DNA of 64,000 nucleotides from Acidimicrobiia bacterium (GCA_027494165.1 JAOSJM010000001.1:1116001-1180000); one strand, 5' to 3'; shown: positions 1 to 64,000, counted from the stretch's first letter. The notes: generated from the sequence alone by a model not told the origin. Numbers and translations: made by a program.

Positions 1-2
1 TC

Positions 3-509
3 CGGCGCCACCTCCACGACATGTCCCGGTTCCTGGTCTACGAGGCGACCGCCTCGCTGTGGCCGGTCACCACGACCGGGTCCGAGCGCGGCGCGCTCGT
101 GGTCCCGGTCCTGCGGGCCGGGCTCGGGCTCCTGGAGGGCGCGCTGGAGCTGGTTCCCGACGCCGAGGTCGGGTTCCTCGGGCTCCGGCGCGACGAGGTC
201 ACGCTCGAGCCGTCCCTGTACTGGTCGCGCCTCCCCGCCGACCTCTCCGGCCGGCCCGTCCTCGTCCTCGACCCGATGCTCGCCACCGGCGGCACCCTGG
301 CGGCGGTCGTCGGGATCCTGGCCGAGCGGGGCGCGACCGGGATCGTGGCCGTGACCGTCCTGACGACCCCCGAGGGCCTGGCCCGGGTCGAGAAGGAAGC
401 GAGCCGCCTGTCGGTGGTCTGCGCCTCGGTCGATGAGCGGCTCGACCGGCACGGCTTCATCGTGCCGGGGATGGGGGACGCGGGTGACCGACTGTTCGGG
501 CCGTCGTGA
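3..509 (+). CDS. upp: Uracil phosphoribosyltransferase, 5' end cut by window
   Basis: Converts uracil and PRPP to UMP in the pyrimidine salvage pathway, in the cytosol. The reading frame is open from base 3, so the N-terminus (roughly 40 residues of a usual ~208) lies outside the window; the ATG at 21 is internal, because RRHLHDMSRFLVYEAT before and across it matches the family. The PRPP-binding loop LDPMLATGGT and the C-terminal PGMGDAGDRLFG uracil-binding stretch are both present. No partner gene can be seen upstream. Family assignment is firm; only the true start is missing. Confidence 0.95.
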   Translation, partial: RRHLHDMSRFLVYEATASLWPVTTTGSERGALVVPVLRAGLGLLEGALELVPDAEVGFLGLRRDEVTLEPSLYWSRLPADLSGRPVLVLDPMLATGGTLAAVVGILAERGATGIVAVTVLTTPEGLARVEKEASRLSVVCASVDERLDRHGFIVPGMGDAGDRLFGPS

Positions 510-642
510 GCGGCCGGGTGAGGCCCTGGACCCGGCGAGCCGGTCGGGTCGGACCGAAACCCCTTGGGCGGCGGCCGCGACCGGCCGAAGGAGACCACAG
601 GAGGCAGAGGTCGGCCGCGCGGGCGACGGACCACGATCGAGG

Positions 643-2075
643 ATGAGCGGGTTGAGGGAGGTCCAGGTTCCGGCGCTCGTGCCCGGTCGGCTCGAGCCGG
701 TGATCGGCCCGGAGCGCTTCGCGCGCTTCACCGAGGCCGCGGCTCGGGCCCGGGCCCTCCTCGAGGGGCGGCGCGTCCTCAACGTCAACTCGACGTCCGA
801 CGGCGGTGGTGTCGCCGAGATGCTCCGCACGCTGGTCGCGTACGCGCGGGGATCGGGGGTCGACGCTCGCTGGGTGGTGATCGAGGGCGACCCGGAGTTC
901 TTCGCGATCACGAAGCGGATCCACAACGGCCTCTACGGTTCCGCCGGAGACGGCGGACCGCTCGGACCGGCCGAGCGCGAGCACTACGAGCGGGTGATCG
1001 ACCGCAACGCCCCGGACGTGACCGCCCGGATCCGCCCCGGCGACGTCGTGATCCTCCACGACCCGCAGACCGCCGGGATGACCCCGCGCCTCCGTGACGC
1101 CGGCGCAACGGTCGTGTGGCGCTGCCACGTGGGCGTCGACGTCCCCGATCACCACGTCGAGCGGTCCTGGGCGTTCCTCCGCCCGTTCGTCGAGCTCGCC
1201 GACGCCTCCGTGTTCTCCCGCGCCTCGTTCGCGCCGCCCTGGATCGATCGGGACCGCATGGTCGTCATCCCGCCCTCGATCGACCCGTTCTCCGCCAAGA
1301 ACGAGGCCATGTCGCCGGGCGACGTCGTCGGGGTGCTCCGGTACGTCGGCGCGCTCGACGGCAGGGGCCACCGGTCCCGGGTTCGCTTCAGCCGCCCCGA
1401 CGGACGGTCGGCCCGCGTCTCGCGCCGGGTCGACCTCCTCGGGACCGGACCGCCCCCCGAGCCGGACGTCCCGCTCGTCGTGCAGGTCTCGCGCTGGGAC
1501 CGGATGAAGGACATGACCGGGGTCCTCAGGGGTTTCGCGCAGCACGTCGACGGCTTCCGGCGCGCTCACCTGATGCTCGCCGGGCCGGCGTCGGTCTCCG
1601 ACGATCCCGAGGGGGCCGAGGTGCTCGACGAGTGTCTCGCCGAGTGGGAGGCCCTCGCCCCGGGGCCGCGGTCCCGCGTGCACCTGGCCTGCATCCCGTT
1701 CGCCGACTTCGACGAGGGCTCGGCGATCACGAACGCCCTCCAGCGGCACGCCGGCGTGGTCGTGCAGAAGAGCCTGGCGGAGGGCTTCGGTCTCACGGTG
1801 ACGGAAGCCATGTGGAAGGCCCGCCCGGTGGTGGCCAGCGCGGTCGGGGGATCGCGGACCAGATCGTCGACGGGGACCACGGCCTCCTGCTCGACGACGC
1901 GCGGGATCTCGAGGCGTTCGGCCGTGCCGTCCGGCGCGTCCTCGACGACCCGGAGGGTGCGGCCGCTCTCGGGACGAACGCCCACCGGCGTGCCGTCGAG
2001 TGCTTCCTGGGCGACCGGCACCTGCTCCAGTACGTCGCCCTGCTCGAGTCGCTCGAACGCTCGTCGGTGCGCTGA
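643..2075 (+). CDS. Trehalose synthase, GT4 family (TreT-like), one frameshift
   Basis: A GT-B glycosyltransferase expected to join glucose from an NDP-glucose donor to free glucose, giving trehalose in one step (known for TreT; inferred here). The start ATG at 643 follows a GAGG stretch. The N-terminal domain holds the glycine-rich VNSTSDGGGVAEML motif; the C-terminal domain carries the EGFGLTVTEAMWKARP E-x7-E motif that binds the sugar nucleotide. The frame breaks near 1848 in a G5 run (GGSRTR should read GGIADQIVDGDHG) and continues in the next frame to TGA at 2075; restored length is about 477 residues. The ORF-track entry 433-3066 wrongly fuses this gene to the following heme A synthase. 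Confidence 0.88.
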
Positions 2076-2133
2076 GGGACCTCGCCGGCCGGCTCGGGCC
2101 GGAGCGGCGCTCCCCTCTACCATGCGGTCCCGC

Positions 2134-3066
2134 ATGCCCATGCCGACCGTCTCGCCGCGCGGGTACCGGCGGATCGCGCTGTTCGCGGCGATCGTCCTCG
2201 GCGTGATCATCGTCAGCGGCGGTGCCGTCCGGCTTTCGGAGTCCGGCCTCGGGTGCTCCGACTGGCCCAACTGCGAGCCCGGGCGGCTCGCAGCACGCGC
2301 CGACGACCCCAACGCCATGGTGGAGTTCGTCAACCGGGTCTTCACCGGGCTCATCTCCGTCGCCGTGATCCTCGCCGTCCTGGGCTCCCTCGTCCGGCGG
2401 CCCCGGCGGCGCGATCTCGTCGTGCTCTCGTCCGGTCTCGTCCTCGGCCTCCTCGCCCAGATCGTGCTCGGCGGGTTGACGGTGAAGTACCACCTCGCCC
2501 CGCCGCTGGTCATGGCCCACTTCCTCCTGTCGGTCCTCGTCCTGTGGAACGCGGTGGTCCTCCACCACCGGTCGGGACAGCCCGAGGGGATCGCCCGACC
2601 CGCGGTGAGCCGGCGGGTCGTGGTCGGGAGCCGGGTCCTGCTGGTGGCGGCCTGGGCCGTGCTGGTGACGGGGACGCTCGTGACCGGGTCGGGCCCGCAC
2701 AGCGGCGGGGGCGAGGGTGACGAGGTCGAGCGGCTCGGCTTCCCCCTGCCCGAGATCACGCGCGTCCACGGCGTGACGGTGATGGCGTTCCTCGCCCTCG
2801 CCCTCGCGACCCTCTGGCTGGCCCGGCGGGAGCGCGCGCTCGAGCGGCTGCAGAGGCCGCTCACGGTCCTCCTCGTCCTCGTGGTGGCCCAGGCGGCCGT
2901 CGGCTACGCCCAGTACCTGACGGGGGTGCCCGAGCTCCTCGTGGGGATCCACCTCGCCGGCGCCACGCTGGTGTGGACCGCGACGGTCCTGGTCTCCCTG
3001 GCGACGTCCGAGCGGGTCGAGGGCGCTCCCGCGGTCGAGCGGCGCGAGGTGCTGGCCGGCACGTGA
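2134..3066 (+). CDS. ctaA: Heme A synthase (COX15/CtaA)
   Basis: Integral membrane enzyme that oxidises the C8 methyl of heme O to the formyl group of heme A for aa3-type cytochrome oxidase. About eight hydrophobic segments are visible, with conserved histidines in MAHFLLS, RVHGVT and GIHLAGA and the extracytoplasmic Cys pair in GLGCSDWPNC, typical of actinobacterial CtaA. Three ATGs are possible (2122, 2134, 2140). A TACCAT box at 2118-2123 overlaps the first, so a leaderless start at 2134 is favoured; this is inference. Length about 310 residues, normal for the family. Its pathway partner CtaB lies 35 kb away at 36973-37891. Confidence 0.92.
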   Translation: MPMPTVSPRGYRRIALFAAIVLGVIIVSGGAVRLSESGLGCSDWPNCEPGRLAARADDPNAMVEFVNRVFTGLISVAVILAVLGSLVRRPRRRDLVVLSSGLVLGLLAQIVLGGLTVKYHLAPPLVMAHFLLSVLVLWNAVVLHHRSGQPEGIARPAVSRRVVVGSRVLLVAAWAVLVTGTLVTGSGPHSGGGEGDEVERLGFPLPEITRVHGVTVMAFLALALATLWLARRERALERLQRPLTVLLVLVVAQAAVGYAQYLTGVPELLVGIHLAGATLVWTATVLVSLATSERVEGAPAVERREVLAGT

Positions 3067-3098
3067 CCGGCCGCCGGTGGGCGGTAGGCCGGCTCCGC

Positions 3099-3104
3099 TA
3101 GCGT
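3099..3104 (+). promoter_or_regulatory. Putative -10 box TAGCGT, leaderless promoter of ABC exporter
   Basis: TAGCGT sits 8 nt before the GTG at 3113 and no Shine-Dalgarno lies between. The spacing fits the leaderless pattern seen throughout the window. No clear -35 element is visible. Confidence 0.45.
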
Positions 3105-3112
3105 GATCGGCC

Positions 3113-4066
3113 GTGTCCGGGCCGGCGGTGCGCACCGAGGGGATCCAGCGGGCCTTCGGGGAGACCGTCGCGGTTGCGGGCGTCGACCTGACCGTCCAGC
3201 CGGGGGAGATCTACGGCTTCCTGGGGCCGAACGGCGCGGGGAAGTCGACCCTGGTCCGGATGCTGTGCACGCTGCTGCTCCCGACGGCCGGCCGGGGGAG
3301 CGTCGCCGGCTTCGACGTCGCCACGGAGCCCGACGCGGTGCGGCTGCGGATCGGGGTGGCGCTCCAGGAGGCCGCCCTCGACGACCGCCAGACCGGCCGC
3401 GAGCTGCTCCGGCTCCAGGCCCGCCTGTACGGGCTGACGGGCCGGGAGGCCGAGGGCCGGATCGAGGACCTGGCCGGCCTGGTGGACCTGGGCGACGCGC
3501 TCGGGCGGCGCGTCGGCACGTACTCCGGCGGGATGAAGCGGCGCCTCGACCTCGCGGCGGCCCTGGTCCACAACCCCGAGGTCCTGTTCCTCGACGAGCC
3601 GACGACCGGGCTCGACCCCGCGAGCCGGGCGAAGGTGTGGGAGGAGGTGCGGCGGCTGAACGTCGAGCTCGGGATGACGATCTTCCTGACGACCCAGTAC
3701 CTCGAGGAGGCCGACACCCTCGCGCACCGGATCGGGATCATCGACCGGGGCCGGGTCGTGGCCGAGGGGCGACCCGCGGACCTCAAGCGTTCGATCGGCT
3801 CCGACGTCATCGTGGCCGAGGTCGACGGCGGCGCGGAGCGGGCGTGCGCGGCGGTTCGAGCGGTGGCGGGGGTCACCGAGGTCGACGTCCACGGCGAGGA
3901 GCTGACGGTCCACACCGCCGACGGGGCGTCGCTCCTGAGCCCCGTGGCCGTCGCCCTCGACGGGTGCGGGGTACCGGTCCGGAGCCTCACGCTCCGCACG
4001 CCGACCCTCGACGACGTCTTCCTCGAGCTCACCGGCGAGCACCTGCACGAGGAGGAGATGGCGTGA
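3113..4066 (+). CDS. ABC transporter ATP-binding protein, DrrA-like
   Basis: Cytosolic ATPase of an ABC-2 type exporter of the daunorubicin-resistance class. Walker A GPNGAGKST near residue 40, signature YSGGMKRR, Walker B VLFLDEPTTGLD, and a final LDDVFLELTG segment characteristic of the DrrA family. Length is 317 residues. The stop overlaps the start of the permease gene (GTGA at 4063-4066), so the two are almost certainly translated together. Substrate cannot be read from the sequence; drugs or lipids are common for this class. The GTG start at 3113 is supported by the -10 box just upstream. Confidence 0.93.
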   Translation: MSGPAVRTEGIQRAFGETVAVAGVDLTVQPGEIYGFLGPNGAGKSTLVRMLCTLLLPTAGRGSVAGFDVATEPDAVRLRIGVALQEAALDDRQTGRELLRLQARLYGLTGREAEGRIEDLAGLVDLGDALGRRVGTYSGGMKRRLDLAAALVHNPEVLFLDEPTTGLDPASRAKVWEEVRRLNVELGMTIFLTTQYLEEADTLAHRIGIIDRGRVVAEGRPADLKRSIGSDVIVAEVDGGAERACAAVRAVAGVTEVDVHGEELTVHTADGASLLSPVAVALDGCGVPVRSLTLRTPTLDDVFLELTGEHLHEEEMA

Positions 4067-4872
4067 GCACGGCGGCCGGTTCCCTGGCGCCCCCGGTCGT
4101 GGGCGCCCGGCGGGCGGGGTTCCTCGCCGACGTGGCCTCGGTCGCCGGCCGGGCGCTGCGCGCCATCCCCCGCGAGCCCGAGGCGGTCGTCCCCGCCCTG
4201 ATCGTCCCGGTCTTCTTCTTCGTCGTGAACGTCGGGGCCCTCCAGGAGCTGGCCGAGCAGGGCCCGGTCACGGACTTCAAGGCGTTCCAGCTCCCGGTGG
4301 CGATCATCTTCGCGGTCACCGGCGTCTCGCGGGCCTCGGCGCTCGTCACCGACATCCAGAGCGGCTACTTCGACCGCCTCCTCGTGACCCCCGTCCACCG
4401 GCTGGCGCTCCTGCTGGGCCTCATGGTGGCCGACCTCGCCCTGGTGATCGGGCTCGCCGCGCCGGTCGTGGGGCTGGGGCTGGCCCTCGGCGTCCGCTTC
4501 GAGACCGGACTCGTGGGGATCCTCGTGTTCCTGGGGATCTCGGGGCTCTGGGGCCTGGTCTTCACCGGCTTCCCGTACGCCGTGGCGCTCAAGACGGGCA
4601 ACCCCGCCGCCGTGAACTCCAGCTTCATCCTCTTCTTCCCGTTCGCCTTCCTCACGACCGCCTTCCTCCCGAAGGAGGCGCTCACGGGGTGGCTGGCGAC
4701 GATCGCGACGTACAACCCGGTCACGTACCTGCTCGCCGGCCTGCGGTCGCTGATCCTCGAGGGGTGGGACGCGACGGCTCTGGGCCAGGCCCTCCTGGCG
4801 GTGGCGGCCGTCGGCGCGGTGAGCCTCTCCCTCGCGCTGTTCACGCTCCAGGGCCGGGTCCGGCGGGCGTGA
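4063..4872 (+). CDS. ABC-2 type permease, DrrB-like
   Basis: Membrane half of the exporter encoded with the preceding ATPase. A ~50-residue cytosolic N-terminus is followed by about six transmembrane segments. The stretches TDIQSGYFDRLLVTP and the YNPVTYLLAGLR segment near the end are typical of the ABC-2 membrane family. It starts at GTG 4063 inside the ATPase stop (GTGA overlap); the track ORF starting at 3103 is an out-of-frame extension. 269 residues, normal length. Together with 3113-4066 it forms a complete two-gene exporter, presumably acting as a dimer of each subunit. Confidence 0.92.
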   Translation: MSTAAGSLAPPVVGARRAGFLADVASVAGRALRAIPREPEAVVPALIVPVFFFVVNVGALQELAEQGPVTDFKAFQLPVAIIFAVTGVSRASALVTDIQSGYFDRLLVTPVHRLALLLGLMVADLALVIGLAAPVVGLGLALGVRFETGLVGILVFLGISGLWGLVFTGFPYAVALKTGNPAAVNSSFILFFPFAFLTTAFLPKEALTGWLATIATYNPVTYLLAGLRSLILEGWDATALGQALLAVAAVGAVSLSLALFTLQGRVRRA

Positions 4873-5396
4873 CCGTGGGCCTCGTCGGAGCCGCCCGGGC
4901 GGCGGCCGTGGGGGTCGCCGTGGTCGTGTCGGCCGGGTGCGATGCGGGCGCACCGTCCGGGGCGCGGTCGGCCCCGGCCGGGACTGCGGTGGTCCGGGCC
5001 TGCGAGCTGGTGTCGCGCGCCGACGCGGAGACCCTCCTGCGGGGCACGGCGCTCCGCGAGGACGCGCCCGAGCTCGCCGGCGGCGACGGGTCGACCGGGT
5101 GCCGTTACCGCCGGCGCGACGACGGGTCCGGGGTCGTCGAGGTCGTCGTCCGCCCCGAGTCGGGGACGGACGGGTCACGGGAGAAGGCGGTGATGACGCT
5201 GCGCGACCAGACCTACCGCGGTGTCCGCACCCGGGAGGTCGAAGGACTCGGGGACACGGCGCTGTGGGCCGACCTCGGTGACGCCCAGCAGCTCCACGTC
5301 TTCGCCGGAGACGCGCTGCTCGTGCTCACCGTCACGGGTGCCGTCGAGCGTGACGCGGTCGTCACGCTCGCCGAGACGATCGTGGCCCGGCTCTGA
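4869..5396 (+). CDS. Secreted lipoprotein, DUF3558-like
   Basis: Small exported lipoprotein of about 175 residues. The N-terminus has a hydrophobic signal ending in a lipobox-like VSAGC near residue 20, which predicts lipid anchoring to the outer face of the membrane. The mature part has a ACELVSRADAETLL segment and a second Cys in the STGCRYRR motif, a layout seen in actinobacterial DUF3558-type lipoproteins, for which no firm function is known. Start GTG at 4869 overlaps the stop of the ABC permease by four bases (GTGA); GTG 4875 is an alternative. It may be a late member of the exporter operon. Confidence 0.7.
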   Translation: MTVGLVGAARAAAVGVAVVVSAGCDAGAPSGARSAPAGTAVVRACELVSRADAETLLRGTALREDAPELAGGDGSTGCRYRRRDDGSGVVEVVVRPESGTDGSREKAVMTLRDQTYRGVRTREVEGLGDTALWADLGDAQQLHVFAGDALLVLTVTGAVERDAVVTLAETIVARL

Positions 5397-5443
5397 CCGG
5401 GCCGCGCTTCGCGGAGCCGCGCCACGCGCGAGCCTTGACGACC

Positions 5444-5898
5444 GTGGGGGGTCGTTCACGTTCGATCGGACGTGGAGCTTCGGGGTGTCGTTGCCCGAGC
5501 TGTGGGGCGTGCTCACCCGGACCGAGGACTTCCCGCGCTGGTGGAGCTGGCTCAGCGAGTTCGACGCCGACGGGCTCCGGACCGGCTCGGTCGCCCACTG
5601 CGTCGTCAGGGCTCCGCTTCCCTACTCGCTGTCCTTCGTGGTCCACGTGGTCGACGCCGTCGCGTGGGAATGCGTCCACACGACGGTCACCGGCGACCTG
5701 CGGGGGCCGGCCCGCCTCGACCTGGCCTCGAACGGGGACGGTTCCCGCGCCCGGCTGCGTTGGGACCTCGAGCTCCGGCACCCGACGCTGCGCCGCGTCG
5801 CGACCGTGGCCAGGCCGGCCATGGCCTGGGCCCACGACCGGGTCGTCGACGTGGGGGTGCGCCAGTTCCGCCGGCGGGCCCTCGGTCTGGGTGACTGA
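5444..5898 (+). CDS. SRPBCC (START-like) family protein
   Basis: Predicted small-molecule-binding protein of the SRPBCC helix-grip fold, about 150 residues. The first strand and helix read FDRTWSFGVSLPELWGVL followed by FPRWWSWL, the usual pattern for polyketide-cyclase/dehydrase-like members. No start codon lies in frame between the previous stop and the domain; the best candidate is GTG 5444, which would need one extra G in the G6 run that follows it, so a homopolymer deletion at the start is likely. It lies 47 nt after the lipoprotein gene. Ligand and role are unknown. Confidence 0.7.
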
Positions 5899-6130
5899 CC
5901 CCCGGTCGCGCGCCTCGCATCGCAACCCCGGACTCTGAACGGAGCCTTGCCAAGAAGGGCGGGCGCGTGCACACTCTCCGTGGCGGGGCCGCTCGGAAGG
6001 GCGAGCCGGGATCGACGGGCCACGCCGGGTGCGTCGGGGCTCGGGAGGCTGCCCGGCGACCCGAGGCCGACCGGCTCGCCGGTCCGTCGCTCCCGCGGGC
6101 GCCCGGGGCCCTGCGGGGCGAGGAGCACCC

Positions 6131-7541
6131 ATGCTTCGCAGGATCCCGGCCCTCCTGGTGGGCCTCGTCCTCGCGTTCGCCACCGCGACGAGCGCGGCCG
6201 CGTCCGACCCCTCCTCCGCGCAGGAGTGGGAACGGTCGATCGCCGAGCGGGCGCAGGAGCGCCCGCCGGCCGGCGACGGTCTCGCCGACCCGCTCGAGGT
6301 CCGGACCGGCGTCGACCCCGTCGGTGACGCCTTCTGGCCCCGGGGCGACATCGTGGAGTACGGCGCGCGATACGACGACTTCGTGCGGGTCGGGGCGGCG
6401 ACGGCCCTGGTCTCGAGCCCCGACTCCGCGCCGTGGATCTGGGGCATCACGGCGCACATGTGGGAGATCGACGTGAACGGCGACGGCGTCGAGGACTACC
6501 TGGTCTTCTTCGGCAACCCGGGTGGCGGCGGCCCGATCGGAGAGGTGACCCTCCCGGACGCGGTCACCCACGTGTGCGACGGGGTTGCCTGGTACGACGC
6601 GGTGGGGGGCTACTTCGTCGACTTCGCCCCCTCGTGCATCGGCGCCCCGCCCAGCTTCCGTTACACCGTGTTCGCCAGCTACGACGACGCCGGCGTGATC
6701 TCCGTGGACTGGGCCCCCGACGTCGGGTGGGCGGGGCCGATCACGAGGGGCGCGCCGGCTCCGCCCCCTCCTCCGCAGGTGGGCGGGGTGACGGCCGATG
6801 ACGGGTACTGGCTGGCCACGATGGACGGCCAGGTGGCCGCCTTCGGCGACCGGGCCGACCACGGATCGCTCACCTCGCTGCCCAACCTCCCCGTCGTGGG
6901 GATGGCCTCGACCCCGACCGACGGCGGCTACTGGTTGGTGGCCTCCGACGGGGGGATCTTCGCCTTCGGCGACGCGGGGTTCCACGGCTCGACGGGCGCG
7001 ATCGCGCTGAACCAGCCGATCGTGGGCATGGCACCCACCCCGACCGGACTGGGCTACTGGTTGGTGGCCTCCGACGGGGGATCTTCGCCTTCGGCGACGC
7101 GGGGTTCCACGGCTCGACGGGCGCGATCGCGCTGAACCAGCCGATCGTGGGCATGGCACCCACCCCGACCGGACTGGGCTACTGGCTGGTGGCCGAGGAC
7201 GGGGGGATCTTCGCCTTCGGCGACGCGGGGTTCCACGGCTCGACGGGCGCGATCGCGCTGAACCAGCCGATCGTCGGGATGACCCCGTCGCCCAGCGGCC
7301 AGGGCTACTGGTTGGTGGCCTCCGACGGGGGATCTTCGCCTTCGGCGACGCCGGGTTCCACGGCTCGACGGGCGCGATCGCGCTGAACCACCCGATCGTC
7401 GGGATGACCCCGTCGCCCAGCGGGCAGGGCTACCGGTTCGTCGCCGCGGACGGCGGTGTGTTCGTGTTCGGCGACGCCGGGTTCTACGGCTCGCTGGGCG
7501 GCATCCCGCTCGCCTTCCCCGTGATCGCCATGGCGGCGTAG
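6131..7541 (+). CDS. Secreted repeat protein (YWLVASDGG repeats), two frameshifts
   Basis: Exported protein of about 470 residues after repair. ATG 6131 follows a GAGGAG ribosome site and begins a signal peptide (LLVGLVLAFATATSAAAS). Residues ~30-215 form a unique domain; then five to six 42-residue repeats of the pattern PIVGMAPTPTG.GYWLVASDGGIFAFGDAGFHGS, likely a beta-propeller or similar solenoid. The frame breaks twice, near 7076 and 7328, each time in GACGGGGGATC where intact copies have six Gs; after the second break the protein ends IPLAFPVIAMAA at TAG 7541. Such repeats are widespread in Acidimicrobiia surface proteins; function is unknown, possibly cell-wall or extracellular binding. 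Confidence 0.8.
6868..7541 (+). repeat. Tandem 126-bp coding repeats (about five units)
   Basis: Near-identical 126-bp units encode the 42-residue YWLVASDGG repeat. Middle units are almost identical at the base level (ATCGCGCTGAACCAGCCGAT recurs), implying recent duplication or gene conversion, while the first and last units are diverged. Two units carry G5 instead of G6 after GAC. Confidence 0.85.
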
Positions 7542-7626
7542 CCGCAGGTGCCCAGCGTGCGCGGTGGCGCGGCGGGTGGCGTCGGCGAGAATCGCCGGGA
7601 GCGTCCACGACGACGGAGGTCCCGAC

Positions 7627-9055
7627 GTGCCCGTCCTGCTGCCCGACCAGCCGCTGCGATCGCTCGACGAGTACCGGGCCTGGGGGGCGGGGGCGCGCTC
7701 ACCCGGGCCCGGGAGCTCGGCCCCGACGCCGTGGTCGAGGCGATCACGGCCGCGGGCCTCCGGGGTCGCGGGGTGCCGGATTCCCGGCCGGGACCAAGTG
7801 GTCGTCCATCCGCGAGGGCGGCCCGGAGGTGGGCGAGCGCTACGTCGTGGCCAACGGGGCCGAGGGCGAGCCGGGCACCTTCAAGGACCGGATGCTCATG
7901 CGGCGCAACCCCTACCAGGTGCTCGAGGGCGTGGCCGTGGCGGCACAGGTCGTCGGCGCGGTCCACGCCTTCGTCGCCGTCAAGAGGTCCTTCGAGCCCG
8001 AGACGGCGGCGCTGAGCCGGGCGCTGGCGGAGATGAGCGAGTCCGGGATGCTCGGCGACGTGCCGATCTCGCTCGTCGGTGGGCCCGACGAGTACCTCTT
8101 CGGTGAGGAGAAGGGCCTCCTCGAGGTCATCGAGGGGGAGGACCCCCTGCCCCGCATGTTCCCCCCGTTCGTGTACGGGCTCTTCACGACGTCACCGCAG
8201 ATGGGCTGGTCGGCCGGGGTGGAGGTTCCGGTCGGGCCCGGGGATCCGAGGAGGGGGTGGCGCGGTCCAACCCGACGCTGGTGAACAACGTCGAGACCCT
8301 GGCGAACGTCCCCGTCGTCCTCCGCGACGGTCCCGAGTCGTACCGGTCCCGGGGCACGGACCGGTCCCCGGGCTCGGTGATCGTGACGGTCGTCGGTGAC
8401 GTGGCGCGCGCCGGGGTGGCGGAGGTGGACCTCGGCACGCCCCTGCGCGAGGTGCTCGATCGGGTCGGCGGGGGCCTCCGGCCCGGCCGCCGGGTCAAGG
8501 CGGTGCTGCCGGGAGCCGCCAACCCGGTCGTGACGGCCGACCACCTGGACGTCCCCCTCACCTACGAGGGCCTCGAGGCCGCCGGCAGCGGCATGGGCGC
8601 GGCCGGCTTCGTCGTCTACGACGACACCACGGACATGGTGGCCGTCGCCCGGGCCTTCTCGCGCTTCCTCTACGTCGAGTCCTGCGGGCAGTGCCCGGCC
8701 TGCAAGTTCGGCACCGGTGAGGTCACCGCGTACCTCGACCGGATCCTCGCCGGCCGGGGGACCGACCACGACGTCGAGGTCATCGGGGCCAGGCTCGTGA
8801 CCGTCACCGACGCGAATCGCTGCTACCTCCCGGTCCAGGAGCAGCGGCTGATCGGGAGCCTCCTGCGGGCCTTCCCCGAGGACTTCGCCGCCCACCTGGA
8901 GGGCCGGGCCCCCGTCCGCGGAGGCCCGGATCCCGAAGATCGTGGACCTCCTCGACGACGGCACCGCCGTGTGGGACGAGCGGCAGGCCACCAAGCGTCC
9001 CGACTGGACGTACGAGGAGGGATCCCCGGGCGGCTCCGGCGGGTGGCCGGGCTGA
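7627..9055 (+). CDS. NuoF-like NADH-binding flavoprotein, stand-alone, several frameshifts
   Basis: Homologue of the 51-kDa complex I subunit that takes electrons from NADH to FMN and a 4Fe-4S cluster. The restored protein has the NADH loop GRGGAGFPAGTKWS, the FMN motif NGAEGEPGTFKDR and the cluster motif ESCGQCPACKFGT with a later Cys in ANRCYLPVQEQ. Frames break near 7690, 7770, 8243 and 8930, three times by apparent loss of a G or C. GTG 7627 follows GGAGG. Unlike true NuoF it has no nuoE, nuoG or other complex I gene nearby, so it may serve another NADH-dependent redox complex; the C-terminal tail (about 45 residues after the cluster domain) is unusual. Restored length ~476 versus ~430 for NuoF. 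Confidence 0.82.
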
Positions 9056-9068
9056 GGGCCGCCCCGGG

Positions 9069-10518
9069 TCAGGGGACGCTGGGGGCGCGCGACTCCGCCG
9101 GACCGTCGAGCGTGCCCAGGTGGACCTCGTCGCCGCCCCCGACGACCTCGGCGAAGCCGGCCCGGAAGCAGGCGGCGAGCCGCTCGTGGTCGGGGACGGC
9201 GCCGGTGTCGCTCGTGATCCCGATGCAGGCCATGTTGCGGTAGCTGATGAGGGTCACGTTGAGGGCGGCGCCGGACAGCGGACCGAGCGCGAAGAACCGT
9301 TCGACGCGGGCGCCGGCGGTGTAGATCGGCACCGGGATCCCGGGGACGTCGCTGGCCACGAAGTCGACGTGCTTGAGCATGGCCCCGAAGAAGCCGGTGG
9401 TGAACCAGGCCGGGAGCCGGTTGAACACCGCGGCCAGGGTCTCGGTGAGGGGCAGGGCCGGCTCGCGGCGCCACTCCCGGCAGATCTGCCCGAGGCGGCG
9501 CATCCGCTGGTCGGGGTCCACGACGTCGACGGGGGAGCTCGAACCGGGCCGGTATGAAGCGGTTGCCACCCAGCGCGTCGCCCTCCTCGCGCAGGTTGAT
9601 GGGCATCGTGACCCGGAGGGACCGGACCGGGGCCCCGTGCTCCTCGTGGTAGCGGCGCAGGCCGCCGGTGATCCCGGCGAGGAAGGCGTCGTTGAGCGAG
9701 CCCTCCACGCGGTGCCCGGCGTCGCGAAGGGCCTCGAGCGGCAGCTCCAGGAGGTGGTAGTGCCAGGACTTGCTGCGGTCCTGCATCACCGGAGAGAGGG
9801 TGCGCGTGGCCGGGGCGAGGACATGCCCCACCGAGCGGGCGAGACGGGACAGCGCGCGCACCTCGCGCCCGGGGTTGATCGCCAGGCGGCCCGCGCCGCG
9901 CAGCGGTGAGCCGAGGCCGCGGCGGGCGAGGCCGACGGCCCGGCCGGCGTTGCGCACGACGGCCTCGCGGGCGAGGTCGAGGCCGCCGGGCGACTCCGGG
10001 GCCGGTGCCGCCGGGAGCGGGCCCTCGTCGGTGGGCTCGCGCTCGGTGTCGTAGAGGAGCGAGACCAGGCGCATGCCGCCGACCCCGTCGCTGAGGGAAT
10101 GGTGGTACTTCTGGACCAGCGCGGCCCGGCCGTCCCGGAGTCCCTCGACGAGGGTGACCTCCCAGAGCGGGCGGGTGCGGTCGAAGCCGGCCATGGCCCA
10201 GACCCGGGCCTGCTCGAGCACGGACTCGAGGTCGCCCGGCGGGACCGCCTGCACCCGACGGACGTGGTAGTCGAGCTCGAAGTGGGGGTCGACCACCCAG
10301 CGGGGAGCGGCCAGCCGGAGCGGGTACTCGGCCACCCGCTGACGCATGCGGGGGATGAGCCGGCTCCCGCGGTCGATCTTGGCCCGGAGACGGTCCCAGT
10401 CAGGGTGGCGGTCGAGCAGCGCGAGCACGACGATCGTCGTCCGCAGCAGTGGGTCCCGCTCGATCGTCCACAGGACGCCGTCGGACTCCCCCATGTACGG
10501 ATCGAACCGCTCGTCCAT
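9069..10518 (-). CDS. WS/DGAT wax ester synthase / diacylglycerol acyltransferase, one frameshift
   Basis: Transfers acyl groups from acyl-CoA to fatty alcohol or diacylglycerol, making storage wax esters or triacylglycerol at the membrane. The catalytic motif HHSLSDG (HHxxxDG) lies near residue 130, preceded by DYHVRR and followed late by the family motif N.TLISYRN seen as NVTLISYRN. ATG 10518 follows AGAGGTG. The frame shifts near 9545 in a C run (FELPRR should read FELPVDVVDPDQRM) and then runs to TGA at 9069. Restored length ~482 residues, standard for the family. It stands alone, convergent with the NuoF-like gene. Confidence 0.9.
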
Positions 10519-10667
10519 CGCTCGCACCTCTTGGCCGCCCGCACGACCACGCCACGCCCACATCGGGGACGGGTCCGTGGAGGACGGGCCACCCCCCAGG
10601 ATGGGACGAACGCCCGGGGTGCGCAAGGGAACCTCGAGTGTGTCGATGGGGACCTTGGACCCTCCGG

Positions 10668-10673
10668 TAGCCT
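10668..10673 (+). promoter_or_regulatory. Putative -10 box TAGCCT
   Basis: TAGCCT lies 7 nt before ATG 10681 with no Shine-Dalgarno, the same arrangement as other leaderless starts in the window. It is the main support for the small gene downstream. Confidence 0.4.
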
Positions 10674-10680
10674 CGGACCG

Positions 10681-11034
10681 ATGGGTTCCCGGGCCGCTCC
10701 TTCGGCGATCGTCGCGACAGCGCTCGCGGCGGCGCTCCTGGCGGGGCTGGCCCCACGACCGCAGGCAGCCCAGATCCGTCCGACGGCGACGGACTGCCTG
10801 TCCGAGCCAACCCACGAGGACGTCGAGACCGTCGCCTCGGCCGGATCGGAACGAGCCCCGCGCGCGTCCGTCCGAAGGCCGGTGGACCCCGTCTGCACCT
10901 CCCCGCCCACCATGGCTCCTCATCGACCGCCGGGGCCCGCGACGTCCTCGGCGCCGTCGTGCGACGGCGAACCCGGACACGAGGGATCGTGCATCCAGGC
11001 CGACCGGGCGCCGCCTCCACGCCCCGGGACCTGA
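10681..11034 (+). CDS. Possible small secreted protein, unknown
   Basis: The 586-bp gap between the acyltransferase and the antiporter genes holds one plausible ORF of 117 residues. It begins with a signal-peptide-like stretch (SAIVATALAAALLAGLAPRPQAAQ) and then a low-complexity Pro/Arg/Ala region with five cysteines. I recognise no domain. Support is limited to the signal sequence and the -10 box; the composition after residue 60 looks like out-of-frame GC-rich DNA, so either the gene is short or a frame error lies inside. Could be spurious. Confidence 0.35.
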   Translation: MGSRAAPSAIVATALAAALLAGLAPRPQAAQIRPTATDCLSEPTHEDVETVASAGSERAPRASVRRPVDPVCTSPPTMAPHRPPGPATSSAPSCDGEPGHEGSCIQADRAPPPRPGT

Positions 11035-11104
11035 CCAGACGGAGACGGCCGCCGGTCCCACCGGGAGGTATGTCCCGACCGCTTCGGGGTCGCAGGAGGT
11101 TGAG

Positions 11105-11583
11105 ATGGAGATCCGCGTCAGCGAGTTGCGGCTGCCCGGGGTGGGGCGCCGCTACGAGCTCACGATCGAGGGTCGAGGAGGATCGTCGTCGTCGGCCGTG
11201 ACGAGGGCGGCTACGAGCTGGGGATCACCCAGGACGATCCCGATGCTCCCGGGTGCGCCGTGGGGCTCGACGACTCCGAGGCGGCCGTGCTCGCGGCGCT
11301 GCTCACGGGAGCGCGCTTCTCGATCGAGAGCCCCGAGAGGGTCGAGCCGGACGACCTGTCCGTCCGCACGGTGAGCCTCGGGTCCCGTTCGCCGCTCCTC
11401 GGCCGTCCCGTGACCGGCCTCGCCCTCCCCGGTGGAGCGGGGGAGGCCACGATCCTGGCCGTGGTCCGCGGCGACGAGGCGTTCGTGGACCCGAGCACGG
11501 TCTCGGTGCTGCAGGCCGGTGACCGGCTCGTGGTCGCGGCGCCGCGCCGGCTCCACGAGGCCCTGGAGGAGCTGGGTGGCTGA
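11105..11583 (+). CDS. Cation/proton antiporter regulatory subunit (KhtT-like), one frameshift
   Basis: Cytosolic gating partner of the potassium/proton antiporter encoded next. The N-terminal half (MEIRVSELRLPGVGRRYELT) is the KhtT-type domain and the C-terminal half (VRTVSLGSRSPLLGRPVTGL to the end) is an RCK_C/TrkA-C domain that in relatives binds nucleotides. ATG 11105 follows AGGAGGTTGAG. The frame breaks near 11172 (GRGGSSSSAV should read RRIVVVGRDEGGYELG), then continues to TGA 11583. Restored length ~160 residues, as in the family. Separated from the antiporter by 53 nt on the same strand. Confidence 0.88.
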
Positions 11584-11636
11584 CGGGGAGGCTCGCGGAG
11601 CGGGGCCACCGGTCCGGCGGGGCGATCGGGGCTGAG

Positions 11637-13115
11637 GTGCCGGGATCGGAGTCGGCCCTGGCGGTCGCGGCCGCCCTGCTGCTGGCCGGCGTGCTGGCCA
11701 GCAAGGTCGCGGCGCGGCTGGGCGTCCCCGCCGTCCTCCTCTTCCTGGGGCTGGGGATGCTCGCGGGGTCCGAGGGGATCGGACGCATCGAGTTCGACGA
11801 CTTCGAGCTCGCCCGGACCGTCGGGACGATCGCGCTGGTGTACATCCTCTTCGCCGGTGGCCTCGACACCCGCTGGCGGGAGGTCCGGCCCGTGCTCGGG
11901 CCCGGGCTCGCGCTGGCCACCGTCGGGGTCGTGGTCAGCGCGGTCGTGACGGGCGCGTTCGCGGTCGTCCTGCTCGACCTGTCCGCGCTCGAAGGCCTGC
12001 TCCTCGGCTCGATCGTCTCGTCCACGGACGCGGCCGCGGTGCTCTCCGTCCTGCGCTCCCGCCAGGTGAGCCTCCGGGGCCGGCTCCGTCCGCTGCTGGA
12101 GCTCGAATCGGGCAGCAACGACCCGATGGCGGTGTTCCTGACGATCGGTTGCCTGGAGCTCCTCGAGGACGGGGGGACGAGCGGGGCCGGGCTCGTGCCG
12201 ATGTTCCTCGTGCAGATGGTCGCCGGGCTGGTGTTCGGGCTGGTGCTCGCCCGGGTGGCCGTCTTCGCGATCAACCGGCTCCGGCTGGAGTACGAGGGCC
12301 TGTTCCCCGTGCTGAGCGTCGCGTCGGTGCTGCTCGTCTACGCGGTCACCACCGCGGTGGGCGGGAGCGGCTTCCTCGCCGTCTACGTGGCCGGCCTGAC
12401 GATGGGCAACACGACCTTCCTCCACCGCCAGAGCCTGACCCGGTTCCACGACGCCCTGGCCTGGTTGGGCCAGATCGGGATGTTCCTCCTGCTCGGGTTG
12501 CTCGTCTTCCCCTCGGACCTGGTTCCCCTCGCCGGGCGGGCGCTCCTCCTGTCCCTCGTCCTGCTGGTCGTCGCCCGGCCGATCGCGGTGTTCGCCTCCC
12601 TCCTCGCCAGCGGCCTGGCCACCCGCGAGCGCCTCCTCGTCGCGTGGGTCGGCCTGCGGGGTGCCGTCCCGGTGATCCTGGCGACGTTCCCGGAGGCGGA
12701 GGGACTGGACGCGGCCGACACGATGTTCAACGTGGTCTTCTTCATCGTGATCACCTCGGTGCTCGTCCAGGGGACCACGGTGCCGGTCGTCGCCCGCTGG
12801 CTGGGGGTGGAGGCCCCCGCAGGGGCGGCGCGCCCGCCGCAGGTGATCCGCGGTGACGAGCTCGGGGAACGGGCCCTCCACGAGGTCGAGGTGGGGCCCG
12901 GATCGGCGGTCGTCGGGTGTCAGGTCCTGGACCTGGCGCTTCCTCCCGACGTCCTGCTCGTCCTCATCGCGCGGGGCGACGAGCACGTGGTTCCCCAAGG
13001 AGCCACGACGCTGGCGGCGGGTGACCGCGTGCTCGTGCTGGCCGATGACGATCGGATCGCGACGGTGCGGGCGTTGCTGGGGGGATCCGCAGGCGGTCCC
13101 GGACCGGGGAGCTGA
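11637..13115 (+). CDS. Potassium/proton antiporter, CPA1/NhaP2 type with RCK_C tail
   Basis: Integral membrane exchanger with about 12-13 transmembrane segments (residues 5-390) followed by a cytosolic TrkA-C domain (GDELGERALHEVEVGPG to the end). The ion-binding region SSTDAAAVLSVLRS and the downstream ELESGSNDPMAVFL, with the conserved Asp residues, match CPA exchangers. GTG 11637 is preceded by GGGGCTGAG. 492 residues. Pairing with the KhtT-like gene suggests potassium efflux in exchange for protons, used for pH or osmotic control; sodium as substrate cannot be excluded. Confidence 0.92.
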   Translation: MPGSESALAVAAALLLAGVLASKVAARLGVPAVLLFLGLGMLAGSEGIGRIEFDDFELARTVGTIALVYILFAGGLDTRWREVRPVLGPGLALATVGVVVSAVVTGAFAVVLLDLSALEGLLLGSIVSSTDAAAVLSVLRSRQVSLRGRLRPLLELESGSNDPMAVFLTIGCLELLEDGGTSGAGLVPMFLVQMVAGLVFGLVLARVAVFAINRLRLEYEGLFPVLSVASVLLVYAVTTAVGGSGFLAVYVAGLTMGNTTFLHRQSLTRFHDALAWLGQIGMFLLLGLLVFPSDLVPLAGRALLLSLVLLVVARPIAVFASLLASGLATRERLLVAWVGLRGAVPVILATFPEAEGLDAADTMFNVVFFIVITSVLVQGTTVPVVARWLGVEAPAGAARPPQVIRGDELGERALHEVEVGPGSAVVGCQVLDLALPPDVLLVLIARGDEHVVPQGATTLAAGDRVLVLADDDRIATVRALLGGSAGGPGPGS

Positions 13116-13196
13116 GCCGGCCCCGCAGGGCCGCGCCCCGTCGGGCTCATCGGTCCACCCTGTGACGAGCGGCCGTGCTGTTGTGGTGGTCGCGAC

Positions 13197-14353
13197 TCAA
13201 CCGGCGACGTCGTTGATCACCGAGCACACCCGCTCGACGTCCCGGGACGACATCGCCCCGTGGAGCGGGAGGCACGCCACCCGGGCGGCGGCCCGCTCGG
13301 CCACCGGGAGCCGGTCGGGCGCGGCCGAGGGGAGGTCGCGGAAGTGGGGGAAGTGGCTGCAGAGCTGGCGGAAGTAGGGCCGGGCGTGGACGCCGGCGGA
13401 GGCGAGGTGGGTGAGGAGGGCCGAACGGTCGGTGCCGGCTGCCTCGTCGACGATCACGGGGAGGTACGAGCCGTTGTGGTCGACGCCCGGCTGCTCGGGC
13501 AGGGGACGGATGCCGTCGAGGCCGGCGAGCAGGCTGCGGTAGCAGGCGACGAGCTGCCGGCGGTGGGCGATCTCCTGGTCGACCTGGTCGAGCACGAGCA
13601 GGCCCACGAGCGCCTGGACCTCGTTGAGCTTGGCGTTGATCCCCGGGAGCTCCACGTCACCGCCGGGCTCCATGCCGAAGTTGCGGAGGCGCCGGAGCAC
13701 CGGCCCCATCGACTCGTCGGCGTAGGTGAGAGCGCCGCCCTCGAGGGTGTGGAAGACCTTCGTGGCGTGGAAGCTGAACGCCGAGGCGTCGCCGAGGTTC
13801 CCGACGGGGGCGCCGCAGGCGGTGACCCCGAAGGCGTGGGCGGCGTCGTAGAGGACCCGGAGGTCGTGCCTCCGGGCGACGGCGGCGATCTCGTCGACCC
13901 GGCAGACGTTGCCGAACACGTGCACCGGGAGGATCCCCGTGGTCCGCGGGGTCAGGACCTCCTCGATCCGCTCCGGGTCGAGCGTGAGGTGGACCGGCTC
14001 CACGTCGACGAACACGGGGGTGATCCCCATCCAGGCGAGGGCCTGGGCGGTGGCCGGGAAGGTGAACGGGGTGGTGACGACCTCGTCGCGCAGCCCGAGC
14101 GCCTGCCCGCCGAGCTGGAGGGCGGCCGTGCCGGAGGCGAGGAGCGACAGGTGGGGGACCCCGAGGCGGTGGCGGAGCCGCTCCTCCAGACGGTCGTGCA
14201 CGGGACCGCTGTTCGTGAGCCAGGCCCGCCCGAAGATCTCCTCCAGGCCCTCGACCACCTGGTCGAGGGGGGCAGGCCGGGGCGGGTCACCAGGAGCGGC
14301 TCGGGTTCCCGCTCCTGGCCTGCGGGGGAGCCGGCGGCGTCGTACCCGATCAC
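13197..14353 (-). CDS. DegT/DnrJ/EryC1/StrS sugar aminotransferase, one frameshift
   Basis: PLP enzyme that transaminates a keto-sugar nucleotide to an amino sugar. The PLP lysine is in SFHATKVFHTLEGGA near residue 220, with substrate-binding LLASGTAALQL and DAAHAFG motifs. The true start is GTG 14353, giving the typical VTRPGLPPLDQVVEGLEEI beginning; a C6-run shift near 14270 separates it from the track ORF that starts at 14258. The start overlaps the stop of the glycosyltransferase gene (GTGA), so it is the last gene of a four-gene operon with NeuD, BKACE and GT2 genes. Restored length ~385 residues. Which carbon is aminated cannot be told from sequence. Confidence 0.88.
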
Positions 14354-15467
14354 GGCCGGGACCGCCCTCGACCGAGCCGGGACCGGGCGGTCCGCCACCC
14401 GCGCCCGAGAGCCCGGGCCCCCGGGACCCCGGCCTTCACGGTCTCCTTCCACGCCGTGACGTGGACCCGGATCCGGTCGGACCGGCGGGGGAGAAGGGCC
14501 GTGGCCAGGGCGAGCGTGACGCGCCTGCGCCACGGCTCGCGGCGGGCGGCGGCGGCCCGCAGGGACCGGGTGATCGGACCCCACCGGTAGGTGGCCGAGA
14601 ACTCCTCCATGAGCTCCAGCTCGGGGGGTGGGCGGCCGACACCGAGCCGAAGTGCTCGGCGACGAGCAGCGCGAGCGCGCGCAGGTCGAGGTCGGGCCGG
14701 GAGGCGCGCTGGGCGGGGCGCAGCCGGTACAGGAGCGTGGGGTCGTCCACGAGGTGGATCGGCGCGATCCGGGCGAGGGCGAGCGACGCCGCGTAGTCGG
14801 ACATCCCTCCCGCCTGGGGCGAGAAGAGGCCGGCGGCCAGCAGGGTCTCGCGCTCCACGAGCATGGTGGTGGTCCAGAGACGGCTGTGCTCCAGGAGCGT
14901 GGGCCGATCGAGCACCCGCGCTTCCTCGGGGACCGGCCCGGTGACCCGGCGCGCCGCCATCGCGAGCACCTCGGCGTCGAGGGTGGCGCGCGGGGCCCGG
15001 AGGTCGACGGGGGTGTCGGGGTCGTCGGCGAAGGCCCCGGCGTCCTCGTCGGCGACGAAGGTCAGCACGGTGGTGGCGACGGCCCGGCAGTCCGGATGAC
15101 GCTCCAGGTACGCCATCAGCCGTTCGAGGCGGTTCGGCAGCCACAGGTCGTCGGCGTCGAGGGCGGCGACCCACCGGCCCCGGGACGCCACGATGCCCGC
15201 GTTGCGGGCCAGGGAGGTGCCGCGGTTGGGCTGGCGGATCACCGTGACCTCGGGATGGGTGGCCCGGACCACCTCGACCGAGTCGTCCCGGGAGCCGTCG
15301 TCGACGACGACGACCTCGAGGTCCGGGACGGTCTGGGCCGCGACGGAGGCGAGGGTCGAGGCGATGGTGCGAGCGTTGTCGTGGACGGGGATCACCACGC
15401 TCACGAGGGGCGTGGCGCGCTCCGCGGCCCCTGCCGCCCCCGTGGCGCCGTCGGCCAACGTCGTCAC
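14350..15467 (-). CDS. Glycosyltransferase family 2 (GT-A fold), one frameshift
   Basis: Transfers a sugar from an NDP donor, probably to a lipid- or protein-linked glycan. The N-terminal GT-A core shows VSVVIPVHDNARTIASTL, VVVVDDGSRDDS, and the metal-binding DALDADDLW with N-terminal priming strand NRGTSLARNAG. GTG 15467 overlaps the upstream stop (GTGA). The frame breaks near 14625 (HPPSWSSWR should read HPPELELMEEFSATYRWG) and then ends at TGA 14350, itself overlapping the aminotransferase start. These two flanking overlaps independently confirm both frames. About 372 residues; the last ~100 are basic and may contact the membrane. Confidence 0.85.
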
Positions 15468-16336
15468 CGTCGGGGCGGGAGGCCGAGCCGCTCGCGGGCC
15501 TGCGCCGGGGTGGCGATCCCCCGCCCGGCGAGCCTGGCCGCCGCGACGGCGTGCTCGACGGCCGCGACGTTGCTGGTGGGCTCGCCCCGGAGGTCCCGGG
15601 GTGCGTCCTCGAGGCCGGTGCGGACGTTCCCACCCATGGCGATCGCGGCCATGACCATCGGGCGCTGGAAGACCCCGATGCCCGCCGCCGACCACACCGA
15701 ACCGGCCGGGAGCCGCTCGACGATCCGGGCCAGGTCTCCCACGAACGCCGGAGCCGCGCCCAGGGACCCGAGGAGCACGTTCACGTAGAGCGGGGGCTCG
15801 AGGAGCCCGCGCTCCTGCAGCACGTGCGTGTAGTTGGCCATCCCCAACTCGAACACCTCGAGCTCGGGACGGACCCCCCGCTCGGCCATGCGGCGGAGCA
15901 GGGCCTCGATCACCTCGGGCGGGTTGTGGCTGACCGTGCGGGGGAAGTTGAAGGACCCGAGCGTGCAGCTCGCCATGTCGGGGAGGAGCTCGTCGTCGAG
16001 GTCGAGGGCGGTCATCCGGGCGCGCGGATCCGGGTCGACACGCGCGCTCGTCGTCATGCAGACGACGAGCTCGGGAGCCTGGTCGCGGATCGCGCCGATG
16101 ACCTTCTCGTACAGATCGCGCCGGTGGGTGGGCCGGCCGTCGTCGTCCCGCACGTGGACGTGCACGCACGCGGCCCCGGCCCGGGCGCACGCGACGGCGT
16201 CCTCCACGATCTCCTCGGGGACCATCGGCACCGCCGGGCTGTCGTCCTTGGTGGGGACGGCGCCGGTGAGCGCGACGTTGACGATGACGTCGGGCCATCC
16301 CCCCAGCGGCGGGGGCGCCCACGGTCGATCACGCAT
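15464..16336 (-). CDS. BKACE family beta-keto acid cleavage enzyme (DUF849)
   Basis: Family members are zinc enzymes that condense a beta-keto acid with acetyl-CoA and cleave it to acetoacetate and a new acyl-CoA; the founding member cleaves 3-keto-5-aminohexanoate. This 290-residue protein has the zinc ligands HVHVRDDDGR (HxH) near residue 58, the N-terminal VIVNVALTGAVPTK and the TSNVAAVEHAV ending motif. ATG 16336 follows CGGGAGGAA. It sits between NeuD-like and glycosyltransferase genes, not in a lysine fermentation cluster, so the substrate is likely different. My inference is that it may supply an acyl-CoA for acylation of an amino sugar. Confidence 0.9.
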   Translation of the reverse strand: MRDRPWAPPPLGGWPDVIVNVALTGAVPTKDDSPAVPMVPEEIVEDAVACARAGAACVHVHVRDDDGRPTHRRDLYEKVIGAIRDQAPELVVCMTTSARVDPDPRARMTALDLDDELLPDMASCTLGSFNFPRTVSHNPPEVIEALLRRMAERGVRPELEVFELGMANYTHVLQERGLLEPPLYVNVLLGSLGAAPAFVGDLARIVERLPAGSVWSAAGIGVFQRPMVMAAIAMGGNVRTGLEDAPRDLRGEPTSNVAAVEHAVAAARLAGRGIATPAQARERLGLPPRR

Positions 16337-16372
16337 GGTTCCTCCCGGGGGCGAGGGTGGCGCCCGGAGCGC

Positions 16373-17013
16373 TCACAACGGCTCCACCCCTTCCCTCACG
16401 ACGCGCGCCGGGACTCCGGCGACGAGGACGTGGTCGGGCACGTCACGCGTCACCACGGCGCCCGCGGCGAGGATCGAGCCGACGCCGACGCGGATCTTCT
16501 CGATGACGACCGCGCCGATCCCCACCCACGTACCTTCACCGATGACGCACGATCCTGCCACCTGCACGCCGGGCCCGACGGTCGCGAAGGGCTCGACGAC
16601 GGTGTGGTGGCCGATGCTCGCCCCCGGTTGAGCAGCACGTGGCGGCCGACGCGGCTGTGGGCGGCGACGATGGCTCCGACGCTCACCACGCTTCCCGTGC
16701 CCACCTCGCTGCGAGGGGACACGGTGGCCCGCGGGTGCACGACGGTCTCGAACGGCATGCCGAGCGCTTCGACCTGGTCGGTGAACCGCCGGCGCTTCGT
16801 CGTACCGAGACCGCACACGGCGGCATGGGTCCCGGCGAGCCCGGCGAGATCGTCGATCCACAGCACCGGGTGGCCTTCGACCGGGGCGCCACAGCGGGTC
16901 CGGTCCAGGTTCTCGACCAGCGCGGCGACCTGGAAGCCCGACTGCTCGGCCACGTCGGCCACCTCCAAGGCGAAGGCGGACGCCGCGCCGAGGACCACGA
17001 CCGGGCGGCTCAC
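16373..17013 (-). CDS. NeuD/PglD-like sugar acetyltransferase, one frameshift
   Basis: Left-handed beta-helix acyltransferase that adds an acetyl or other acyl group to an amino- or nonulosonic sugar. Residues 1-90 form the small Rossmann-like domain (PVVVLGAASAFALEVADVAEQ), and the rest is hexapeptide repeat, including GASIGHHTVVEPFATVGPG with the likely catalytic His and the closing VAGVPARVVREG. The frame shifts near 16625 (NRGRASATT should read NRGASIGHH). GTG 17013 is the best start. About 213 residues, normal for NeuD/PglD. First gene of the operon, 36 nt before the BKACE gene. Confidence 0.85.
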
Positions 17014-17191
17014 GGCACCTGCCGGAGGGCGCGCGACGCCGCGGTCGGGGTGGGTGTGGCGGTGCGGGGCAGATGGCGGTCCACGGTCGCTCCGGTCCAC
17101 GGCGCAGGTCCCCATTGTGCCAGGTGGCCACGGAGCGTGGTGACACGGGCGGTTTCCGGGGCACCCCGCGGACCGCCCTATCGTTCGGCCC

Positions 17192-17257
17192 GTGGAAGAC
17201 GCCGGAGCGCCCTGTCGCCGTCGCGATCTGCGGGGTCCGTGGGGCGGCGCCGCGTGA
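17192..17257 (+). CDS. Short upstream ORF, 21 codons, overlapping next start
   Basis: GTG 17192 lies 5 nt after a TATCGT box (17180-17185 region) and opens a 21-codon frame ending in TGA 17257, which overlaps the GTG of the cation exporter (GTGA). The peptide VEDAGAPCRRRDLRGPWGGAA has no recognisable family. It could be a leader peptide coupling translation to the transporter, or chance in GC-rich DNA. Too short for the ORF track. Confidence 0.35.
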   Translation: MEDAGAPCRRRDLRGPWGGAA

Positions 17258-17820
17258 GCGCCGCGCTCGTGAGCCTCGGCGTCGTCTTCGTGGCCGAGCT
17301 GGGTGACAAGACCCAGCTCGTCGTGCTGGCGATGGGGGCACGCCATCGGCCCGCGGCCGCCCTGGCCGCGCTCGCGGCGACCGCGGCGGCGCTGATGGCC
17401 CTGGCCGTGGCCGCGGGGGCCCTGCTCGGCTCGGCGCTGCCCGAGCGGGCCGTCGCGGCGGGAGCCGGCGTGCTGTTCCTGGCGTTCGCGCTGTGGTCCC
17501 TCCGCGAGCTGGCGAACAGCCGGGACGCCGGCGCTGTCGCGCCACGCGGAGCCCGGGGCCTGCTCCCGCTGGTGACCGCGTTCTTCGTGGCCGAGCTGGG
17601 TGACAAGACCCAGCTCACCGCCGGGTCCCTCGCCGCGCGTGGCGGCGCTCTGGGTACCTGGGTGGGCGCGACCCTCGGCCTCGTGGGGGCGACGGCGATC
17701 GCGCTCGGGGCGGGCCGGCTCCTGTCGGGGCGGCTCTCCGAGCGCGCCCTCGGCTACGTGGCGGCCGTCGCCTTCACCGTCGTGGGCGTCGCATCCCTGG
17801 TGGTCGCCCTCCGCCCGTGA
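17254..17820 (+). CDS. TMEM165/GDT1 (UPF0016) family cation exporter
   Basis: Membrane protein with six predicted transmembrane helices in two homologous halves, each containing the hallmark FVAELGDKTQL motif (near residues 11 and 111). Relatives in yeast, plants and cyanobacteria export manganese or calcium from the cytosol in exchange for protons; for this protein that is inference. 188 residues, usual for bacterial members. GTG 17254 overlaps the stop of the short upstream ORF. I looked for a yybP-ykoY-like manganese riboswitch in the ~60 nt before it and saw none. Confidence 0.9.
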   Translation: MSAALVSLGVVFVAELGDKTQLVVLAMGARHRPAAALAALAATAAALMALAVAAGALLGSALPERAVAAGAGVLFLAFALWSLRELANSRDAGAVAPRGARGLLPLVTAFFVAELGDKTQLTAGSLAARGGALGTWVGATLGLVGATAIALGAGRLLSGRLSERALGYVAAVAFTVVGVASLVVALRP

Positions 17821-17868
17821 GGCGGGCGCTCGGCGCGGCCCACCCCGTCCGCCAGGGGCGGTGGGAGG

Positions 17869-19415
17869 ATGGTGGAGGTGGCGGGATCGGACGATGGGCA
17901 CGCCGGGGCGCGACCGGGACGCGCGATGACGGGTCGTTCGCCGGCCTTCGCGTCGCTGGCGCGGGTGCACGTCATGAGCACCGCCGCGGACGCGTGCTTC
18001 ACCGTGTCGCTCGCGGGCTCGCTGTTCGTGAACGTGAGCGTCGACGCCGCCCGGCCGCGGATCCTGCTGTACCTGCTCTTCACCATGGCGCCCTTCGCCG
18101 TGGTCGCACCGCTGGTCGGGCCGCTCGTCGACCGGTTCCGTAGCGGCCACCGCCTGATGCTCGTGGCGGCCAGCGCGGGTCGGGCCACGATGTGCCTCCT
18201 CCTCGTGCGGGACCTCCGGACCCTGCTGCTGTACCCGGAGGCGTTCGTGGTGCTGGTCCTCGGGAAGTCCTACTCGGTCACCAAGAGCGCCCTGGTCCCT
18301 CGCCTGGTGCCGGACGCCGAGGATCTGGTGGTGTCGAACTCGCGGTTGTCCCGGATGGGGACGCTGGCCGGGATCGCGGGCGGAGTCACGGGCGCCGCCG
18401 TGCTGGCGTTGGCCGGGGGTTCCGGTGTCGTCCTGGTGGCCGCTGCCCTCCACACGCTGGGCGCCGTCTTCGTCGCCCGCGTGCCGCGGACCCTCCCGGC
18501 GGGCGTGCCGCGCTCGGCGGCGGCGGTCCAGGAGCTCCACGCCCCGCCGCTCGTCCTCGCCGCGTCGTCCATGGGGATGCTGCGAGCGGCCGTGGGCTTC
18601 CTCGCGTTCGCCGTCGCCTTCTCCTTCAAGCGTGGAGGGAGGCAGCCTGGCTCTACGGCCTCGTGCTCGCGGCGGGCGCGGTGGGCGGGCTCGGAGGGAC
18701 GTTCGTCGCCCCGGTGGCGCGCCGGTCGGCGCGCGAGGAGCCGCTGCTCCTGGCGGCGCTGGGGACCGTGGCCGTGGCCGGGCTCGCCGGCGCGGTGTGG
18801 TTCGGGACCCCCGCGGTGGTCCTGGCCTCCGCGGTCGTGGGCCTGGGCGCGACGGGCGGGCGGCAGGCCTTCGACAGCTTCGTGCAGCACGCCGCCCCGG
18901 ACGCGGATCGGGGGCGGGCGTTCGCCCGATTCGAGACACGGTTCCAGCTCGCGTGGGTGCTGGGAGCGCTGCTGGCGGTCGTGTGGCAGCCGACGGGGCG
19001 GGGCGGGCTGGCGGCCCTGGGTGGGGCGATGGCCGGGACGGGGGCGTGGTACGTCGTGGGACTCCGATCAGCGGGCCGCCTCGGGGGCCTCTGGACGGCC
19101 GTGGCCGGGGCAGGGCGGCCGCCACCCGACGTCGTCGACGTCCTGCTCCAGGATGCTCGGGACGCGCTCGCCACCGGCGCTGCGAGTCGTGCGGTCGCCG
19201 GCTCGCTCGCCGCCGCGGAGGTCCTCCTCGTCCGGATCGCCCGGATGGGTCGAGACGTTGGAGGCGACAGCCCGGTGGAGGCGGCGCGGGGGGACGTGCG
19301 CCGTCTCTGGGGCGTGCTCGCCTCAGGGGACCCGGTCACGGCCGAGCACGCAGGGCGCGCGGTGGAGGTCGCCGGGCGGCTCGAGCAGCTCCTGGGCCCG
19401 ACGGGCGACCGCTGA
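17869..19415 (+). CDS. MFS transporter with C-terminal cytosolic extension, one frameshift
   Basis: Major facilitator protein with about twelve membrane segments, beginning after ~25 polar residues; the loop LVGPLVDRFRSGHR between helices 2 and 3 matches the MFS G-x3-D-R-x-G motif. The frame shifts near 18635 (FKRGGRQPG should read FK.WREAAWLYGL). After the last helix comes a ~110-residue soluble tail rich in Ala and Asp/Arg (from DVVDVLLQDARDAL), not usual for the family. ATG 17869 follows GGGAGG; ATG 17926 is an alternative. Transport substrate unknown. Gene lies 48 nt after the GDT1 homologue. Confidence 0.82.
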
Positions 19416-19427
19416 CGGGGCGACCCC

Positions 19428-19964
19428 TCAGGGTGCCGCACCCTCCCCGGGGGTCCGTTCCGGCTCGGCGACCAGCTCCCACTCGTCGTCGACGTGCTCG
19501 ACCACGAGGAAGCGCAGTGGCGCCCCGTTGCCCGGGCGGTGGGAGGCCACCGCGTCGATCTCGACGCGCGATCCCTGCGTCGGGACCGGTCCCAGCTCGA
19601 CGAGGAGGATCGCGTCCTCGCGGATCTCGCCGGTGTCCATGTCGAAGGCCTCCTCGGCCTCGTCGACGAACCGCAGGTCCGCGGCGTCGTCGACGTCGGA
19701 GAGGAGCCCCGCCTGGACCTCGAGGTCGAGAGGGCTGGAGCCCTCGGCCGCGGTCACGAAGAGGACCGGGGGGTCGTGGTCCTCCTGGGGCTCGACGGCC
19801 GCGAACCAGCGCAGGATCGGGGCGTAGACCCCGACCGCGCGGCGGGCCTCGGCCGTGGAGGGCTGTTCGCTGCACCCGCTCGCGGAGAGGAGCGCACCGA
19901 GCGCGGCGAGAGCAGCGATCGGCCCGGCCGCGCGTCGGCCGATGGAGAGCACCAGCCGTGCCAC
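19428..19964 (-). CDS. Lipoprotein, unknown family
   Basis: Predicted membrane-anchored lipoprotein of ~178 residues: basic start (MARLVLSIGRRAAGP), hydrophobic core and a lipobox ending LLSASGC near residue 33. The mature part is acidic, with a DLRFVDEAEEAFDMDTGEI segment, and resembles no family I can name. The start is chosen at GTG 19964 because a TAGCGT -10 box (19972-19977) lies 7 nt upstream; GTG 19967 and 19973 are also in frame, and the track ORF from 20117 is too long. Convergent with the MFS gene. Confidence 0.6.
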   Translation of the reverse strand: MARLVLSIGRRAAGPIAALAALGALLSASGCSEQPSTAEARRAVGVYAPILRWFAAVEPQEDHDPPVLFVTAAEGSSPLDLEVQAGLLSDVDDAADLRFVDEAEEAFDMDTGEIREDAILLVELGPVPTQGSRVEIDAVASHRPGNGAPLRFLVVEHVDDEWELVAEPERTPGEGAAP

Positions 19965-20228
19965 CACGGGCACGCTAGCCGCACGGTCGCGCAGCCTGCG
20001 GGCACAGGGGCGGGTACGGAGTACGGGTCGGTTCGTCGACGGTCCCGGCACCTGCGGTGCCCTGGACGGCGTCGTGACCAGGCGGTCGCCACCGGTCGCC
20101 AACGTCCCTGCCGGCACCTCGGTGCGCCTTGAACCGGTACGGGATCCGCGCGCGTCAGGTCGGGAAGGTGGCTTCAGAGCCTGCGGCGTCCTCGTCAGAA
20201 AGACGGAGAATCGCCCGACCGCTCCGGG

Positions 20229-21011
20229 TCAGGCGAGGGGCCGTTCTCGCACGAGCGCTGCGAGCGCCCAGAGCCAGGCGACGGCGAGGGCCACGACGGC
20301 TGCCAACGCGGCCGGACCGTCCTGGTCGAGAACCGTGTAATGGGCTGCCAGGAGGAGCATTGCGGCGAACGTCACCCACCCAGCTCGGTCGAGTCCTGAT
20401 CTCGTACGACGGATGGCGACGAGAAGAAGCGTGGATGCCGCAACTCCCGCACCGAGCGCACCGAGTCGCCACACGTCCGAGTCGGGTCCGCGTTCGAGGG
20501 TCCCGTCGTTCGCAAGGTGGAAGACGCCGATGCCTGCGAGTGCGAGGACTGCGGTGGCGATCGCTCCCTTCACCTCGAGCCGTCGGGGTCCGAGCCGCAG
20601 GCCAACGGCGATCAGCAGTCCGACGACTGCAGCGCCGGATGCCAGACCGATCGCCCAGACCAGGCTGTACCGCACGTCAGCACCGAGGCGCTCGCCGTCG
20701 GCGTGGAGAACGTTCGCGAGGCGGACGGCTGCGAACCCGATCAGTGCGCCGCAGCCCGCGAGCGCCGCGAGGAGTCTCGTCCGACCGGTGGCCGCGGCGC
20801 GGAACCGGCGTGCGACCTGGGTGGCCGAGCCGAGTGAGGCGATGGCCTCTTGGGTCGCAGCGTGGGCGGTCATCCCGTCGGACTCGAGCTCTGAGGCGGC
20901 GTCCTCGAGGTGGTCGCGTAGCTCTTCGAGGATCCGCTTCCGATACGCCCCGGTCATCGGAAGGTGTCTGCGGACTTCCTCGACGTAGACGTCGATCAGA
21001 ACTTCAGCCAT
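20229..21011 (-). CDS. HAAS-domain membrane protein, PadR partner
   Basis: 260-residue protein with an N-terminal cytosolic HAAS/permease-prefix-like domain (VEEVRRHLPMTGAYRKRILEELRDHLEDAASEL) and then about six to seven transmembrane helices. Such proteins are commonly encoded directly after PadR regulators and are thought to be the regulated target or a signalling partner. Its ATG at 21011 lies 16 nt inside the end of the padR gene, so the two are co-translated. Base composition here is slightly less GC-extreme than in neighbours (AT-containing codons such as GAT and TCA are more frequent), a weak hint of a different history. Confidence 0.75.
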   Translation of the reverse strand: MAEVLIDVYVEEVRRHLPMTGAYRKRILEELRDHLEDAASELESDGMTAHAATQEAIASLGSATQVARRFRAAATGRTRLLAALAGCGALIGFAAVRLANVLHADGERLGADVRYSLVWAIGLASGAAVVGLLIAVGLRLGPRRLEVKGAIATAVLALAGIGVFHLANDGTLERGPDSDVWRLGALGAGVAASTLLLVAIRRTRSGLDRAGWVTFAAMLLLAAHYTVLDQDGPAALAAVVALAVAWLWALAALVRERPLA

Positions 21012-21334
21012 GTGATCTCCTCGAGGATCGAATCGACCGCGTCTCGGAACTCGACCCAGTCGGCTGCCTCCTCGACGAGGACTGCTCTGCCGGCATCGGT
21101 CAGTTCGTACGAACGTCGCTTCCGACCCGAGCTGTCGTCCACCGCGCTCGTGATCAGCCCGTCGGCCTCCAACTGATGGAGGGCCGGATAGACGGCGCCT
21201 TCGTTGAGGGACAGCTGGCCCTTGCTGCGTGCCTTCAGGTCGGCGATCAACCCATATCCGTGGACCGTCTCGCGGGCGGCGATGGCGGCAAGGACCAGCG
21301 TGCGCAGGTGTCCTCGAATTCGGTCGGCCGCCAT
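20996..21334 (-). CDS. PadR family transcriptional regulator
   Basis: 112-residue winged-helix repressor. The recognition region GYGLIADLKARSKGQLSLNEGAVYPALHQLEADGLI is classic PadR, followed by the wing GRKRRSYELTDAGRAVL and a short dimerisation helix. ATG 21334 sits 8 nt after a strong -10 box, so the mRNA is probably leaderless. It overlaps the HAAS membrane gene by 16 nt, and likely represses its own operon through the GAGGTAT direct repeats in the promoter. Inducer unknown. Confidence 0.9.
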   Translation of the reverse strand: MAADRIRGHLRTLVLAAIAARETVHGYGLIADLKARSKGQLSLNEGAVYPALHQLEADGLITSAVDDSSGRKRRSYELTDAGRAVLVEEAADWVEFRDAVDSILEEITWLKF

Positions 21335-21371
21335 ACCTCGGGACCTTATACCTCAGAGGCTGATGTGTCAA
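21335..21371 (-). promoter_or_regulatory. Promoter of padR operon with direct repeat operator
   Basis: On the minus strand TTGACA (21366-21371) is followed after exactly 17 nt by TAAGGT (21343-21348), the clearest -35/-10 pair in the window, ending 8 nt before the padR ATG. Two GAGGTAT copies with a 15-bp period overlap the spacer and the start region and could be the PadR binding site; a CCTCTGAGG palindrome overlaps the first copy. Confidence 0.65.
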
Positions 21372-21501
21372 CGCCGATCCTGATCATCGCCGCACGGTCC
21401 GGAGGCTCTCTGGTCCGGCAATCGCCGCACGCTGTGTCAGGCTCGTTGTGTCGATCTCGCCGTCGGCGACACGAAGACCGCCTGTGAGCAGGAGCAATGC
21501 C

Positions 21502-22377
21502 ATGGACGTCCACCTCGTCGACGGCACCTACGAGCTGTTCCGGCACTTCTTCGCCGTGCCGACGCACCGCGACGACGAGGGGCACGAGGTCGGGGCCGTG
21601 CGCGCGGTCGTGGGTTCGGTGCTGCGGATGCTGGAGGAGGGGGCGACCCACGTCGGCGTGGCCACCGACCACGTGATCGAGTCGTTCCGCAACGACCGCT
21701 GGCCCGGCTACAAGACGAGCGCCGGCGTACCCGAGGAGCTGCTCGCCCAGTTCGAGCCGCTCGAGGACGCCCTCCGCCTGCTCGGCGTGGCCGTCTGGCC
21801 CATGGTGGAGCTGGAGGCCGACGACGCCCTCGCCTCCGCGGCCGTCGTGGCCGCGGAGGACCCCCGGGTCGAGCAGGTGCTGGTGTGCTCGCCCGACAAG
21901 GACCTGGCCCAGTGCGTGTCCGGCGGGAAGGTGGTGCAGGTCGACCGGCGGCGGGGGACGACCTTCGACGAGACCGGCGTCGCGGAGCGGTTCGGGGTCG
22001 GCCCCGAGTCGATCCCCGACTACCTGGCCCTCGTGGGGGACAGCGCCGATGGCTTCCCGGGCCTCCCGGGATGGGGGGCGCGGTCGGCCGCGACCGTGCT
22101 CGCCCGCTACGGGCACCTCGAGCGGATCCCGGCCCTGGCCGACCGCTGGGACGTCCCGGTGCGGGGGGCCGCCCGGCTCGCGTCGACGCTCGTGGAGCAG
22201 CGCGAGCGGGCGATGCTCTTCCGGGACCTCGCCACCCTCCGCACGACGGCCGCCGTGGGGACGGTCGACGACTGGCGCTGGAGCGGTCCGGCACGCGAGC
22301 TTGCTGCCTGGGCCCGGCAGGTCGACGCACCGGGGCTCGCGGAGCGGGCCGATCGGCTCGCGGCGGAGCGAGGGTAG
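21502..22377 (+). CDS. 5'-3' exonuclease / flap-endonuclease-like protein
   Basis: Cytosolic metal-dependent nuclease related to the exonuclease domain of DNA polymerase I. Visible features: start MDVHLVDGTYELFRHFF (first Asp ligand), the helical arch region WPGYKTSAGVPEE, the metal-ligand cluster ELEADDALASAA and CSPDKDLAQC, and the helix-hairpin-helix LVGDSADGFPGLPGWGARSA. 291 residues, no polymerase domain, as in many actinobacterial stand-alone copies. ATG 21502 follows AGGAG. Six bases separate it from the crotonase gene downstream. Likely role is removal of RNA primers or flaps, but this is by homology. Confidence 0.9.
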   Translation: MDVHLVDGTYELFRHFFAVPTHRDDEGHEVGAVRAVVGSVLRMLEEGATHVGVATDHVIESFRNDRWPGYKTSAGVPEELLAQFEPLEDALRLLGVAVWPMVELEADDALASAAVVAAEDPRVEQVLVCSPDKDLAQCVSGGKVVQVDRRRGTTFDETGVAERFGVGPESIPDYLALVGDSADGFPGLPGWGARSAATVLARYGHLERIPALADRWDVPVRGAARLASTLVEQRERAMLFRDLATLRTTAAVGTVDDWRWSGPARELAAWARQVDAPGLAERADRLAAERG

Positions 22378-22383
22378 GCGGCC

Positions 22384-23190
22384 ATGGAGACAGTCCTGCT
22401 CGAGAAGGTGCGACCCGGGATCGCGCTCGTCACGCTCAACCGGCCCGAGAAGCTCAACGCCCTGAGCCTCGGGACGCTCGACGACCTCGCCGGCGCGCTC
22501 GGCGAGGTCTCACGCGACCGCGACTGCCGGGTCGCGGTCCTCACCGGTGCCGGCCGTGGCTTCTCGGCCGGCCTCGACCTCTCCGACTCCGGCGCCGGGG
22601 GCGACGACGGCACCGCGGTGTTCGGGGACCCCCGGGCCGCGATGGTCCTCCAGCAGCGGTTCGCCGCCCTGGTGCCGGCGCTCCGGGCCGTCCCCAAGCC
22701 CGTCGTGGCGGCGGTGAACGGAGCGGCCTCGGGCGGGGGGTTCGCGCTGGCGCTGGCCTCCGACGTGAGGGTCGCGGCCGAGAGCGCCCGGTTCAACGTG
22801 GCGCCGGTCCGCCTCGGTCTCTCGGGGTGCGACGTGGGGATCAGCTACCTGCTGCCCCGCCTCGTCGGTGCCTCCCGGGCCTTCGAGCTCATGCTGACGG
22901 GCCGCTTCGTCGACGCCGCCGAGGCCGACCGGATCGGCCTCGTCTCCCGCGTGGTCCCCGACGGGCAGGTGGTGGAGACCGCGATGGAGACCGCCGAGCT
23001 CATCGCGGCCAACAGCCCGTTCGGCGTGTGGATGACGAAGGAGGTCATGTGGTCGAGCCTCGAGGTGGGGAGCCTCCAGGCCGGCCTCGACCTCGAGAAC
23101 CGCACCCAGGTGCTGGCCATCATGACCGGCGACTTCGAGGAGGCCGTCCGGGCCTTCCAGGAGAAGCGACCCCCGAGGTTCTCGGCGTGA
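22384..23190 (+). CDS. Enoyl-CoA hydratase/isomerase (crotonase) family protein
   Basis: 268-residue crotonase fold protein acting on acyl-CoA thioesters. The two oxyanion-hole segments are present (GRGFSAGLDL and NGAASGGGFALALASD), but both canonical hydratase glutamates are replaced (Ala after GGGF, Pro in NVAPVRLGL). An Asp in SGCDVG matches the position used by dienoyl-CoA isomerase-type members, so an isomerase or other reaction is more likely than simple hydration. ATG 22384. It is followed by a short-chain dehydrogenase whose possible start overlaps its stop, suggesting a small fatty-acid or xenobiotic catabolic operon. Confidence 0.88.
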   Translation: METVLLEKVRPGIALVTLNRPEKLNALSLGTLDDLAGALGEVSRDRDCRVAVLTGAGRGFSAGLDLSDSGAGGDDGTAVFGDPRAAMVLQQRFAALVPALRAVPKPVVAAVNGAASGGGFALALASDVRVAAESARFNVAPVRLGLSGCDVGISYLLPRLVGASRAFELMLTGRFVDAAEADRIGLVSRVVPDGQVVETAMETAELIAANSPFGVWMTKEVMWSSLEVGSLQAGLDLENRTQVLAIMTGDFEEAVRAFQEKRPPRFSA

Positions 23191-23207
23191 GCGACGGAGG
23201 AGGAGCG

Positions 23208-23966
23208 GTGGGTGGACTGGAAGGTCGGGTCGCCCTCGTGACCGGTGGCAACCGTGGCATCGGGCGGGCCATCTCGCTCGGCCTCGCCGCCGATGGCGCG
23301 GACGTGGCGGTGAACTTCCGGAGGGACGAGGCCGCCGCGGTCCGGACGGTGGCCGACATCGAGGCCATGGGACGGCGGGCGATGGCCTTCCGGGCCTCGG
23401 TCGACTCGGTCGAGGAGTGCGAGGCCATGGCCGCGGGTGCCGTCGACGCCTTCGGGTGCGTCGACATCCTCGTGGCCAACGCGGGCATCGCGAGCCGGGG
23501 CTACCCCACGGTGGACACCGACCCCGAGGAGATCGAGCGGCTCTTCCGCGTGCACGCCCTGTCGGCGTTCGTGCTCAGCCGGCTGCTGGTGCCGGGGATG
23601 CGGTCCCGGCCCCGGGGCGACGTGGTGGTGATCTCGAGCGCGGCCACCCGGCACATGCCCCTCAACTCCTCGCCCTACAACATGGCGAAGGCCGCGCTCG
23701 AGGCGTTCGCCGCCACGCTGGCCAAGGAGGAGCGTGGCCACGGGATCCACGTCAACGTCGTGGCTCCCGGGCTCGTCGACACCGAGATGGGTCGCCGCCT
23801 GGCCCGGGCGACCGTGGGCGCCGAGGAGATCCACTCGCTCGACCCGGGGATGCCCTTCGGTCACGTGTGCAGCCCCGACGAGGTCGCGGACGTCGTGCGG
23901 TTCGTCGTCTCGGACGCGGCCCGCTACGTGAGCGGCGAGCGGATCTACGTCGACGGCGGAGGGTGA
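23208..23966 (+). CDS. Short-chain dehydrogenase/reductase (SDR)
   Basis: Classical NAD(P)-dependent SDR of ~252 residues. Nucleotide-binding TGGNRGIGRA near the start, NAG motif in LVANAGIAS, catalytic Ser in VISSAATRH and YNMAK active site, and the usual C-terminal GERIYVDGGG. GTG 23208 is chosen because GGAGGAG lies directly upstream; GTG 23187, overlapping the crotonase stop, is in frame and possible. An N-cap NFRRDE after strand 2 suggests NADPH preference (basic residues), resembling FabG-type reductases. Operon partner of the crotonase, so a hydroxyacyl or ketoacyl substrate is plausible. Confidence 0.9.
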   Translation: MGGLEGRVALVTGGNRGIGRAISLGLAADGADVAVNFRRDEAAAVRTVADIEAMGRRAMAFRASVDSVEECEAMAAGAVDAFGCVDILVANAGIASRGYPTVDTDPEEIERLFRVHALSAFVLSRLLVPGMRSRPRGDVVVISSAATRHMPLNSSPYNMAKAALEAFAATLAKEERGHGIHVNVVAPGLVDTEMGRRLARATVGAEEIHSLDPGMPFGHVCSPDEVADVVRFVVSDAARYVSGERIYVDGGG

Positions 23967-23976
23967 GCGCCCGGGT

Positions 23977-25403
23977 TCAGAGCCAGCCGTGGCTCGACCG
24001 CCAGGCCCGAACCTGCGAGGCCGTGGTGGGGCCCCAGGTCCGCCCGGGGGCCGGGAGCGCCCGGCGGACCTCCTCGAGCTCCTCGCGCGTGAACTCGCAG
24101 GCCGTGGTCGGGGGCTCCACGCCGTACAGCCGGGCGGCGTTGGCCCCGAGGATCTTGGCCTTGCGCGCCGGGGTGAGGGCCGGGTAGCCGTGGAGCTCCT
24201 GCAGCTCCTCGCCGATCTCGAAGGCCCGGAAGGCCTGGATCTGGTCCTGGGGTGAGCCGTACCAGATCGAGTCCGTCCCCCACAGCACGTTGTCCTCACC
24301 CACGGCCACGAGGAGCTTCCCCAGGACGTGGGCGGCCCGGGTCGGGTCGCGCAGGACGTTCCACCACGTGGAGCCGAGCTCGGCGTAGACGTTCGAGCCG
24401 GGCCCGACCCCCGCCCGGCGCAGGCTGGCGACGAGCCGGTCGACACCGCCCCCCGCCTCGCCGAACGGCCCCTCGGGGACGCTCACCTCGTAGCCGGAGT
24501 GGTACACGACGAACGCCAGGTCGGGGTGGGCCGCCGCCGCGGGCCCGACGTCCTCGGGCGACGCGAAGCGGCTCCCCCCCGAGAAGCCCTTGTGCACGCA
24601 GACGGTCGTCACCCCGAGCTGGCGGGCCCGGTCGAGGAACGCCCGGCCGACCCGGGGCGCTCCGGCCTCGTGGTCGTCGAGCCACCACCCGGGGCCGGGT
24701 CCGTGGGTGTACACCTTCCAGGCCGCCATTGGGTGTTGCTCGACGGCGGCGTCCATGGCGTCGAGCGCGGCCTCGGGCCGGCCGAGGTTCGGGACCGCGT
24801 GGCCGTGGAGGAGGATCCGGTCGTCGGCGCAGAGCGCGCTCGCGACCCGGCGGGCCGTCTCCATGTGGCGAATCGACAGCGGGCCGTCCTCGCCGACGAC
24901 GGGGATCGCCGACAGGACCGCCATCGAGGTGTCGGAGCGCAGGAACACCTCTTCGAGGTAGTGCTCGATCGAGAAGCAGGCACGAGGGTCGTCCTCCCCG
25001 CAGGCGGCCTGGGGGAAGCCGGCACCGAAGTTGCCCCCGGCTCCCCGAGGTCGTACTCGAGGAAGTGGGTCTGGACGTCGAAGACGAGCTCCTCGCCGCC
25101 GATGGCGTCCCGGGCGACCTCGGGCTCGGTCGTGGACTCGGGCGGGAGCCGGAAGCCCCCGCCGGCGTCGCCGCCGCGGGACTCGCGGTGGCAGGCGTCG
25201 AGGACCATCAACATGAGCGCCGCCCCGCTCAGGGTCCGGAGGAACTCCCGGCGGTCGAGCCCGAGGCGCCGGGCGTGGTCGGTGGCGGCGACCCGCGTCC
25301 GGCGCATCGCCTCCCGGACGGCGGGCGTGACCGGCTCGGGCACCTCCTCGCCGTTCGAGCAGGGTCCGACGCTGATGGGCAGGTCGGGATCGGGTCGGTC
25401 CAC
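23977..25403 (-). CDS. Tat-exported amidohydrolase-2 lipoprotein, one frameshift
   Basis: Metal-dependent hydrolase or decarboxylase of the amidohydrolase_2 (ACMSD-like) family, ~475 residues after repair. Near residue 50 a twin-arginine signal (LDRREFLRTLSGAALML) runs into a lipobox-like VLDAC, so the folded enzyme is probably exported and lipid-anchored. Active-site features: FDVQTHF, LLHGHA, VVYHSGYE and WGTDSIWYGS. The frame breaks near 25037 in a G run (EPGATSV should read EPGGNFGAGFPQAACGED). GTG 25403 follows AGGAGG. Substrate unknown. Convergent with the SDR gene, 10 nt apart. Confidence 0.82.
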
Positions 25404-25469
25404 GCGGGCCTCCTGCCGCGCGACCCTACGACGGCCCGCCGCTCCTGACGCGTCGCCCGGCCCCGGGGC

Positions 25470-27391
25470 TCAACCCGGCGTCACCCGGAGGACCCGGTCG
25501 TTCCCGCTGTCGGACGTGGTCACGTAGAGGCTGCCGTCGGGCCCCTGGACCGGCGTCCGCAGGCGCCCGTACCCCGTGAGGATCGTCTGGGGCGCCGAGA
25601 ACCCCCCGAGGAAGTTGGGCACGAAGAGGACGACCTGGCGGGACTTGAGGCAGGCCACGACGAGCGCGCCGTCCCAGGCCTTCCACTGCGGACCGTCGAG
25701 GAAGGTCCCCCCGGAGGTGGCGAGGGTCCGGCTCCCCGACGACCACACCGCTCCCGTGGCCCCGGGGCGGGTCATGGGGACGCTCTCGTCGTAGCCACCC
25801 GGGGGCGGGGCCCACCCGTAGTCGGCCCCGGCGACGAGCAGGTTCACCTCGTCGTCGCGGGTGGGCCCGTGCTCGACCGAGTACGCCCGACCGGTCCCGG
25901 GCTGGAAGGCGAGCCCCTGCACGTTGCGGTGCCCGTAGGTGTAGACGCGGCTCCCCGGGAACGGGTTGCCCGGCGCGGGGTTGCCCTCCGCGTCGACCCG
26001 CAGCACCTTGCCTCCCGGGGATCCGAGGTCCTGGGCGACGCCGCCGGTGGCGGCGTCGCCGGTACCGATCCACAGGAAGCCGTCGGGTCCGAAGCGCGGC
26101 CGGCACCCGGAGTGGCGCCCGTCGGACGCCGCGTTGTGCGGCATCCCGGTCACCACGTCGACCCGCCCCGACAGGGTGGTGAACGCCGGGTCGAGCGACC
26201 AGCGGGCGACCCGCACGTCCCCGGCCGTCGAGGCGAAGCAGGCGTACACCCAGCGGTTCAGGAAGCCGAAGGCGGGGTGGAGCGCCAGGCCGAGGAGCCC
26301 GCCCTCGCCCCCGGTGGAGCGCACGTCGGTCGGCCCACCGGCGAGCTGGCGGACGGTCCCGTCGCCGAGGCGTGCCGAGATGCGGCCGGGACGCTCGGTG
26401 AAGATCATCGTCCCGTCGGCGGCGAAGGCGAGGTCCCAGGGGACCTCGAGGCCCGAGACGACGGTGGTGACGGTGAGCGACGGGGGTCCCTGGGGAGTGG
26501 TGTGTCGCTGGGGAAGGCGAAGATGCCGCCGTCGCTGGCGACGAGCCAGTAGCCGTCGCCGGTGGGGGTGGGGGCCATGCCCACGATCGGCCGGTTGAGG
26601 GCGGCGCCGCCCGCGCTGCCGTGGAAGGCGGCGTCGCCGAAGGCGAAGATGCCGCCGTCGCTGGCGACGAGCCAGTAGCCGTCGCCGGTGGGGGGGGGGG
26701 CCATGCCCACGATCGGCCGGTTGAGGGCGGCGCCGCCGGTGGAGCCGAGGAAGGCGGCGTCGCCGAAGGCGAAGATGCCGCCGTCGCTGGCGACGAGCCA
26801 GTAGCCGTCGCCGGTGGGGGTGGGGGCCATGCCCACGATCGGCTGGTTGAGGGGCGTCGCGCCGGTGGAGCCGAGGAACCGGGCGTCGCCGAAGGCGAAG
26901 ATGCCGCCGTCGCTGGCGACGAGCCAGTAGCCGTCGCCGGTGGGGGTGGGGGCCATGCCCACGATCGGCTGGTTGAGGGGCGTCGCGCCGGTGGAGCCGA
27001 GGAACCGGGCGTCGCCGAAGGCGAAGATGCCGCCGTCGCTGGCGACGAGCCAGTAGCCGTCGCCGGTGGGGGTGGGGGCCATGCCCACGATCGGCTGGTT
27101 GAGGGCGGCGCCGCCCGCGCTGCCGTGGAAGGCGGCGTCGCCGAAGGCGAAGATGCCGCCGTCGCTGGCGACGAGCCAGTAGCCGTCGCCGGTGGGGGTG
27201 GGGGCCATGCCCACGATCGGCCGGTTGAGTGGTGTCCCCCGGTGGAGCCGAAGAAGCCGGCCCCGGCCCCCGCCGGGACGGCGATGGCGGCCAGCAGGGC
27301 CCCGACGACGGCCAGGGCCAGGAGGAGCTTCGGCGCGTCGGGTGGGTCCTCGCAACGGGTACCTCCGGGGAGCGGCGGGGGGTGGTGCCAC
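25470..27391 (-). CDS. Secreted repeat protein fused to PQQ-type glucose/sorbosone dehydrogenase domain, frameshifted
   Basis: One exported protein split in the track by shifts near 27240 and 26490. In order: signal segment (LLLALAVVGALLAAIAVPAGAGA, in a third frame), six 42-residue repeats of YWLVASDGGIFAFGDA, a short Pro-rich linker, then a beta-propeller of the soluble aldose sugar dehydrogenase type with SGLEVPWDLAFAADGTMIFTERPGRI, GLALHPAF, YTYGHRNVQGLAF and EHGPTRDDEVN. Relatives oxidise sugars with PQQ and calcium. The exact start cannot be fixed: GTG 27391 is the track start, but a further indel near 27350-27385 is likely. Restored length ~620-640. The repeat module probably targets the enzyme to the cell surface (inference). 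Confidence 0.78.
26509..27240 (-). repeat. Tandem 126-bp coding repeats (six units)
   Basis: Six near-identical 126-bp units encode the YWLVASDGG repeats of the dehydrogenase fusion. Units alternate between two versions (GSTGATPLNQ and GSAGGAALNR). One unit has T changed to G inside GGGGGTGGGGG, giving a 12-base G run near 26689-26700 and the odd sequence APPPTG. Same repeat family as 6868-7541 but closer to each other than to that array. Confidence 0.85.
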
Positions 27392-27457
27392 CCTACCGAC
27401 CGGTGACGCGGGGACGGTGCCGGCCGGTGGGTCGTGTCATCCGGGCGGGGCCGGGTC

Positions 27458-27463
27458 TACGGT
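27458..27463 (+). promoter_or_regulatory. Putative -10 box TACGGT
   Basis: TACGGT ends 8 nt before GTG 27472 with no Shine-Dalgarno in between; likely a leaderless promoter for the hydrolase gene. Confidence 0.4.
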
Positions 27464-27471
27464 GCCGGACC

Positions 27472-28317
27472 GTGGAGCGGCTCGAGCTGGCGCTGGGTGG
27501 GCTCGTCTTCGACGCCGTGGCCGACGGGCCACCCGACGGCCCACTGGTGCTGCTCCTGCACGGCTTCCCCCAGAGTGCCCGGACCTGGCGGCACCAGGTG
27601 CCGGTCCTCGCCGCCGCCGGGTTCCGAGCGGTCGCCCCGGATCAGCGCGGGTACTCGCCCCGGGCCCGCCCGGCCGGCGTCGAGGCCTACCGCGTGGCGC
27701 ACCTCACCGACGACGTGCTCGGGATGGCCGACGCGCTCGGTGCCGAGCGGTTCCACCTCGTGGGCCACGACTGGGGCGGGGCCGTCGCGTGGCAGGTCGC
27801 CGGGCGGCACCCCGACCGGCTGGCGACCCTCACCGTGGTCTCCACGCCGCACCCCTCCGCCATGGCCCGATCCATCCGTGAGGGTGAGCAGCGCGAGCGC
27901 TCCGCGTACATGCTCTTCCTCCGGTCGGACGGCGCCGAGGACGCGCTGCTGGCCGACGGCGCCGCCCTGTTGCGGCTGGCGCTGGAGGACAGCGGGATGG
28001 ACCCCGGCGACGCCACCGCCTACACCGCCCTGATGCGCGAGCGATCCGCCCTCACCGGGGCCCTCAACTGGTACCGGGCCGCCGGCCAGGGGCTCACCGA
28101 GGGCCTGGGGCCCATCGTCACGCCCACGCTGTACGTCTGGAGCACCGACGACGTCGCGCTGGGACGGGAGGCCGCCGAGGCGACCGCCGGCCACGTGGCG
28201 GGCGACTACCGCTTCGTCGTGCTCGACGGGGTGAGCCACTGGATCTCCGAGGCGGCTCCGGAGGCCCTCAACCGGGTGCTCCTCGAGCACCTGGCCCCAT
28301 CCGGCCGCGCGGCCTGA
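27472..28317 (+). CDS. Alpha/beta hydrolase, epoxide-hydrolase-like
   Basis: 281-residue alpha/beta hydrolase. HGFPQSARTWRHQ forms the oxyanion HGxP motif, the nucleophile elbow is VGHDWGGAVAW with Asp as nucleophile, and the catalytic His is in GVSHWISEAAPEALN. Asp nucleophile plus HGFP motif is the pattern of soluble epoxide hydrolases and some haloalkane dehalogenases; the lid has a Tyr-rich stretch (GALNWYRAAG) as in epoxide hydrolases, where tyrosines polarise the epoxide. GTG 27472. It is divergent from the repeat/dehydrogenase gene, so the two may share a control region of about 80 bp. Confidence 0.88.
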   Translation: MERLELALGGLVFDAVADGPPDGPLVLLLHGFPQSARTWRHQVPVLAAAGFRAVAPDQRGYSPRARPAGVEAYRVAHLTDDVLGMADALGAERFHLVGHDWGGAVAWQVAGRHPDRLATLTVVSTPHPSAMARSIREGEQRERSAYMLFLRSDGAEDALLADGAALLRLALEDSGMDPGDATAYTALMRERSALTGALNWYRAAGQGLTEGLGPIVTPTLYVWSTDDVALGREAAEATAGHVAGDYRFVVLDGVSHWISEAAPEALNRVLLEHLAPSGRAA

Positions 28318-28395
28318 CCGCCGTCCCGCGGGTCCCCCGGGCGCGACGGAACGCCCGGTACGCTCCCGCACGTCCCTTCCCCCCGGGAGCGGTCG

Positions 28396-29958
28396 ATGGT
28401 CGAGCGCGCCGTCCGGCGCCGCCGGCGGCGGACCCGCCGGCTCCTCCTCGCTGCCGTGCTGGCCACCGTGGCGGCGACGGCCGCGGTCCGCGCGGCCCGC
28501 GGCGACGGGGGCGGCGACCGGGACCCGGCCCGGGCGGCCTCCGAACCCTCGACCGCCGTCGCGGCCGCACGGGTCCCGACGACGACCGTGCCCGTCCCGA
28601 CGACGACCACGCAGCCGCCCTTCGACGGATGGGTCGACCCGGCCTCGGTCGGCGCGCCCTACGGGAACGTGGTCGAGGGGGTCCTCACCTTCCGGGGCAA
28701 CCCGACCCGGACCTACTACGGGGAGGGGCCGGTGCCGAGCGCGCCGCGGGTGCTCTGGAGCTTCCCCGCCACGGGCGGGATGTGCTCGCCCTCGACCGAG
28801 AAGGGCGAGACGACCACGTGGTGCGGGACGGGGTGGACGGGCCAGCCGGCCGTCTTCGAGCGCGACGGGCGCACCTGGGTCGCGTTCGGGGCGTACGACC
28901 GGGCCGTGCACCTGCTCGACGGGGCCACGGGGGAGCGGATCCTGCCCGACTTCCCCACGGGCGACATCGTCAAGGGCTCGGTCACCGTCGACCCCGACGG
29001 GTACCCGCTCCTGTACAGCGGCTCGAGGGACGGGTTCTTCCGGGTGCTGGCCCTCGACCGCCCGGCGCCGGTCGAGCTGTGGCGGCTCGCCGCCACCGAC
29101 GTGTCCCCGACGCGGTGGAACGACGACTGGGACGGCAGCGCCCTCGTGCTCGGCGACCACCTCGTCGAGGGCGGCGAGAACAGCCGGCTCCACGTGGTGC
29201 GCCTCCATCGCGGGTACGGCCCCGACGGGCTGGTGACGGTGGCGCCCGAGCTCGTCTTCCACGCGCCGGGATGGGACGACGAGCTCCTCGCCGCGGTCGG
29301 GAACGAGGTCTCGATCGAGGGCTCGGTGAGCGTCCTCGGGGACACGGCGTACTTCGCGAACTCCGGGGGCCTCGTGCAGGGCTGGGACCTGCGGCCGCTG
29401 CGGACCGGGGAGGGCGAGCCCGCCCGGGTGTTCCGCTTCTGGACCGGTGACGACACCGACGCCACCGTGGTCGTCGACGAGGAGGGCATGCTCTACGTGG
29501 CCTCGGAGTGGGAGCGTCACACGCCACGCGCCACCGAGGTCGGGCAGATCCTCAAGCTCGACCCGTCCCGGCCGGATCCCGTGGTGTGGTCCGTGCCCGA
29601 CCAGGGCTCCGGCAGGGCCGGGGTGTGGGCGACCCCGGCGATCCACCGCGACCTGGTGATCGTCCCGACCGACGCGGGGCGCGTCCTCGGGCTCGACCGC
29701 GCGACCGGGGCCGTCCGCTGGGAGAAGCACCTTCCCGGGCCCACCTGGCAGTCGCCCGTGGTCGTCGACGACGTGTGGATCCAGGGGGACTGCGGCGGGG
29801 TCCTCCACGCCTACGACGTGTCGGACACCACGGTCGACCCGCCCGAGCTCTGGGCGGTCCCGATCGGGGGCTGCATCGAGTCGACCCCCGTGGTGTGGCG
29901 TGGCCGGGTCTACGTCGGGACGCGGGCCGGGCGCTTCCACGCCCTGGGCGACGGGTGA
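28396..29958 (+). CDS. Exported PQQ-like beta-propeller protein
   Basis: 520 residues: very basic N-terminus (RRRRRRTRR), one membrane segment (LLLAAVLATVAATAAV), a Thr/Pro-rich linker (TTTVPVPTTTT) and a large outward-facing beta-propeller with recurring blades such as GSVTVDPDGYPLLYSG, ATPAIHRDLVIVPTDAGRVLGLD and ESTPVVWRGRVYVGTRAG. The blades match PQQ-binding/BamB-like repeats, but I see no clear PQQ ligand set, so enzymatic activity is uncertain; a scaffold or sensor role is possible. ATG 28396, with GGGAGC upstream. Stands between a hydrolase and rmuC without obvious partners. Confidence 0.72.
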   Translation: MVERAVRRRRRRTRRLLLAAVLATVAATAAVRAARGDGGGDRDPARAASEPSTAVAAARVPTTTVPVPTTTTQPPFDGWVDPASVGAPYGNVVEGVLTFRGNPTRTYYGEGPVPSAPRVLWSFPATGGMCSPSTEKGETTTWCGTGWTGQPAVFERDGRTWVAFGAYDRAVHLLDGATGERILPDFPTGDIVKGSVTVDPDGYPLLYSGSRDGFFRVLALDRPAPVELWRLAATDVSPTRWNDDWDGSALVLGDHLVEGGENSRLHVVRLHRGYGPDGLVTVAPELVFHAPGWDDELLAAVGNEVSIEGSVSVLGDTAYFANSGGLVQGWDLRPLRTGEGEPARVFRFWTGDDTDATVVVDEEGMLYVASEWERHTPRATEVGQILKLDPSRPDPVVWSVPDQGSGRAGVWATPAIHRDLVIVPTDAGRVLGLDRATGAVRWEKHLPGPTWQSPVVVDDVWIQGDCGGVLHAYDVSDTTVDPPELWAVPIGGCIESTPVVWRGRVYVGTRAGRFHALGDG

Positions 29959-30073
29959 CCTCCCCCGGGACCGCCCGGGTGCCACGCCGCGTGGCCCGTC
30001 GCGACCCGGGGATCCCGGTTCCCGTCACACCCCGCCGGTATGGTCCCAGCGGAGGTCGAGCCGTCCCGGGAGC

Positions 30074-31271
30074 GTGATCGTGGTCGTCATCGTCGTCGTC
30101 GCCGTCGTGGTCGCCGCCGGCCTGGGAGCCGCGGGGGCCCTGGCCCTCGCTCGCCGGCAGCGGGTGAGCGCGGGCGACCTGGTCGAGGAGCTCCGCCGTG
30201 CCGTCGAGGTGCAGCGGGCCGAGGGCGAGGCCCAGCGCGACGCGGCGCTGAAGGCGGCGCTCGACCACCTGGTCACGACCGGGAAGGCCGTGATCGACGC
30301 GGAGCGTGAGCTGGGGGCGCGCGACCTCGAGGGCAAGAAGTCGCTCATCGACCAGCAGCTCCAGGCCATGACGGCCGAATTGGGGAAGGTCAGCGGGCTG
30401 GTGCGGGAGCTCGAGGCCGAGCGGGCCTCCAAGCTCGGCGAGCTGTCGAGCGTGCTCCGCCAGCAGACCGACGGGCTCGCGTCGCTCACCGAGACCACCA
30501 ACAGCCTGCGCCAGGCCCTCTCCAGCACGAAGGCCCGGGGCCAGTGGGGCGAGCGGATGGCCGAGGACGTGCTCAGGCTCGCCGGGTTCGTCGAGAACGT
30601 CAACTACCGGAAGCAGCGGGCCGTGGAGGGCCGGGCCGGCGTCCCCGACTTCACCTTCCTCCTGCCCCAGGACCTGGCGCTGCACATGGACGTCAAGTTC
30701 CCGCTCGACAACTACCTCCGGTACCTCGAGGCCGGGAGCGATCTCGAGCGGCGCCGCTACCGCGACGACTTCCTGCGTGACGTCCGCGGCCGGGTGAGGG
30801 AGCTGGCGGCCCGGCCCTACGTCGACCCGGGCGGCTCGACCGTCGACTGCATGCTGCTGTTCATCCCCAACGAGCAGCTCTACGCCTTCATGCACGAGCA
30901 GGACGGAGCCCTGCTCGACGAGGGCGCTCTCGCGCAAGATCGTGTTCTGCTCGCCGCTCACCCTGTTCGCGGTGCTGGCGGTCGTCCGCCAGTCGGTCGA
31001 GAACTTCCGGCTGGAGCGCACGTCCGACCAGATCCTGGCCCTGCTCGGGGCGTTCACGAAGCAGTGGGAGGAGTTCGTCGGCCAGATGGACAAGCTCGGC
31101 CGGCGGATCGCCGACACCAGCAAGGAGTTCGACACGCTCGTGGGCACGCGCCGGCGCATGCTGGAGCGCCAGCTCGACAAGGTCGACGCGCTCCGCTCCG
31201 AGCGCGCGCTCGGCGAGGCCGGCGAGGGCGGCGTCCTCGACCTCGGTACCCCGCGGGCGCTCGAGGCCTGA
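30074..31271 (+). CDS. rmuC: DNA recombination protein RmuC, one frameshift
   Basis: Predicted nuclease-like protein limiting rearrangements at inverted repeats (known for E. coli RmuC). One N-terminal membrane helix (VIVVVIVVVAVVVAAGLGAAG), a long coiled coil (residues ~40-150), then the RmuC core: ARGQWGERMAEDVLRLAGF, VPDFTFLLP, HMDVKFPLDNY and LLFIPNEQLYAF. The frame slips near 30935 (LAQDRVLL should read LARKIVFCSPLTLFAVL) and ends at TGA 31271. Restored length ~399. GTG 30074 is the first start before the membrane helix. Confidence 0.9.
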
Positions 31272-31297
31272 GCGGAGGTCGCCGGGAACCGCCGGGT

Positions 31298-32125
31298 TCA
31301 GCGGAACTCGTCGAACACCGCGGCGAGGGCCTCCACGGACCGCAGCCAGCCGTCGAGGTCCCGCTGGACCGGGGCGGCCACGAGGTGCTGGAGGCCCGCG
31401 CCGCGGTAGGCGTCCAGGCTCCGGCGGATCTCCTCGGCCTCCGTGACCAGCCCGTCCCAGGTCGTGCGGACCGACAGGGTGAAGGACTCCTCGGGGCGGT
31501 CCTGCCGCAGCCGGGCCAGGATCGGCGCGATCTCGGCCGGGCCGAGGAACGTGCCGTGCCAGCCGTCACCGACCCTGACGGCCCGCTCGAGGGCGGGGGG
31601 CGAGCTCCCTCCCACCCAGAGCGGGAGTCGCCGCCCGGGTTGGGGGAGCACCCGCTGGGCGGTGATCCGGACCCGGGGCCCGGCGTAGTCCACCGGGTCC
31701 TGCTCCCAGCAGGCCCGCAGCGCGCCGATGGCCTCGTCGGTGCGCGCGCCCCGCTCGCGGAAGGGCACCCCGAGCGCCTCGAACTCGCCCTCCAGCCAAC
31801 CGGCGGCCGCGCCGACGATCAGGCGCCCGCCGGCCAGGCGGTCGAGCGACGCCAGCTCCTTGGCCAGGTGGAGCGGGTGGCGGTAGGGGAGCACCAGGAC
31901 GCTGGTGCCCAGGCCCACCCGACCGGTGGCGGCCGCCGCCCACGTGAGCGTCACCACGGGCTCGAAGAGGTACGGGGGCGGGTAGGGGGCGCCGGCCGGG
32001 ACGGTCAGGTGGTCACTGACCCAGACGTCGTCTAACCCGAGCTCCTCGGCGTGGCGGGCGACGGCGGCGATCGACTCGGGTCCCGCCGCGCGGCCGTACT
32101 GGGGGAGGTGGACACCGAAGCGCAC
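31298..32125 (-). CDS. LLM-class F420-dependent oxidoreductase
   Basis: Luciferase-like TIM-barrel enzyme of 275 residues. RFGVHLPQYGR at the start, AEELGLDDVWVSDHL, RVGLGTSVLVLPYRHP and RLIVGAAAGWLEGEFEALG are family motifs; members of this size usually use reduced F420 rather than FMN, and the host makes F420 (FbiC at 48847-51199). GTG 32125 follows ACGGAGGAG. Substrate cannot be predicted. Convergent with rmuC, 26 nt apart. Confidence 0.88.
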   Translation of the reverse strand: MRFGVHLPQYGRAAGPESIAAVARHAEELGLDDVWVSDHLTVPAGAPYPPPYLFEPVVTLTWAAAATGRVGLGTSVLVLPYRHPLHLAKELASLDRLAGGRLIVGAAAGWLEGEFEALGVPFRERGARTDEAIGALRACWEQDPVDYAGPRVRITAQRVLPQPGRRLPLWVGGSSPPALERAVRVGDGWHGTFLGPAEIAPILARLRQDRPEESFTLSVRTTWDGLVTEAEEIRRSLDAYRGAGLQHLVAAPVQRDLDGWLRSVEALAAVFDEFR

Positions 32126-32190
32126 GGCTGGCTCCTCCGTCGAGCGGTTCCGTCGGAGGCACCCTAGGTCGCCACGGCGCCGGTGACCGG

Positions 32191-32196
32191 TACGAT
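32191..32196 (+). promoter_or_regulatory. Putative -10 box TACGAT
   Basis: TACGAT lies 7 nt before GTG 32204, supporting that start over the track's GTG 32183, which lies upstream of the box. Confidence 0.45.
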
Positions 32197-32203
32197 CGAC
32201 GGC

Positions 32204-32617
32204 GTGCTCCCCCTCCTCGTCGTGCTCTTCGTGATCGTTCCGCTCGTGGAGCTCGCGGTCATCATCCAGGTGGCCGACCGGCTCGGTCTCCTCGAGACGA
32301 TCGGGCTGCTGCTCGTCGTGTCGGTCGTGGGCGCCTGGATGGTGAAGGTCCAGGGGCTCGGCGTCCTCCGGCGGATGCAGGACCAGCTCGCCGCCGGCAC
32401 GGTCCCCGGGGCCGAGCTGGTGAACGGGGTCCTGGTGCTCGTGGCCGGAGCGTTGCTCCTGACCCCCGGGTTCGTCACCGACGCCACCGGGTTGCTCCTC
32501 CTCCTGCCCCCGGTCCGGGCGGTCCTGCGCCGCTGGATGCGGCGGCGCCTCCTCGCCGGGGTGGAGGTCCACCGGTGGGACGGAGGGGGGAGCGAGCCCC
32601 GGGACGTCGATCTCTGA
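32204..32617 (+). CDS. FxsA family membrane protein
   Basis: Small inner-membrane protein (137 residues from GTG 32204) with FxsA features: VPLVELAVIIQVADRLG, GAWMVKVQGLGVLRRMQDQLAAG and LLLTPGFVTDATGLLLLLPPVR. About three to four transmembrane segments and a polar tail. In E. coli FxsA reduces exclusion of phage T7 in F-plasmid cells; its general role, possibly in membrane lipid or protein quality control, is unsettled. Stop is 15 nt from the convergent downstream gene. Confidence 0.88.
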   Translation: MLPLLVVLFVIVPLVELAVIIQVADRLGLLETIGLLLVVSVVGAWMVKVQGLGVLRRMQDQLAAGTVPGAELVNGVLVLVAGALLLTPGFVTDATGLLLLLPPVRAVLRRWMRRRLLAGVEVHRWDGGGSEPRDVDL

Positions 32618-32632
32618 GGTCGGCGGCGCCCC

Positions 32633-33379
32633 TCATCGCAGCAGCTCGGGCGCGACCGGGCAGTCGGGACGGCGCGCCGCGTCCCGCGGGTGCTGGGGAC
32701 CCTTGGGCCCGACGACGCGATCGGCGACGTCGAGCGGCACGACATCGACCGCCGGCTCGTCGCCGAGCCGGGCGCCGAGCACGTCGAAGAGGCGGGCCGG
32801 GAGGGTGCGGCCGGCGCCGGCGACGAACCAGACCGGGGCCGGCACCTCGCGTGCGGCCCGGGCGAGCCCGACCGCTCCGGCCGGGACCACCGCGCCGTCC
32901 GGTCCGAGCGCGTGGACCCCCACGAGCACGTGGCCGGGCGAAGACGCCAGACCCTCGGCCTCGCTCACGGGGCGCGCGACACGGGCCGGCCGGCCGCAGC
33001 CGCGGACGGCCAGGAGGTGCAGGTCGGGGCGGATCGCGCCGGTCGCCTCGACGACCTCGGCGGCACCGAGCACGAGGACCGGGTCCTCGGGCGGGAAGGG
33101 GAGTGCCTCGGCGAGGCGGGTGGGCGTCGGGTCCGTGCGGAGCAGCCGGCAGGCCTCGGCGGCGGCGTCGGCGGGGTCGGGGGCGCACAGGGCCCGGGCG
33201 CAGAGCCACCAGAGCCGGCCGTTCACGGGGTGGTGGGCGACGAGACGGCGGCAGGCCACCACGAGCCCGGCGGGGTCGTCGCGGAACCCGCCCAGGCAGT
33301 CGGCGGCCTCCTCGACGAGGTCGGTGTCGTCGGTGTCGGCCCAGCGGGCGAGGTGGCGGAGCCGCTCGAAGGGCTGCAC
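32633..33379 (-). CDS. Conserved hypothetical, eIF-2B/ISOCOT-like C-terminal fold
   Basis: 248 residues. The N-terminal half is helical (LRHLARWADTDDTDLVEEAADCLGG and WWLCARALCAPDPADAAAEA). The C-terminal half, especially VLVGVHALGPDGAVVPAGAVGLARAAREVPAPVWFVAG, resembles the nucleotide/sugar-phosphate-isomerase fold of eIF-2B alpha and methylthioribose-1-phosphate isomerase, without the isomerase's active-site cysteine motif that I can find. Function unknown. GTG 33379 comes 6 nt after a TATGGT box (33386-33391), so a leaderless start is likely. Confidence 0.55.
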   Translation of the reverse strand: MQPFERLRHLARWADTDDTDLVEEAADCLGGFRDDPAGLVVACRRLVAHHPVNGRLWWLCARALCAPDPADAAAEACRLLRTDPTPTRLAEALPFPPEDPVLVLGAAEVVEATGAIRPDLHLLAVRGCGRPARVARPVSEAEGLASSPGHVLVGVHALGPDGAVVPAGAVGLARAAREVPAPVWFVAGAGRTLPARLFDVLGARLGDEPAVDVVPLDVADRVVGPKGPQHPRDAARRPDCPVAPELLR

Positions 33380-33385
33380 CCGCGG

Positions 33386-33391
33386 ACCATA
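33386..33391 (-). promoter_or_regulatory. Putative -10 box TATGGT
   Basis: Minus-strand TATGGT, 6 nt before GTG 33379, no Shine-Dalgarno between; leaderless-type promoter. Confidence 0.4.
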
Positions 33392-33517
33392 CCCGCGGCG
33401 TCTCGCTCGCAACCGGCGGGACCCCGATCGGGTCGGGACCCGTGGCTCCCGGGCGGCCCGGGCTCGCGCGCCGCGGCGCCGCCGAGGGCCGGGGGCGCCG
33501 AGGACGGCCGCGCGACC

Positions 33518-33523
33518 TAAGGT
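33518..33523 (+). promoter_or_regulatory. Putative -10 box TAAGGT
   Basis: TAAGGT, 6 nt before ATG 33530, identical to the padR -10 box; favours ATG 33530 over GTG 33527. Confidence 0.45.
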
Positions 33524-33529
33524 GCGGTG

Positions 33530-34609
33530 ATGGTGTTCGAGGCGAGCGAGGCGGCCGGCCCGGGCGTCCCGGCCGGCCTGGCCGGGGTCGGGGAGCGGAC
33601 CGACCGCCGCATCGGCGACCTGCTCTCCGCCGAGGAGCGGCGGTGGGGCGACGCCGACCCCGACCTCCGGGAGCCGCTGACGGCGCTGCGGGAGCTCGTC
33701 CTCGCCGGCGGCAAGCGGCTCCGGCCCGCCTTCTGCTACTGGGCCTTCGTCGGTGCGGGAGGTGAGCCCGACGACCCGGCCGTCGTCGACGTCGGGGCCG
33801 CGCTCGAGCTCCTCCACACCTTCGCCCTCGTCCACGACGACATCATGGACGGGTCGCGGTGGCGGCGGGGTGCCCCGACGGTCCACGAGCGCTTCACCGC
33901 CCGCCACGCCGAGCGTGCCTGGCAGGGGGAGGGCCGTCGCTTCGGGGAGGGGGCGGCGATCCTCGTGGGCGACTTCGCCTTCGTCTACGCCGACGTGCTC
34001 ATGGCCCGCACGTCCCCGGAGGTCCGGTCGCTCTTCGACGAGCTCCGGCTCGAGCTCTGCGTCGGCCAGTACCTCGACCTGGTCGGGACCGCGTCCCGGA
34101 CCGGGGACCCCGAGCGGGCCCGGCGCATCGAGCGGTTCAAGTCGGCGAAGTACACCGTGGAGCGCCCGCTCCACCTCGGCGCGGCGCTGGCGGGTCGCTT
34201 CGACGAGCTGGCCGGGCCGCTCAGCGCGGTCGGGCTGCCGTTGGGCGAGGCGTTCCAGCTCCGCGACGACCTGCTCGGGGTGTTCGGGGACACCACGATC
34301 ACCGGCAAGCCCGTCGGGGACGACCTCCGGGAGGGCAAGCTCACCCCGCTCGTGGCGATCGCCACCCAACGGGCCGACGCCCGCCAGCGCGAGGTGCTCG
34401 GATTCCTGGGCCATCCCGACCTCGGCGAGGACGACCTCGCGGCGCTGCGCACCACGCTCGTCGACACGGGCGCCTGCGACGAGGTGGAGGAGGCGATCGG
34501 GCGCCTCGTCGACGAGGGGCTCGACGCCCTCGCGTCGGTGCCGATCGTCGAGTCGGCCCGTGACGCGCTCGCGGACCTGGGCCGGTTCGTGGCCTGGCGG
34601 GATCGCTGA
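33530..34609 (+). CDS. Polyprenyl diphosphate synthase (GGPP-synthase type)
   Basis: All-trans prenyltransferase that elongates allylic diphosphates with IPP for carotenoids, quinones or polyprenols. The first aspartate-rich motif is LVHDDIMDGSRWRRG and the second is QLRDDLLGVFGD; GGKRLRPAF binds the diphosphate. 359 residues. The chain-length region just before the first motif (ALELLHTFALVHDD) has Phe at the position that tends to shorten products, consistent with C20, but that is inference. ATG 33530 with -10 box at 33518. Followed 67 nt later by an ABC exporter pair. Confidence 0.92.
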   Translation: MVFEASEAAGPGVPAGLAGVGERTDRRIGDLLSAEERRWGDADPDLREPLTALRELVLAGGKRLRPAFCYWAFVGAGGEPDDPAVVDVGAALELLHTFALVHDDIMDGSRWRRGAPTVHERFTARHAERAWQGEGRRFGEGAAILVGDFAFVYADVLMARTSPEVRSLFDELRLELCVGQYLDLVGTASRTGDPERARRIERFKSAKYTVERPLHLGAALAGRFDELAGPLSAVGLPLGEAFQLRDDLLGVFGDTTITGKPVGDDLREGKLTPLVAIATQRADARQREVLGFLGHPDLGEDDLAALRTTLVDTGACDEVEEAIGRLVDEGLDALASVPIVESARDALADLGRFVAWRDR

Positions 34610-34661
34610 ACGGGCCGATGGCCCCCCGGCGCCGCGTCGAAGCGGCCGGGGCGAGCTCCGG

Positions 34662-34667
34662 TAGGCT
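34662..34667 (+). promoter_or_regulatory. Putative -10 box TAGGCT
   Basis: TAGGCT, 9 nt before ATG 34677, no Shine-Dalgarno; leaderless promoter of the ABC exporter genes. Confidence 0.45.
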
Positions 34668-34676
34668 CCGCCGACG

Positions 34677-35611
34677 ATGGATCGAGGCTCGGTTCCGCCG
34701 TCGATCGAGGTGGCCGGGCTCGAGAAGCGCTACGGCGACACCCCCGCGGTCGACGGCCTGTCGCTGTCCGTCGGGACCGGTGAGATCTTCGGCCTCCTGG
34801 GACCGAACGGTGCCGGCAAGACGACGACCGTCGAGATCCTCGAGGGCTACCGGCGCCCCGACGCCGGCTCGGTGCGCGTCCTCGGGCTCGACCCCTGGCG
34901 TGACGGCGCGCGCCTGCGGCCCCGCATCGGGGTGATGTTGCAGGACGGTGGCCTGTACCCGGGGATCCGGCCGCTCGAGGCGCTCCGGCTCTTCGCGTCC
35001 TACTACGACGAGCCTGACGACCCCGAACGCCTCCTGGGCCTCGTCGGGCTCGGCGAGGCGCGCCGCACGGTGGTGCGCCGGCTCTCGGGGGCCAGGCCCA
35101 GCGCCTCTCGCTGGCCCTCGCCCTCGTCGGCCGGCCCGAGATGGTCTTCCTCGACGAGCCCACGGCGGGGATGGATCCCCACGCCCGCGCCACCACGTGG
35201 CGGTTCGTGCGCGAGTTGCGGGAGCAGGGTGTCACCGTCCTGCTCACGACCCATGCGATGGACGAGGCCGAGCAGCTCTGCGACCGGGTCGCGATCATCG
35301 ACCACGGCCGGCTGGTCGCCTGCGGGACCCCGGCCGAGCTCACCTCCGTGGCCGTGGCCGAAGGGGTGTGGTTCCGCACCGCGCCCGGACTGGACGTGGG
35401 CTCGATCGCCCGGTCCCTGGGGCTTCCCGACGGCTCCGTGGTGGAGGAGCGCCCCGGTGAGTACCGGGCGGGGGCGCTGGTCACGCCGCACCTCGTCGCC
35501 GATCTCGCGGCCTGGATGCGCGACCACGGGGCCACCCTGGGGGAGCTGCGGGCCGGACGGCAGTCGCTCGAAGAGGTCTTCCTGCGCCTCACCGGCGAGG
35601 GACGAGCGTGA
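34677..35611 (+). CDS. ABC transporter ATP-binding protein, one frameshift
   Basis: ATPase of a second ABC-2 type exporter. Walker A GPNGAGKTT near residue 43, Q-loop VMLQDGGLYPG, signature RLSGGQ.QRLS split by a frameshift near 35085 in a G5 run, Walker B MVFLDEPTAGMD and H-loop LLTTHAMDEAE. Ends with the SLEEVFLRLTG tail of the DrrA-like group. Restored length ~311. The next gene, 10 nt downstream, encodes its permease. Substrate unknown; the gene next door for a prenyl synthase does not by itself indicate lipid export. Confidence 0.9.
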
Positions 35612-35621
35612 AGGTCGTACG

Positions 35622-36356
35622 ATGAGGGCCCGGGCCGTGGTCGCGCAGGCCCGGATCGAGACGCTCCTCACGCTCCGGCGCGGGGAGAGCGTGCTCGTCA
35701 CGCTCGGGATCCCGCTGGGGATCCTGGTCTTCTTCGCCAAGGTCGACACCGGCACGATGTTCGAGGATCTCGATCCGGTGGACTTCCTCGTGCCCGGGGT
35801 CCTGGCCCTGGCCGTGATGTCCACCGCCATGGTGAGCCTCGGGATCGCGACCGGCTTCGAGCGTCGCTACGGCGTGCTGAAGCGCCTCGGGTCCACACCC
35901 CTGTCGCGGGCGGGCCTCCTCGCGGCCAAGACCGTCAACGTCCTGGCCATCGAGCTGGCTCAGGCGGCCGTGATCCTCGGCACGGGGATCGCGCTCGGTT
36001 GGGAGCCGAGCTGGCGGATCGCGCCGGCGACCGCGGTGCTCCTCGTGGGCACGATCGCCTTCGCGGGGATCGGGATGCTGCTCGCCGGGACCCTCCGGGC
36101 CGACGCGAACCTGGCCGTGTCCAACGGCCTCTTCCTCGTGCTCCTCTTCCTCGGTGGGATGGCCTACCCCCTGGACCAGCTCCCCCGAGCCCTCGAGCTG
36201 CTCGGCGCGGCGCTCCCGGCGGCCGCGCTGGCCGAGTCGGTGCGGGGCGTCCTCGACCCGTCCCGCGGCCTCCCGGCCGGGAGCTTCGCCGTCCTGGTGG
36301 CCTGGGCCGTCGCCGCGCCGCTGGCCGCGTCCCGGTGGTTCCGCTGGGAGGAGTGA
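35622..36356 (+). CDS. ABC-2 type permease
   Basis: Membrane partner of the preceding ATPase, 244 residues with about six transmembrane helices. RRYGVLKRLGSTPLSRAGLLAAK is the conserved cytosolic loop of the ABC-2 family, and FLGGMAYPLDQLPRALELLG the typical periplasmic turn. ATG 35622. Convergent with the thioredoxin-like gene (9 nt between stops). Together with 34677-35611 it gives a complete exporter of the same class as 3113-4872. Confidence 0.9.
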   Translation: MRARAVVAQARIETLLTLRRGESVLVTLGIPLGILVFFAKVDTGTMFEDLDPVDFLVPGVLALAVMSTAMVSLGIATGFERRYGVLKRLGSTPLSRAGLLAAKTVNVLAIELAQAAVILGTGIALGWEPSWRIAPATAVLLVGTIAFAGIGMLLAGTLRADANLAVSNGLFLVLLFLGGMAYPLDQLPRALELLGAALPAAALAESVRGVLDPSRGLPAGSFAVLVAWAVAAPLAASRWFRWEE

Positions 36357-36365
36357 CGGGGGGGA

Positions 36366-36983
36366 TCAGAGGATCTCGGCGAGGAGCTCGTCGAGGAGCT
36401 CCTCGTCGGAGAGCCCGTAGACCCGGCCGCGCACGACGCCGTCAGGGTCGATGAAGAAGGTCTGGGGGATCGCGCGGACCCCGTAGCTCCGCGCGACCGA
36501 GCCGTCCTCGTCACGTCCGAGGGGCCAGTCCACGCCCAGCTCCTCCGCGAAGGCGATCGAGTCGGCCGGGAGATCCTCGTAGGTGACGCCGAGCACCTCG
36601 AGGCCGGCGTCGGTGTGGCTCTCCCGGGCGGAGGCGAGGAGGGGGAACTCGTCGCGGCACGGCTTGCACCACGAGGCCCAGAAGGTGAGCACCACGGGCC
36701 GGCCCCGGTACTCGTCGAGGCGCACCGCCGGTCCGTCGAGGCCCGGTACCTCGAACCCCGGCGCCGGCCGGCCCACCTCGGCGACGCCCGGGACCGAGAC
36801 GGCACCCTCGGAGGGGACGGAGGTCGACGGCGCCGAGTCCTCGCCCGCCCGGACCACCCAGATGCCGAGCACCAGACCGACCACGAGCAGCCCGAGGGCC
36901 AGCCCCGACAGCAGGGCGCGGCGGGCGCCCGGCGCCCGGCGGGGAGCGTCGGGGGCGTCGGGGGCCGCGACGTCAGGCGGCAC
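36366..36983 (-). CDS. TlpA-like membrane-anchored thioredoxin (redoxin)
   Basis: 205-residue thiol-disulfide oxidoreductase anchored by one N-terminal helix (LLSGLALGLLVVGLVLGIWVV) with the catalytic domain outside the membrane. Active site WASWCKPCRDEFP and cis-Pro loop RAIPQTFFIDPDG are intact. GTG 36983 lies inside the end of the heme O synthase gene (11-nt overlap), so the two are co-translated; this points to a role in cytochrome c or cytochrome oxidase maturation, for instance reducing heme-binding or CuA cysteines (inference from context). Confidence 0.88.
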   Translation of the reverse strand: MPPDVAAPDAPDAPRRAPGARRALLSGLALGLLVVGLVLGIWVVRAGEDSAPSTSVPSEGAVSVPGVAEVGRPAPGFEVPGLDGPAVRLDEYRGRPVVLTFWASWCKPCRDEFPLLASARESHTDAGLEVLGVTYEDLPADSIAFAEELGVDWPLGRDEDGSVARSYGVRAIPQTFFIDPDGVVRGRVYGLSDEELLDELLAEIL

Positions 36984-37891
36984 GGACGAGGGTGTCGACG
37001 GCAACGGCGGCGAAGAGGAGCGCGAGGTACCGGTTGGAGAACGCGAAGAACCCGATGGCCCGCTCGGGCGTGGGCCGGCGGGCGAGGAGCACCGCTTCCC
37101 GGACGAAGGCGGCCCCGAGGGCGAGGGCCGCGACCAGGTACGCCACCCCGGTGTCGGCCACCAGGGGTAGGGCGAGCGTCGCGGCGACCACCCCGACCGT
37201 GTAGACGAGGCTGTGGCGCACCGCCGTGGGGATCCCCGGGTCACCGGGAGCATGGGGATGCCGGCGGCGGTGTAGTCGTCGAGGTAGCGCACCGCCAGGG
37301 CCCAGAAGTGGGGGGCGTCCAGAGGAACACGACGGCGAAGAGGACCCAGGCCGGGGCGCCGACCCGTCCGGTCACCGCCGCCCACCCCACGAGGACCGGG
37401 ACCGCGCCGGCCGCGCCGCCGATCACGATGTTCTGGTCGGACCGGGGCTTCAGCCAGATCGTGTACACGAAGACGTAGAAGAGCATGGCCCCGACCGACA
37501 GCGCCGCCGACAGGAGGTTCACGGTGACGGCCAGCCACGCGAAGGCCCCCACCTCGAGGACGAGGCCGAAGACCAGCGCCTGGCGGGGCTCGACCTCGCC
37601 CCGGGGGAGCGGCCGGCGGCTCGTCCGGCTCATCACCTGGTCACGGTCGCGCTCGATCCAGCAGTTGAGGGTGTTCGCGCCCCCAGCGGCCATCGCGCCA
37701 CCGAGGAGGACCGCGCCGATCAGGCCCGGCGAGGGGAAGCCGCCGTCGGCCAGGATCATCGCGGGAACCGTCGTGACGAGCAGCAGCTCGACCACGCGAG
37801 GCTTCGTGAGCCGGACGTACGACCCGATCAGGGCGAGGAGGCGACGAGGGTGGGCGGCCGCTGCGTGCGTCGCCTCGGAGGTCACAGGCAC
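36973..37891 (-). CDS. ctaB: Protoheme IX farnesyltransferase (heme O synthase), two frameshifts
   Basis: UbiA-type membrane prenyltransferase that adds farnesyl to heme B, giving heme O, the substrate of CtaA. Motifs: [18 protein letters not shown], the magnesium-binding [20 protein letters not shown] and the loop [13 protein letters not shown]; about eight to nine membrane helices. Shifts at C/G runs near 37312 (WTPPTSG should read WTPPHFWAL) and 37236 (TRGSPRR should read [11 protein letters not shown]) split it into pieces in the track. GTG 37891. Restored length ~306. Heads a two-gene unit with the thioredoxin-like gene. Confidence 0.9.
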
Positions 37892-37913
37892 CGGCTCGTC
37901 ATGCTGGTCGAAC

Positions 37914-37943
37914 CCCTCCGGCCCCTCCGGCCCCTCCGGCCGC
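37914..37943. repeat. Short direct repeats CCCCTCCGG (three to four copies)
   Basis: CCCCTCCGG is repeated head to tail with a 9-bp period just upstream of ctaB (between its start and the GroES-like gene). Could be a regulatory array or simple microsatellite expansion; no known binding site is recognised. Confidence 0.5.
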
Positions 37944-38033
37944 CATGGTCCGCCGGTCCCCGTACCGGCCCCCGCGAGGGCGAATGTACCGCAGGGTCCC
38001 TCCCGGGATCGAAGCAGCCACCGGGGCGGGAAG

Positions 38034-38039
38034 TAACCT
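38034..38039 (+). promoter_or_regulatory. Putative -10 box TAACCT
   Basis: TAACCT, 8 nt before ATG 38048, no Shine-Dalgarno; leaderless promoter. Lies in the 156-bp space between divergent ctaB and the GroES-like gene, which also holds a run of CCCCTCCGG direct repeats at 37918-37941. Confidence 0.4.
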
Positions 38040-38047
38040 ACGCGGCC

Positions 38048-38392
38048 ATGTCCCCCGCCGCGGACCCGGCGCCCAGCGAGGCGCGGCAGTCGATCCGAAT
38101 GACCGCGGACCGGATCCTCGCCCTCCCGTCGGCCGAGCTGGGGGAGCGCAAGTCACGCGCGGGGATCCTCATCCCGGCCACCGCCAACGTGAGCCGGAGG
38201 CTCGTGTGGGCCGAGGTCGTGGCGGTCGGGCCGACCGTCCGCAACGTCGAGGAGGGGGACCGGGTGCTCTTCAGCCCGGATTCGGGCTATGAGGTGGAGG
38301 TCCGGGGCGAGTCCTACCTGATCCTGCGCGAGCGGGACGTCCACGCGGTGGCGTCCGACCGGGAGGAGGGCCAGACCGGCCTCTACCTCTGA
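38048..38392 (+). CDS. GroES-like (Cpn10 fold) protein
   Basis: 114 residues with a Cpn10 fold pattern: [43 protein letters not shown], then [36 protein letters not shown]. It keeps the barrel motifs but has no groEL next to it and a ~15-residue N-terminal extension, so it may be a paralogue distinct from the main co-chaperonin. ATG 38048. Confidence 0.8.
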
Positions 38393-38440
38393 GCTGCGGC
38401 GGGCCCCGCCTCGCCCCGCCGCCGACCCGAGGACCCCCTG

Positions 38441-39204
38441 ATGATCGACCCCACGACCACCCTGAGGCTCGACGGCAAGCGCGCGCTGGTGACCGGAGGG
38501 ACCCGGGGCATCGGCCGGGCGGTGGCCGAGGCGTTCGCCGCGGCGGGGGCCCGGGTCTGCGTGATGGCGCGCAAGCCCGAGGAGCTCGAGGAGACCCGGA
38601 CCGCGCTCGAGGGCCTGGCTCCGGCGGTGGCGACGTTCGCCGGATCGGCCGGCGATCCGGAAGCGATCGAGGGGGTCGTCGAGCACTGCCTGGCCGAGCT
38701 CGGCGGCCTCGACGTCCTCGTGAACAACGCGGGGACCAACCCGGCCTTCGGGCCGATGATCGACATCGAGCACCGGGCGGTCCGCAAGATCCTCGAGGTC
38801 AACCTCGAAGGACCGCTGCTGCTGACCCAGGCCGCCTGGAGGGCCTGGATGCGAGAGCACGGGGGGCCGTCGTGAACATGGCGTCGGTGGGTGGGGTCCA
38901 CCCCGCGCCGTTCATCGGCTTCTACAACGTCTCGAAGGCCGCGCTCATCCACCTGACCCGGCAGCTCGCGATGGAGCTCGGCCCCGCCGTGCGGGTGAAC
39001 GCGCTGGCGCCGGGGCTGGTGAAGACGTCGATGTCCCGGGCCCTCTACGAGGGCAACGAGGAGGAGCTCTCGGCGCGGTTCCCGCTCCGCCGTCTCGGCG
39101 TGCCCGACGACGTGGCGGGCGCGGCGCTCTTCCTCGCCTCCGAGGCCTCGTCGTGGCTCACCGGCGAGGCCATCGTCGTCGACGGTGGCGCCCACCTGAC
39201 CTGA
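38441..39204 (+). CDS. Short-chain dehydrogenase/reductase, one frameshift
   Basis: Classical SDR of ~254 residues split in the track at a G6 run near 38862 (EHGGPS stop should read EHGGAVVNMASVGG). Motifs: TGGTRGIGRA, VNNAGTNPAF, NMASVGG with catalytic Ser, YNVSK active site and the final VVDGGAHL. ATG 38441, no clear ribosome site. FabG-like; substrate unknown. It follows the GroES-like gene by 48 nt and is convergent with the carbonic-anhydrase-like gene. Confidence 0.88.
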
Positions 39205-39228
39205 CCCTCCCCGCGGGCGAGGCGGCCC

Positions 39229-39759
39229 TCAGTCCCGGAGCCACTCGGTCCCCTCCCGGTGGCGCTGCGCCAGCTCCCGGTACGCGGACGGGTTGGCGGC
39301 CACCCAGAGCTCGGCGGGGGAGCCGGGCACCGGCCGCTTGAGCCGAGCCGGTGCGCCGGCCACGAGGAACCCGGGCGGGACGGTCGTGCCCGCGGCCACG
39401 ACCGAGCCGGCGGCGACGAGGGACCGGGCTCCCACGGTCGCCCCGTCCAGGACGACCGCGCCGTTGGCGACGAGGCACTCCTCTTCGAGCACGGCCCCGT
39501 GGATCACGCAGTTGTGGGCCACCGTCGCCCCCGGCCCGACCTCGGTGTGGAGGCCCGGTGGGCCGTGGAGGACGGCACCGTCCTGGACGTTGGCCCCCGC
39601 CCGGAGGATCACGGGCGAGAAGTCGGCCCGCAGGACGGCCCCGTACCAGACGGAGGCACCGTCCTCGACCACGACGTCACCGACGAGGACCGCGGTGGGG
39701 GCCACCCAGGCCCCGGGATGGACGTTCGGCGTCAGGCCCTCGAACGAGAACTGGGGCAT
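39229..39759 (-). CDS. Gamma-class carbonic anhydrase family protein
   Basis: Trimeric left-handed beta-helix protein of 176 residues. Hexapeptide repeats start at VHPGAWVAPTAVLVGDV, and the three metal-binding histidines fall in LHGPPGLHTEVG, and VAHNCVIHG, in the spacing of gamma carbonic anhydrases and their YrdA/PaaY relatives. Whether it hydrates CO2 or acts on another substrate cannot be told; many relatives lack activity. ATG 39759 follows GGAGGATCC. Confidence 0.87.
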   Translation of the reverse strand: MPQFSFEGLTPNVHPGAWVAPTAVLVGDVVVEDGASVWYGAVLRADFSPVILRAGANVQDGAVLHGPPGLHTEVGPGATVAHNCVIHGAVLEEECLVANGAVVLDGATVGARSLVAAGSVVAAGTTVPPGFLVAGAPARLKRPVPGSPAELWVAANPSAYRELAQRHREGTEWLRD

Positions 39760-39781
39760 GCGGATCCTCCGGCCGGCCCGG

Positions 39782-40549
39782 TCAACGAGGACCCCGCCGG
39801 AAGGTCACCGGGGCCTCGGCGGGGTGGCGCACGGGCGGGACGCCGGACCTCCTCCGTTCGTCGAGGTAGGCCGCCACCCGCTCGAAGAGCACGTCCCCGA
39901 GCATCCGGCGCAGCTCGGGCTCGAGCGACCGGTACACGGGCTCGCGACCGCCGAAGGCCTCGGGAGCCTCCGTGCACCACCAGGCGAAGTCGTCACCGCC
40001 CTCGCCCCATCCGCGGCGATCGAACTCCGACAGCACCGACGTGACCGTGCCGTCGTCCTCCTCGCGATCCTCCCGGCGGAGCGGGAGCTGCCAGCACACC
40101 TCCGGCTTCAGCTCCGTGTGGTGCCGGTCGGTGCGGGCCGCGTGGAGGTGCAGCGCGCACCCCGCGCCCCCGGGGAAGCCGGGCCGGTTCAGGAAGACGC
40201 AGGCGTCCCCGACGAGCCGGGTCCGCCACGCGTCCTTCCCGGAGCGCGCGAAGACGCCCTTCGTCCGCCCGACCCTCGCGTGCTGCCACTCGTCGTCCCG
40301 GAGCCTCCGGGCCGCGCGCACGACGCGGTCCCGGTCCTTCCGGTCGGCGAAGTGCGCGCCGTAGGAGCAGCAGCCCTGCACCAGCTCGGGGGCCGGCTCC
40401 GTGAGGACCCCCTGGCAGCCGGCCCCGAAGATGCAGTGCCACGACGACGCGAGGAAGGTGACGTCGACCTGCCAGACGCGCCCCTCCTCGCCCGGGTCGG
40501 GGAACGTGGCCCACTCGCGGCTCGGCCCGATCGGCCGGGGTTCCGTCAC
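39782..40549 (-). CDS. Conserved Cys-rich protein, YkgJ/DUF3109-like
   Basis: 255 residues with cysteine clusters WHCIFGAGCQGVL, QGCCSYGAHF, GDACVFLNRPGFPGGAGCALHLHA and EVCWQLPL, a layout like YkgJ-type proteins thought to bind zinc or an iron-sulfur cluster. Function unknown. GTG 40549 overlaps the stop of the M20 peptidase gene (GTGA), so the two are co-translated. In many actinobacteria I would expect this conserved family as a stand-alone gene; its pairing here may or may not be meaningful. Confidence 0.65.
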   Translation of the reverse strand: MTEPRPIGPSREWATFPDPGEEGRVWQVDVTFLASSWHCIFGAGCQGVLTEPAPELVQGCCSYGAHFADRKDRDRVVRAARRLRDDEWQHARVGRTKGVFARSGKDAWRTRLVGDACVFLNRPGFPGGAGCALHLHAARTDRHHTELKPEVCWQLPLRREDREEDDGTVTSVLSEFDRRGWGEGGDDFAWWCTEAPEAFGGREPVYRSLEPELRRMLGDVLFERVAAYLDERRRSGVPPVRHPAEAPVTFRRGPR

Positions 40550-41924
40550 CGGAGCACCTCCGCGATCTCGCTCCACAGCTCGCCCGTCGCCAGGAGCCCC
40601 CGCCAGAGCTGGTCGAGCACGACCCGCTCGTCGGGGGCGTGGGTCCGGTCGTCGGGGAGCCCCACGCCGAGGTAGAGGACCGGTCGGTCGAGGATCCGTC
40701 CGAGCGCCTCCTCCGGCCCCGACCCGCCCTCGCGCGTGAACACCGGCGCTCGGCCCCAGACCCGCTCGATCGCCCGGGCGGCGGCGCCGACGGCGGGGTG
40801 GTCGACCGGCGTGAGGGCCGGGCCGACCGCGCCGAGCCGCTCGATCCGCAGCTCCGCCCCGTCGGGCACCCGGTCGCGCAGCCATCGCTCGGCCAGGGCG
40901 GCGACGTCGTCGGGATCCTGGTCCGGGACGAGGCGGAACGTGAGCTTCAGCCGGGCCGTCGCCGGCACCACGGTCTTGACGCCTTCGGCGGCGTGCCCGG
41001 CGAGGATCCCCGTGACCTCGGCGGTGGGGCGGGTCCAGATGCGCTCGAGGGTGCTTCGTCCCGCCTCGCCGGTCAGGGTCCGCACCCCGGCGGACCGCCG
41101 GAAGGCGTCCTCGTCGAAGGGGACCGCGGCGAGCGCTCCGGCCTCGGCGGCGGTGAGGGTCGCACCCGGTCGTAGAAGCCGGGGACGGCCACGCGGCCGT
41201 CGGCGTCGTGGAGGGCGGCCACCAGGCTCGCCGCGACGTGCGCCGCGTTCGGCACGGCGCCGCCGAAGCTCCCGGAGTGCAGGTCGGCTTCGGCCGTGCG
41301 GACCACGACGTCGAGGGCGACGAGCCCCCGCAGGCCGGTGCACATGGACGGCCGGTCGGGGCCGAGCATCGCGGTGTCCGACACGACCACCCCGTCGCAG
41401 GCGAGACGTTCCCGCTCGGTCTCCAGGAGGTGGTCGAAGTGGGGACTCCCCACCTCCTCCTCGCCCTCGACGAGCAGCTTGAGGTTGACGGGGAGGCCGC
41501 CGTGCTCGGTGAGGAACGCCCGGACGACCTCGAGGTGGACGAGGACCTGCCCCTTGTCGTCGACGGCGCCACGCGCGAAGAGCCGGCCGTCGCGGACGGT
41601 GGGCTCGAACGGCGGACTGGTCCACTCGTCGAGCGGTTCGACGGGCTGCACGTCGTGGTGCCCGTAGACGAGGACCGTGGGGGCCCCCTCCGCGTGGAGC
41701 CAGTCGCCGTAGACGGCGGGGTGGCCGGCGGTCTCGATCACCTCGATGTGCTCGAGCCCGACGGCCCGCATGCGCGCCGCGCACCACTCGGCGGAGGCGC
41801 GCACGTCGCTCTCCCGGCGCGGGTCGGCCGAGATCGACGGGATGCGGAGCCAGGCGACGAGGTCCTGGAGGATCCGGTCGCGCTCCCGGTCGAGGTACCC
41901 GGCGAGGATCGGAGCGGGCGGCAT
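40546..41924 (-). CDS. M20 family metallopeptidase (dipeptidase), one frameshift
   Basis: Zinc-dependent exopeptidase of ~459 residues. Metal ligands and active site are in VYGHHDVQPVEP, ARGAVDDKGQ, VEGEEEVGSPH and the late EGGSGPEEAL / HAPDERV segments; the dimerisation lid carries DLHSGSFGGAVPNAAH. Frame shifts near 41163 (RVRPSPPP should read RVR.TLTAAEAGAL). ATG 41924 lies 7 nt after a TACGCT -10 box (41932-41937), so the mRNA is likely leaderless. Cytosolic; no signal peptide. Confidence 0.9.
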
Positions 41925-41931
41925 CCCGGCG

Positions 41932-42010
41932 AGCGTACTGCGCGCCGCGCGCCGCTCCCGGGACGGCCGGGGCGGGTCGGACCGGCCCGCCGGGGAGGTC
42001 TCGGTAGGCT
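41932..42010. promoter_or_regulatory. Divergent promoter region: TACGCT (minus) and TAGGCT (plus)
   Basis: Minus-strand TACGCT (41932-41937) lies 7 nt before the peptidase ATG 41924; plus-strand TAGGCT (42005-42010) lies 6 nt before the glcD ATG 42017. Both genes would be leaderless and share a 92-bp control region. Confidence 0.45.
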
Positions 42011-42016
42011 TCGGCC

Positions 42017-43444
42017 ATGCCCGATCCCGGCCGGCTGCTGGCGGATCTGCGGGCCGTCCTCGGGCCCGATCGGGCCCGGGCCGAGCCGCTCGAGCTGTCG
42101 CTCTACGGGCGCGACGCCGGGACCACGCGCGGCCGGCCCGCGGCGGTGTGCTTCCCGCGTTCCACCCACGAGGTCGCGGCCGCGGTCCGGGTGGCCGCTC
42201 GCCACGACCGCCCGTTCGTGGCCCGGGGGAGCGGGACCGGGCTGGCCGGTGGGGCCACGCCGGTCGGCGACCCGGTCGTCGTGGTCACCACGCAGCTCAA
42301 CCGGGTGCTCGGCGTGGACCCCGACGAGCGGGTCGCCTGGGTCGAGCCCGGCGTGCTGAACCTCGACCTCTCCCGGGCGGTGCGCCACCTCGGCCTCCAC
42401 TACGCCCCCGACCCGTCGTCACAGCAGGCCTGCTCGATCGGCGGCAACGTGGGGACGAACGCCGGTGGACCGCACTGCCTGGCGTACGGCGTCACCGCCG
42501 CCCACGTGCTCGCGGTCGAGGTGGTCCTCCCCGATGGTGAGGTGGCGATGCTCGGCGGGCTCGCACCCGACCGGCCCGGCTACGACCTGCGGGGCTGCTT
42601 CGTGGGCAGCGAGGGGACGATGGGGATCGCCACCCGCATCGCGGTGAGGCTCACGCCCGACCCCCCCGACGTCCGCACCATGCTGCTCGACTTCGACTCG
42701 GTCGAGGCGGCCGCCGCCACCGTGACCGGGATCCTCGGGGCCGGGGTGGTCCCGGCCGCGGTGGAGATGATGGACGCCCTCATCACCCGGGCGGTCGAGG
42801 ACTTCGTCGGTGCCGGCTACCCGCGCGACGCGGCCGCCGTCCTCCTCGTCGAGGTCGACGGTCTCCCCGCCGGCGTCGCGCACGATGTCGCCGTCGTGCG
42901 GTCGGTCGCCGAGGCCGAGGGTGCCCGGTCGGTGCGGGTGGCCGCCGACGAGTCGGAGCGGGCCCTCCTGTGGAAGGGGAGGAAGTCGGCCTTCGGGGCC
43001 GTCGCCCGGATCGCGCCCGACTACTACCTCCACGACGCCGTGGTCCCCAGGACGCGGCTCGTCGACGTCCTCGCCGAGGTCGGGGCCATCGCCGCCGCGC
43101 ACGAACTCACGGTGATGAACGTGTTCCACGCCGGTGATGGCAACCTGCACCCGCTGATCGTCTTCGACGCCCGGGAGCCAGGGGTGTGGCAGCGGGTGCA
43201 CGACGCGGGGGAGGCGATCCTGCGGGCCTGCGTGGACGCCGGAGGAGTGCTGTCCGGCGAGCACGGCATCGGCCTGGAGAAGCGGGACTTCATGCCCCTG
43301 GTCTTCTCGACCGACGACCTCGACGCCCAGGCGCGCCTGCGCGACGCGTTCGATCCGCAGGGACGGGCCAACCCGGGCAAGGTCCTGCCCCGGGGCAGCC
43401 GTTGCGGCGAGCTCGGCGACCTCCCGGAGGGCGCGTGGATCTGA
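42017..43444 (+). CDS. glcD: Glycolate oxidase subunit GlcD-like (FAD-linked oxidase)
   Basis: 475-residue FAD protein of the VAO/D-lactate dehydrogenase family; FAD loop RGSGTGLAGGA, SIGGNVGTNAGGPHCLAYG, GSEGTMGIAT, and C-terminal VFHAGDGNLHPL and SGEHGIGLEK are all present. Oxidises glycolate or another 2-hydroxyacid. First gene of glcD-glcE-glcF, matching the three-subunit membrane-associated glycolate oxidase. Leaderless start at ATG 42017. D-lactate is an alternative substrate. Confidence 0.93.
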   Translation: MPDPGRLLADLRAVLGPDRARAEPLELSLYGRDAGTTRGRPAAVCFPRSTHEVAAAVRVAARHDRPFVARGSGTGLAGGATPVGDPVVVVTTQLNRVLGVDPDERVAWVEPGVLNLDLSRAVRHLGLHYAPDPSSQQACSIGGNVGTNAGGPHCLAYGVTAAHVLAVEVVLPDGEVAMLGGLAPDRPGYDLRGCFVGSEGTMGIATRIAVRLTPDPPDVRTMLLDFDSVEAAAATVTGILGAGVVPAAVEMMDALITRAVEDFVGAGYPRDAAAVLLVEVDGLPAGVAHDVAVVRSVAEAEGARSVRVAADESERALLWKGRKSAFGAVARIAPDYYLHDAVVPRTRLVDVLAEVGAIAAAHELTVMNVFHAGDGNLHPLIVFDAREPGVWQRVHDAGEAILRACVDAGGVLSGEHGIGLEKRDFMPLVFSTDDLDAQARLRDAFDPQGRANPGKVLPRGSRCGELGDLPEGAWI

Positions 43445-44433
43445 CCGGCCGGGCGGCGAAGCGCCTGGCCGGCCTCGTGGAGCGGGCCACGGCGGTCGTC
43501 CCGGTCGGCGCCCGTACCCACTGGGAGGTCGGTGGTCCGCCCGCTCCGGCCACCGAGGTCCGCGCGCCGGGAGGGGTGGTCGAGCACGAGCCGGCCGAGC
43601 TCACGATCACCGTCGGCGCCGGCCTCACCGCGGCGGCGCTGGCCGACGTGCTCGCCGAGGCCGGGCAGGAGTGCCCGCTCGACCCCCGTGAACCCGGGGC
43701 GACCGTCGGCGGCGTCCTCGCCACGGGGTTGTCCGGGCCGCGCCGCCTCCGGTACGGGCCCCTGCGCGACCGGGTGCTCGAGGTCCGGTTCGTGACCGCG
43801 CGGGGCCGGCTGGTGAAGGGAGGAGGCCCGACGGTCAAGAACGTCACCGGCTACGACCTCCCCCGGCTGCTGGTGGGGTCCCTCGGAACGATCGGCGTCC
43901 TCGTGCAGGTGACCCTGCGGTGCCAGGCCCGGCCCCGCTGCGCCCGCTGGTTCGCCGGTGTCGAGACCCCTGACGCCGTCGGGCGGCGCCTCTTCCGGCC
44001 CTCGTCGGTCCTCTGGGACGGTGCCACCACCCGCGTCCTCCTCGAAGGGGATCCCGAGGACGTCGAAGCGGAGGCTCGCCGGGCCGGCCTCGAGCCGGGC
44101 GGGCCCGCTCCCTGGCCCGACGGACCGCACCGGGGTCGGGTGTCGGTCCCTCCGTCGCGGCTGGCGGCGCTCGGCACGGCGCTGGACGACTCGGAGGGGA
44201 TCTCCTGGCTGGCCGAGGCGGGCGTCGGGACGGTGCACGTCGGCGCCGCGACCGTCGCCGCCCTCGCGGAGGCCCGACAGCGGGCCGAGGAGCAGGGTGG
44301 CTGGCTCCTCCGGGAGGCCGGCGCCGCCGAGCTCCACCCCTTCGGCGCCGTTCACGATCGGGCGCTCCAGTCGCGGGTCCGGCGGGCGTTCGACCCGGAC
44401 GGGAAGCTGTCGCCGGGGAGGGTCCCGTGGTGA
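43435..44433 (+). CDS. glcE: Glycolate oxidase FAD-binding subunit GlcE-like
   Basis: 332-residue second FAD subunit of the 2-hydroxyacid oxidase. Short FAD-binding domain (VPVGARTHWEVGG, EPGATVGGVLATGLSGPRRLRYG, KGGGPTVKNVTGYDLPRLLVGSLG) and a C-terminal PFGAVHDRALQSRVRRAFDPDGKL segment shared with GlcD. GTG 43435 overlaps glcD by 10 nt and follows CGGAGGG, indicating translational coupling; its stop overlaps or abuts the glcF start. Confidence 0.9.
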   Translation: MDLTGRAAKRLAGLVERATAVVPVGARTHWEVGGPPAPATEVRAPGGVVEHEPAELTITVGAGLTAAALADVLAEAGQECPLDPREPGATVGGVLATGLSGPRRLRYGPLRDRVLEVRFVTARGRLVKGGGPTVKNVTGYDLPRLLVGSLGTIGVLVQVTLRCQARPRCARWFAGVETPDAVGRRLFRPSSVLWDGATTRVLLEGDPEDVEAEARRAGLEPGGPAPWPDGPHRGRVSVPPSRLAALGTALDDSEGISWLAEAGVGTVHVGAATVAALAEARQRAEEQGGWLLREAGAAELHPFGAVHDRALQSRVRRAFDPDGKLSPGRVPW

Positions 44434-45671
44434 CCGGGGCCCGGGAGAGCATCGCCCCGGGGGTGCTGGGTCTCGATCCCGCCGAGCTCGGATCCTGCGT
44501 GGCCTGCGGCCTGTGCCTCCCGCACTGCCCGACCTTCCGGGTGACCGGGTTGGAGATCGCCTCGCCCCGAGGGCGGATCGCGGCGATGCGCCTGGTCGAC
44601 GAGGGCGCGGCGCCGATCGACCGGGCGTTCCGGGACGCGATGGAGGCCTGCGTGCAGTGCCGGGGCTGCGAGGCCGCCTGCCCGTCGTCGGTCCCCTTCG
44701 GTCACCTCATGGAGTCGACCCGGGCCGCCCTCGAGGCGGCCCCGCGGCGGGAGCGCCCGTGGCGCCGCCGGGCCGCCGAGTGGTGGGGCTACCGGGTGCT
44801 GCTCCCGCACCACCGCCGCCTGATGGCGGCGACGTGGCTCGCCTGGGCCGCGCAGCGCCTCGGCCTCGTCCCGCGCCGGGCGGGGCTGCCCCGTCTCCGG
44901 GCCCGCTCCCTGGCCCGGCCTCTACGGCCGACCGGCGCCCCGGCCGGGGCGGCCGACGTCTACCTCTATCCAGGATGCGTCATGGACGCCTGGCAGCGGG
45001 ACGTGCACCGCGCTGCGGTCGCCGTGCTGGAGGCCGGCGGCGGCTCGGTGGTGCTGCCCGGACCCGGCGGTGACTGCTGCGGGGCCCTCCACCAGCACGC
45101 CGGCCGGCTCGACGAGGCCCGGCGGCTGGCCGGGCGGGTAGTCGCGTCGATGCCCGGCGACGCCCCGATCGTCGTCGACAGCGCCGGCTGCGGCGCGGCG
45201 ATGAAGTCCTACGGCGACCTCCTGGGCACTCCCGAGGCCAGGGTCTTCTCGGCCCGGGTGCGGGACTTCGCCGAGCACGTCCGCGAGCGGGACCTGGCGC
45301 TGCGCCCCACCGGGCGCGCCGTGGTGGTCCAGGACCCGTGCCACCTGCGCCACGTGCAGCGGGCCGCCGGCGCGGTGCGAGACGTGCTGTCCCCGGCCTA
45401 CGAGCTGCTCGAGACCGACGACGACGGGCTGTGCTGCGGCGCGGGCGGGACCTACCAGCTCCTCCGCCCGGAGCTCTCCGCGGCGATCCGGGACCGGAAG
45501 GTGGCCGAGATCGCACGGGCCGCGGAGCCGACCGGCCGAGCCCCGGTGGTCGCGTCGGCCAACCCCGGCTGCGCCCTGCACCTGACCGCCGCCGGGCTCG
45601 AGGTCCGGCATCCGGCCGAGCTCCTGGCCGACGCCCTATCCGCACGCGACGAGAGGACGGTCGACCGATGA
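44427..45671 (+). CDS. glcF: Glycolate oxidase iron-sulfur subunit GlcF-like
   Basis: 414-residue iron-sulfur protein that passes electrons from GlcDE to the membrane quinone pool. Two ferredoxin-like clusters CVACGLCLPHCP and CVQCRGCEAACP bind 4Fe-4S centres; two CCG domains follow (GGDCCGALHQHAG and GLCCGAGGTYQLL). GTG 44427 or GTG 44430 (GTGA overlap with glcE stop) are both in frame; the nearer ribosome site GGGAGG fits either. Ends with an ATGA overlap with the next small gene. Confidence 0.92.
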   Translation: MVTGARESIAPGVLGLDPAELGSCVACGLCLPHCPTFRVTGLEIASPRGRIAAMRLVDEGAAPIDRAFRDAMEACVQCRGCEAACPSSVPFGHLMESTRAALEAAPRRERPWRRRAAEWWGYRVLLPHHRRLMAATWLAWAAQRLGLVPRRAGLPRLRARSLARPLRPTGAPAGAADVYLYPGCVMDAWQRDVHRAAVAVLEAGGGSVVLPGPGGDCCGALHQHAGRLDEARRLAGRVVASMPGDAPIVVDSAGCGAAMKSYGDLLGTPEARVFSARVRDFAEHVRERDLALRPTGRAVVVQDPCHLRHVQRAAGAVRDVLSPAYELLETDDDGLCCGAGGTYQLLRPELSAAIRDRKVAEIARAAEPTGRAPVVASANPGCALHLTAAGLEVRHPAELLADALSARDERTVDR

Positions 45672-45886
45672 CCGACGTCGACGACGTCGTCGAGCGCCTG
45701 CGCGACCTGGAGGAGCAGCTCCGCGACCTGGCCTACGAAGCCCTGCGGTCCGCCGTGGAGGACGGCGACGAGGGTGCCCGCCAGGAGGAGCGCCGGCTCG
45801 CCCAGGCCCGCCGGGCGGTGGAGCGGGCGATCCGCGCTCTGGCTCCACCGGGCGCCGGCGAGCGCTGGGAGCAGGACTTACCCTGA
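45668..45886 (+). CDS. Small coiled-coil protein in glc operon
   Basis: 72-residue, highly charged helical protein (VVERLRDLEEQLRDLAYEALRSAVEDG and EERRLAQARRAVERAIRAL) predicted to form a coiled coil. No family recognised. ATG 45668 overlaps the glcF stop (ATGA), so it is made with the oxidase subunits; it might be an assembly or stabilising factor, but nothing in the sequence proves that. Confidence 0.65.
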   Translation: MTDVDDVVERLRDLEEQLRDLAYEALRSAVEDGDEGARQEERRLAQARRAVERAIRALAPPGAGERWEQDLP

Positions 45887-46070
45887 CATACCGTCTGATC
45901 CCGCGGGCCGATCCGTGCGCCACGGTCTGCGGTCGTGACCGGCCGTTGCCAGGGCGTGAGCTTCCCGTCACCATGAGGAGGCGAGAGGCGGCGCGCCGCA
46001 GGCGCGTCGAGCGTGGGGGAGGCCTTCGCGGGCCGGTGGTCACCCGGGGGCCGTGGAGCATGGGGGGAAC

Positions 46071-46763
46071 ATGGAGACGGAGCACTGGTCGGGGAGGCGG
46101 ATCGCGGGCGTCGCCGGCATCGGGTTCGGGATCGTGGCCATATTGCTGCTGGCGCTCAGCGGCGACGGACCGGCCTACGACGACACGGCGGCCGAGGTCC
46201 GGGAGTTCTTCGTCGACGACGATTGGCGCGTGCACCTCGTGAGCTGGCTGAGTGCGTTGGCCTTCGTGTTCCTGCTGCTGCCGTTCGCCGCGGGCCTTCG
46301 CAGCGTGCTGGCGGCGGCCGAGATGCCCGACGACCCGATCTGGTCGCGGCTCTCGTACTCCGGCGCCGTGATCGCCGCGGCCATCGGTGGCGTCAGCGCG
46401 GCGTTCTGGGAGGTGCTGAGCCAGGGCGTGGCCGAGACGGCAGCCGACGACACCGTCGTGGCCCTGGCGCGCTTCGACACCGTGATCTTCACGGGCGTGC
46501 TGCCCTGGGCGCTCGCGCTGTTCGTGGGGGCCGCCTCGGTCGTCATCCTCCGCAGCGCGCTCCTGGCCCGATGGATCGGATGGCTCGGTGCCGCAGCCGC
46601 GACCCTGTCGGTCGTCGGGACGCTCTGGTTGTTCGCCGAGGACGACGAGGCCACCATCGCGTACGCCGGCTTCATCGGCCTCCCGCTCACCATCCTGTGG
46701 GTGGTCGTGATCGCCGTCGCGATGCTCCGGAGTCGCCGGCCGGTGGCCGCCCCGGTCACCTGA
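46071..46763 (+). CDS. Hypothetical membrane protein, five to six TM helices
   Basis: About 230 residues with hydrophobic segments AGVAGIGFGIVAILLLALSG, LVSWLSALAFVFLLLPFAAGL, YSGAVIAAAIGGVSAAFW, FTGVLPWALALFVGAASVVIL, WIGWLGAAAATLSVVGTLWLFA and LPLTILWVVVIAVAML. DUF4386-like in outline; no function known. ATG 46071 follows GGGGGG, and GTG 46053 is an in-frame alternative. The 184 bp before it hold nothing I recognise. Convergent with the LOG gene, 7 nt between stops. Confidence 0.65.
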   Translation: METEHWSGRRIAGVAGIGFGIVAILLLALSGDGPAYDDTAAEVREFFVDDDWRVHLVSWLSALAFVFLLLPFAAGLRSVLAAAEMPDDPIWSRLSYSGAVIAAAIGGVSAAFWEVLSQGVAETAADDTVVALARFDTVIFTGVLPWALALFVGAASVVILRSALLARWIGWLGAAAATLSVVGTLWLFAEDDEATIAYAGFIGLPLTILWVVVIAVAMLRSRRPVAAPVT

Positions 46764-46770
46764 CCGGGCG

Positions 46771-47847
46771 CTACGGCCGCTCGCGGCCGTTCAGCGCGTC
46801 GATGAGCCGGCGGAGCCGCTCCCAGTGGTGACGGTCGAACCTGAACGCGATCCGGGCCAGGTCGAGGTGGTCGCCGTCGGCGACCTCGGCCGGGGTGGGC
46901 TCGATCGCCTCGATCCGTCCCCGGACCACGATGTCGGCGAACCGTTCGTTGAGCTCGGCGAGCTTCGCCTCGTCGGGGGCCCGCTGGAGGCGGATCACGA
47001 GCTGGCCCTCGACGAAGCGCTGGGAGTGGTAGTTGGCGTAGAAGCCGTCCAGCTCGGCGACGGCCGCCTCGACGTCGTCGGTGATCGTGACCAGGCCGAG
47101 GTCCCCGGGCGAGATGTAGCCGCCGCCCTCCAGCTCCTGCTCGACCATGTCGCGCCAGCGCGCCCAGTAGGTCCCCTCGGGCACGTCGAGGAGCACGATG
47201 GGGGCCGGCTGCGACTTCCCGGTCTGCACGAGGGTGAGCAGCTCGAAGGCCTCGTCGAGCGTGCCGAACCCGCCCGGGAGCAGCCCGAAGCCGTGGGACT
47301 CCTTCACGAAGGAGAGCTTGCGGGTGAAGAAGTACCGGAAGTTGATGAGCTTGGGGTCGTCGGCGATGAACTGGCTGGTGACCGCCTCGAAGGGGAGCCG
47401 GATGCTCACCCCGAAGCTGCGCTCCGGCCCGGCACCCTCGATGCCGGCCTCCATGATCCCGGGTCCGGCTCCGGTGACGACCATCCAGCCCCGCTCCGCC
47501 AGCGCCGCGGCGAGGCGCCGGGCCTGGTCGTAGAGGGGCGAGTCGGGCTCGGTCCGGGCCGATCCGAAGATCGACGCCTTGCGGGCCGCCCGGTAGGGGC
47601 CGAAGACCGAGAAGGCGTAGCGCATCTCCTTGAGGGCGGCGTTGGCGATCTTCAGGTCGCCCCGCGACGCCCGGTCGCGCCCGAGCCGGAGCGCCGAGAC
47701 GACCAGCTCGAACAGCAGGTCGGTGTCGCACTCGAACCCCGCCCGGGTGAGCAGCTCGACGACCGCCTGGTCGAGGTCGGGATCTCCGGTCCGGTAGCGG
47801 GGGAGCGCGTCCACGGGTTCAGGAGGCCGGCCGGCCCGGCGCTCCAC
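46771..47847 (-). CDS. LOG family protein (TIGR00730, lysine-decarboxylase-like fold)
   Basis: 358-residue Rossmann-fold protein with the LOG signature PGGFGTLDEAFE and nucleotide loop GAGPGIMEAG. Relatives are cytokinin-activating phosphoribohydrolases that release the base from nucleoside 5'-monophosphates; longer members like this one have extra N- and C-terminal regions (C-terminal FDRHHWERLRRLIDAL) and unknown substrate. GTG 47847 overlaps the upstream kinase gene by 29 nt; GTG 47814, 4 nt after the kinase stop, is equally possible. Linked to an adenosine-kinase-like gene, suggesting nucleotide-base metabolism. Confidence 0.85.
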   Translation of the reverse strand: MERRAGRPPEPVDALPRYRTGDPDLDQAVVELLTRAGFECDTDLLFELVVSALRLGRDRASRGDLKIANAALKEMRYAFSVFGPYRAARKASIFGSARTEPDSPLYDQARRLAAALAERGWMVVTGAGPGIMEAGIEGAGPERSFGVSIRLPFEAVTSQFIADDPKLINFRYFFTRKLSFVKESHGFGLLPGGFGTLDEAFELLTLVQTGKSQPAPIVLLDVPEGTYWARWRDMVEQELEGGGYISPGDLGLVTITDDVEAAVAELDGFYANYHSQRFVEGQLVIRLQRAPDEAKLAELNERFADIVVRGRIEAIEPTPAEVADGDHLDLARIAFRFDRHHWERLRRLIDALNGRERP

Positions 47848-48850
47848 CGAGCACGGGGGCCGCCAGCTCGGCGAGCGACGTCTCCGGGCGGGCTCCGAGG
47901 TGGGAGATCACCTCGGCGGCCGCGATCGCGCCCAGGCGGCCGCAGACGTCGAGGCCGAGACCGCGGGTGAGGCCGTGGAGGAACCCCGCGGCGTAGAGGT
48001 CGCCGGCCCCGGTGGTGTCGAGGACGTGGGCCACCGGCCGGGCGTCGACGACGTGGACCTCGTCGTCGGCGACGATGACCGATCCGTGCTCGCTGCGGGT
48101 CAGGGCGGCGATCTCGCAGTGGTGGCGCACCCGCTGGAGGGCCGCGTCGAACGTGTCGACCTCGTAGAGGGAGCGGATCTCCACCTCGTTGGCGAAGAGG
48201 ACGTCGACCTCGCCCTCCACCAGGCCGAGGAACTCGTGACGGTGACGATCGACGCAGAAGGGGTCGGAGAGCGTGAGCGCCACCCGACGCCCGGCACTCC
48301 GGGCGACGCGGGCCGCGGAGCGGATGGCCTCCTTGGCCTCGGGCTGGTCCCAGAGGTAGCCCTCCAGGTAGGTGACCTGCGCGCGGGCGACGAGGGCGTC
48401 GTCGACGTCCCCGGGGCCGAGGTGGGCCGAGGCGCCCAGGTACGTGCACATCGTCCGCTGGGCGTCGGGGGTGACGATCACCAGGCAGCGGCCGGTCGCG
48501 GGGCCCTCGCTCGCCGGGGTGACGTCGAAGCGCACGCCGGCCGCCCGGAGGTCGTGCGCGAACACGCTCCCGAGCTGGTCGTCGCGCACCCGCCCGACGT
48601 AGGCCACCCGGGCGCCGAAGGAGGCCAGGCCGGCGATGGTGTTGGCGGCCGACCCGCCGGACACCTCGACGGCGGGCCCGAGCGCGGCGTACACCCGGTC
48701 GGCGCGGTCCGCGTCGACCATCGTCGCGGTCCCGCGGGTGAGCCCCTGGCGGACGACCAGCTCGTCGGCCTCGTGGCTCAGCACGTCGACGAGCGCGTTC
48801 CCGATCCCGACGACGTCGAGGAGCCCTCCGTCGGTGTCCACGTCGCTCAC
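47819..48850 (-). CDS. PfkB family carbohydrate/adenosine kinase
   Basis: 343-residue ribokinase-fold enzyme phosphorylating a sugar or nucleoside. Motifs: VVGIGNALVDVLSHEAD, VSGGSAANTIAGLASFG, and the anion hole/catalytic Asp in VLDTTGAGDLYAAGF. The N-terminal pattern is closest to adenosine-kinase-like members. GTG 48850 overlaps the FO synthase stop (GTGA). Together with the LOG protein downstream it may recycle adenosine-type compounds; note that the FO/radical SAM reaction upstream generates 5'-deoxyadenosine, a possible metabolic link (inference). Confidence 0.87.
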   Translation of the reverse strand: MSDVDTDGGLLDVVGIGNALVDVLSHEADELVVRQGLTRGTATMVDADRADRVYAALGPAVEVSGGSAANTIAGLASFGARVAYVGRVRDDQLGSVFAHDLRAAGVRFDVTPASEGPATGRCLVIVTPDAQRTMCTYLGASAHLGPGDVDDALVARAQVTYLEGYLWDQPEAKEAIRSAARVARSAGRRVALTLSDPFCVDRHRHEFLGLVEGEVDVLFANEVEIRSLYEVDTFDAALQRVRHHCEIAALTRSEHGSVIVADDEVHVVDARPVAHVLDTTGAGDLYAAGFLHGLTRGLGLDVCGRLGAIAAAEVISHLGARPETSLAELAAPVLGGAPGRPAS

Positions 48851-51199
48851 GGCGTCTCGGCGCCGCGCGGGGTCAGGAGCACCACCGGCTGCTCGCCGGG
48901 GGGGCGGAGCCGGCGGCCCCGGGTGCGGATCCGCCCGTAGAGGGTGGTGCGCTGCTCGAGGCTGCGCCCGAGCGGTTCGAGGATGTCCCGGAAGCCGTCG
49001 TCGTCGAGCTCCTGGCCGTGGCGGGACCCGGCCGCCCGGGAGATGTTCTCGTCCATGAGGGTGCCGCCCAGGTCGTTGGCCCCGGCCCGGAGGACCTGGC
49101 GGGTCCCCTCGACCCCGAGCTTCGGCCACGAGACCTGCACGTTGTCGATCCAGCCCCGGTAGGCGATCCGCCCCACCGAGTGCACGAGCAGCGCCTCACG
49201 GAACGTCGGTCCCGGGCGGGCCCGGTGCTGCAGGAAGATCGGGCTGGCCATGTGGACGAAGGGGAGCGGCACGAGCTCGGTGAACCCTCGTGTCTCCTTC
49301 TGGAGGTCGCGGGTGCGGACCAGGTGGCGGGCCACGTGGACCGGCCGCTCCACGTGCCCGAACATGATCGTGACGTTGGAGCGGAGCCCGACCGAGTGGG
49401 CCACCCGGTGGGTCTCCAGCCACTGCTCCGTGTCGACCTTGTCGGGGCAGAGCACGGCCCGGACCTCGTCGTCGAGGATCTCGGCCGCGGTGCCCGGAAG
49501 GGTGGACAGGCCGGCGCCCTTCAGCTCCACGAGGTACTCACGCAGGGGCACGCCGAGGCGGCGGGCGCCCTCGGTCACCTCGAGGGCCGAGAAGCCGTGG
49601 ACGTGCACGTCAGGCGCGGCCTCCTTCACCGCCCGGATCACGCCGAGGTAGTAGTCACCGTCGAAGTCCGGGTGGATGCCGCCCTGCAGGCACACCTCGG
49701 TGGCGCCGAGCTCCACCGCCTCGGCGACGCGGCGCTGGATCTCCTCCAGGTCGAGCAGGTAGGGGTCCCCGCGGAGGTTGAGGGACAGCGGTCCCTTCGA
49801 GAAGGCGCAGAACCGGCACTTGAAGGTGCAGATGTTCGTGTAGTTGATGTTGCGGTTCCGGACGAACGTGACCACGTCTCCGACGATCTCGCGGCGCAGG
49901 TCGTCCGCGACCTCGGCCACCCTGGTCACCTCGGGCCCCCGCGCCGCGAGCAGCACGGCGAGCTCGTCCACGCCGGGCTCCTCGCCGCGCGCCACGCCGG
50001 CGAGCACCTCGCCGACGGGGCCGCCGGCCCGGCTGGGCACGGGGGCAGGGAGCAACGTCGGGGGAGGGAGCTCGCCCCCGGCGGCCCAGACGTCGTCGCG
50101 GGCGAGACCCTCGGCGTCGCTGCGCACGAGCACCGGGAAGCGCACGTCGGGATGGAGCCACCCCTCCGCCGCCGCGACGTACTCCGGGTACACGGTGAGG
50201 CGAGGAGCGAGGACCTTGCCGGCCGCCTCCGTGGCGGCCCGGAGGCGGTCGAGCGCCGGCCAGGGGCGCTCCGGGTTGACGTGGTCGGGCGTGACCGGGG
50301 AGACGCCGCCCCAGTCGTCGATGCCGGCCTCGACGAGGGCGCCGAGATCCTCGCTGAGGTTGGGGGAGCCTGGACGTGCATCGGCCCCCGAGCACGAGCC
50401 GCGCCGCCCCCACCGTCCAGAGGAGCTCGTCGGGAGGGCACGACGGCTCGCGGTGCATGGCCGTGCCCGGCTTGGCCAGGAAGTTCTGGACGATGACCTC
50501 CTGCACGTGGCCGTGGCGCTCGTGGGCCGCCCGGATCGCCAGGAGCGCGTCGATCCGCTCGGCTCGCGTCTCGCCGATCCCGACGAGGATCCCGGTCGTG
50601 AACGGGACGCGCGCCTGCCCGGCCGCCTCCAGGGTGGCGAGGCGCCGCTGCGGGGTCTTGTCGGGCGCGCCGTGGTGCGGTCCCCCCGGCGCGCCCAGTC
50701 GCTCCGCGAGGGACTCCACCATCATCCCCTGCGAGGGGCACACGGCCCGGAGGCGCTCGAGGTCGTCCCGTGAGAGCGCACCGGCGTTGGCGTGGGGCAG
50801 GAGCCCCGTCTCGTCGAGGACCAGCCGGGCCGCGGCCTCGAGGTAGTCGACCGTCGAGCCGTAGCCGTGGCGGGCGAGCCACGCCGCGGCGGCGGGGTAG
50901 CGGGCCTCGGGCGCCTCCCCCAGGGTGAGGAGGGCCTCGTGGCACCCGAGGGCGGCACCGGCCCGGGCGATCCGCACGACCTCGTCGGGCGGGAGGAACG
51001 GTGAGTCGAGGCGGGCCGGGGGCTTGGCGAACGTGCAGTACCCGCAGCGGTCCCGGCAGAGCATCGTGAGCGGGACGAAGACCTTGGGGGAGTAGGTGAT
51101 GCGATCCCCGTGGTGGAGGTCACGCAGCCGGCCCGCCTCGGCCATGAGCTCCTCGAGCGGCGCGTCGGCCAGGTCCCGGGCGTCGGAGATGTCGAGCAT
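48847..51199 (-). CDS. fbiC: FO synthase, fused CofG-CofH (FbiC), two frameshifts
   Basis: Bifunctional radical-SAM enzyme making 7,8-didemethyl-8-hydroxy-5-deazariboflavin from tyrosine and 5-amino-6-ribitylaminouracil, the first committed step to coenzyme F420. N-terminal CofG half has the cluster motif CRDRCGYCTF near residue 50; C-terminal CofH half has CTFKCRFCAF. Two shifts near 50385 and 50367 hide the linking segment GPMHVQAPPNLSEDLGALVEAGIDDWGG, which can be read across three frames; the ORF track therefore shows two halves. Restored length ~784, as in actinobacterial FbiC. ATG 51199 lies 6 nt after TATCCT (leaderless). Confidence 0.93.
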
Positions 51200-51205
51200 G
51201 CCCGC

Positions 51206-51211
51206 AGGATA
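51206..51211 (-). promoter_or_regulatory. Putative -10 box TATCCT of fbiC
   Basis: Minus-strand TATCCT, 6 nt before ATG 51199; leaderless-type promoter for fbiC and the kinase/LOG genes coupled behind it. Confidence 0.45.
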
Positions 51212-51256
51212 GGCCAGCGCCGCGACGGCGCCGGCGAGGGGTCCCCGTGGCGGCGA

Positions 51257-51934
51257 TCAGGGGTCCTCGCCGGCCGTCGCCCGGTCGACGAGCCACCGGA
51301 TCCGGGCCGCCCGGACGCGGGCCGCGGGCACGTCGTCGCCGCCGCGAACCCGCGCGAAGGCCTCCCGCTTCTCCGCGCCGGCGACGGTGAACACGAGCAG
51401 GCGGGCCCGGGCGAGAGCCGGGAGCGTGAGCGTCACCCGCCGGTGGGCGTGGCGGTCGTCGCCGGCGGCGACCACGAGACGGTCGCCCTCGGCGAGGGAG
51501 GAGCTCCCGGGGAAGAGGGAGGCCGTGTGCCCGTCGGCCCCCAGGCCGAGGTGGACGAGGTCGAGCGGCTGGCGGCGTCGGAGGACCGCGTCGTAGCCGG
51601 CGGCGGCCTCCTCGGGGGTCCTCCCGGCCCCGCGCATCGAGTGCACGGCGGCCACCTCGACGTGGTCGAGCAGCGCCCGCCGGGCCATGCCCTCGTTCGA
51701 GTCGTCGTGGTCGACCGGGACCCACCGCTCGTCACCCAGGAAGATCTCGACGGCCCGCCAGTCGACGCCGGCCTCCTGGGCGAGGCGTTCGTAGCAGCGA
51801 CGGGCGGTGGAGCCGCCCGAGACCGCCAGCGATCGCGGCGCCTCGGCGACGACCAGCCGGGAGAAGGCGGCGGCGACGTCGTCGACCACCTCGACCGCGA
51901 CCCCCTGCCGCCGGAGGGGCCCGGTGTCCGTCAC
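51257..51934 (-). CDS. pgl: 6-phosphogluconolactonase
   Basis: Hydrolyses 6-phosphogluconolactone in the oxidative pentose phosphate pathway. 225 residues of the SugarP-isomerase fold with SLAVSGGSTARRCYERLA, EIFLGDERWVP and the diagnostic GLGADGHTASLFPG. GTG 51934 overlaps the stop of the glucose-6-phosphate isomerase gene (GTGA). No zwf or opcA gene is seen in the window, though they usually sit nearby in actinobacteria. Confidence 0.93.
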   Translation of the reverse strand: MTDTGPLRRQGVAVEVVDDVAAAFSRLVVAEAPRSLAVSGGSTARRCYERLAQEAGVDWRAVEIFLGDERWVPVDHDDSNEGMARRALLDHVEVAAVHSMRGAGRTPEEAAAGYDAVLRRRQPLDLVHLGLGADGHTASLFPGSSSLAEGDRLVVAAGDDRHAHRRVTLTLPALARARLLVFTVAGAEKREAFARVRGGDDVPAARVRAARIRWLVDRATAGEDP

Positions 51935-53418
51935 GGGCGCGTGGCGAGGGCCTCGAGAGCCGAGAGGGGGTCGCTCCCGAGGTCGACCCGGAGGGCTCTC
52001 CGTCCCCGCGAGCGGAGGATCTCGAGGTCGCCGAGGGCCTGGGCCGCGACGAGGCGGGCGAACCCGTACGCGTGGCCGGGAACGGCGACGTCGTCGTCGG
52101 TCTCGTGTCCCGCGCTCGGCCCGGCCACGAGCTGCACCACCACGACGGTCGGCGGCCCCCCCTTGTGGAGCTGGCCGGTCGAGTGCAGGTAGCGCGGCCC
52201 GAAGCTCCGGGTGACGGCGACGCCGAACCGGTCCCGCAGGGAGCCCTGGAGCCGGGCCAGGGCCCCGTCCACGGCGCCGTCGACGGGCAGGAACGCGCAC
52301 AGGGCGACGTGGTCGCGGGGACGGACCGTGCGGTCGAGCCAGCGAGGGAGCTCGTCCGGCGGGGCTCCGGGCTCGGGCCGGCCCGGCCAGGTGTCGAGGA
52401 GGCGGGCGGTGGCCTCCTTCGCCGCGGCGACGTCGGGCTCGTCGAAGGGATCGACGCCCAGGCCGTGTCCGACCACGGCGGTGGCGACCTCCCAGCGGAA
52501 GCAGAGCTCACCGAGCCCCCACGGCGAGTCGAGGTGCTGGCGGAGGACCGGCCGGCCCGCGGCCTCGAGGGCCGCGGCCCCGGGGGCGTCCTCGTCGCCA
52601 CAGCCGACCGCGACGAAGGTGCGGTCGTCCCCGTAGGCGGACAGGTCGCCGGGCGGCTCACCGGCCACGGGCACGAGCCCCCGGCCCCGTTTGCCGGTCG
52701 ACTCGGCGAGGAGCTGCTCGACCCACAGGCCGAACGTCGCGACCGGCCGGGCGCACAGGAAGGTCACCTTGTCCCGACGGGCGGCGTGCTCGGCCACGAG
52801 GTGGCGACCGAGCTCGACTCCCGGGGCCAGGTCCTGCTCGTCGAAGTCGAGGAGGACGGTGGGGTCGAGCCCGAGGAGCGCGGCGGGGACCAGCCCGAAC
52901 AGCGACAGCGCCGAGTAGCGCCCGCCGACGTCGGGGCGGTTCCGGAACACGGCCCGGAAGCCCTGCTCGGTGGCGAGGCGGTCGAGGACCGTGCCCGGGT
53001 CGGTGACGGCAGCGGTCCGGGCGGGCGAGGGGACGCGCGCCCGCCACGCCGCGAGCATCGCGTTGGGCTCGATCGTGGTCCCCGACTTCGACGCCACCAG
53101 GGCCAGGCCGGCCGGCTCGGCCTCGGCCAGGGCATCGGCGACCGTGCGCGGGTGGGTCGTGTCGAGCACGCGCAGCGGCCCCCCGAACGTGGCCCGGAGC
53201 ATCTCGGGGGCGAGGGACGAGCCGCCCATCCCGAACAGCACGGTGAGCGACGTCGAGGCCCGGACCTCCTCGGACCACTCGACGAGACCGGCGGCGTGGT
53301 CCCGCATCTCGCTCGGGCAGTCGAGCCAGCCGAGCCGGCCCGCCGAGACGTTTCCCTCGGGCCACAGCGACGGGTCCCGGCGGGCGAGACGGGCCGACAG
53401 GGCCGGCGTGGGGTCCAT
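51931..53418 (-). CDS. pgi: Glucose-6-phosphate isomerase
   Basis: Interconverts glucose-6-phosphate and fructose-6-phosphate. 495 residues, with SIS-domain motifs LFGMGGSSLAPEML, ASKSGTTIEPNAM and GGRYSALSLFGLVPA. The C-terminal part (GLGELCFRWEVATAVVGHGLGVDPFDEPDVAAAKEA) matches the isomerase half of bifunctional transaldolase/isomerase proteins; here the two are separate genes but only 1.1 kb apart. ATG 53418 lies 6 nt after a TATCAT box; leaderless. Confidence 0.9.
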   Translation of the reverse strand: MDPTPALSARLARRDPSLWPEGNVSAGRLGWLDCPSEMRDHAAGLVEWSEEVRASTSLTVLFGMGGSSLAPEMLRATFGGPLRVLDTTHPRTVADALAEAEPAGLALVASKSGTTIEPNAMLAAWRARVPSPARTAAVTDPGTVLDRLATEQGFRAVFRNRPDVGGRYSALSLFGLVPAALLGLDPTVLLDFDEQDLAPGVELGRHLVAEHAARRDKVTFLCARPVATFGLWVEQLLAESTGKRGRGLVPVAGEPPGDLSAYGDDRTFVAVGCGDEDAPGAAALEAAGRPVLRQHLDSPWGLGELCFRWEVATAVVGHGLGVDPFDEPDVAAAKEATARLLDTWPGRPEPGAPPDELPRWLDRTVRPRDHVALCAFLPVDGAVDGALARLQGSLRDRFGVAVTRSFGPRYLHSTGQLHKGGPPTVVVVQLVAGPSAGHETDDDVAVPGHAYGFARLVAAQALGDLEILRSRGRRALRVDLGSDPLSALEALATRP

Positions 53419-53424
53419 GCGGCG

Positions 53425-53430
53425 ATGATA
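53425..53430 (-). promoter_or_regulatory. Putative -10 box TATCAT of pgi
   Basis: Minus-strand TATCAT, 6 nt before ATG 53418. Only 17 bp separate the divergent pgi and methyltransferase-glycosylase starts, so their promoters must overlap. Confidence 0.45.
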
Positions 53431-53435
53431 CGGGC

Positions 53436-54500
53436 GTGGATCGCGACACCGTCGACGTGTACGAGCACCGCGCGTCCGAGTGGACGGCACGGCGCCGGCC
53501 TGCCCGGGTGGAGGAGGCGCGCGGGCTCGCCCGCCGCACCGGGCCAGGGGCCGTGCGCGCCGATCTGGGATCGGGTCCCGGGTTCGTGACCGGCGCGCTC
53601 GGGGCGCCGGTCGTGGCCCTCGACGCGGCTGGGACCATGCTCGGGCTCGTCCGGCGACGGGCGCCGTCGGCGTGGTGCGTGCAGGGCGACCTCGAGGCGC
53701 TGCCGTTCCGGGACCGGAGCCTGGGCGCCGCGTGGGCCCAGGCGAGCTACCTCCACGTCCCCAGGGCCGGGCTGCCGCGCGCCCTGGCCCAGCTCCACCG
53801 GGCCTGCGCGCCGGGCGCCCCGTTCCTTCTCGTGCTCCGGAGCGGCCGGGGTGAGGGGCGGCGCCGGGACGACGACTTCCCGGGTCGCTTCTTCGCCCGG
53901 TGGGAAGCCGGCCCCCTCACCGACGTCCTCGTCGGAGCCGGCTTCGCCGTCGAGGCGCTCCGGGTGGAGGACGAGTGGATCGTCGCGGAGGCCACCCGGG
54001 CCCGCTCCCTCCCCGACACGGTCGGTCCGGGCATGCGGCTGCTCGTCTGCGGGCTGAACCCCAGCCTCTCCGCGGCGGACGCCGGCGTGGGGTTCGCGGG
54101 CCGCAGCAACCGCTTCTGGCCGGCGGCCGTCGCCGCGGGCCTCGTGCCCCGGGACCGCGACCCGTTCGCCGCCCTCGCCGCCGGGGTGGGGATGACGGAC
54201 CTGGTGAAGCGGGCGACCCCGGGCGCGGCCGAGCTCCGGACCCAGGAGTACCGGGAGGGCGCGGGGCGGGTCGAGCGCCTCGTCCGCTGGCTCCGCCCGC
54301 GGGCGTCGTGCGTCGTCGGCCTGGCCGGTTGGCGGGCCGCGGTGGACCGTCACGCCCGGCCCGGGCCACAGCCCCTTCCCTTCGGCGGGCGGCCCGTCTA
54401 CCTCATGCCCTCCACGAGCGGCCTCAACGCGCGGTCCCGACCGGAGGACCTCGTCGGGCACCTCCGGGCCGCGGCCGCGCTGGCGGCCTCGGCGGGCTGA
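53436..54500 (+). CDS. Fusion of class I SAM methyltransferase and mismatch-specific (Mug/TDG) DNA glycosylase
   Basis: Single uninterrupted 354-residue ORF. Residues 1-190: class I methyltransferase with SAM loop ADLGSGPGFVTGAL, acidic strand-2 residue in VVALDAAGTML and FRDRSLGAAWAQASYLH. Residues ~195-354: uracil-DNA-glycosylase superfamily, Mug type, with LLVCGLNPSLSAADAG, NRFWPAAVAAGL, GMTDLVKRATPGAAEL and MPSTSGLNARSRP. Mug excises U or T opposite G and ethenocytosine. Fusion to a methyltransferase is unusual to my knowledge; the methyltransferase substrate is unknown. GTG 53436, divergent from pgi by 17 bp. Confidence 0.85.
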   Translation: MDRDTVDVYEHRASEWTARRRPARVEEARGLARRTGPGAVRADLGSGPGFVTGALGAPVVALDAAGTMLGLVRRRAPSAWCVQGDLEALPFRDRSLGAAWAQASYLHVPRAGLPRALAQLHRACAPGAPFLLVLRSGRGEGRRRDDDFPGRFFARWEAGPLTDVLVGAGFAVEALRVEDEWIVAEATRARSLPDTVGPGMRLLVCGLNPSLSAADAGVGFAGRSNRFWPAAVAAGLVPRDRDPFAALAAGVGMTDLVKRATPGAAELRTQEYREGAGRVERLVRWLRPRASCVVGLAGWRAAVDRHARPGPQPLPFGGRPVYLMPSTSGLNARSRPEDLVGHLRAAAALAASAG

Positions 54501-54521
54501 GCCGGTCCGCGCCGGGCCGGG

Positions 54522-55615
54522 TCAGCCTCCGAGCTCGGCGGCCCGCTTGGCCAGGGTCTCCAACCCGTCGTGGTACGAGGCGGCGAACGCCGCGACGCCG
54601 TCACGCTCGAGCGTCGCGGTGACGTCGTCGATGTCGACCCCGGCCGCGGCGAGCTCGCCGACGAGGGCCTCGGCCTCCTCGACCCCCTCGAGGATGGTGT
54701 CGGGCCGTGGGTCGCCGTGGTCGCGCAGGGCGTCGACCGACGGCTGGGCGAGGGTGTTCACGGTGTCGCGCCCGACGAGCTCGTCGACGTAGAGCGTGTC
54801 GGAGTAGGCGGGGTTCTTGGTCGACGTGGAGGCCCAGAGGGGCCGCTGGACGCGGGCCCCCGCGCCGGCGAGCCGATCCCAGCGCGGGCCGGTGAACCGC
54901 TCCTGGAACAACCGGTAGGCGAGGCGGGCGTTGGCCACCGCGGCGCGGCCCCGGAGGGGGTGGCCCTCGGGGAGGCGGCGGTCGGTCTCGGTGTCGACCC
55001 GGCTCACGAAGAACGAGGCGACCGAGGCGACCCGGCCGGGGTCGCCCCCGCCGCGACGAGTCGCTCGAGGCCACGCTGGTACGCCTCGATGACCTCGCCG
55101 TAGCGCGTGAGCGAGAAGATGAGGGTGACGTTGACGTTGAGCCCGGTGGCGATCGAGTCCTCGATCGCGGGGAGCCCTTCGCGGGTGGCGGGGATCTTCA
55201 CGAGCACGTTGGGCCGCTCCAGCCGCCCGTGCAGCCACCGCACCTGCTCCGCGGTACGGTCCGTGTCGCGGGCGAGGTCGGGGTCGACCTCGATCGAGAC
55301 GAAGCCGTCGGCGCCGTCGAGGCGGTCGTAGGTGGGACGCAGCACGTCGCCGGCGGCCGCGATGTCCCGGAGCACGACCTCCCAGTAGAGGTCGGCCACG
55401 GGCATCCCCGCACGGGCCAGGTCGGCGATCTGGTCGTCGTAGCCCTCGCCGCTCGAGATGGCCTTCTCGAGGATCGTGGGGTTCGAGGTGACGCCCCGCA
55501 TCCCGTCGTGCCCGATCATGTGGGCCAGCTCCCCCTCGACGACGAGCGCCCGGGTCAGGTTGTCGTACCACGGGCTCTGGCCGAAGTCGTTGAGGCGGGC
55601 GATCGGGCTGGTCAT
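54522..55615 (-). CDS. tal: Transaldolase, one frameshift
   Basis: Transfers dihydroxyacetone units in the non-oxidative pentose phosphate pathway. NDFGQSPWYDNLTR, RGVTSNPTILEKAI, and the Schiff-base lysine in NVLVKIPATREG are visible. Frame shifts near 55045 in a G run (AAGATPAGS should read AAGGDPGRVASVASFFVSR) and ends at TGA 54522. Restored ~364 residues, normal for the actinobacterial type. ATG 55615 follows GGGAGGG, 23 nt after the transketolase stop; the two form a tkt-tal operon. Confidence 0.92.
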
Positions 55616-55638
55616 GGCGTCCCTCCCTGGGGGCCGGG

Positions 55639-57619
55639 TCATGCTCGGAGCAGGGCCCGGGCCCGGTCGACGACGTGCTCGGTGGTGAAACCGAAGTGGG
55701 CCAACGCGACGTTCCCGGGGGCGGAGGTCCCGAAGGTGTCGATGGACACGACGTCGTCGGCCCACCGCTCCCAGCCGAGCCCCACTCCGGCCTCGACGGC
55801 CAGGGTCGGGACCCCGGGGGAGCACCGCCCGCCGGTGCTCGGCCGGCGCGGCCGCGAGGAGCTCCCACGACGGCATGGACACGACCCGCACCGAGAGGCC
55901 GTCGGCACCCAGGGTGGCCTGTGCCTCGACGCAGAGCGACACCTCCGACCCGGTGCCGACGAGCACGAGGTCGGGATCGCCGGGGCGGGCCTCGTCGACC
56001 AGGACGTAGGCGCCGAGCGCCACGCCGTCCGGGGCGCGCTCGAGCGAGCGGTCGAGGACCGGGAGCCCCTGGCGGCTGAGCACGAAGGCGGTCGGGCCGT
56101 CGCCGTCGACGTGGACCCGCCAGGCCTGCGCGACCTCGTTGGCGTCGGCGGGACGGATCACGGTGAGCCCGGGGACGGCCCGGAGGCTCATGAGGTGCTC
56201 GACCGGCTGGTGGGTCGGGCCGTCCTCCCCGAGGCCGACCGAGTCGTGCGACCACACGAAGGCGACCTTGGCGCGCGACAGGGCCGCCAGCCGGACCGCG
56301 GGCCGCATGTAGTCGCTGAAGACGAGGAACGTCCCTCCGAAGGGCAGCAGCCCGGAGAAGGCCATGCCGTTCATCACCGCGCCCATCGCGTGCTCCCGGA
56401 CCCCGAAGTGGAGCTGGCGGCCGGTGAAGTCGCCGGCGGAGAGGGGCCGGACGCCCTTCAGCTCGGTCCCGGTGTTGCCGGTGAGGTCGGCGCCACCGCC
56501 GAGGAGACCGGGGACGACGTCGCGCGCGGCGTCGAGGACCGCGGCGCACGCGACCCGGGTGGCCACCTTCTCCCCGGGTGACCAGGTGGGGAGCTTCGCC
56601 TCCCATCCGGCGTAGCCGCGGCCGGCCAGGCAGGCCTCGAGCTCCTCGGCGGTCGAGGGCTCCTGGGCCCGCAGGGCCTCGAGGCGCCCGCTCCACGCCT
56701 CCCGCTCGGCCCGGCCCCGGGCGCCGGCGGCCCGGTACAGGGCGAGGACCTCGTCGGGCACCCAGAGCTCCTCGTCCACGGGCAGGCCCAGGATCTCCTT
56801 CACCGTGGCGACCTCCTCGGCCCCCAGCGGTGACCCGTGCGCGGCCGCGGTGTCGGTGAAGTTGGGCGACGGGTAGCCGATGTGGCTGCGCAGCACGAGG
56901 AGTGACGGCCGGTCCTCGACGGCCATGCCCTCCCGCAGGCCCCGCTCCAGGGCGTCGAGGTCCTCGGCCGCCTCGCCGAGCTGCACGACGTGCCAGCCGT
57001 ACGCCTCGAACCGCCGGGGCACGTCGTCGGAGTAGGCGAGCTCGGTGGGGCCGTCGATCGAGATGTGGTTGTCGTCGTAGACGTAGACGAGCCGGCCGAG
57101 CCCGAGGTGACCGGCCAGGGAGGCGGCCTCGTGGCTGACGCCCTCCTGGAGGTCGCCGTCGGAGCAGATGGCGAAGACGTGGTGGTCGCAGACGCCGGCC
57201 CCGAAGCGCTCGCGCAGCGACCGCTCGGCGACGGCCATCCCGACGCCGTTCGCGAAGCCCTGGCCGAGCGGCCCGGTGGTGACCTCGACCCCGGCGGTGT
57301 GCCCGCGCTCGGGGTGGCCGGGCGTCGAGGAGCCGAGCTGGCGGAAGGCGCGGAGGTCCTCGCGCTCGAGCCCGTGACCGGTGAGGTGGAGCAGGGCGTA
57401 GAGGAGCATCGAGGCGTGGCCGGCGGACAGCACGAAGCGGTCGCGGTCGGGCCAGCCGGGCGTCGCGGCGTCGTAGCGCAGGACCCGGGTGTAGAGGACG
57501 TGGGCGAGCGGCGCGAGCGCCATGGCCGTACCGGGGTGGCCCGAGCGTGCCCTCTCGACCGCGTCCATCGCCAGGCCGCGGATGACGTTCACCGCCGTCC
57601 GCTCGAGCGCGTCGTCCAC
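55639..57619 (-). CDS. tkt: Transketolase, one frameshift
   Basis: Thiamine-diphosphate enzyme moving two-carbon units between sugar phosphates. Motifs: SGHPGTAMALAPLAHVLY, TGPLGQGFANGVGMA, the TPP-binding GDLQEGVSHEAASLAGH to DDNHISIDG, and the pyrimidine domain FGVREHAMGAVMNGM, DSVGLGEDGPTHQPVEHL. A shift near 55820 moves the last ~60 residues to another frame (GVPTLAVEAGVGLGWERWA to the end). GTG 57619 precedes DDALERTAVNVIRGL. Restored ~660 residues. First gene of the tkt-tal pair. Confidence 0.93.
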
Positions 57620-57738
57620 TGCTGCCCCTTTCTCCGCCCGGCTCAGCCTACGTGTCCGTCTGCGCCGGCTGGGGAACACGGCCCCGCGCCCGGGGGGAAC
57701 CCGCGCTGCGTGGTCGCTCGTGGCGAGCTTCGCGACGC

Positions 57739-58878
57739 TCAGCGCGGGAACAGCGCCAGGCTGGCGGTGAAGCCGTGCAGGAGGTTGCGGCCGGCGACGG
57801 GTCCGATCTCGCCCGCGCAGGAGCAGCCGGCCACCGGGATCCGGCCGAGGAGCCGGGTGACGAGGTCGGCGTCGTGGTCGGGCCCGTCGAAGAGGTGGCG
57901 GCCCCTGCCGTTGCAGGTGAACAGCAGCGCAGCTCCCGCCTCCTCGCCGGCGAGCGAGGCCCGGAGGTCCTCGTCCGCGGCGGCGGCGTCACGCACGTGG
58001 AACTGGACCGTCCGGCCCACGTCCACCGTCTCGGCTACGGCGAGCGCGCCCTGCTCCTGGTCGGCCCCGACCACGCTTCGGACCAGGAAGTCGCCCCGGC
58101 CGTACTCCGGACGCTGCTCGTCCACGACGATGCCGAGCTGGAGACCGCCGCGCATCAGCGCCCGCTCCGCCTCGCTGGCCTCGCCCACGAGCTCCTGGAG
58201 CCGGTCCACCGCGCGGCGCCCACCGAGCTCCTGGAGGAGCGTCCCCTCCGCGCGCGTCACCACGAACGGCTGCCCGATCGGCCGGCAGCCCTGGGACACG
58301 ACCGGTCGGACGTCGAGGCCGAGGAACACGCCCACGGCACCGCCGGTCACGACCTCGCCGTCGAGGGTCAGGCGGACCGAACCCCGGACCGCGGCGGCGG
58401 ACGTCAGCCCCCCGATCACGGTGAGACCCGGGAGGACGTCGTTGACCCGCGTCAGCACGGCGTCGACCGGGAAGCTGGAGGGATCGGCCAGGAGCAGGAG
58501 GCTCGACAGCCCCACGCCCTCCTCGGGCCACCCCACCACCGCGGGGCCGTCGGGCGTCTCGGCGACCTGCAGGCAGACGGGCACGAGGGGAACGTCGGGG
58601 AGACGGGCGGCGAGCAGGGAGAGCGCGGGCTCCTCCTCGACCTCGCGCCCGTCGCCCACGACCGTGTCGGCGGTCGCGCCGACGAGGACACCCGGTTGGA
58701 GGATGTCGTGGAGCGCCCGGGCCATGTCCTCGAAGGCGCCGCGGTGGTGGGTCGACGCGAAGGCCACGACGAGGTCGGGTGGCTCGTCGCGGAGTTGCTC
58801 GAGGATCTCGCCGGCCGTCTCGCCGACGGCCTGGGCGGCCACCGGGTGGCGGGACAGGGCCGACGCGTACGACCTCAC
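57739..58878 (-). CDS. FIST-domain (FIST_N + FIST_C) sensory protein
   Basis: 379-residue protein with FIST_N (LVVAFASTHHRGAFEDMARAL, LVGATADTVVGDGREVEEEPA) and FIST_C (RGDFLVRSVVGADQEQGALAV, GAALLFTCNGRGRHLF, VAGCSCAGEIGPVAG). FIST domains are proposed ligand sensors, perhaps for amino acids; in other bacteria they are joined to signalling outputs, but here stand alone. GTG 58878 overlaps the stop of the 127-residue gene upstream (GTGA), so the two act as a pair. 119 bp separates its stop from the tkt start upstream region; nothing is seen there. Confidence 0.88.
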   Translation of the reverse strand: MRSYASALSRHPVAAQAVGETAGEILEQLRDEPPDLVVAFASTHHRGAFEDMARALHDILQPGVLVGATADTVVGDGREVEEEPALSLLAARLPDVPLVPVCLQVAETPDGPAVVGWPEEGVGLSSLLLLADPSSFPVDAVLTRVNDVLPGLTVIGGLTSAAAVRGSVRLTLDGEVVTGGAVGVFLGLDVRPVVSQGCRPIGQPFVVTRAEGTLLQELGGRRAVDRLQELVGEASEAERALMRGGLQLGIVVDEQRPEYGRGDFLVRSVVGADQEQGALAVAETVDVGRTVQFHVRDAAAADEDLRASLAGEEAGAALLFTCNGRGRHLFDGPDHDADLVTRLLGRIPVAGCSCAGEIGPVAGRNLLHGFTASLALFPR

Positions 58879-59258
58879 GGGGCCTGCAGCGCGGTGAGGG
58901 GGACGGTGACCGTGGACCCGGACTCGACGATCGTGCAGCGGGCCTCGGTCGTCCCGGGGCCGGGGAGGTCGAGGTCGCCCTTCACCAGGCGGTAGCCGAA
59001 CCGGCCCGGCTCGACCTGGAACGGCTGGCGGTGCCGCCCGACCTCCGTGCCCTCGCGGGAGAAGACGACCTCGAGGGTGGCCAGGCCGGGGTCGTCCTCG
59101 GGGGCCCGGACCAGGACGACGAGGTGGGGCTCGAGATGGGCGGGGAAGGCCTCGACGGGGACGGAGAAGTACGCGCCGGTGATGTCGATGCGCGTGGAGG
59201 GGCCGGGCAGGGCGCGGAAGTCCAGGTTCTCGACGAACAGCGCCGCGACGATCTCCAC
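58875..59258 (-). CDS. Conserved hypothetical, beta-rich, FIST partner
   Basis: 127 residues with alternating beta-strand pattern (IVAALFVENLDFRALPG, AHLEPHLVVLVRAP, RFGYRLVKGDLDLPG), resembling small uncharacterised actinobacterial proteins that describe an immunoglobulin-like or lipocalin-like sheet. I cannot name a function. GTG 59258 lies 6 nt after TAGTGT (59265-59270), so leaderless; it is co-translated with the FIST gene. Confidence 0.55.
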   Translation of the reverse strand: MEIVAALFVENLDFRALPGPSTRIDITGAYFSVPVEAFPAHLEPHLVVLVRAPEDDPGLATLEVVFSREGTEVGRHRQPFQVEPGRFGYRLVKGDLDLPGPGTTEARCTIVESGSTVTVPLTALQAP

Positions 59259-59264
59259 GTGCCG

Positions 59265-59270
59265 ACACTA
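59265..59270 (-). promoter_or_regulatory. Putative -10 box TAGTGT
   Basis: Minus-strand TAGTGT, 6 nt before GTG 59258; leaderless promoter of the two-gene FIST operon. Confidence 0.4.
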
Positions 59271-59345
59271 CCGACCCCGGTCGCCGCGCACCTCGCGGCG
59301 ACGGGGCGGCCCGACCCCCGGAGGTCGGCCGAGACGCGCGAGGCC

Positions 59346-60476
59346 TCAGGGACCGTCGCGGCCGGTCGCGAGGAGCGCGGGGTCGACGCGCGGCGACCAG
59401 TTCCCGGGTGGGTCGGGGGTCACGTCGGCGAGGAGATCGCCGCTCGCGCCGAAGACCTCCACCCGCTCGAGGGTCCCCGAGGCGACCGGGAGGGCGAAGT
59501 AGTCGAAGGGGTGCCCGGCCGGGCCCGCGGCGAGGAGGGCCTCGACCGTCGTCCCGTCGGCGAGGTGGCCCACGACGGCGGTGGCGCCCCGGGGGACCTG
59601 TCCTCCCAGGACGAGCGGTCCGGCGTGCGGGTCGGTCGGTGACGCGCCCGCGTGGTGCCACCGGCCGGTCTGGACCCAGGCCAGGGACCCTGCCGCCAGC
59701 GAGGCCTCCCAGTCGATCGCGTCGTGCCCGGTCACGAACCCGACCGTCGTCCCGTCGTGCTCCTCTCCGGCGGGGAGGAGGGGGTCCGCCACGGCGATCT
59801 CGCCCGAGTAGCGCAGCCCCATCTGGACGTAGGGGGGTGCCCCTCCGGCCCGCAGCTCCCACCGCAGGTCGCCGGTGGTGCCGCGGAGGAGGACGGGGAG
59901 CCCGTCGGGCGGCAGGGTCGTGACGACCTCCAGGTCCAGGCCGGCGAAGACGGCCCCGAGCTCGGTCCGGGCCGCGTCGACGTCGGAGCCCTCCTCCAGG
60001 GCGACGACGACCGAGTCGTCGGGGCGGACGGTGGCCGCCAGCACGCAGATCCGCTCGCCCCGGAGCACCGGGAGCCGGCCGGCGAGGTCGGCGACCGCGG
60101 CCCGGGCGGGGGTGACCGGGAGTCTCTGTTCACCCAGCCACTCGAGGTAGGAGCCGCGACCGTCCCGGAGCTCGGGTGAGAGCAGGTACCACGGATCCGA
60201 GCACGCCTCGATCGGCGGCGCGTCCCCGCTGCGGTCGCTCGACGGCGGGGCGACAATCCGGTCCGCCCGGTCGGCGCTGACGACCGGGGTTCCGTCCCCG
60301 GCGAGGACCTGCGGGAGGGCCAGGCCGGCCACCGCACCGAGCGCGGTGACGCCGGCGGCGGTGCCGATCCGCCGGGTCCGCCGCCGGCGGCGGACCCGAC
60401 GGCCCAGGGACCCGACGTCGAGCGGGAGGGACGGTGCGGGGGCGGCGTCGCGGAGCAGGGTTCCCAGGTCAGGCAT
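59346..60476 (-). CDS. Membrane-anchored protein co-transcribed with sigma factor
   Basis: 376 residues: short N-terminal cytosolic part with a run of arginines (RRVRRRRRTRR), one membrane helix (GTAAGVTALGAVAGLALPQVLAG) and a large extracytoplasmic domain. Position directly after an ECF sigma gene (8-nt overlap) and the single-span topology suggest an anti-sigma or signal-receiving partner, but the ~35-residue cytosolic part lacks the zinc His-Cys-Cys anti-sigma motif. The outer domain (WYLLSPELRDGRGSYLEWLGEQ, GFVTGHDAIDWEASL) matches nothing I recognise. Confidence 0.65.
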   Translation of the reverse strand: MPDLGTLLRDAAPAPSLPLDVGSLGRRVRRRRRTRRIGTAAGVTALGAVAGLALPQVLAGDGTPVVSADRADRIVAPPSSDRSGDAPPIEACSDPWYLLSPELRDGRGSYLEWLGEQRLPVTPARAAVADLAGRLPVLRGERICVLAATVRPDDSVVVALEEGSDVDAARTELGAVFAGLDLEVVTTLPPDGLPVLLRGTTGDLRWELRAGGAPPYVQMGLRYSGEIAVADPLLPAGEEHDGTTVGFVTGHDAIDWEASLAAGSLAWVQTGRWHHAGASPTDPHAGPLVLGGQVPRGATAVVGHLADGTTVEALLAAGPAGHPFDYFALPVASGTLERVEVFGASGDLLADVTPDPPGNWSPRVDPALLATGRDGP

Positions 60477-60981
60477 GGTCGGCGACCTCCGTGAGCGAGT
60501 CGAGGCCCGCGCGGCGGAGCGAGGCGAGGGCCTGGTGGGTGAGGGCCTTCACCGTCCCGGGGGCGCAGCCCATCGCGGCGGCGGTGGTGGCGACGTCGAG
60601 GTCGAGGAGGTAGCGGCACAGGACGACCTCCCGCTGGCGCGGCGGGAGCGCGGCCAGCGCCTCCCGCACGGCGGTGACGTCGCCGGGATCGGGGGGTTCG
60701 GCGGCCGGGCGCTCGGTGGCGGCTCTCCGGTTCGCCTGCTCCTCCCGGGCCCGGCGCCGGAACCACGAGCTCGCCAGGTTGTAGGCGATCCGCACCGTGT
60801 AGGCCTCCGGGGAGCCGGCCCGGCTCACCCGGGACCAGCGCTCCCAGACCCGCACCAGCGTCTCCTGGGCCAGGTCCTCGGCCCGGCCCCGGTCGCCGAG
60901 GTGCAGGCCGAGGAGCGCGACCAGCCGGGGGTGCATCTCGAGGCAGAAGGCCTCGGCGGGCTCGTCGTGTCGTCGTGGCAT
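60469..60981 (-). CDS. ECF-type RNA polymerase sigma factor (SigE-like)
   Basis: 170-residue sigma-70 family factor. Region 2: LLGLHLGDRGRAEDLAQETLVRVWERW; region 4: REALAALPPRQREVVLCRYLLDLDVATTAAAMGCAPGTVKALTHQALASLR with a helix-turn-helix. The sequence type is that of the SigE/SigM-like group of actinobacterial ECF factors. ATG 60981. Its stop overlaps the start of the membrane protein gene by 8 nt, a usual sigma/regulator pairing. Target promoters are unknown. Confidence 0.9.
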   Translation of the reverse strand: MPRRHDEPAEAFCLEMHPRLVALLGLHLGDRGRAEDLAQETLVRVWERWSRVSRAGSPEAYTVRIAYNLASSWFRRRAREEQANRRAATERPAAEPPDPGDVTAVREALAALPPRQREVVLCRYLLDLDVATTAAAMGCAPGTVKALTHQALASLRRAGLDSLTEVADHA

Positions 60982-61024
60982 CGTCGGACCTCACCGGGAC
61001 CGACGCCCGGGGGCATCCCGAGGT

Positions 61025-62118
61025 TTAGCCGTCGCCACGCTCTTCGACGGGAGCCCGCGCCACCCTCTCGCCACGCAGCCAGACGGCCCGGACCGCGAGG
61101 GTGGCGGGATCCAGCCCGACGACGTCCGCCCGGGCCCCCACCGCGAGGTGACCCCGGTCGGCGAGGTCGAGCACGCCGGCCGGGACGGTCGAGGCCATCT
61201 CGACGGCCCGGGCGAGAGGGATCCCCGCGGCCGCGACACGTCCGAGCGCGACGCCGAGCGGTGTCGCCGAGCCGGCCAGGGACCCGTCGGGGAGGAAGGC
61301 CGCGCCGTCGCGCGCCACCAGGCCCGCCGTCGCCACCGCATCGCTCACCAGGGCCACGCGCGCCTTCGCCGCGGCCACCAGGCGGATCACCGCCGGGTGG
61401 ACGTGGGCGAGGTCGCCGATGAGGGTCGGGACCAGGCGCTCGTCCTCGAGGGCGGCGCCCACGAGGCCCGGCGCGCGGTGGTGCAGGGGTCCCATGGCGT
61501 CGAAGGCGTGGGTGACGACGGTGGCCCCGGCGTCCGCCGCGGCCAGGGCCTCCTCGTACGTGCAGCGGGAGTGGCCGAGGCCGACGACGACGCCGCGGGA
61601 CGCGAGCAGCCGGGTCGCCTCCAGCCCCGGATCGGCCTCGGGGACAGCGTGACCATCCTCACCACGCCGGGGAGGTCGTCCAGCAACCCGGCGAGCCACC
61701 CCGGGTCGGCCCTTCGCAGGAGCCCCGGGGGGTGGGCGCCGGGGACCGCGAGGAAGGGCCCCTCCAGGTGGGCGCCCAGGATCTCGGGCAACCCCACGCG
61801 CGCGGCGTCCTCGCGAGCCGCCGCGATCGCCTCGAGCGCGCCGCGGTACCGCTCGGGCGGTATCGTCGTCAGCGTGGGGCACCAGGCCGTGACCCCGTGG
61901 AGCAGCAGCTCCCGGCCCAGGCGGCGCCAGCCCCCCGGGCTCGCGTCCCGGACGTCGACGTCCCCGATCCCGTTCACCTGGAGGTCGACCAGGCCGGGCA
62001 CGGGGATCACGTCGCCGAGGTCGACCGCCCCGGCCGGCACGGGACCGGCCCCGAGCCGCGCGATCCGCTCGCCGTCGAACGCGACCCAGCCGGGCCCGGT
62101 CAGGTCCGCTCGCGCCAC
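61025..62118 (-). CDS. nagA: N-acetylglucosamine-6-phosphate deacetylase, one frameshift
   Basis: Amidohydrolase converting GlcNAc-6-phosphate to glucosamine-6-phosphate in cell-wall recycling or chitin use. Motifs: PGLVDLQVNGIGDVD, HLEGPFLAVPGAHP with the metal Glu, GHSRCTYEEAL, THAFDAMGPLHH and catalytic Asp in SDAVATAGLV. Frame shifts near 61640 (TLSPRPIRG should read TLSPEADPGLEATRLL) and ends at TAA 61025. GTG 62118 overlaps the upstream glycosyltransferase gene by 19 nt. Restored ~364 residues. No nagB or PTS genes in the window. Confidence 0.9.
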
Positions 62119-62856
62119 AAGGTGGCCCGGAGGCGGGCGAGCCCGAGCACCGTGCGGGCCGCGCGCCGGGCGATCGGGGTGCGGGAGGGTCGGCGCTCCT
62201 GCACCACGACCGGGAGCTCGACGACGGCCAGCCCGGCCCGCTCGGCCCGCAGGATCAGCTCGGTGTCGAAGAGGTCGGCCCCGAAGCGGCAGCTCCGGGC
62301 CACCGGCTCGACGGCGTCGCGGCGCAGGGCCTTCATGCCGTGCGTGTCGGAGACCCCGAGCCCGAACCCGCCCCGCAGCATCAGGGAGAAGACCGCGGTG
62401 ACGAGCCGCCGGGCCCAGGGCCGCTCGTCGCGTGAACCGCTCGCGCGCTTGGATCCGACGACGATCGCCGGCGCGCCGGGCCCCGAGAGGAGCGCGACCG
62501 CCTGGTCGAGGAAGGCGAGGTCGTAGTAGTCGACGTCGAAGGTGACGACGACGTCCCCCCGGCTGTCGAGGAGACCCGTCCGCAGGGCCCCTCCGTAGTC
62601 CGCCTCGGGCAGCGAGAGGACCCGTACCGACGGCTCCTCCGCGGCGAGCGCCTCGGCCACCGCGAGCGTGTCGTCGGTCGAGCCGTTCTCGACGACGAGG
62701 AGCTCGAACGGCCGTCCCGCACCCCCCAGCCCGCCGGCGAGCTCGCCGACGGTGCGGCGGAGGAACGAGGACTCGTTGTGGGCCGGGAGCACCACCGAGA
62801 CCAGCCCGGCGCGCGAGGTCTCGCCGGCGCGCTGCGAGGGGGAGGGTCGAGGGCAC
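62100..62856 (-). CDS. Glycosyltransferase family 2, DPM1-like, with probable frameshift at start
   Basis: GT-A fold glycosyltransferase with VSVVLPAHNESSFLRRTVGEL, ELLVVENGSTDDTLAVAE, ADYGGALRTGLLDSRGDVVVTFDVDYYD. This group resembles dolichol-phosphate-mannose-type enzymes that charge polyprenyl phosphate, without membrane helices. The track starts at GTG 62795, leaving out the first beta-strand; GTG 62856, 6 nt after a TAGCCT box, is preferred, which requires an indel in the CCCTCCCCCTC stretch near 62838. ~252 residues. Coupled to nagA. Confidence 0.82.
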
Positions 62857-62861
62857 GGCGG

Positions 62862-62868
62862 TAGGCTA
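62862..62868. promoter_or_regulatory. Bidirectional -10 palindrome GGTAGGCTACC
   Basis: GGTAGGCTACC (62860-62870) reads TAGGCT on the plus strand and TAGCCT on the minus strand. The minus copy lies 6 nt before GTG 62856 (glycosyltransferase). The plus copy would start a ~30-nt leader for the acyl-CoA synthetase at ATG 62906, which has its own GGTGGAG site. Confidence 0.45.
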
Positions 62869-62905
62869 CCGGCGCTCCCTGTCCTTCCCGCCCTCCGGTG
62901 GAGCC

Positions 62906-64000
62906 ATGCCCGAACCCGATCCGCTCCGTGTCCACGCCGAGCGTCACGGCGACCGGCCGGCGGTGATCGTCGACGGCCCCGCCGGCGGCTCGCCGTCGGT
63001 GACGACGTTCGCGGAGCTCGACCGGGCCGTGAACCGGCTCGCCCACGCCTTCCGGGCCCTGGGACTGGCCCCGGGTGAGCGCCTCGTGTGGTGCGGGCCC
63101 AACTCGCCGGAGGTCGTGCAGACCGTCCACGCGGCCCGCAAGGCCCGGCAGGTCGCGGTGCCCCTGTCGTACCGGTTCACCGCCGACGAGATGCGCTTCG
63201 TGATCGACGACTCCGAGGCCGCGCTCGTCGTGGTGGACGCGGAGCAGGCCTCGCTCGTGGCCGGGGTGCGCGACCGCCTGCCGCGGCTGCGCCACGTCCT
63301 CGTCTTCGGCGGCGAGGTGCCCGAGGGCTGCGAGGCGTGGGAGGACGTGGTCGACGGCCAGCCCTTCCACGAGCCCGGGGCGCCCTCGGCCGTCGGCGCG
63401 CAGATGATCTACACCTCGGGGACGACGGGGCGTCCCAAGGGGGCCGTCCGGACCCGGTCCGACGCCGGGATCGTGGCCGCCCTCCTCGCCGAGCTCGGCC
63501 TGCGCCCGGCCGAGGAGGTCCACCTCACGACCGGGCCCCTGTACCACTCCGGGCCGCTGGCCTTCCTCTCGCTCAACCACACGCTGGGCTGCCCGGTGGT
63601 CCTGCTGCGGCGCTTCGACGCCCGGACGTGGCTCCGCCTGGTGGGCGAACACCGGGTCACGAACACCTTCACGGCCCCGACCCAGCTGAAGCGGATCGTC
63701 GCCCTCCCCCCCGAGGAGCTCGCGGCCGCCGACCTGTCGTCGATGCGCTGCCTCGTCGCGAACGCCGCCCCGGTGCCCTACGCGCTGAAGCGCGAGGTGA
63801 TCGCCAGGCTGGGCGACGGGTTCCTCTACGAGATCTACGGCTCCACCGAGCTCGGCGTGGCGACGGTGCTCACCCCCGCCGACCAGCTCCGGAAGCCGGG
63901 CTCGTGCGGCCGGCCGTACGGGGGGATCGGCGTCAGGATCGTCGCCGACGACGGCACGGAGGCGCCGGTCGGGACCCCGGGGGAGCTGTTCCTGCGGACC
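62906..64000 (+). CDS. Acyl-CoA synthetase (AMP-dependent), 3' end cut by window
   Basis: ANL superfamily enzyme activating a carboxylic acid as acyl-AMP and then acyl-CoA. 365 codons are visible from ATG 62906 to the window end, all open; the ORF track omits it because no stop is reached. Motifs: P-loop MIYTSGTTGRPKGAV near residue 170, LYHSGPLAFLSLNHTL, and EIYGSTELG; usual length is ~500-520, so the hinge and C-terminal domain are missing. Close to the FadD-type long- or medium-chain group with a short N-terminus; substrate unknown. Divergent from the GT2-nagA operon. Confidence 0.9.
   Translation, partial: MPEPDPLRVHAERHGDRPAVIVDGPAGGSPSVTTFAELDRAVNRLAHAFRALGLAPGERLVWCGPNSPEVVQTVHAARKARQVAVPLSYRFTADEMRFVIDDSEAALVVVDAEQASLVAGVRDRLPRLRHVLVFGGEVPEGCEAWEDVVDGQPFHEPGAPSAVGAQMIYTSGTTGRPKGAVRTRSDAGIVAALLAELGLRPAEEVHLTTGPLYHSGPLAFLSLNHTLGCPVVLLRRFDARTWLRLVGEHRVTNTFTAPTQLKRIVALPPEELAAADLSSMRCLVANAAPVPYALKREVIARLGDGFLYEIYGSTELGVATVLTPADQLRKPGSCGRPYGGIGVRIVADDGTEAPVGTPGELFLRT

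Follow-up and report, generated by a model that had tools for sequence, protein, structure and literature searches.

Anthrose biosynthesis in Bacillus involves an enoyl-CoA hydratase, a glycosyltransferase (GT), a DegT aminotransferase and an acyltransferase. The anthrose sugar, a 4-amino-4,6-dideoxyhexose whose N-acyl group is not acetyl, has been described (PMC9614988). VioA/VioB, PerA/PerB and PglE/PglD each pair a DegT aminotransferase with a NeuD-type acyltransferase to give a 4-N-acyl sugar; these systems use plain acetyl-CoA and operate without a beta-keto acid cleavage enzyme (BKACE). Among BKACEs, an enzyme of deoxyribonate catabolism has been proposed to convert 2-deoxy-3-ketoribonate to glyceryl-CoA (PMC6365646), and hydroxyacyl-CoA products are therefore plausible for this family. 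BsfD of flavophos biosynthesis, a DUF849 enzyme recruited to biosynthesis, carries Phe where the catalytic Tyr would be expected and carries out acetyl transfer followed by decarboxylation, with the acetyl group retained (PMC12871164). The sequence-only reading of the locus described here knew of no BKACE paired with glycan genes, and our search of the open literature, outside of which most subscription journals lie, likewise found no description of one.

Here, we identify a minus-strand cluster at positions 13197-17013 of the window, i.e., the whole 64,000-nucleotide stretch of DNA that was analyzed, encoding, in this order, NeuD, BKACE, GT2 and DegT and flanked by two plus-strand genes (Table 1). 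Like the anthrose genes, the cluster encodes together a putative dedicated acyl-CoA maker, a DegT aminotransferase, an N-acyltransferase and a GT, and, judging from the genes, its product would be of the same type, a 4-amino-4,6-dideoxyhexose N-acylated with a group other than acetyl. Unlike the anthrose genes, it includes no methyltransferase, and its donor enzyme is not an enoyl-CoA hydratase but a BKACE, i.e., a zinc-dependent TIM barrel with predicted acetyl-CoA-dependent retro-Claisen chemistry. We consider it probable, from family assignments and recurrent gene linkage, that the cluster serves to assemble an N-acylated 4-amino-4,6-dideoxyhexose and to transfer it, with BKACE supplying a special acyl-CoA. 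DegT would aminate a nucleotide-linked 4-keto-6-deoxy sugar; BKACE, as its family and fold suggest, would convert acetyl-CoA and a beta-keto acid to acetoacetate and a new acyl-CoA; the NeuD-type enzyme would move the new acyl group onto the sugar amine; and GT2 would pass the acylated sugar on to an acceptor, either a glycan or a lipid.

Table 1. Genes of the cluster and its flanks (window positions)
Feature	Position	Strand	Basis
Na+/H+ exchanger	11637-13115	+	
DegT/DnrJ/EryC1 sugar aminotransferase, DesI/perosamine-synthetase-like (C4 amination)	13197-14353	-	PF01041, 326 bits
GT2 family glycosyltransferase	14350-15466	-	PF00535, 109 bits
BKACE, PF05853, beta-keto acid cleavage enzyme family	15464-16336	-	Intact; PF05853
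NeuD/PglD/VioB-type hexapeptide sugar N-acyltransferase	16373-17013	-	TIGR03570, on frame-joined protein
GDT1	about 17254-17820	+	

The four genes are closely packed, with GTGA overlaps at the BKACE/GT2 junction and at the GT2/DegT start, and 36 nt between the NeuD stop and the BKACE ATG. This layout is as first read from the sequence; that reading missed, however, that three of the genes are frameshifted. NeuD, GT2 and DegT are each split over two frames by one base, at plus-strand G runs 16621-16625, 14623-14628 and 14267-14272, respectively, and BKACE, the single PF05853 match in the source genome, is the sole intact gene of the four. If real, the three frameshifts would mean that the copy in this genome is dead, and the fact that three of four genes are affected could be taken to mark a decaying pseudogene remnant. 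We regard decay as very improbable. Every break amounts to one base within a homopolymer of five or six G/C, and codon usage and protein conservation are normal on either side. Two unrelated neighboring genes, an acyltransferase near 9531 and an MFS gene near 18640, are frame-split as well, and the assembly (4.41 Mb, 12 contigs, 5.2% contamination) is 85.9% complete. Because of these further broken genes and the state of the assembly, uncorrected sequencing indels are the likely cause.

Several lines of evidence bear on the place of the window BKACE within its family. First, it matches PF05853 with 294.7 bits (curated cut-off, 24.8) and falls under the cut-offs of all characterized BKACE equivalogs, including NF053568 (3-oxoadipate:acetyl-CoA acetyltransferase; 215.5 bits, cut-off 350) and NF052387 (lysine-fermentation Kce; 237 bits, cut-off 382). 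Second, its predicted structure is a TIM barrel (pLDDT 89.9) with 3no5 as the top fold match (TM 0.89), and it has the zinc ligands of the family, the HxH motif (H59, H61) and Glu (E243), together with catalytic R239 and D244; in the clade alignment, the metal and catalytic residues H59, H61, E160, R239, E243 and D244 are invariant. Third, in a maximum-likelihood tree its close relatives form one clade of 21 members (support 100/99), of which the window protein is the founding sequence. An earlier tree, built before the last three members were added, placed the clade as sister group of 3no5 and 3chv, both 3-oxoadipate BKACEs (support 85). Thus, the nearest characterized enzymes are 3-oxoadipate BKACEs and not, as would have spoken against the proposed pathway, those of lysine or carnitine catabolism. 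The window BKACE shares with Kce (2y7d) the fold, the HxH/Glu zinc site and the catalytic Arg and Asp, but has Val27 at the position of Kce Glu14 and Phe162 at that of Tyr145. In Kce, Glu14 binds the substrate amine. The tree and the missing Glu14 rule out a role in lysine or carnitine catabolism. With the 3-oxoadipate enzymes it has in common the nearest fold and the Phe; it differs from them in scoring below their cut-off, in its separate clade, and in its NeuD and DegT neighbors. Following strand 3, clade members carry a conserved loop of their own (S97, R99 and R107), of which R99 is also present in 3no5 and 3chv and absent in Kce. A substrate bearing a distal carboxylate is therefore conceivable.

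The active-site Tyr (Tyr145 of Kce) has been described as present in all BKACEs (PMC12871164). By that description the clade would fall outside the family, as its BKACEs lack this Tyr and Phe162 is invariant in 15 clade members. However, 3no5 and 3chv, which score over the NF053568 cut-off, also have Phe at this position, and Phe162 is therefore no bar to BKACE membership. The same residue invites comparison with BsfD. If the clade carried out BsfD-like chemistry, the acetyl of acetyl-CoA would be placed on the beta-keto substrate with no retro-Claisen cleavage. This we hold to be improbable, as we do the corollary that a resulting beta-diketone or acetylated building block enters a glycan or peptide. 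Both the invariant Phe162 and the clade loop, which occupies the region holding the substrate arginine of BsfD, speak for such chemistry. However, Phe162 is not proof of it, since the 3-oxoadipate enzymes share the Phe and it is compatible with canonical cleavage; the clade is without the roughly 20-residue insertion of BsfD; and linkage and fusion to CoA-dependent acyltransferases suit an acyl-CoA product better. BsfD itself differs in its phosphonate substrate, its extra loop, its acetyl-retaining product and the lack of sugar genes around it. Because the 3-oxoadipate enzymes also carry Phe, canonical cleavage appears the likelier chemistry from the sequence comparison.

The linkage of BKACE to sugar and acylation genes is real and clade-specific. 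Among 68 BKACE loci compared (mean flanks of 8.4 kb for the clade and 9.0 kb for the others), 13 of the 21 clade members have NeuD or DegT within 5 kb versus none of the 47 others (Fisher p=6.5e-9, a guide only, given one phylum and kinship among the genomes). Any sugar or acylation gene is found at 18/21 clade loci versus 2/47 others; a locus's own query was left out of its count, and as the partner queries come partly from clade members, this wider count is biased toward the clade and the NeuD/DegT count is safer. None of the control BKACEs near 3no5 had a NeuD or DegT gene inside this 5-kb range. In a profile search, NeuDs over the cut-off were rare, occurring at eight places in 51 genomes with a BKACE match; the three BKACEs of at least 49% identity each adjoin one of them, no other BKACE does, and the remaining five sit away from BKACE. 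The control loci and the profile search together rule out chance adjacency. For the remaining eight clade members, no NeuD or DegT was detected within 5 kb, on contigs that are short in some cases; two of these eight adjoin a single-module NRPS, suggesting that clade BKACEs are tied to acylation or amide formation generally and not to amino sugars alone.

Confinement of the arrangement to the source genome would have spoken against the proposal. Instead, the neighborhood search that the sequence-only reading had proposed shows the association of BKACE with NeuD, DegT and GT recurring, in shuffled order, in many genomes, and the pairing of such a BKACE with amino-sugar genes in about twenty related ones, ruling out a chance find in one genome. 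All clade loci are from one phylum, and the related genomes do not count as independent events. In class and phylum samples, the closest relative (genome G327) is 61% identical and several others are near 49%. In the window's own order, 33 of 57 other genomes encode some BKACE, with a best match of 36% identity, and no clade member was recognized among the 57. A scan of genome contigs gave BKACEs outside the clade only, as far as all those placed in trees are concerned, and a plasmid search gave one match, in Streptomyces (43%). Three fresh members (G1154, G1170 and G1141), picked before their neighbors were seen and not for those neighbors, fall in the clade, and all lie among sugar or acyltransferase genes.

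The neighborhoods vary in order and partners. NeuD and BKACE occur as BKACE-NeuD-GT2 with an SDR upstream of BKACE (L107), as NeuD-BKACE opposite WecB/WecC (L108), as DegT-NeuD-BKACE (L135), as BKACE-DegT-NeuD (L144), as the bare pairs NeuD-BKACE (L137) and BKACE-NeuD (L142), and in divergent (L140) or convergent (L145) orientation; in L109, NeuD-GT2 converges with BKACE-DegT. The SDR was seen in L107 only, and no conserved nearby source of a beta-keto acid is present in every locus. In L134, the start of DegT is fused to the end of NeuD ahead of BKACE, probably a join produced by assembly or by deletion. Other members have BKACE-GT4-hexapeptide transferase (L110), BKACE-GT4 (L138, L143), an adjoining GNAT gene (L141) or an adjoining single-module NRPS of condensation-adenylation-carrier-thioesterase type (L136, L139). 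L135, L137, L138, L140 and L142-L145 were found by searching the orders of two carrier genomes. Of the fresh members, G1154 (L189) encodes a 444-residue BKACE-GNAT fusion beside two sugar-transfer-associated ATP-grasp genes, the BKACE of G1141 (L190) neighbors GT2 genes and rmlA/C/D, and in G1170 (L191) BKACE overlaps by 4 bp a downstream 639-residue GT2-like/DegT fusion, of which the C-terminal half is DegT and the N-terminal part is GT2-like by eye, with only a weak nucleotidyltransferase match in Pfam. The putative acyl-CoA maker, DegT, acyltransferase and GT are all encoded in the window and L109, and three of these four kinds in L107, L135 and L144. What unites the clade's neighbors is amide or acyl formation by enzymes whose folds are unrelated, the company expected of an enzyme that makes an acyl-CoA; the BKACE-GNAT fusion, as a predicted protein, fits a hand-over of acyl-CoA. 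Altogether, the recurrent linkage and the separate BKACE clade strongly support the comparative part of the earlier proposal, in which BKACE may supply a non-acetyl acyl-CoA.

The frame-joined NeuD scores over the TIGR03570 cut-off (164.4 versus 160.8 bits), and its nearest relatives with solved structures are the PglB acetyltransferase 4m98, PerB 4ea7 and VioB 7txp. Nine BKACE-linked NeuDs group in a clade apart (support 96), and the divergent NeuD of G327, the closest BKACE relative, lies outside it on another branch. By eye, the eight linked NeuDs that reach the active site, including that of the window, have GHH in place of the [DE]H[DE] pattern of PglB and PerB; these two and two unlinked NeuDs have DHD, and the other unlinked NeuDs show either GHD or SHD. 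In the alignment, the His of GHH is matched to that of PerB, which is altered to Asn in 4eaa, indicating that the catalytic His is kept; in PglD, His125 is the general base (PMC2943079). The motif thus suggests, at the level of the alignment, a changed substrate or donor. Since NeuD, PerB, PglD and VioB of solved structure are acetyltransferases, the linked NeuD could be an ordinary N-acetyltransferase, with BKACE removing or recycling a by-product or, as part of an unrelated pathway, traveling as a passenger with glycan genes, e.g., in variable islands. Glycan loci are mobile and gather passengers, and acetyl-CoA is both used by BKACE and needed by an acetyltransferase. We nevertheless consider this unlikely, because the clade-specific linkage, rearranged gene order, operon overlaps and BKACE-GNAT fusion point to a functional link, and because the linked NeuDs have a clade and motif of their own.

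The PF01041 match of DegT and the C4 specificity of its nearest characterized homologs assign it to the 4-aminotransferases. Its closest solved relative is DesI (2po3, E=1.6e-70), followed by perosamine synthetases, and it scores under the DesI equivalog cut-off (306 versus 650). DesI and perosamine synthetases act at C4 of 4-keto-6-deoxyhexoses. The source genome encodes an RmlB over its cut-off, and dTDP-4-keto-6-deoxyglucose can therefore be made.

As to the acyl group, candidates are those uncommon in the cell, e.g., hydroxyacyl groups such as glyceroyl or 3-hydroxybutyryl. The deoxyribonate BKACE offers a precedent as a family member proposed to give an unusual hydroxyacyl-CoA from a sugar-derived beta-keto acid; it differs in belonging to a catabolic operon with an SDR, a lactonase and transporters, and in having a product that is degraded and not used for acylation. 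Malonyl or succinyl is also possible by analogy, because the nearest characterized relatives act on 3-oxoadipate. More tentatively, the clade BKACE might be a portable donor module that supplies an uncommon acyl-CoA to an adjacent amide-forming partner, yielding undescribed acylated glycans or small molecules; its partners might then be hexapeptide transferases, NeuD-type and others, as well as a GNAT fused to it or an NRPS of a single module. If true, this would be the first case of retro-Claisen BKACE chemistry serving biosynthetic acylation, and the BKACE-GNAT fusion would hold both steps in one protein.

Bacteria with the pairing thus probably make surface sugars bearing an unusual acyl group, and acetyltransferase should not be the default annotation of their NeuD-type enzymes. 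The BKACE family is classed as catabolic; a clade linked with N-acyltransferases offers a testable role for members of this family and a route to new acyl sugars.

The substrate of the window DegT aminotransferase is likely supplied by the RmlB/SDR cluster encoded elsewhere in the same genome (G000; see table). At two loci of the clade BKACEs, the 21-member group of beta-keto acid cleavage enzymes that includes the window BKACE, the product of the adjacent NRPS may be an N-acyl amino acid or a lipopeptide.

Features outside the window cluster
Feature	Location	Remarks
Cluster of RmlB with two SDR sugar-nucleotide enzymes related to it	G000:C5:323848-331777	window genome, outside window
Single-module NRPS (C-A-T-TE)	L136:280-4437	directly downstream of clade BKACE
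Single-module NRPS (C-A-T-TE)	L139:4560-8471	directly downstream of clade BKACE
BKACE, 43% identical	NZ_CP115301.1:104035-104856	plasmid of Streptomyces camelliae
BKACE-GNAT fusion, 444 residues	L189:2471-3805 (G1154)	
GT2-like N-terminal part fused to DegT aminotransferase	L191:3759-5678 (G1170)	weak Pfam support for GT2-like part

Two ATPgrasp_ST genes (PF14397) adjoin the BKACE-GNAT fusion gene, and in L191 the BKACE stop overlaps the GT2-like/DegT fusion gene by 4 bp. The in-frame placement of a NeuD C-terminus behind a DegT N-terminus in L134 (about 8839-9033) is likely what remains of a DegT-NeuD-BKACE operon after a deletion or a joining during assembly. Upstream of DegT-NeuD-BKACE in L135 lies a tandem of three related GT2/GT92-like genes (3398-6558).

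Single-base frame breaks affect at least five window genes (14267-14272, 14623-14628, 16621-16625, near 9531 and near 18640), four of these breaks sitting at G/C homopolymers five or six bases long. Pseudogene calls and gene counts in the window genome should be treated with caution.
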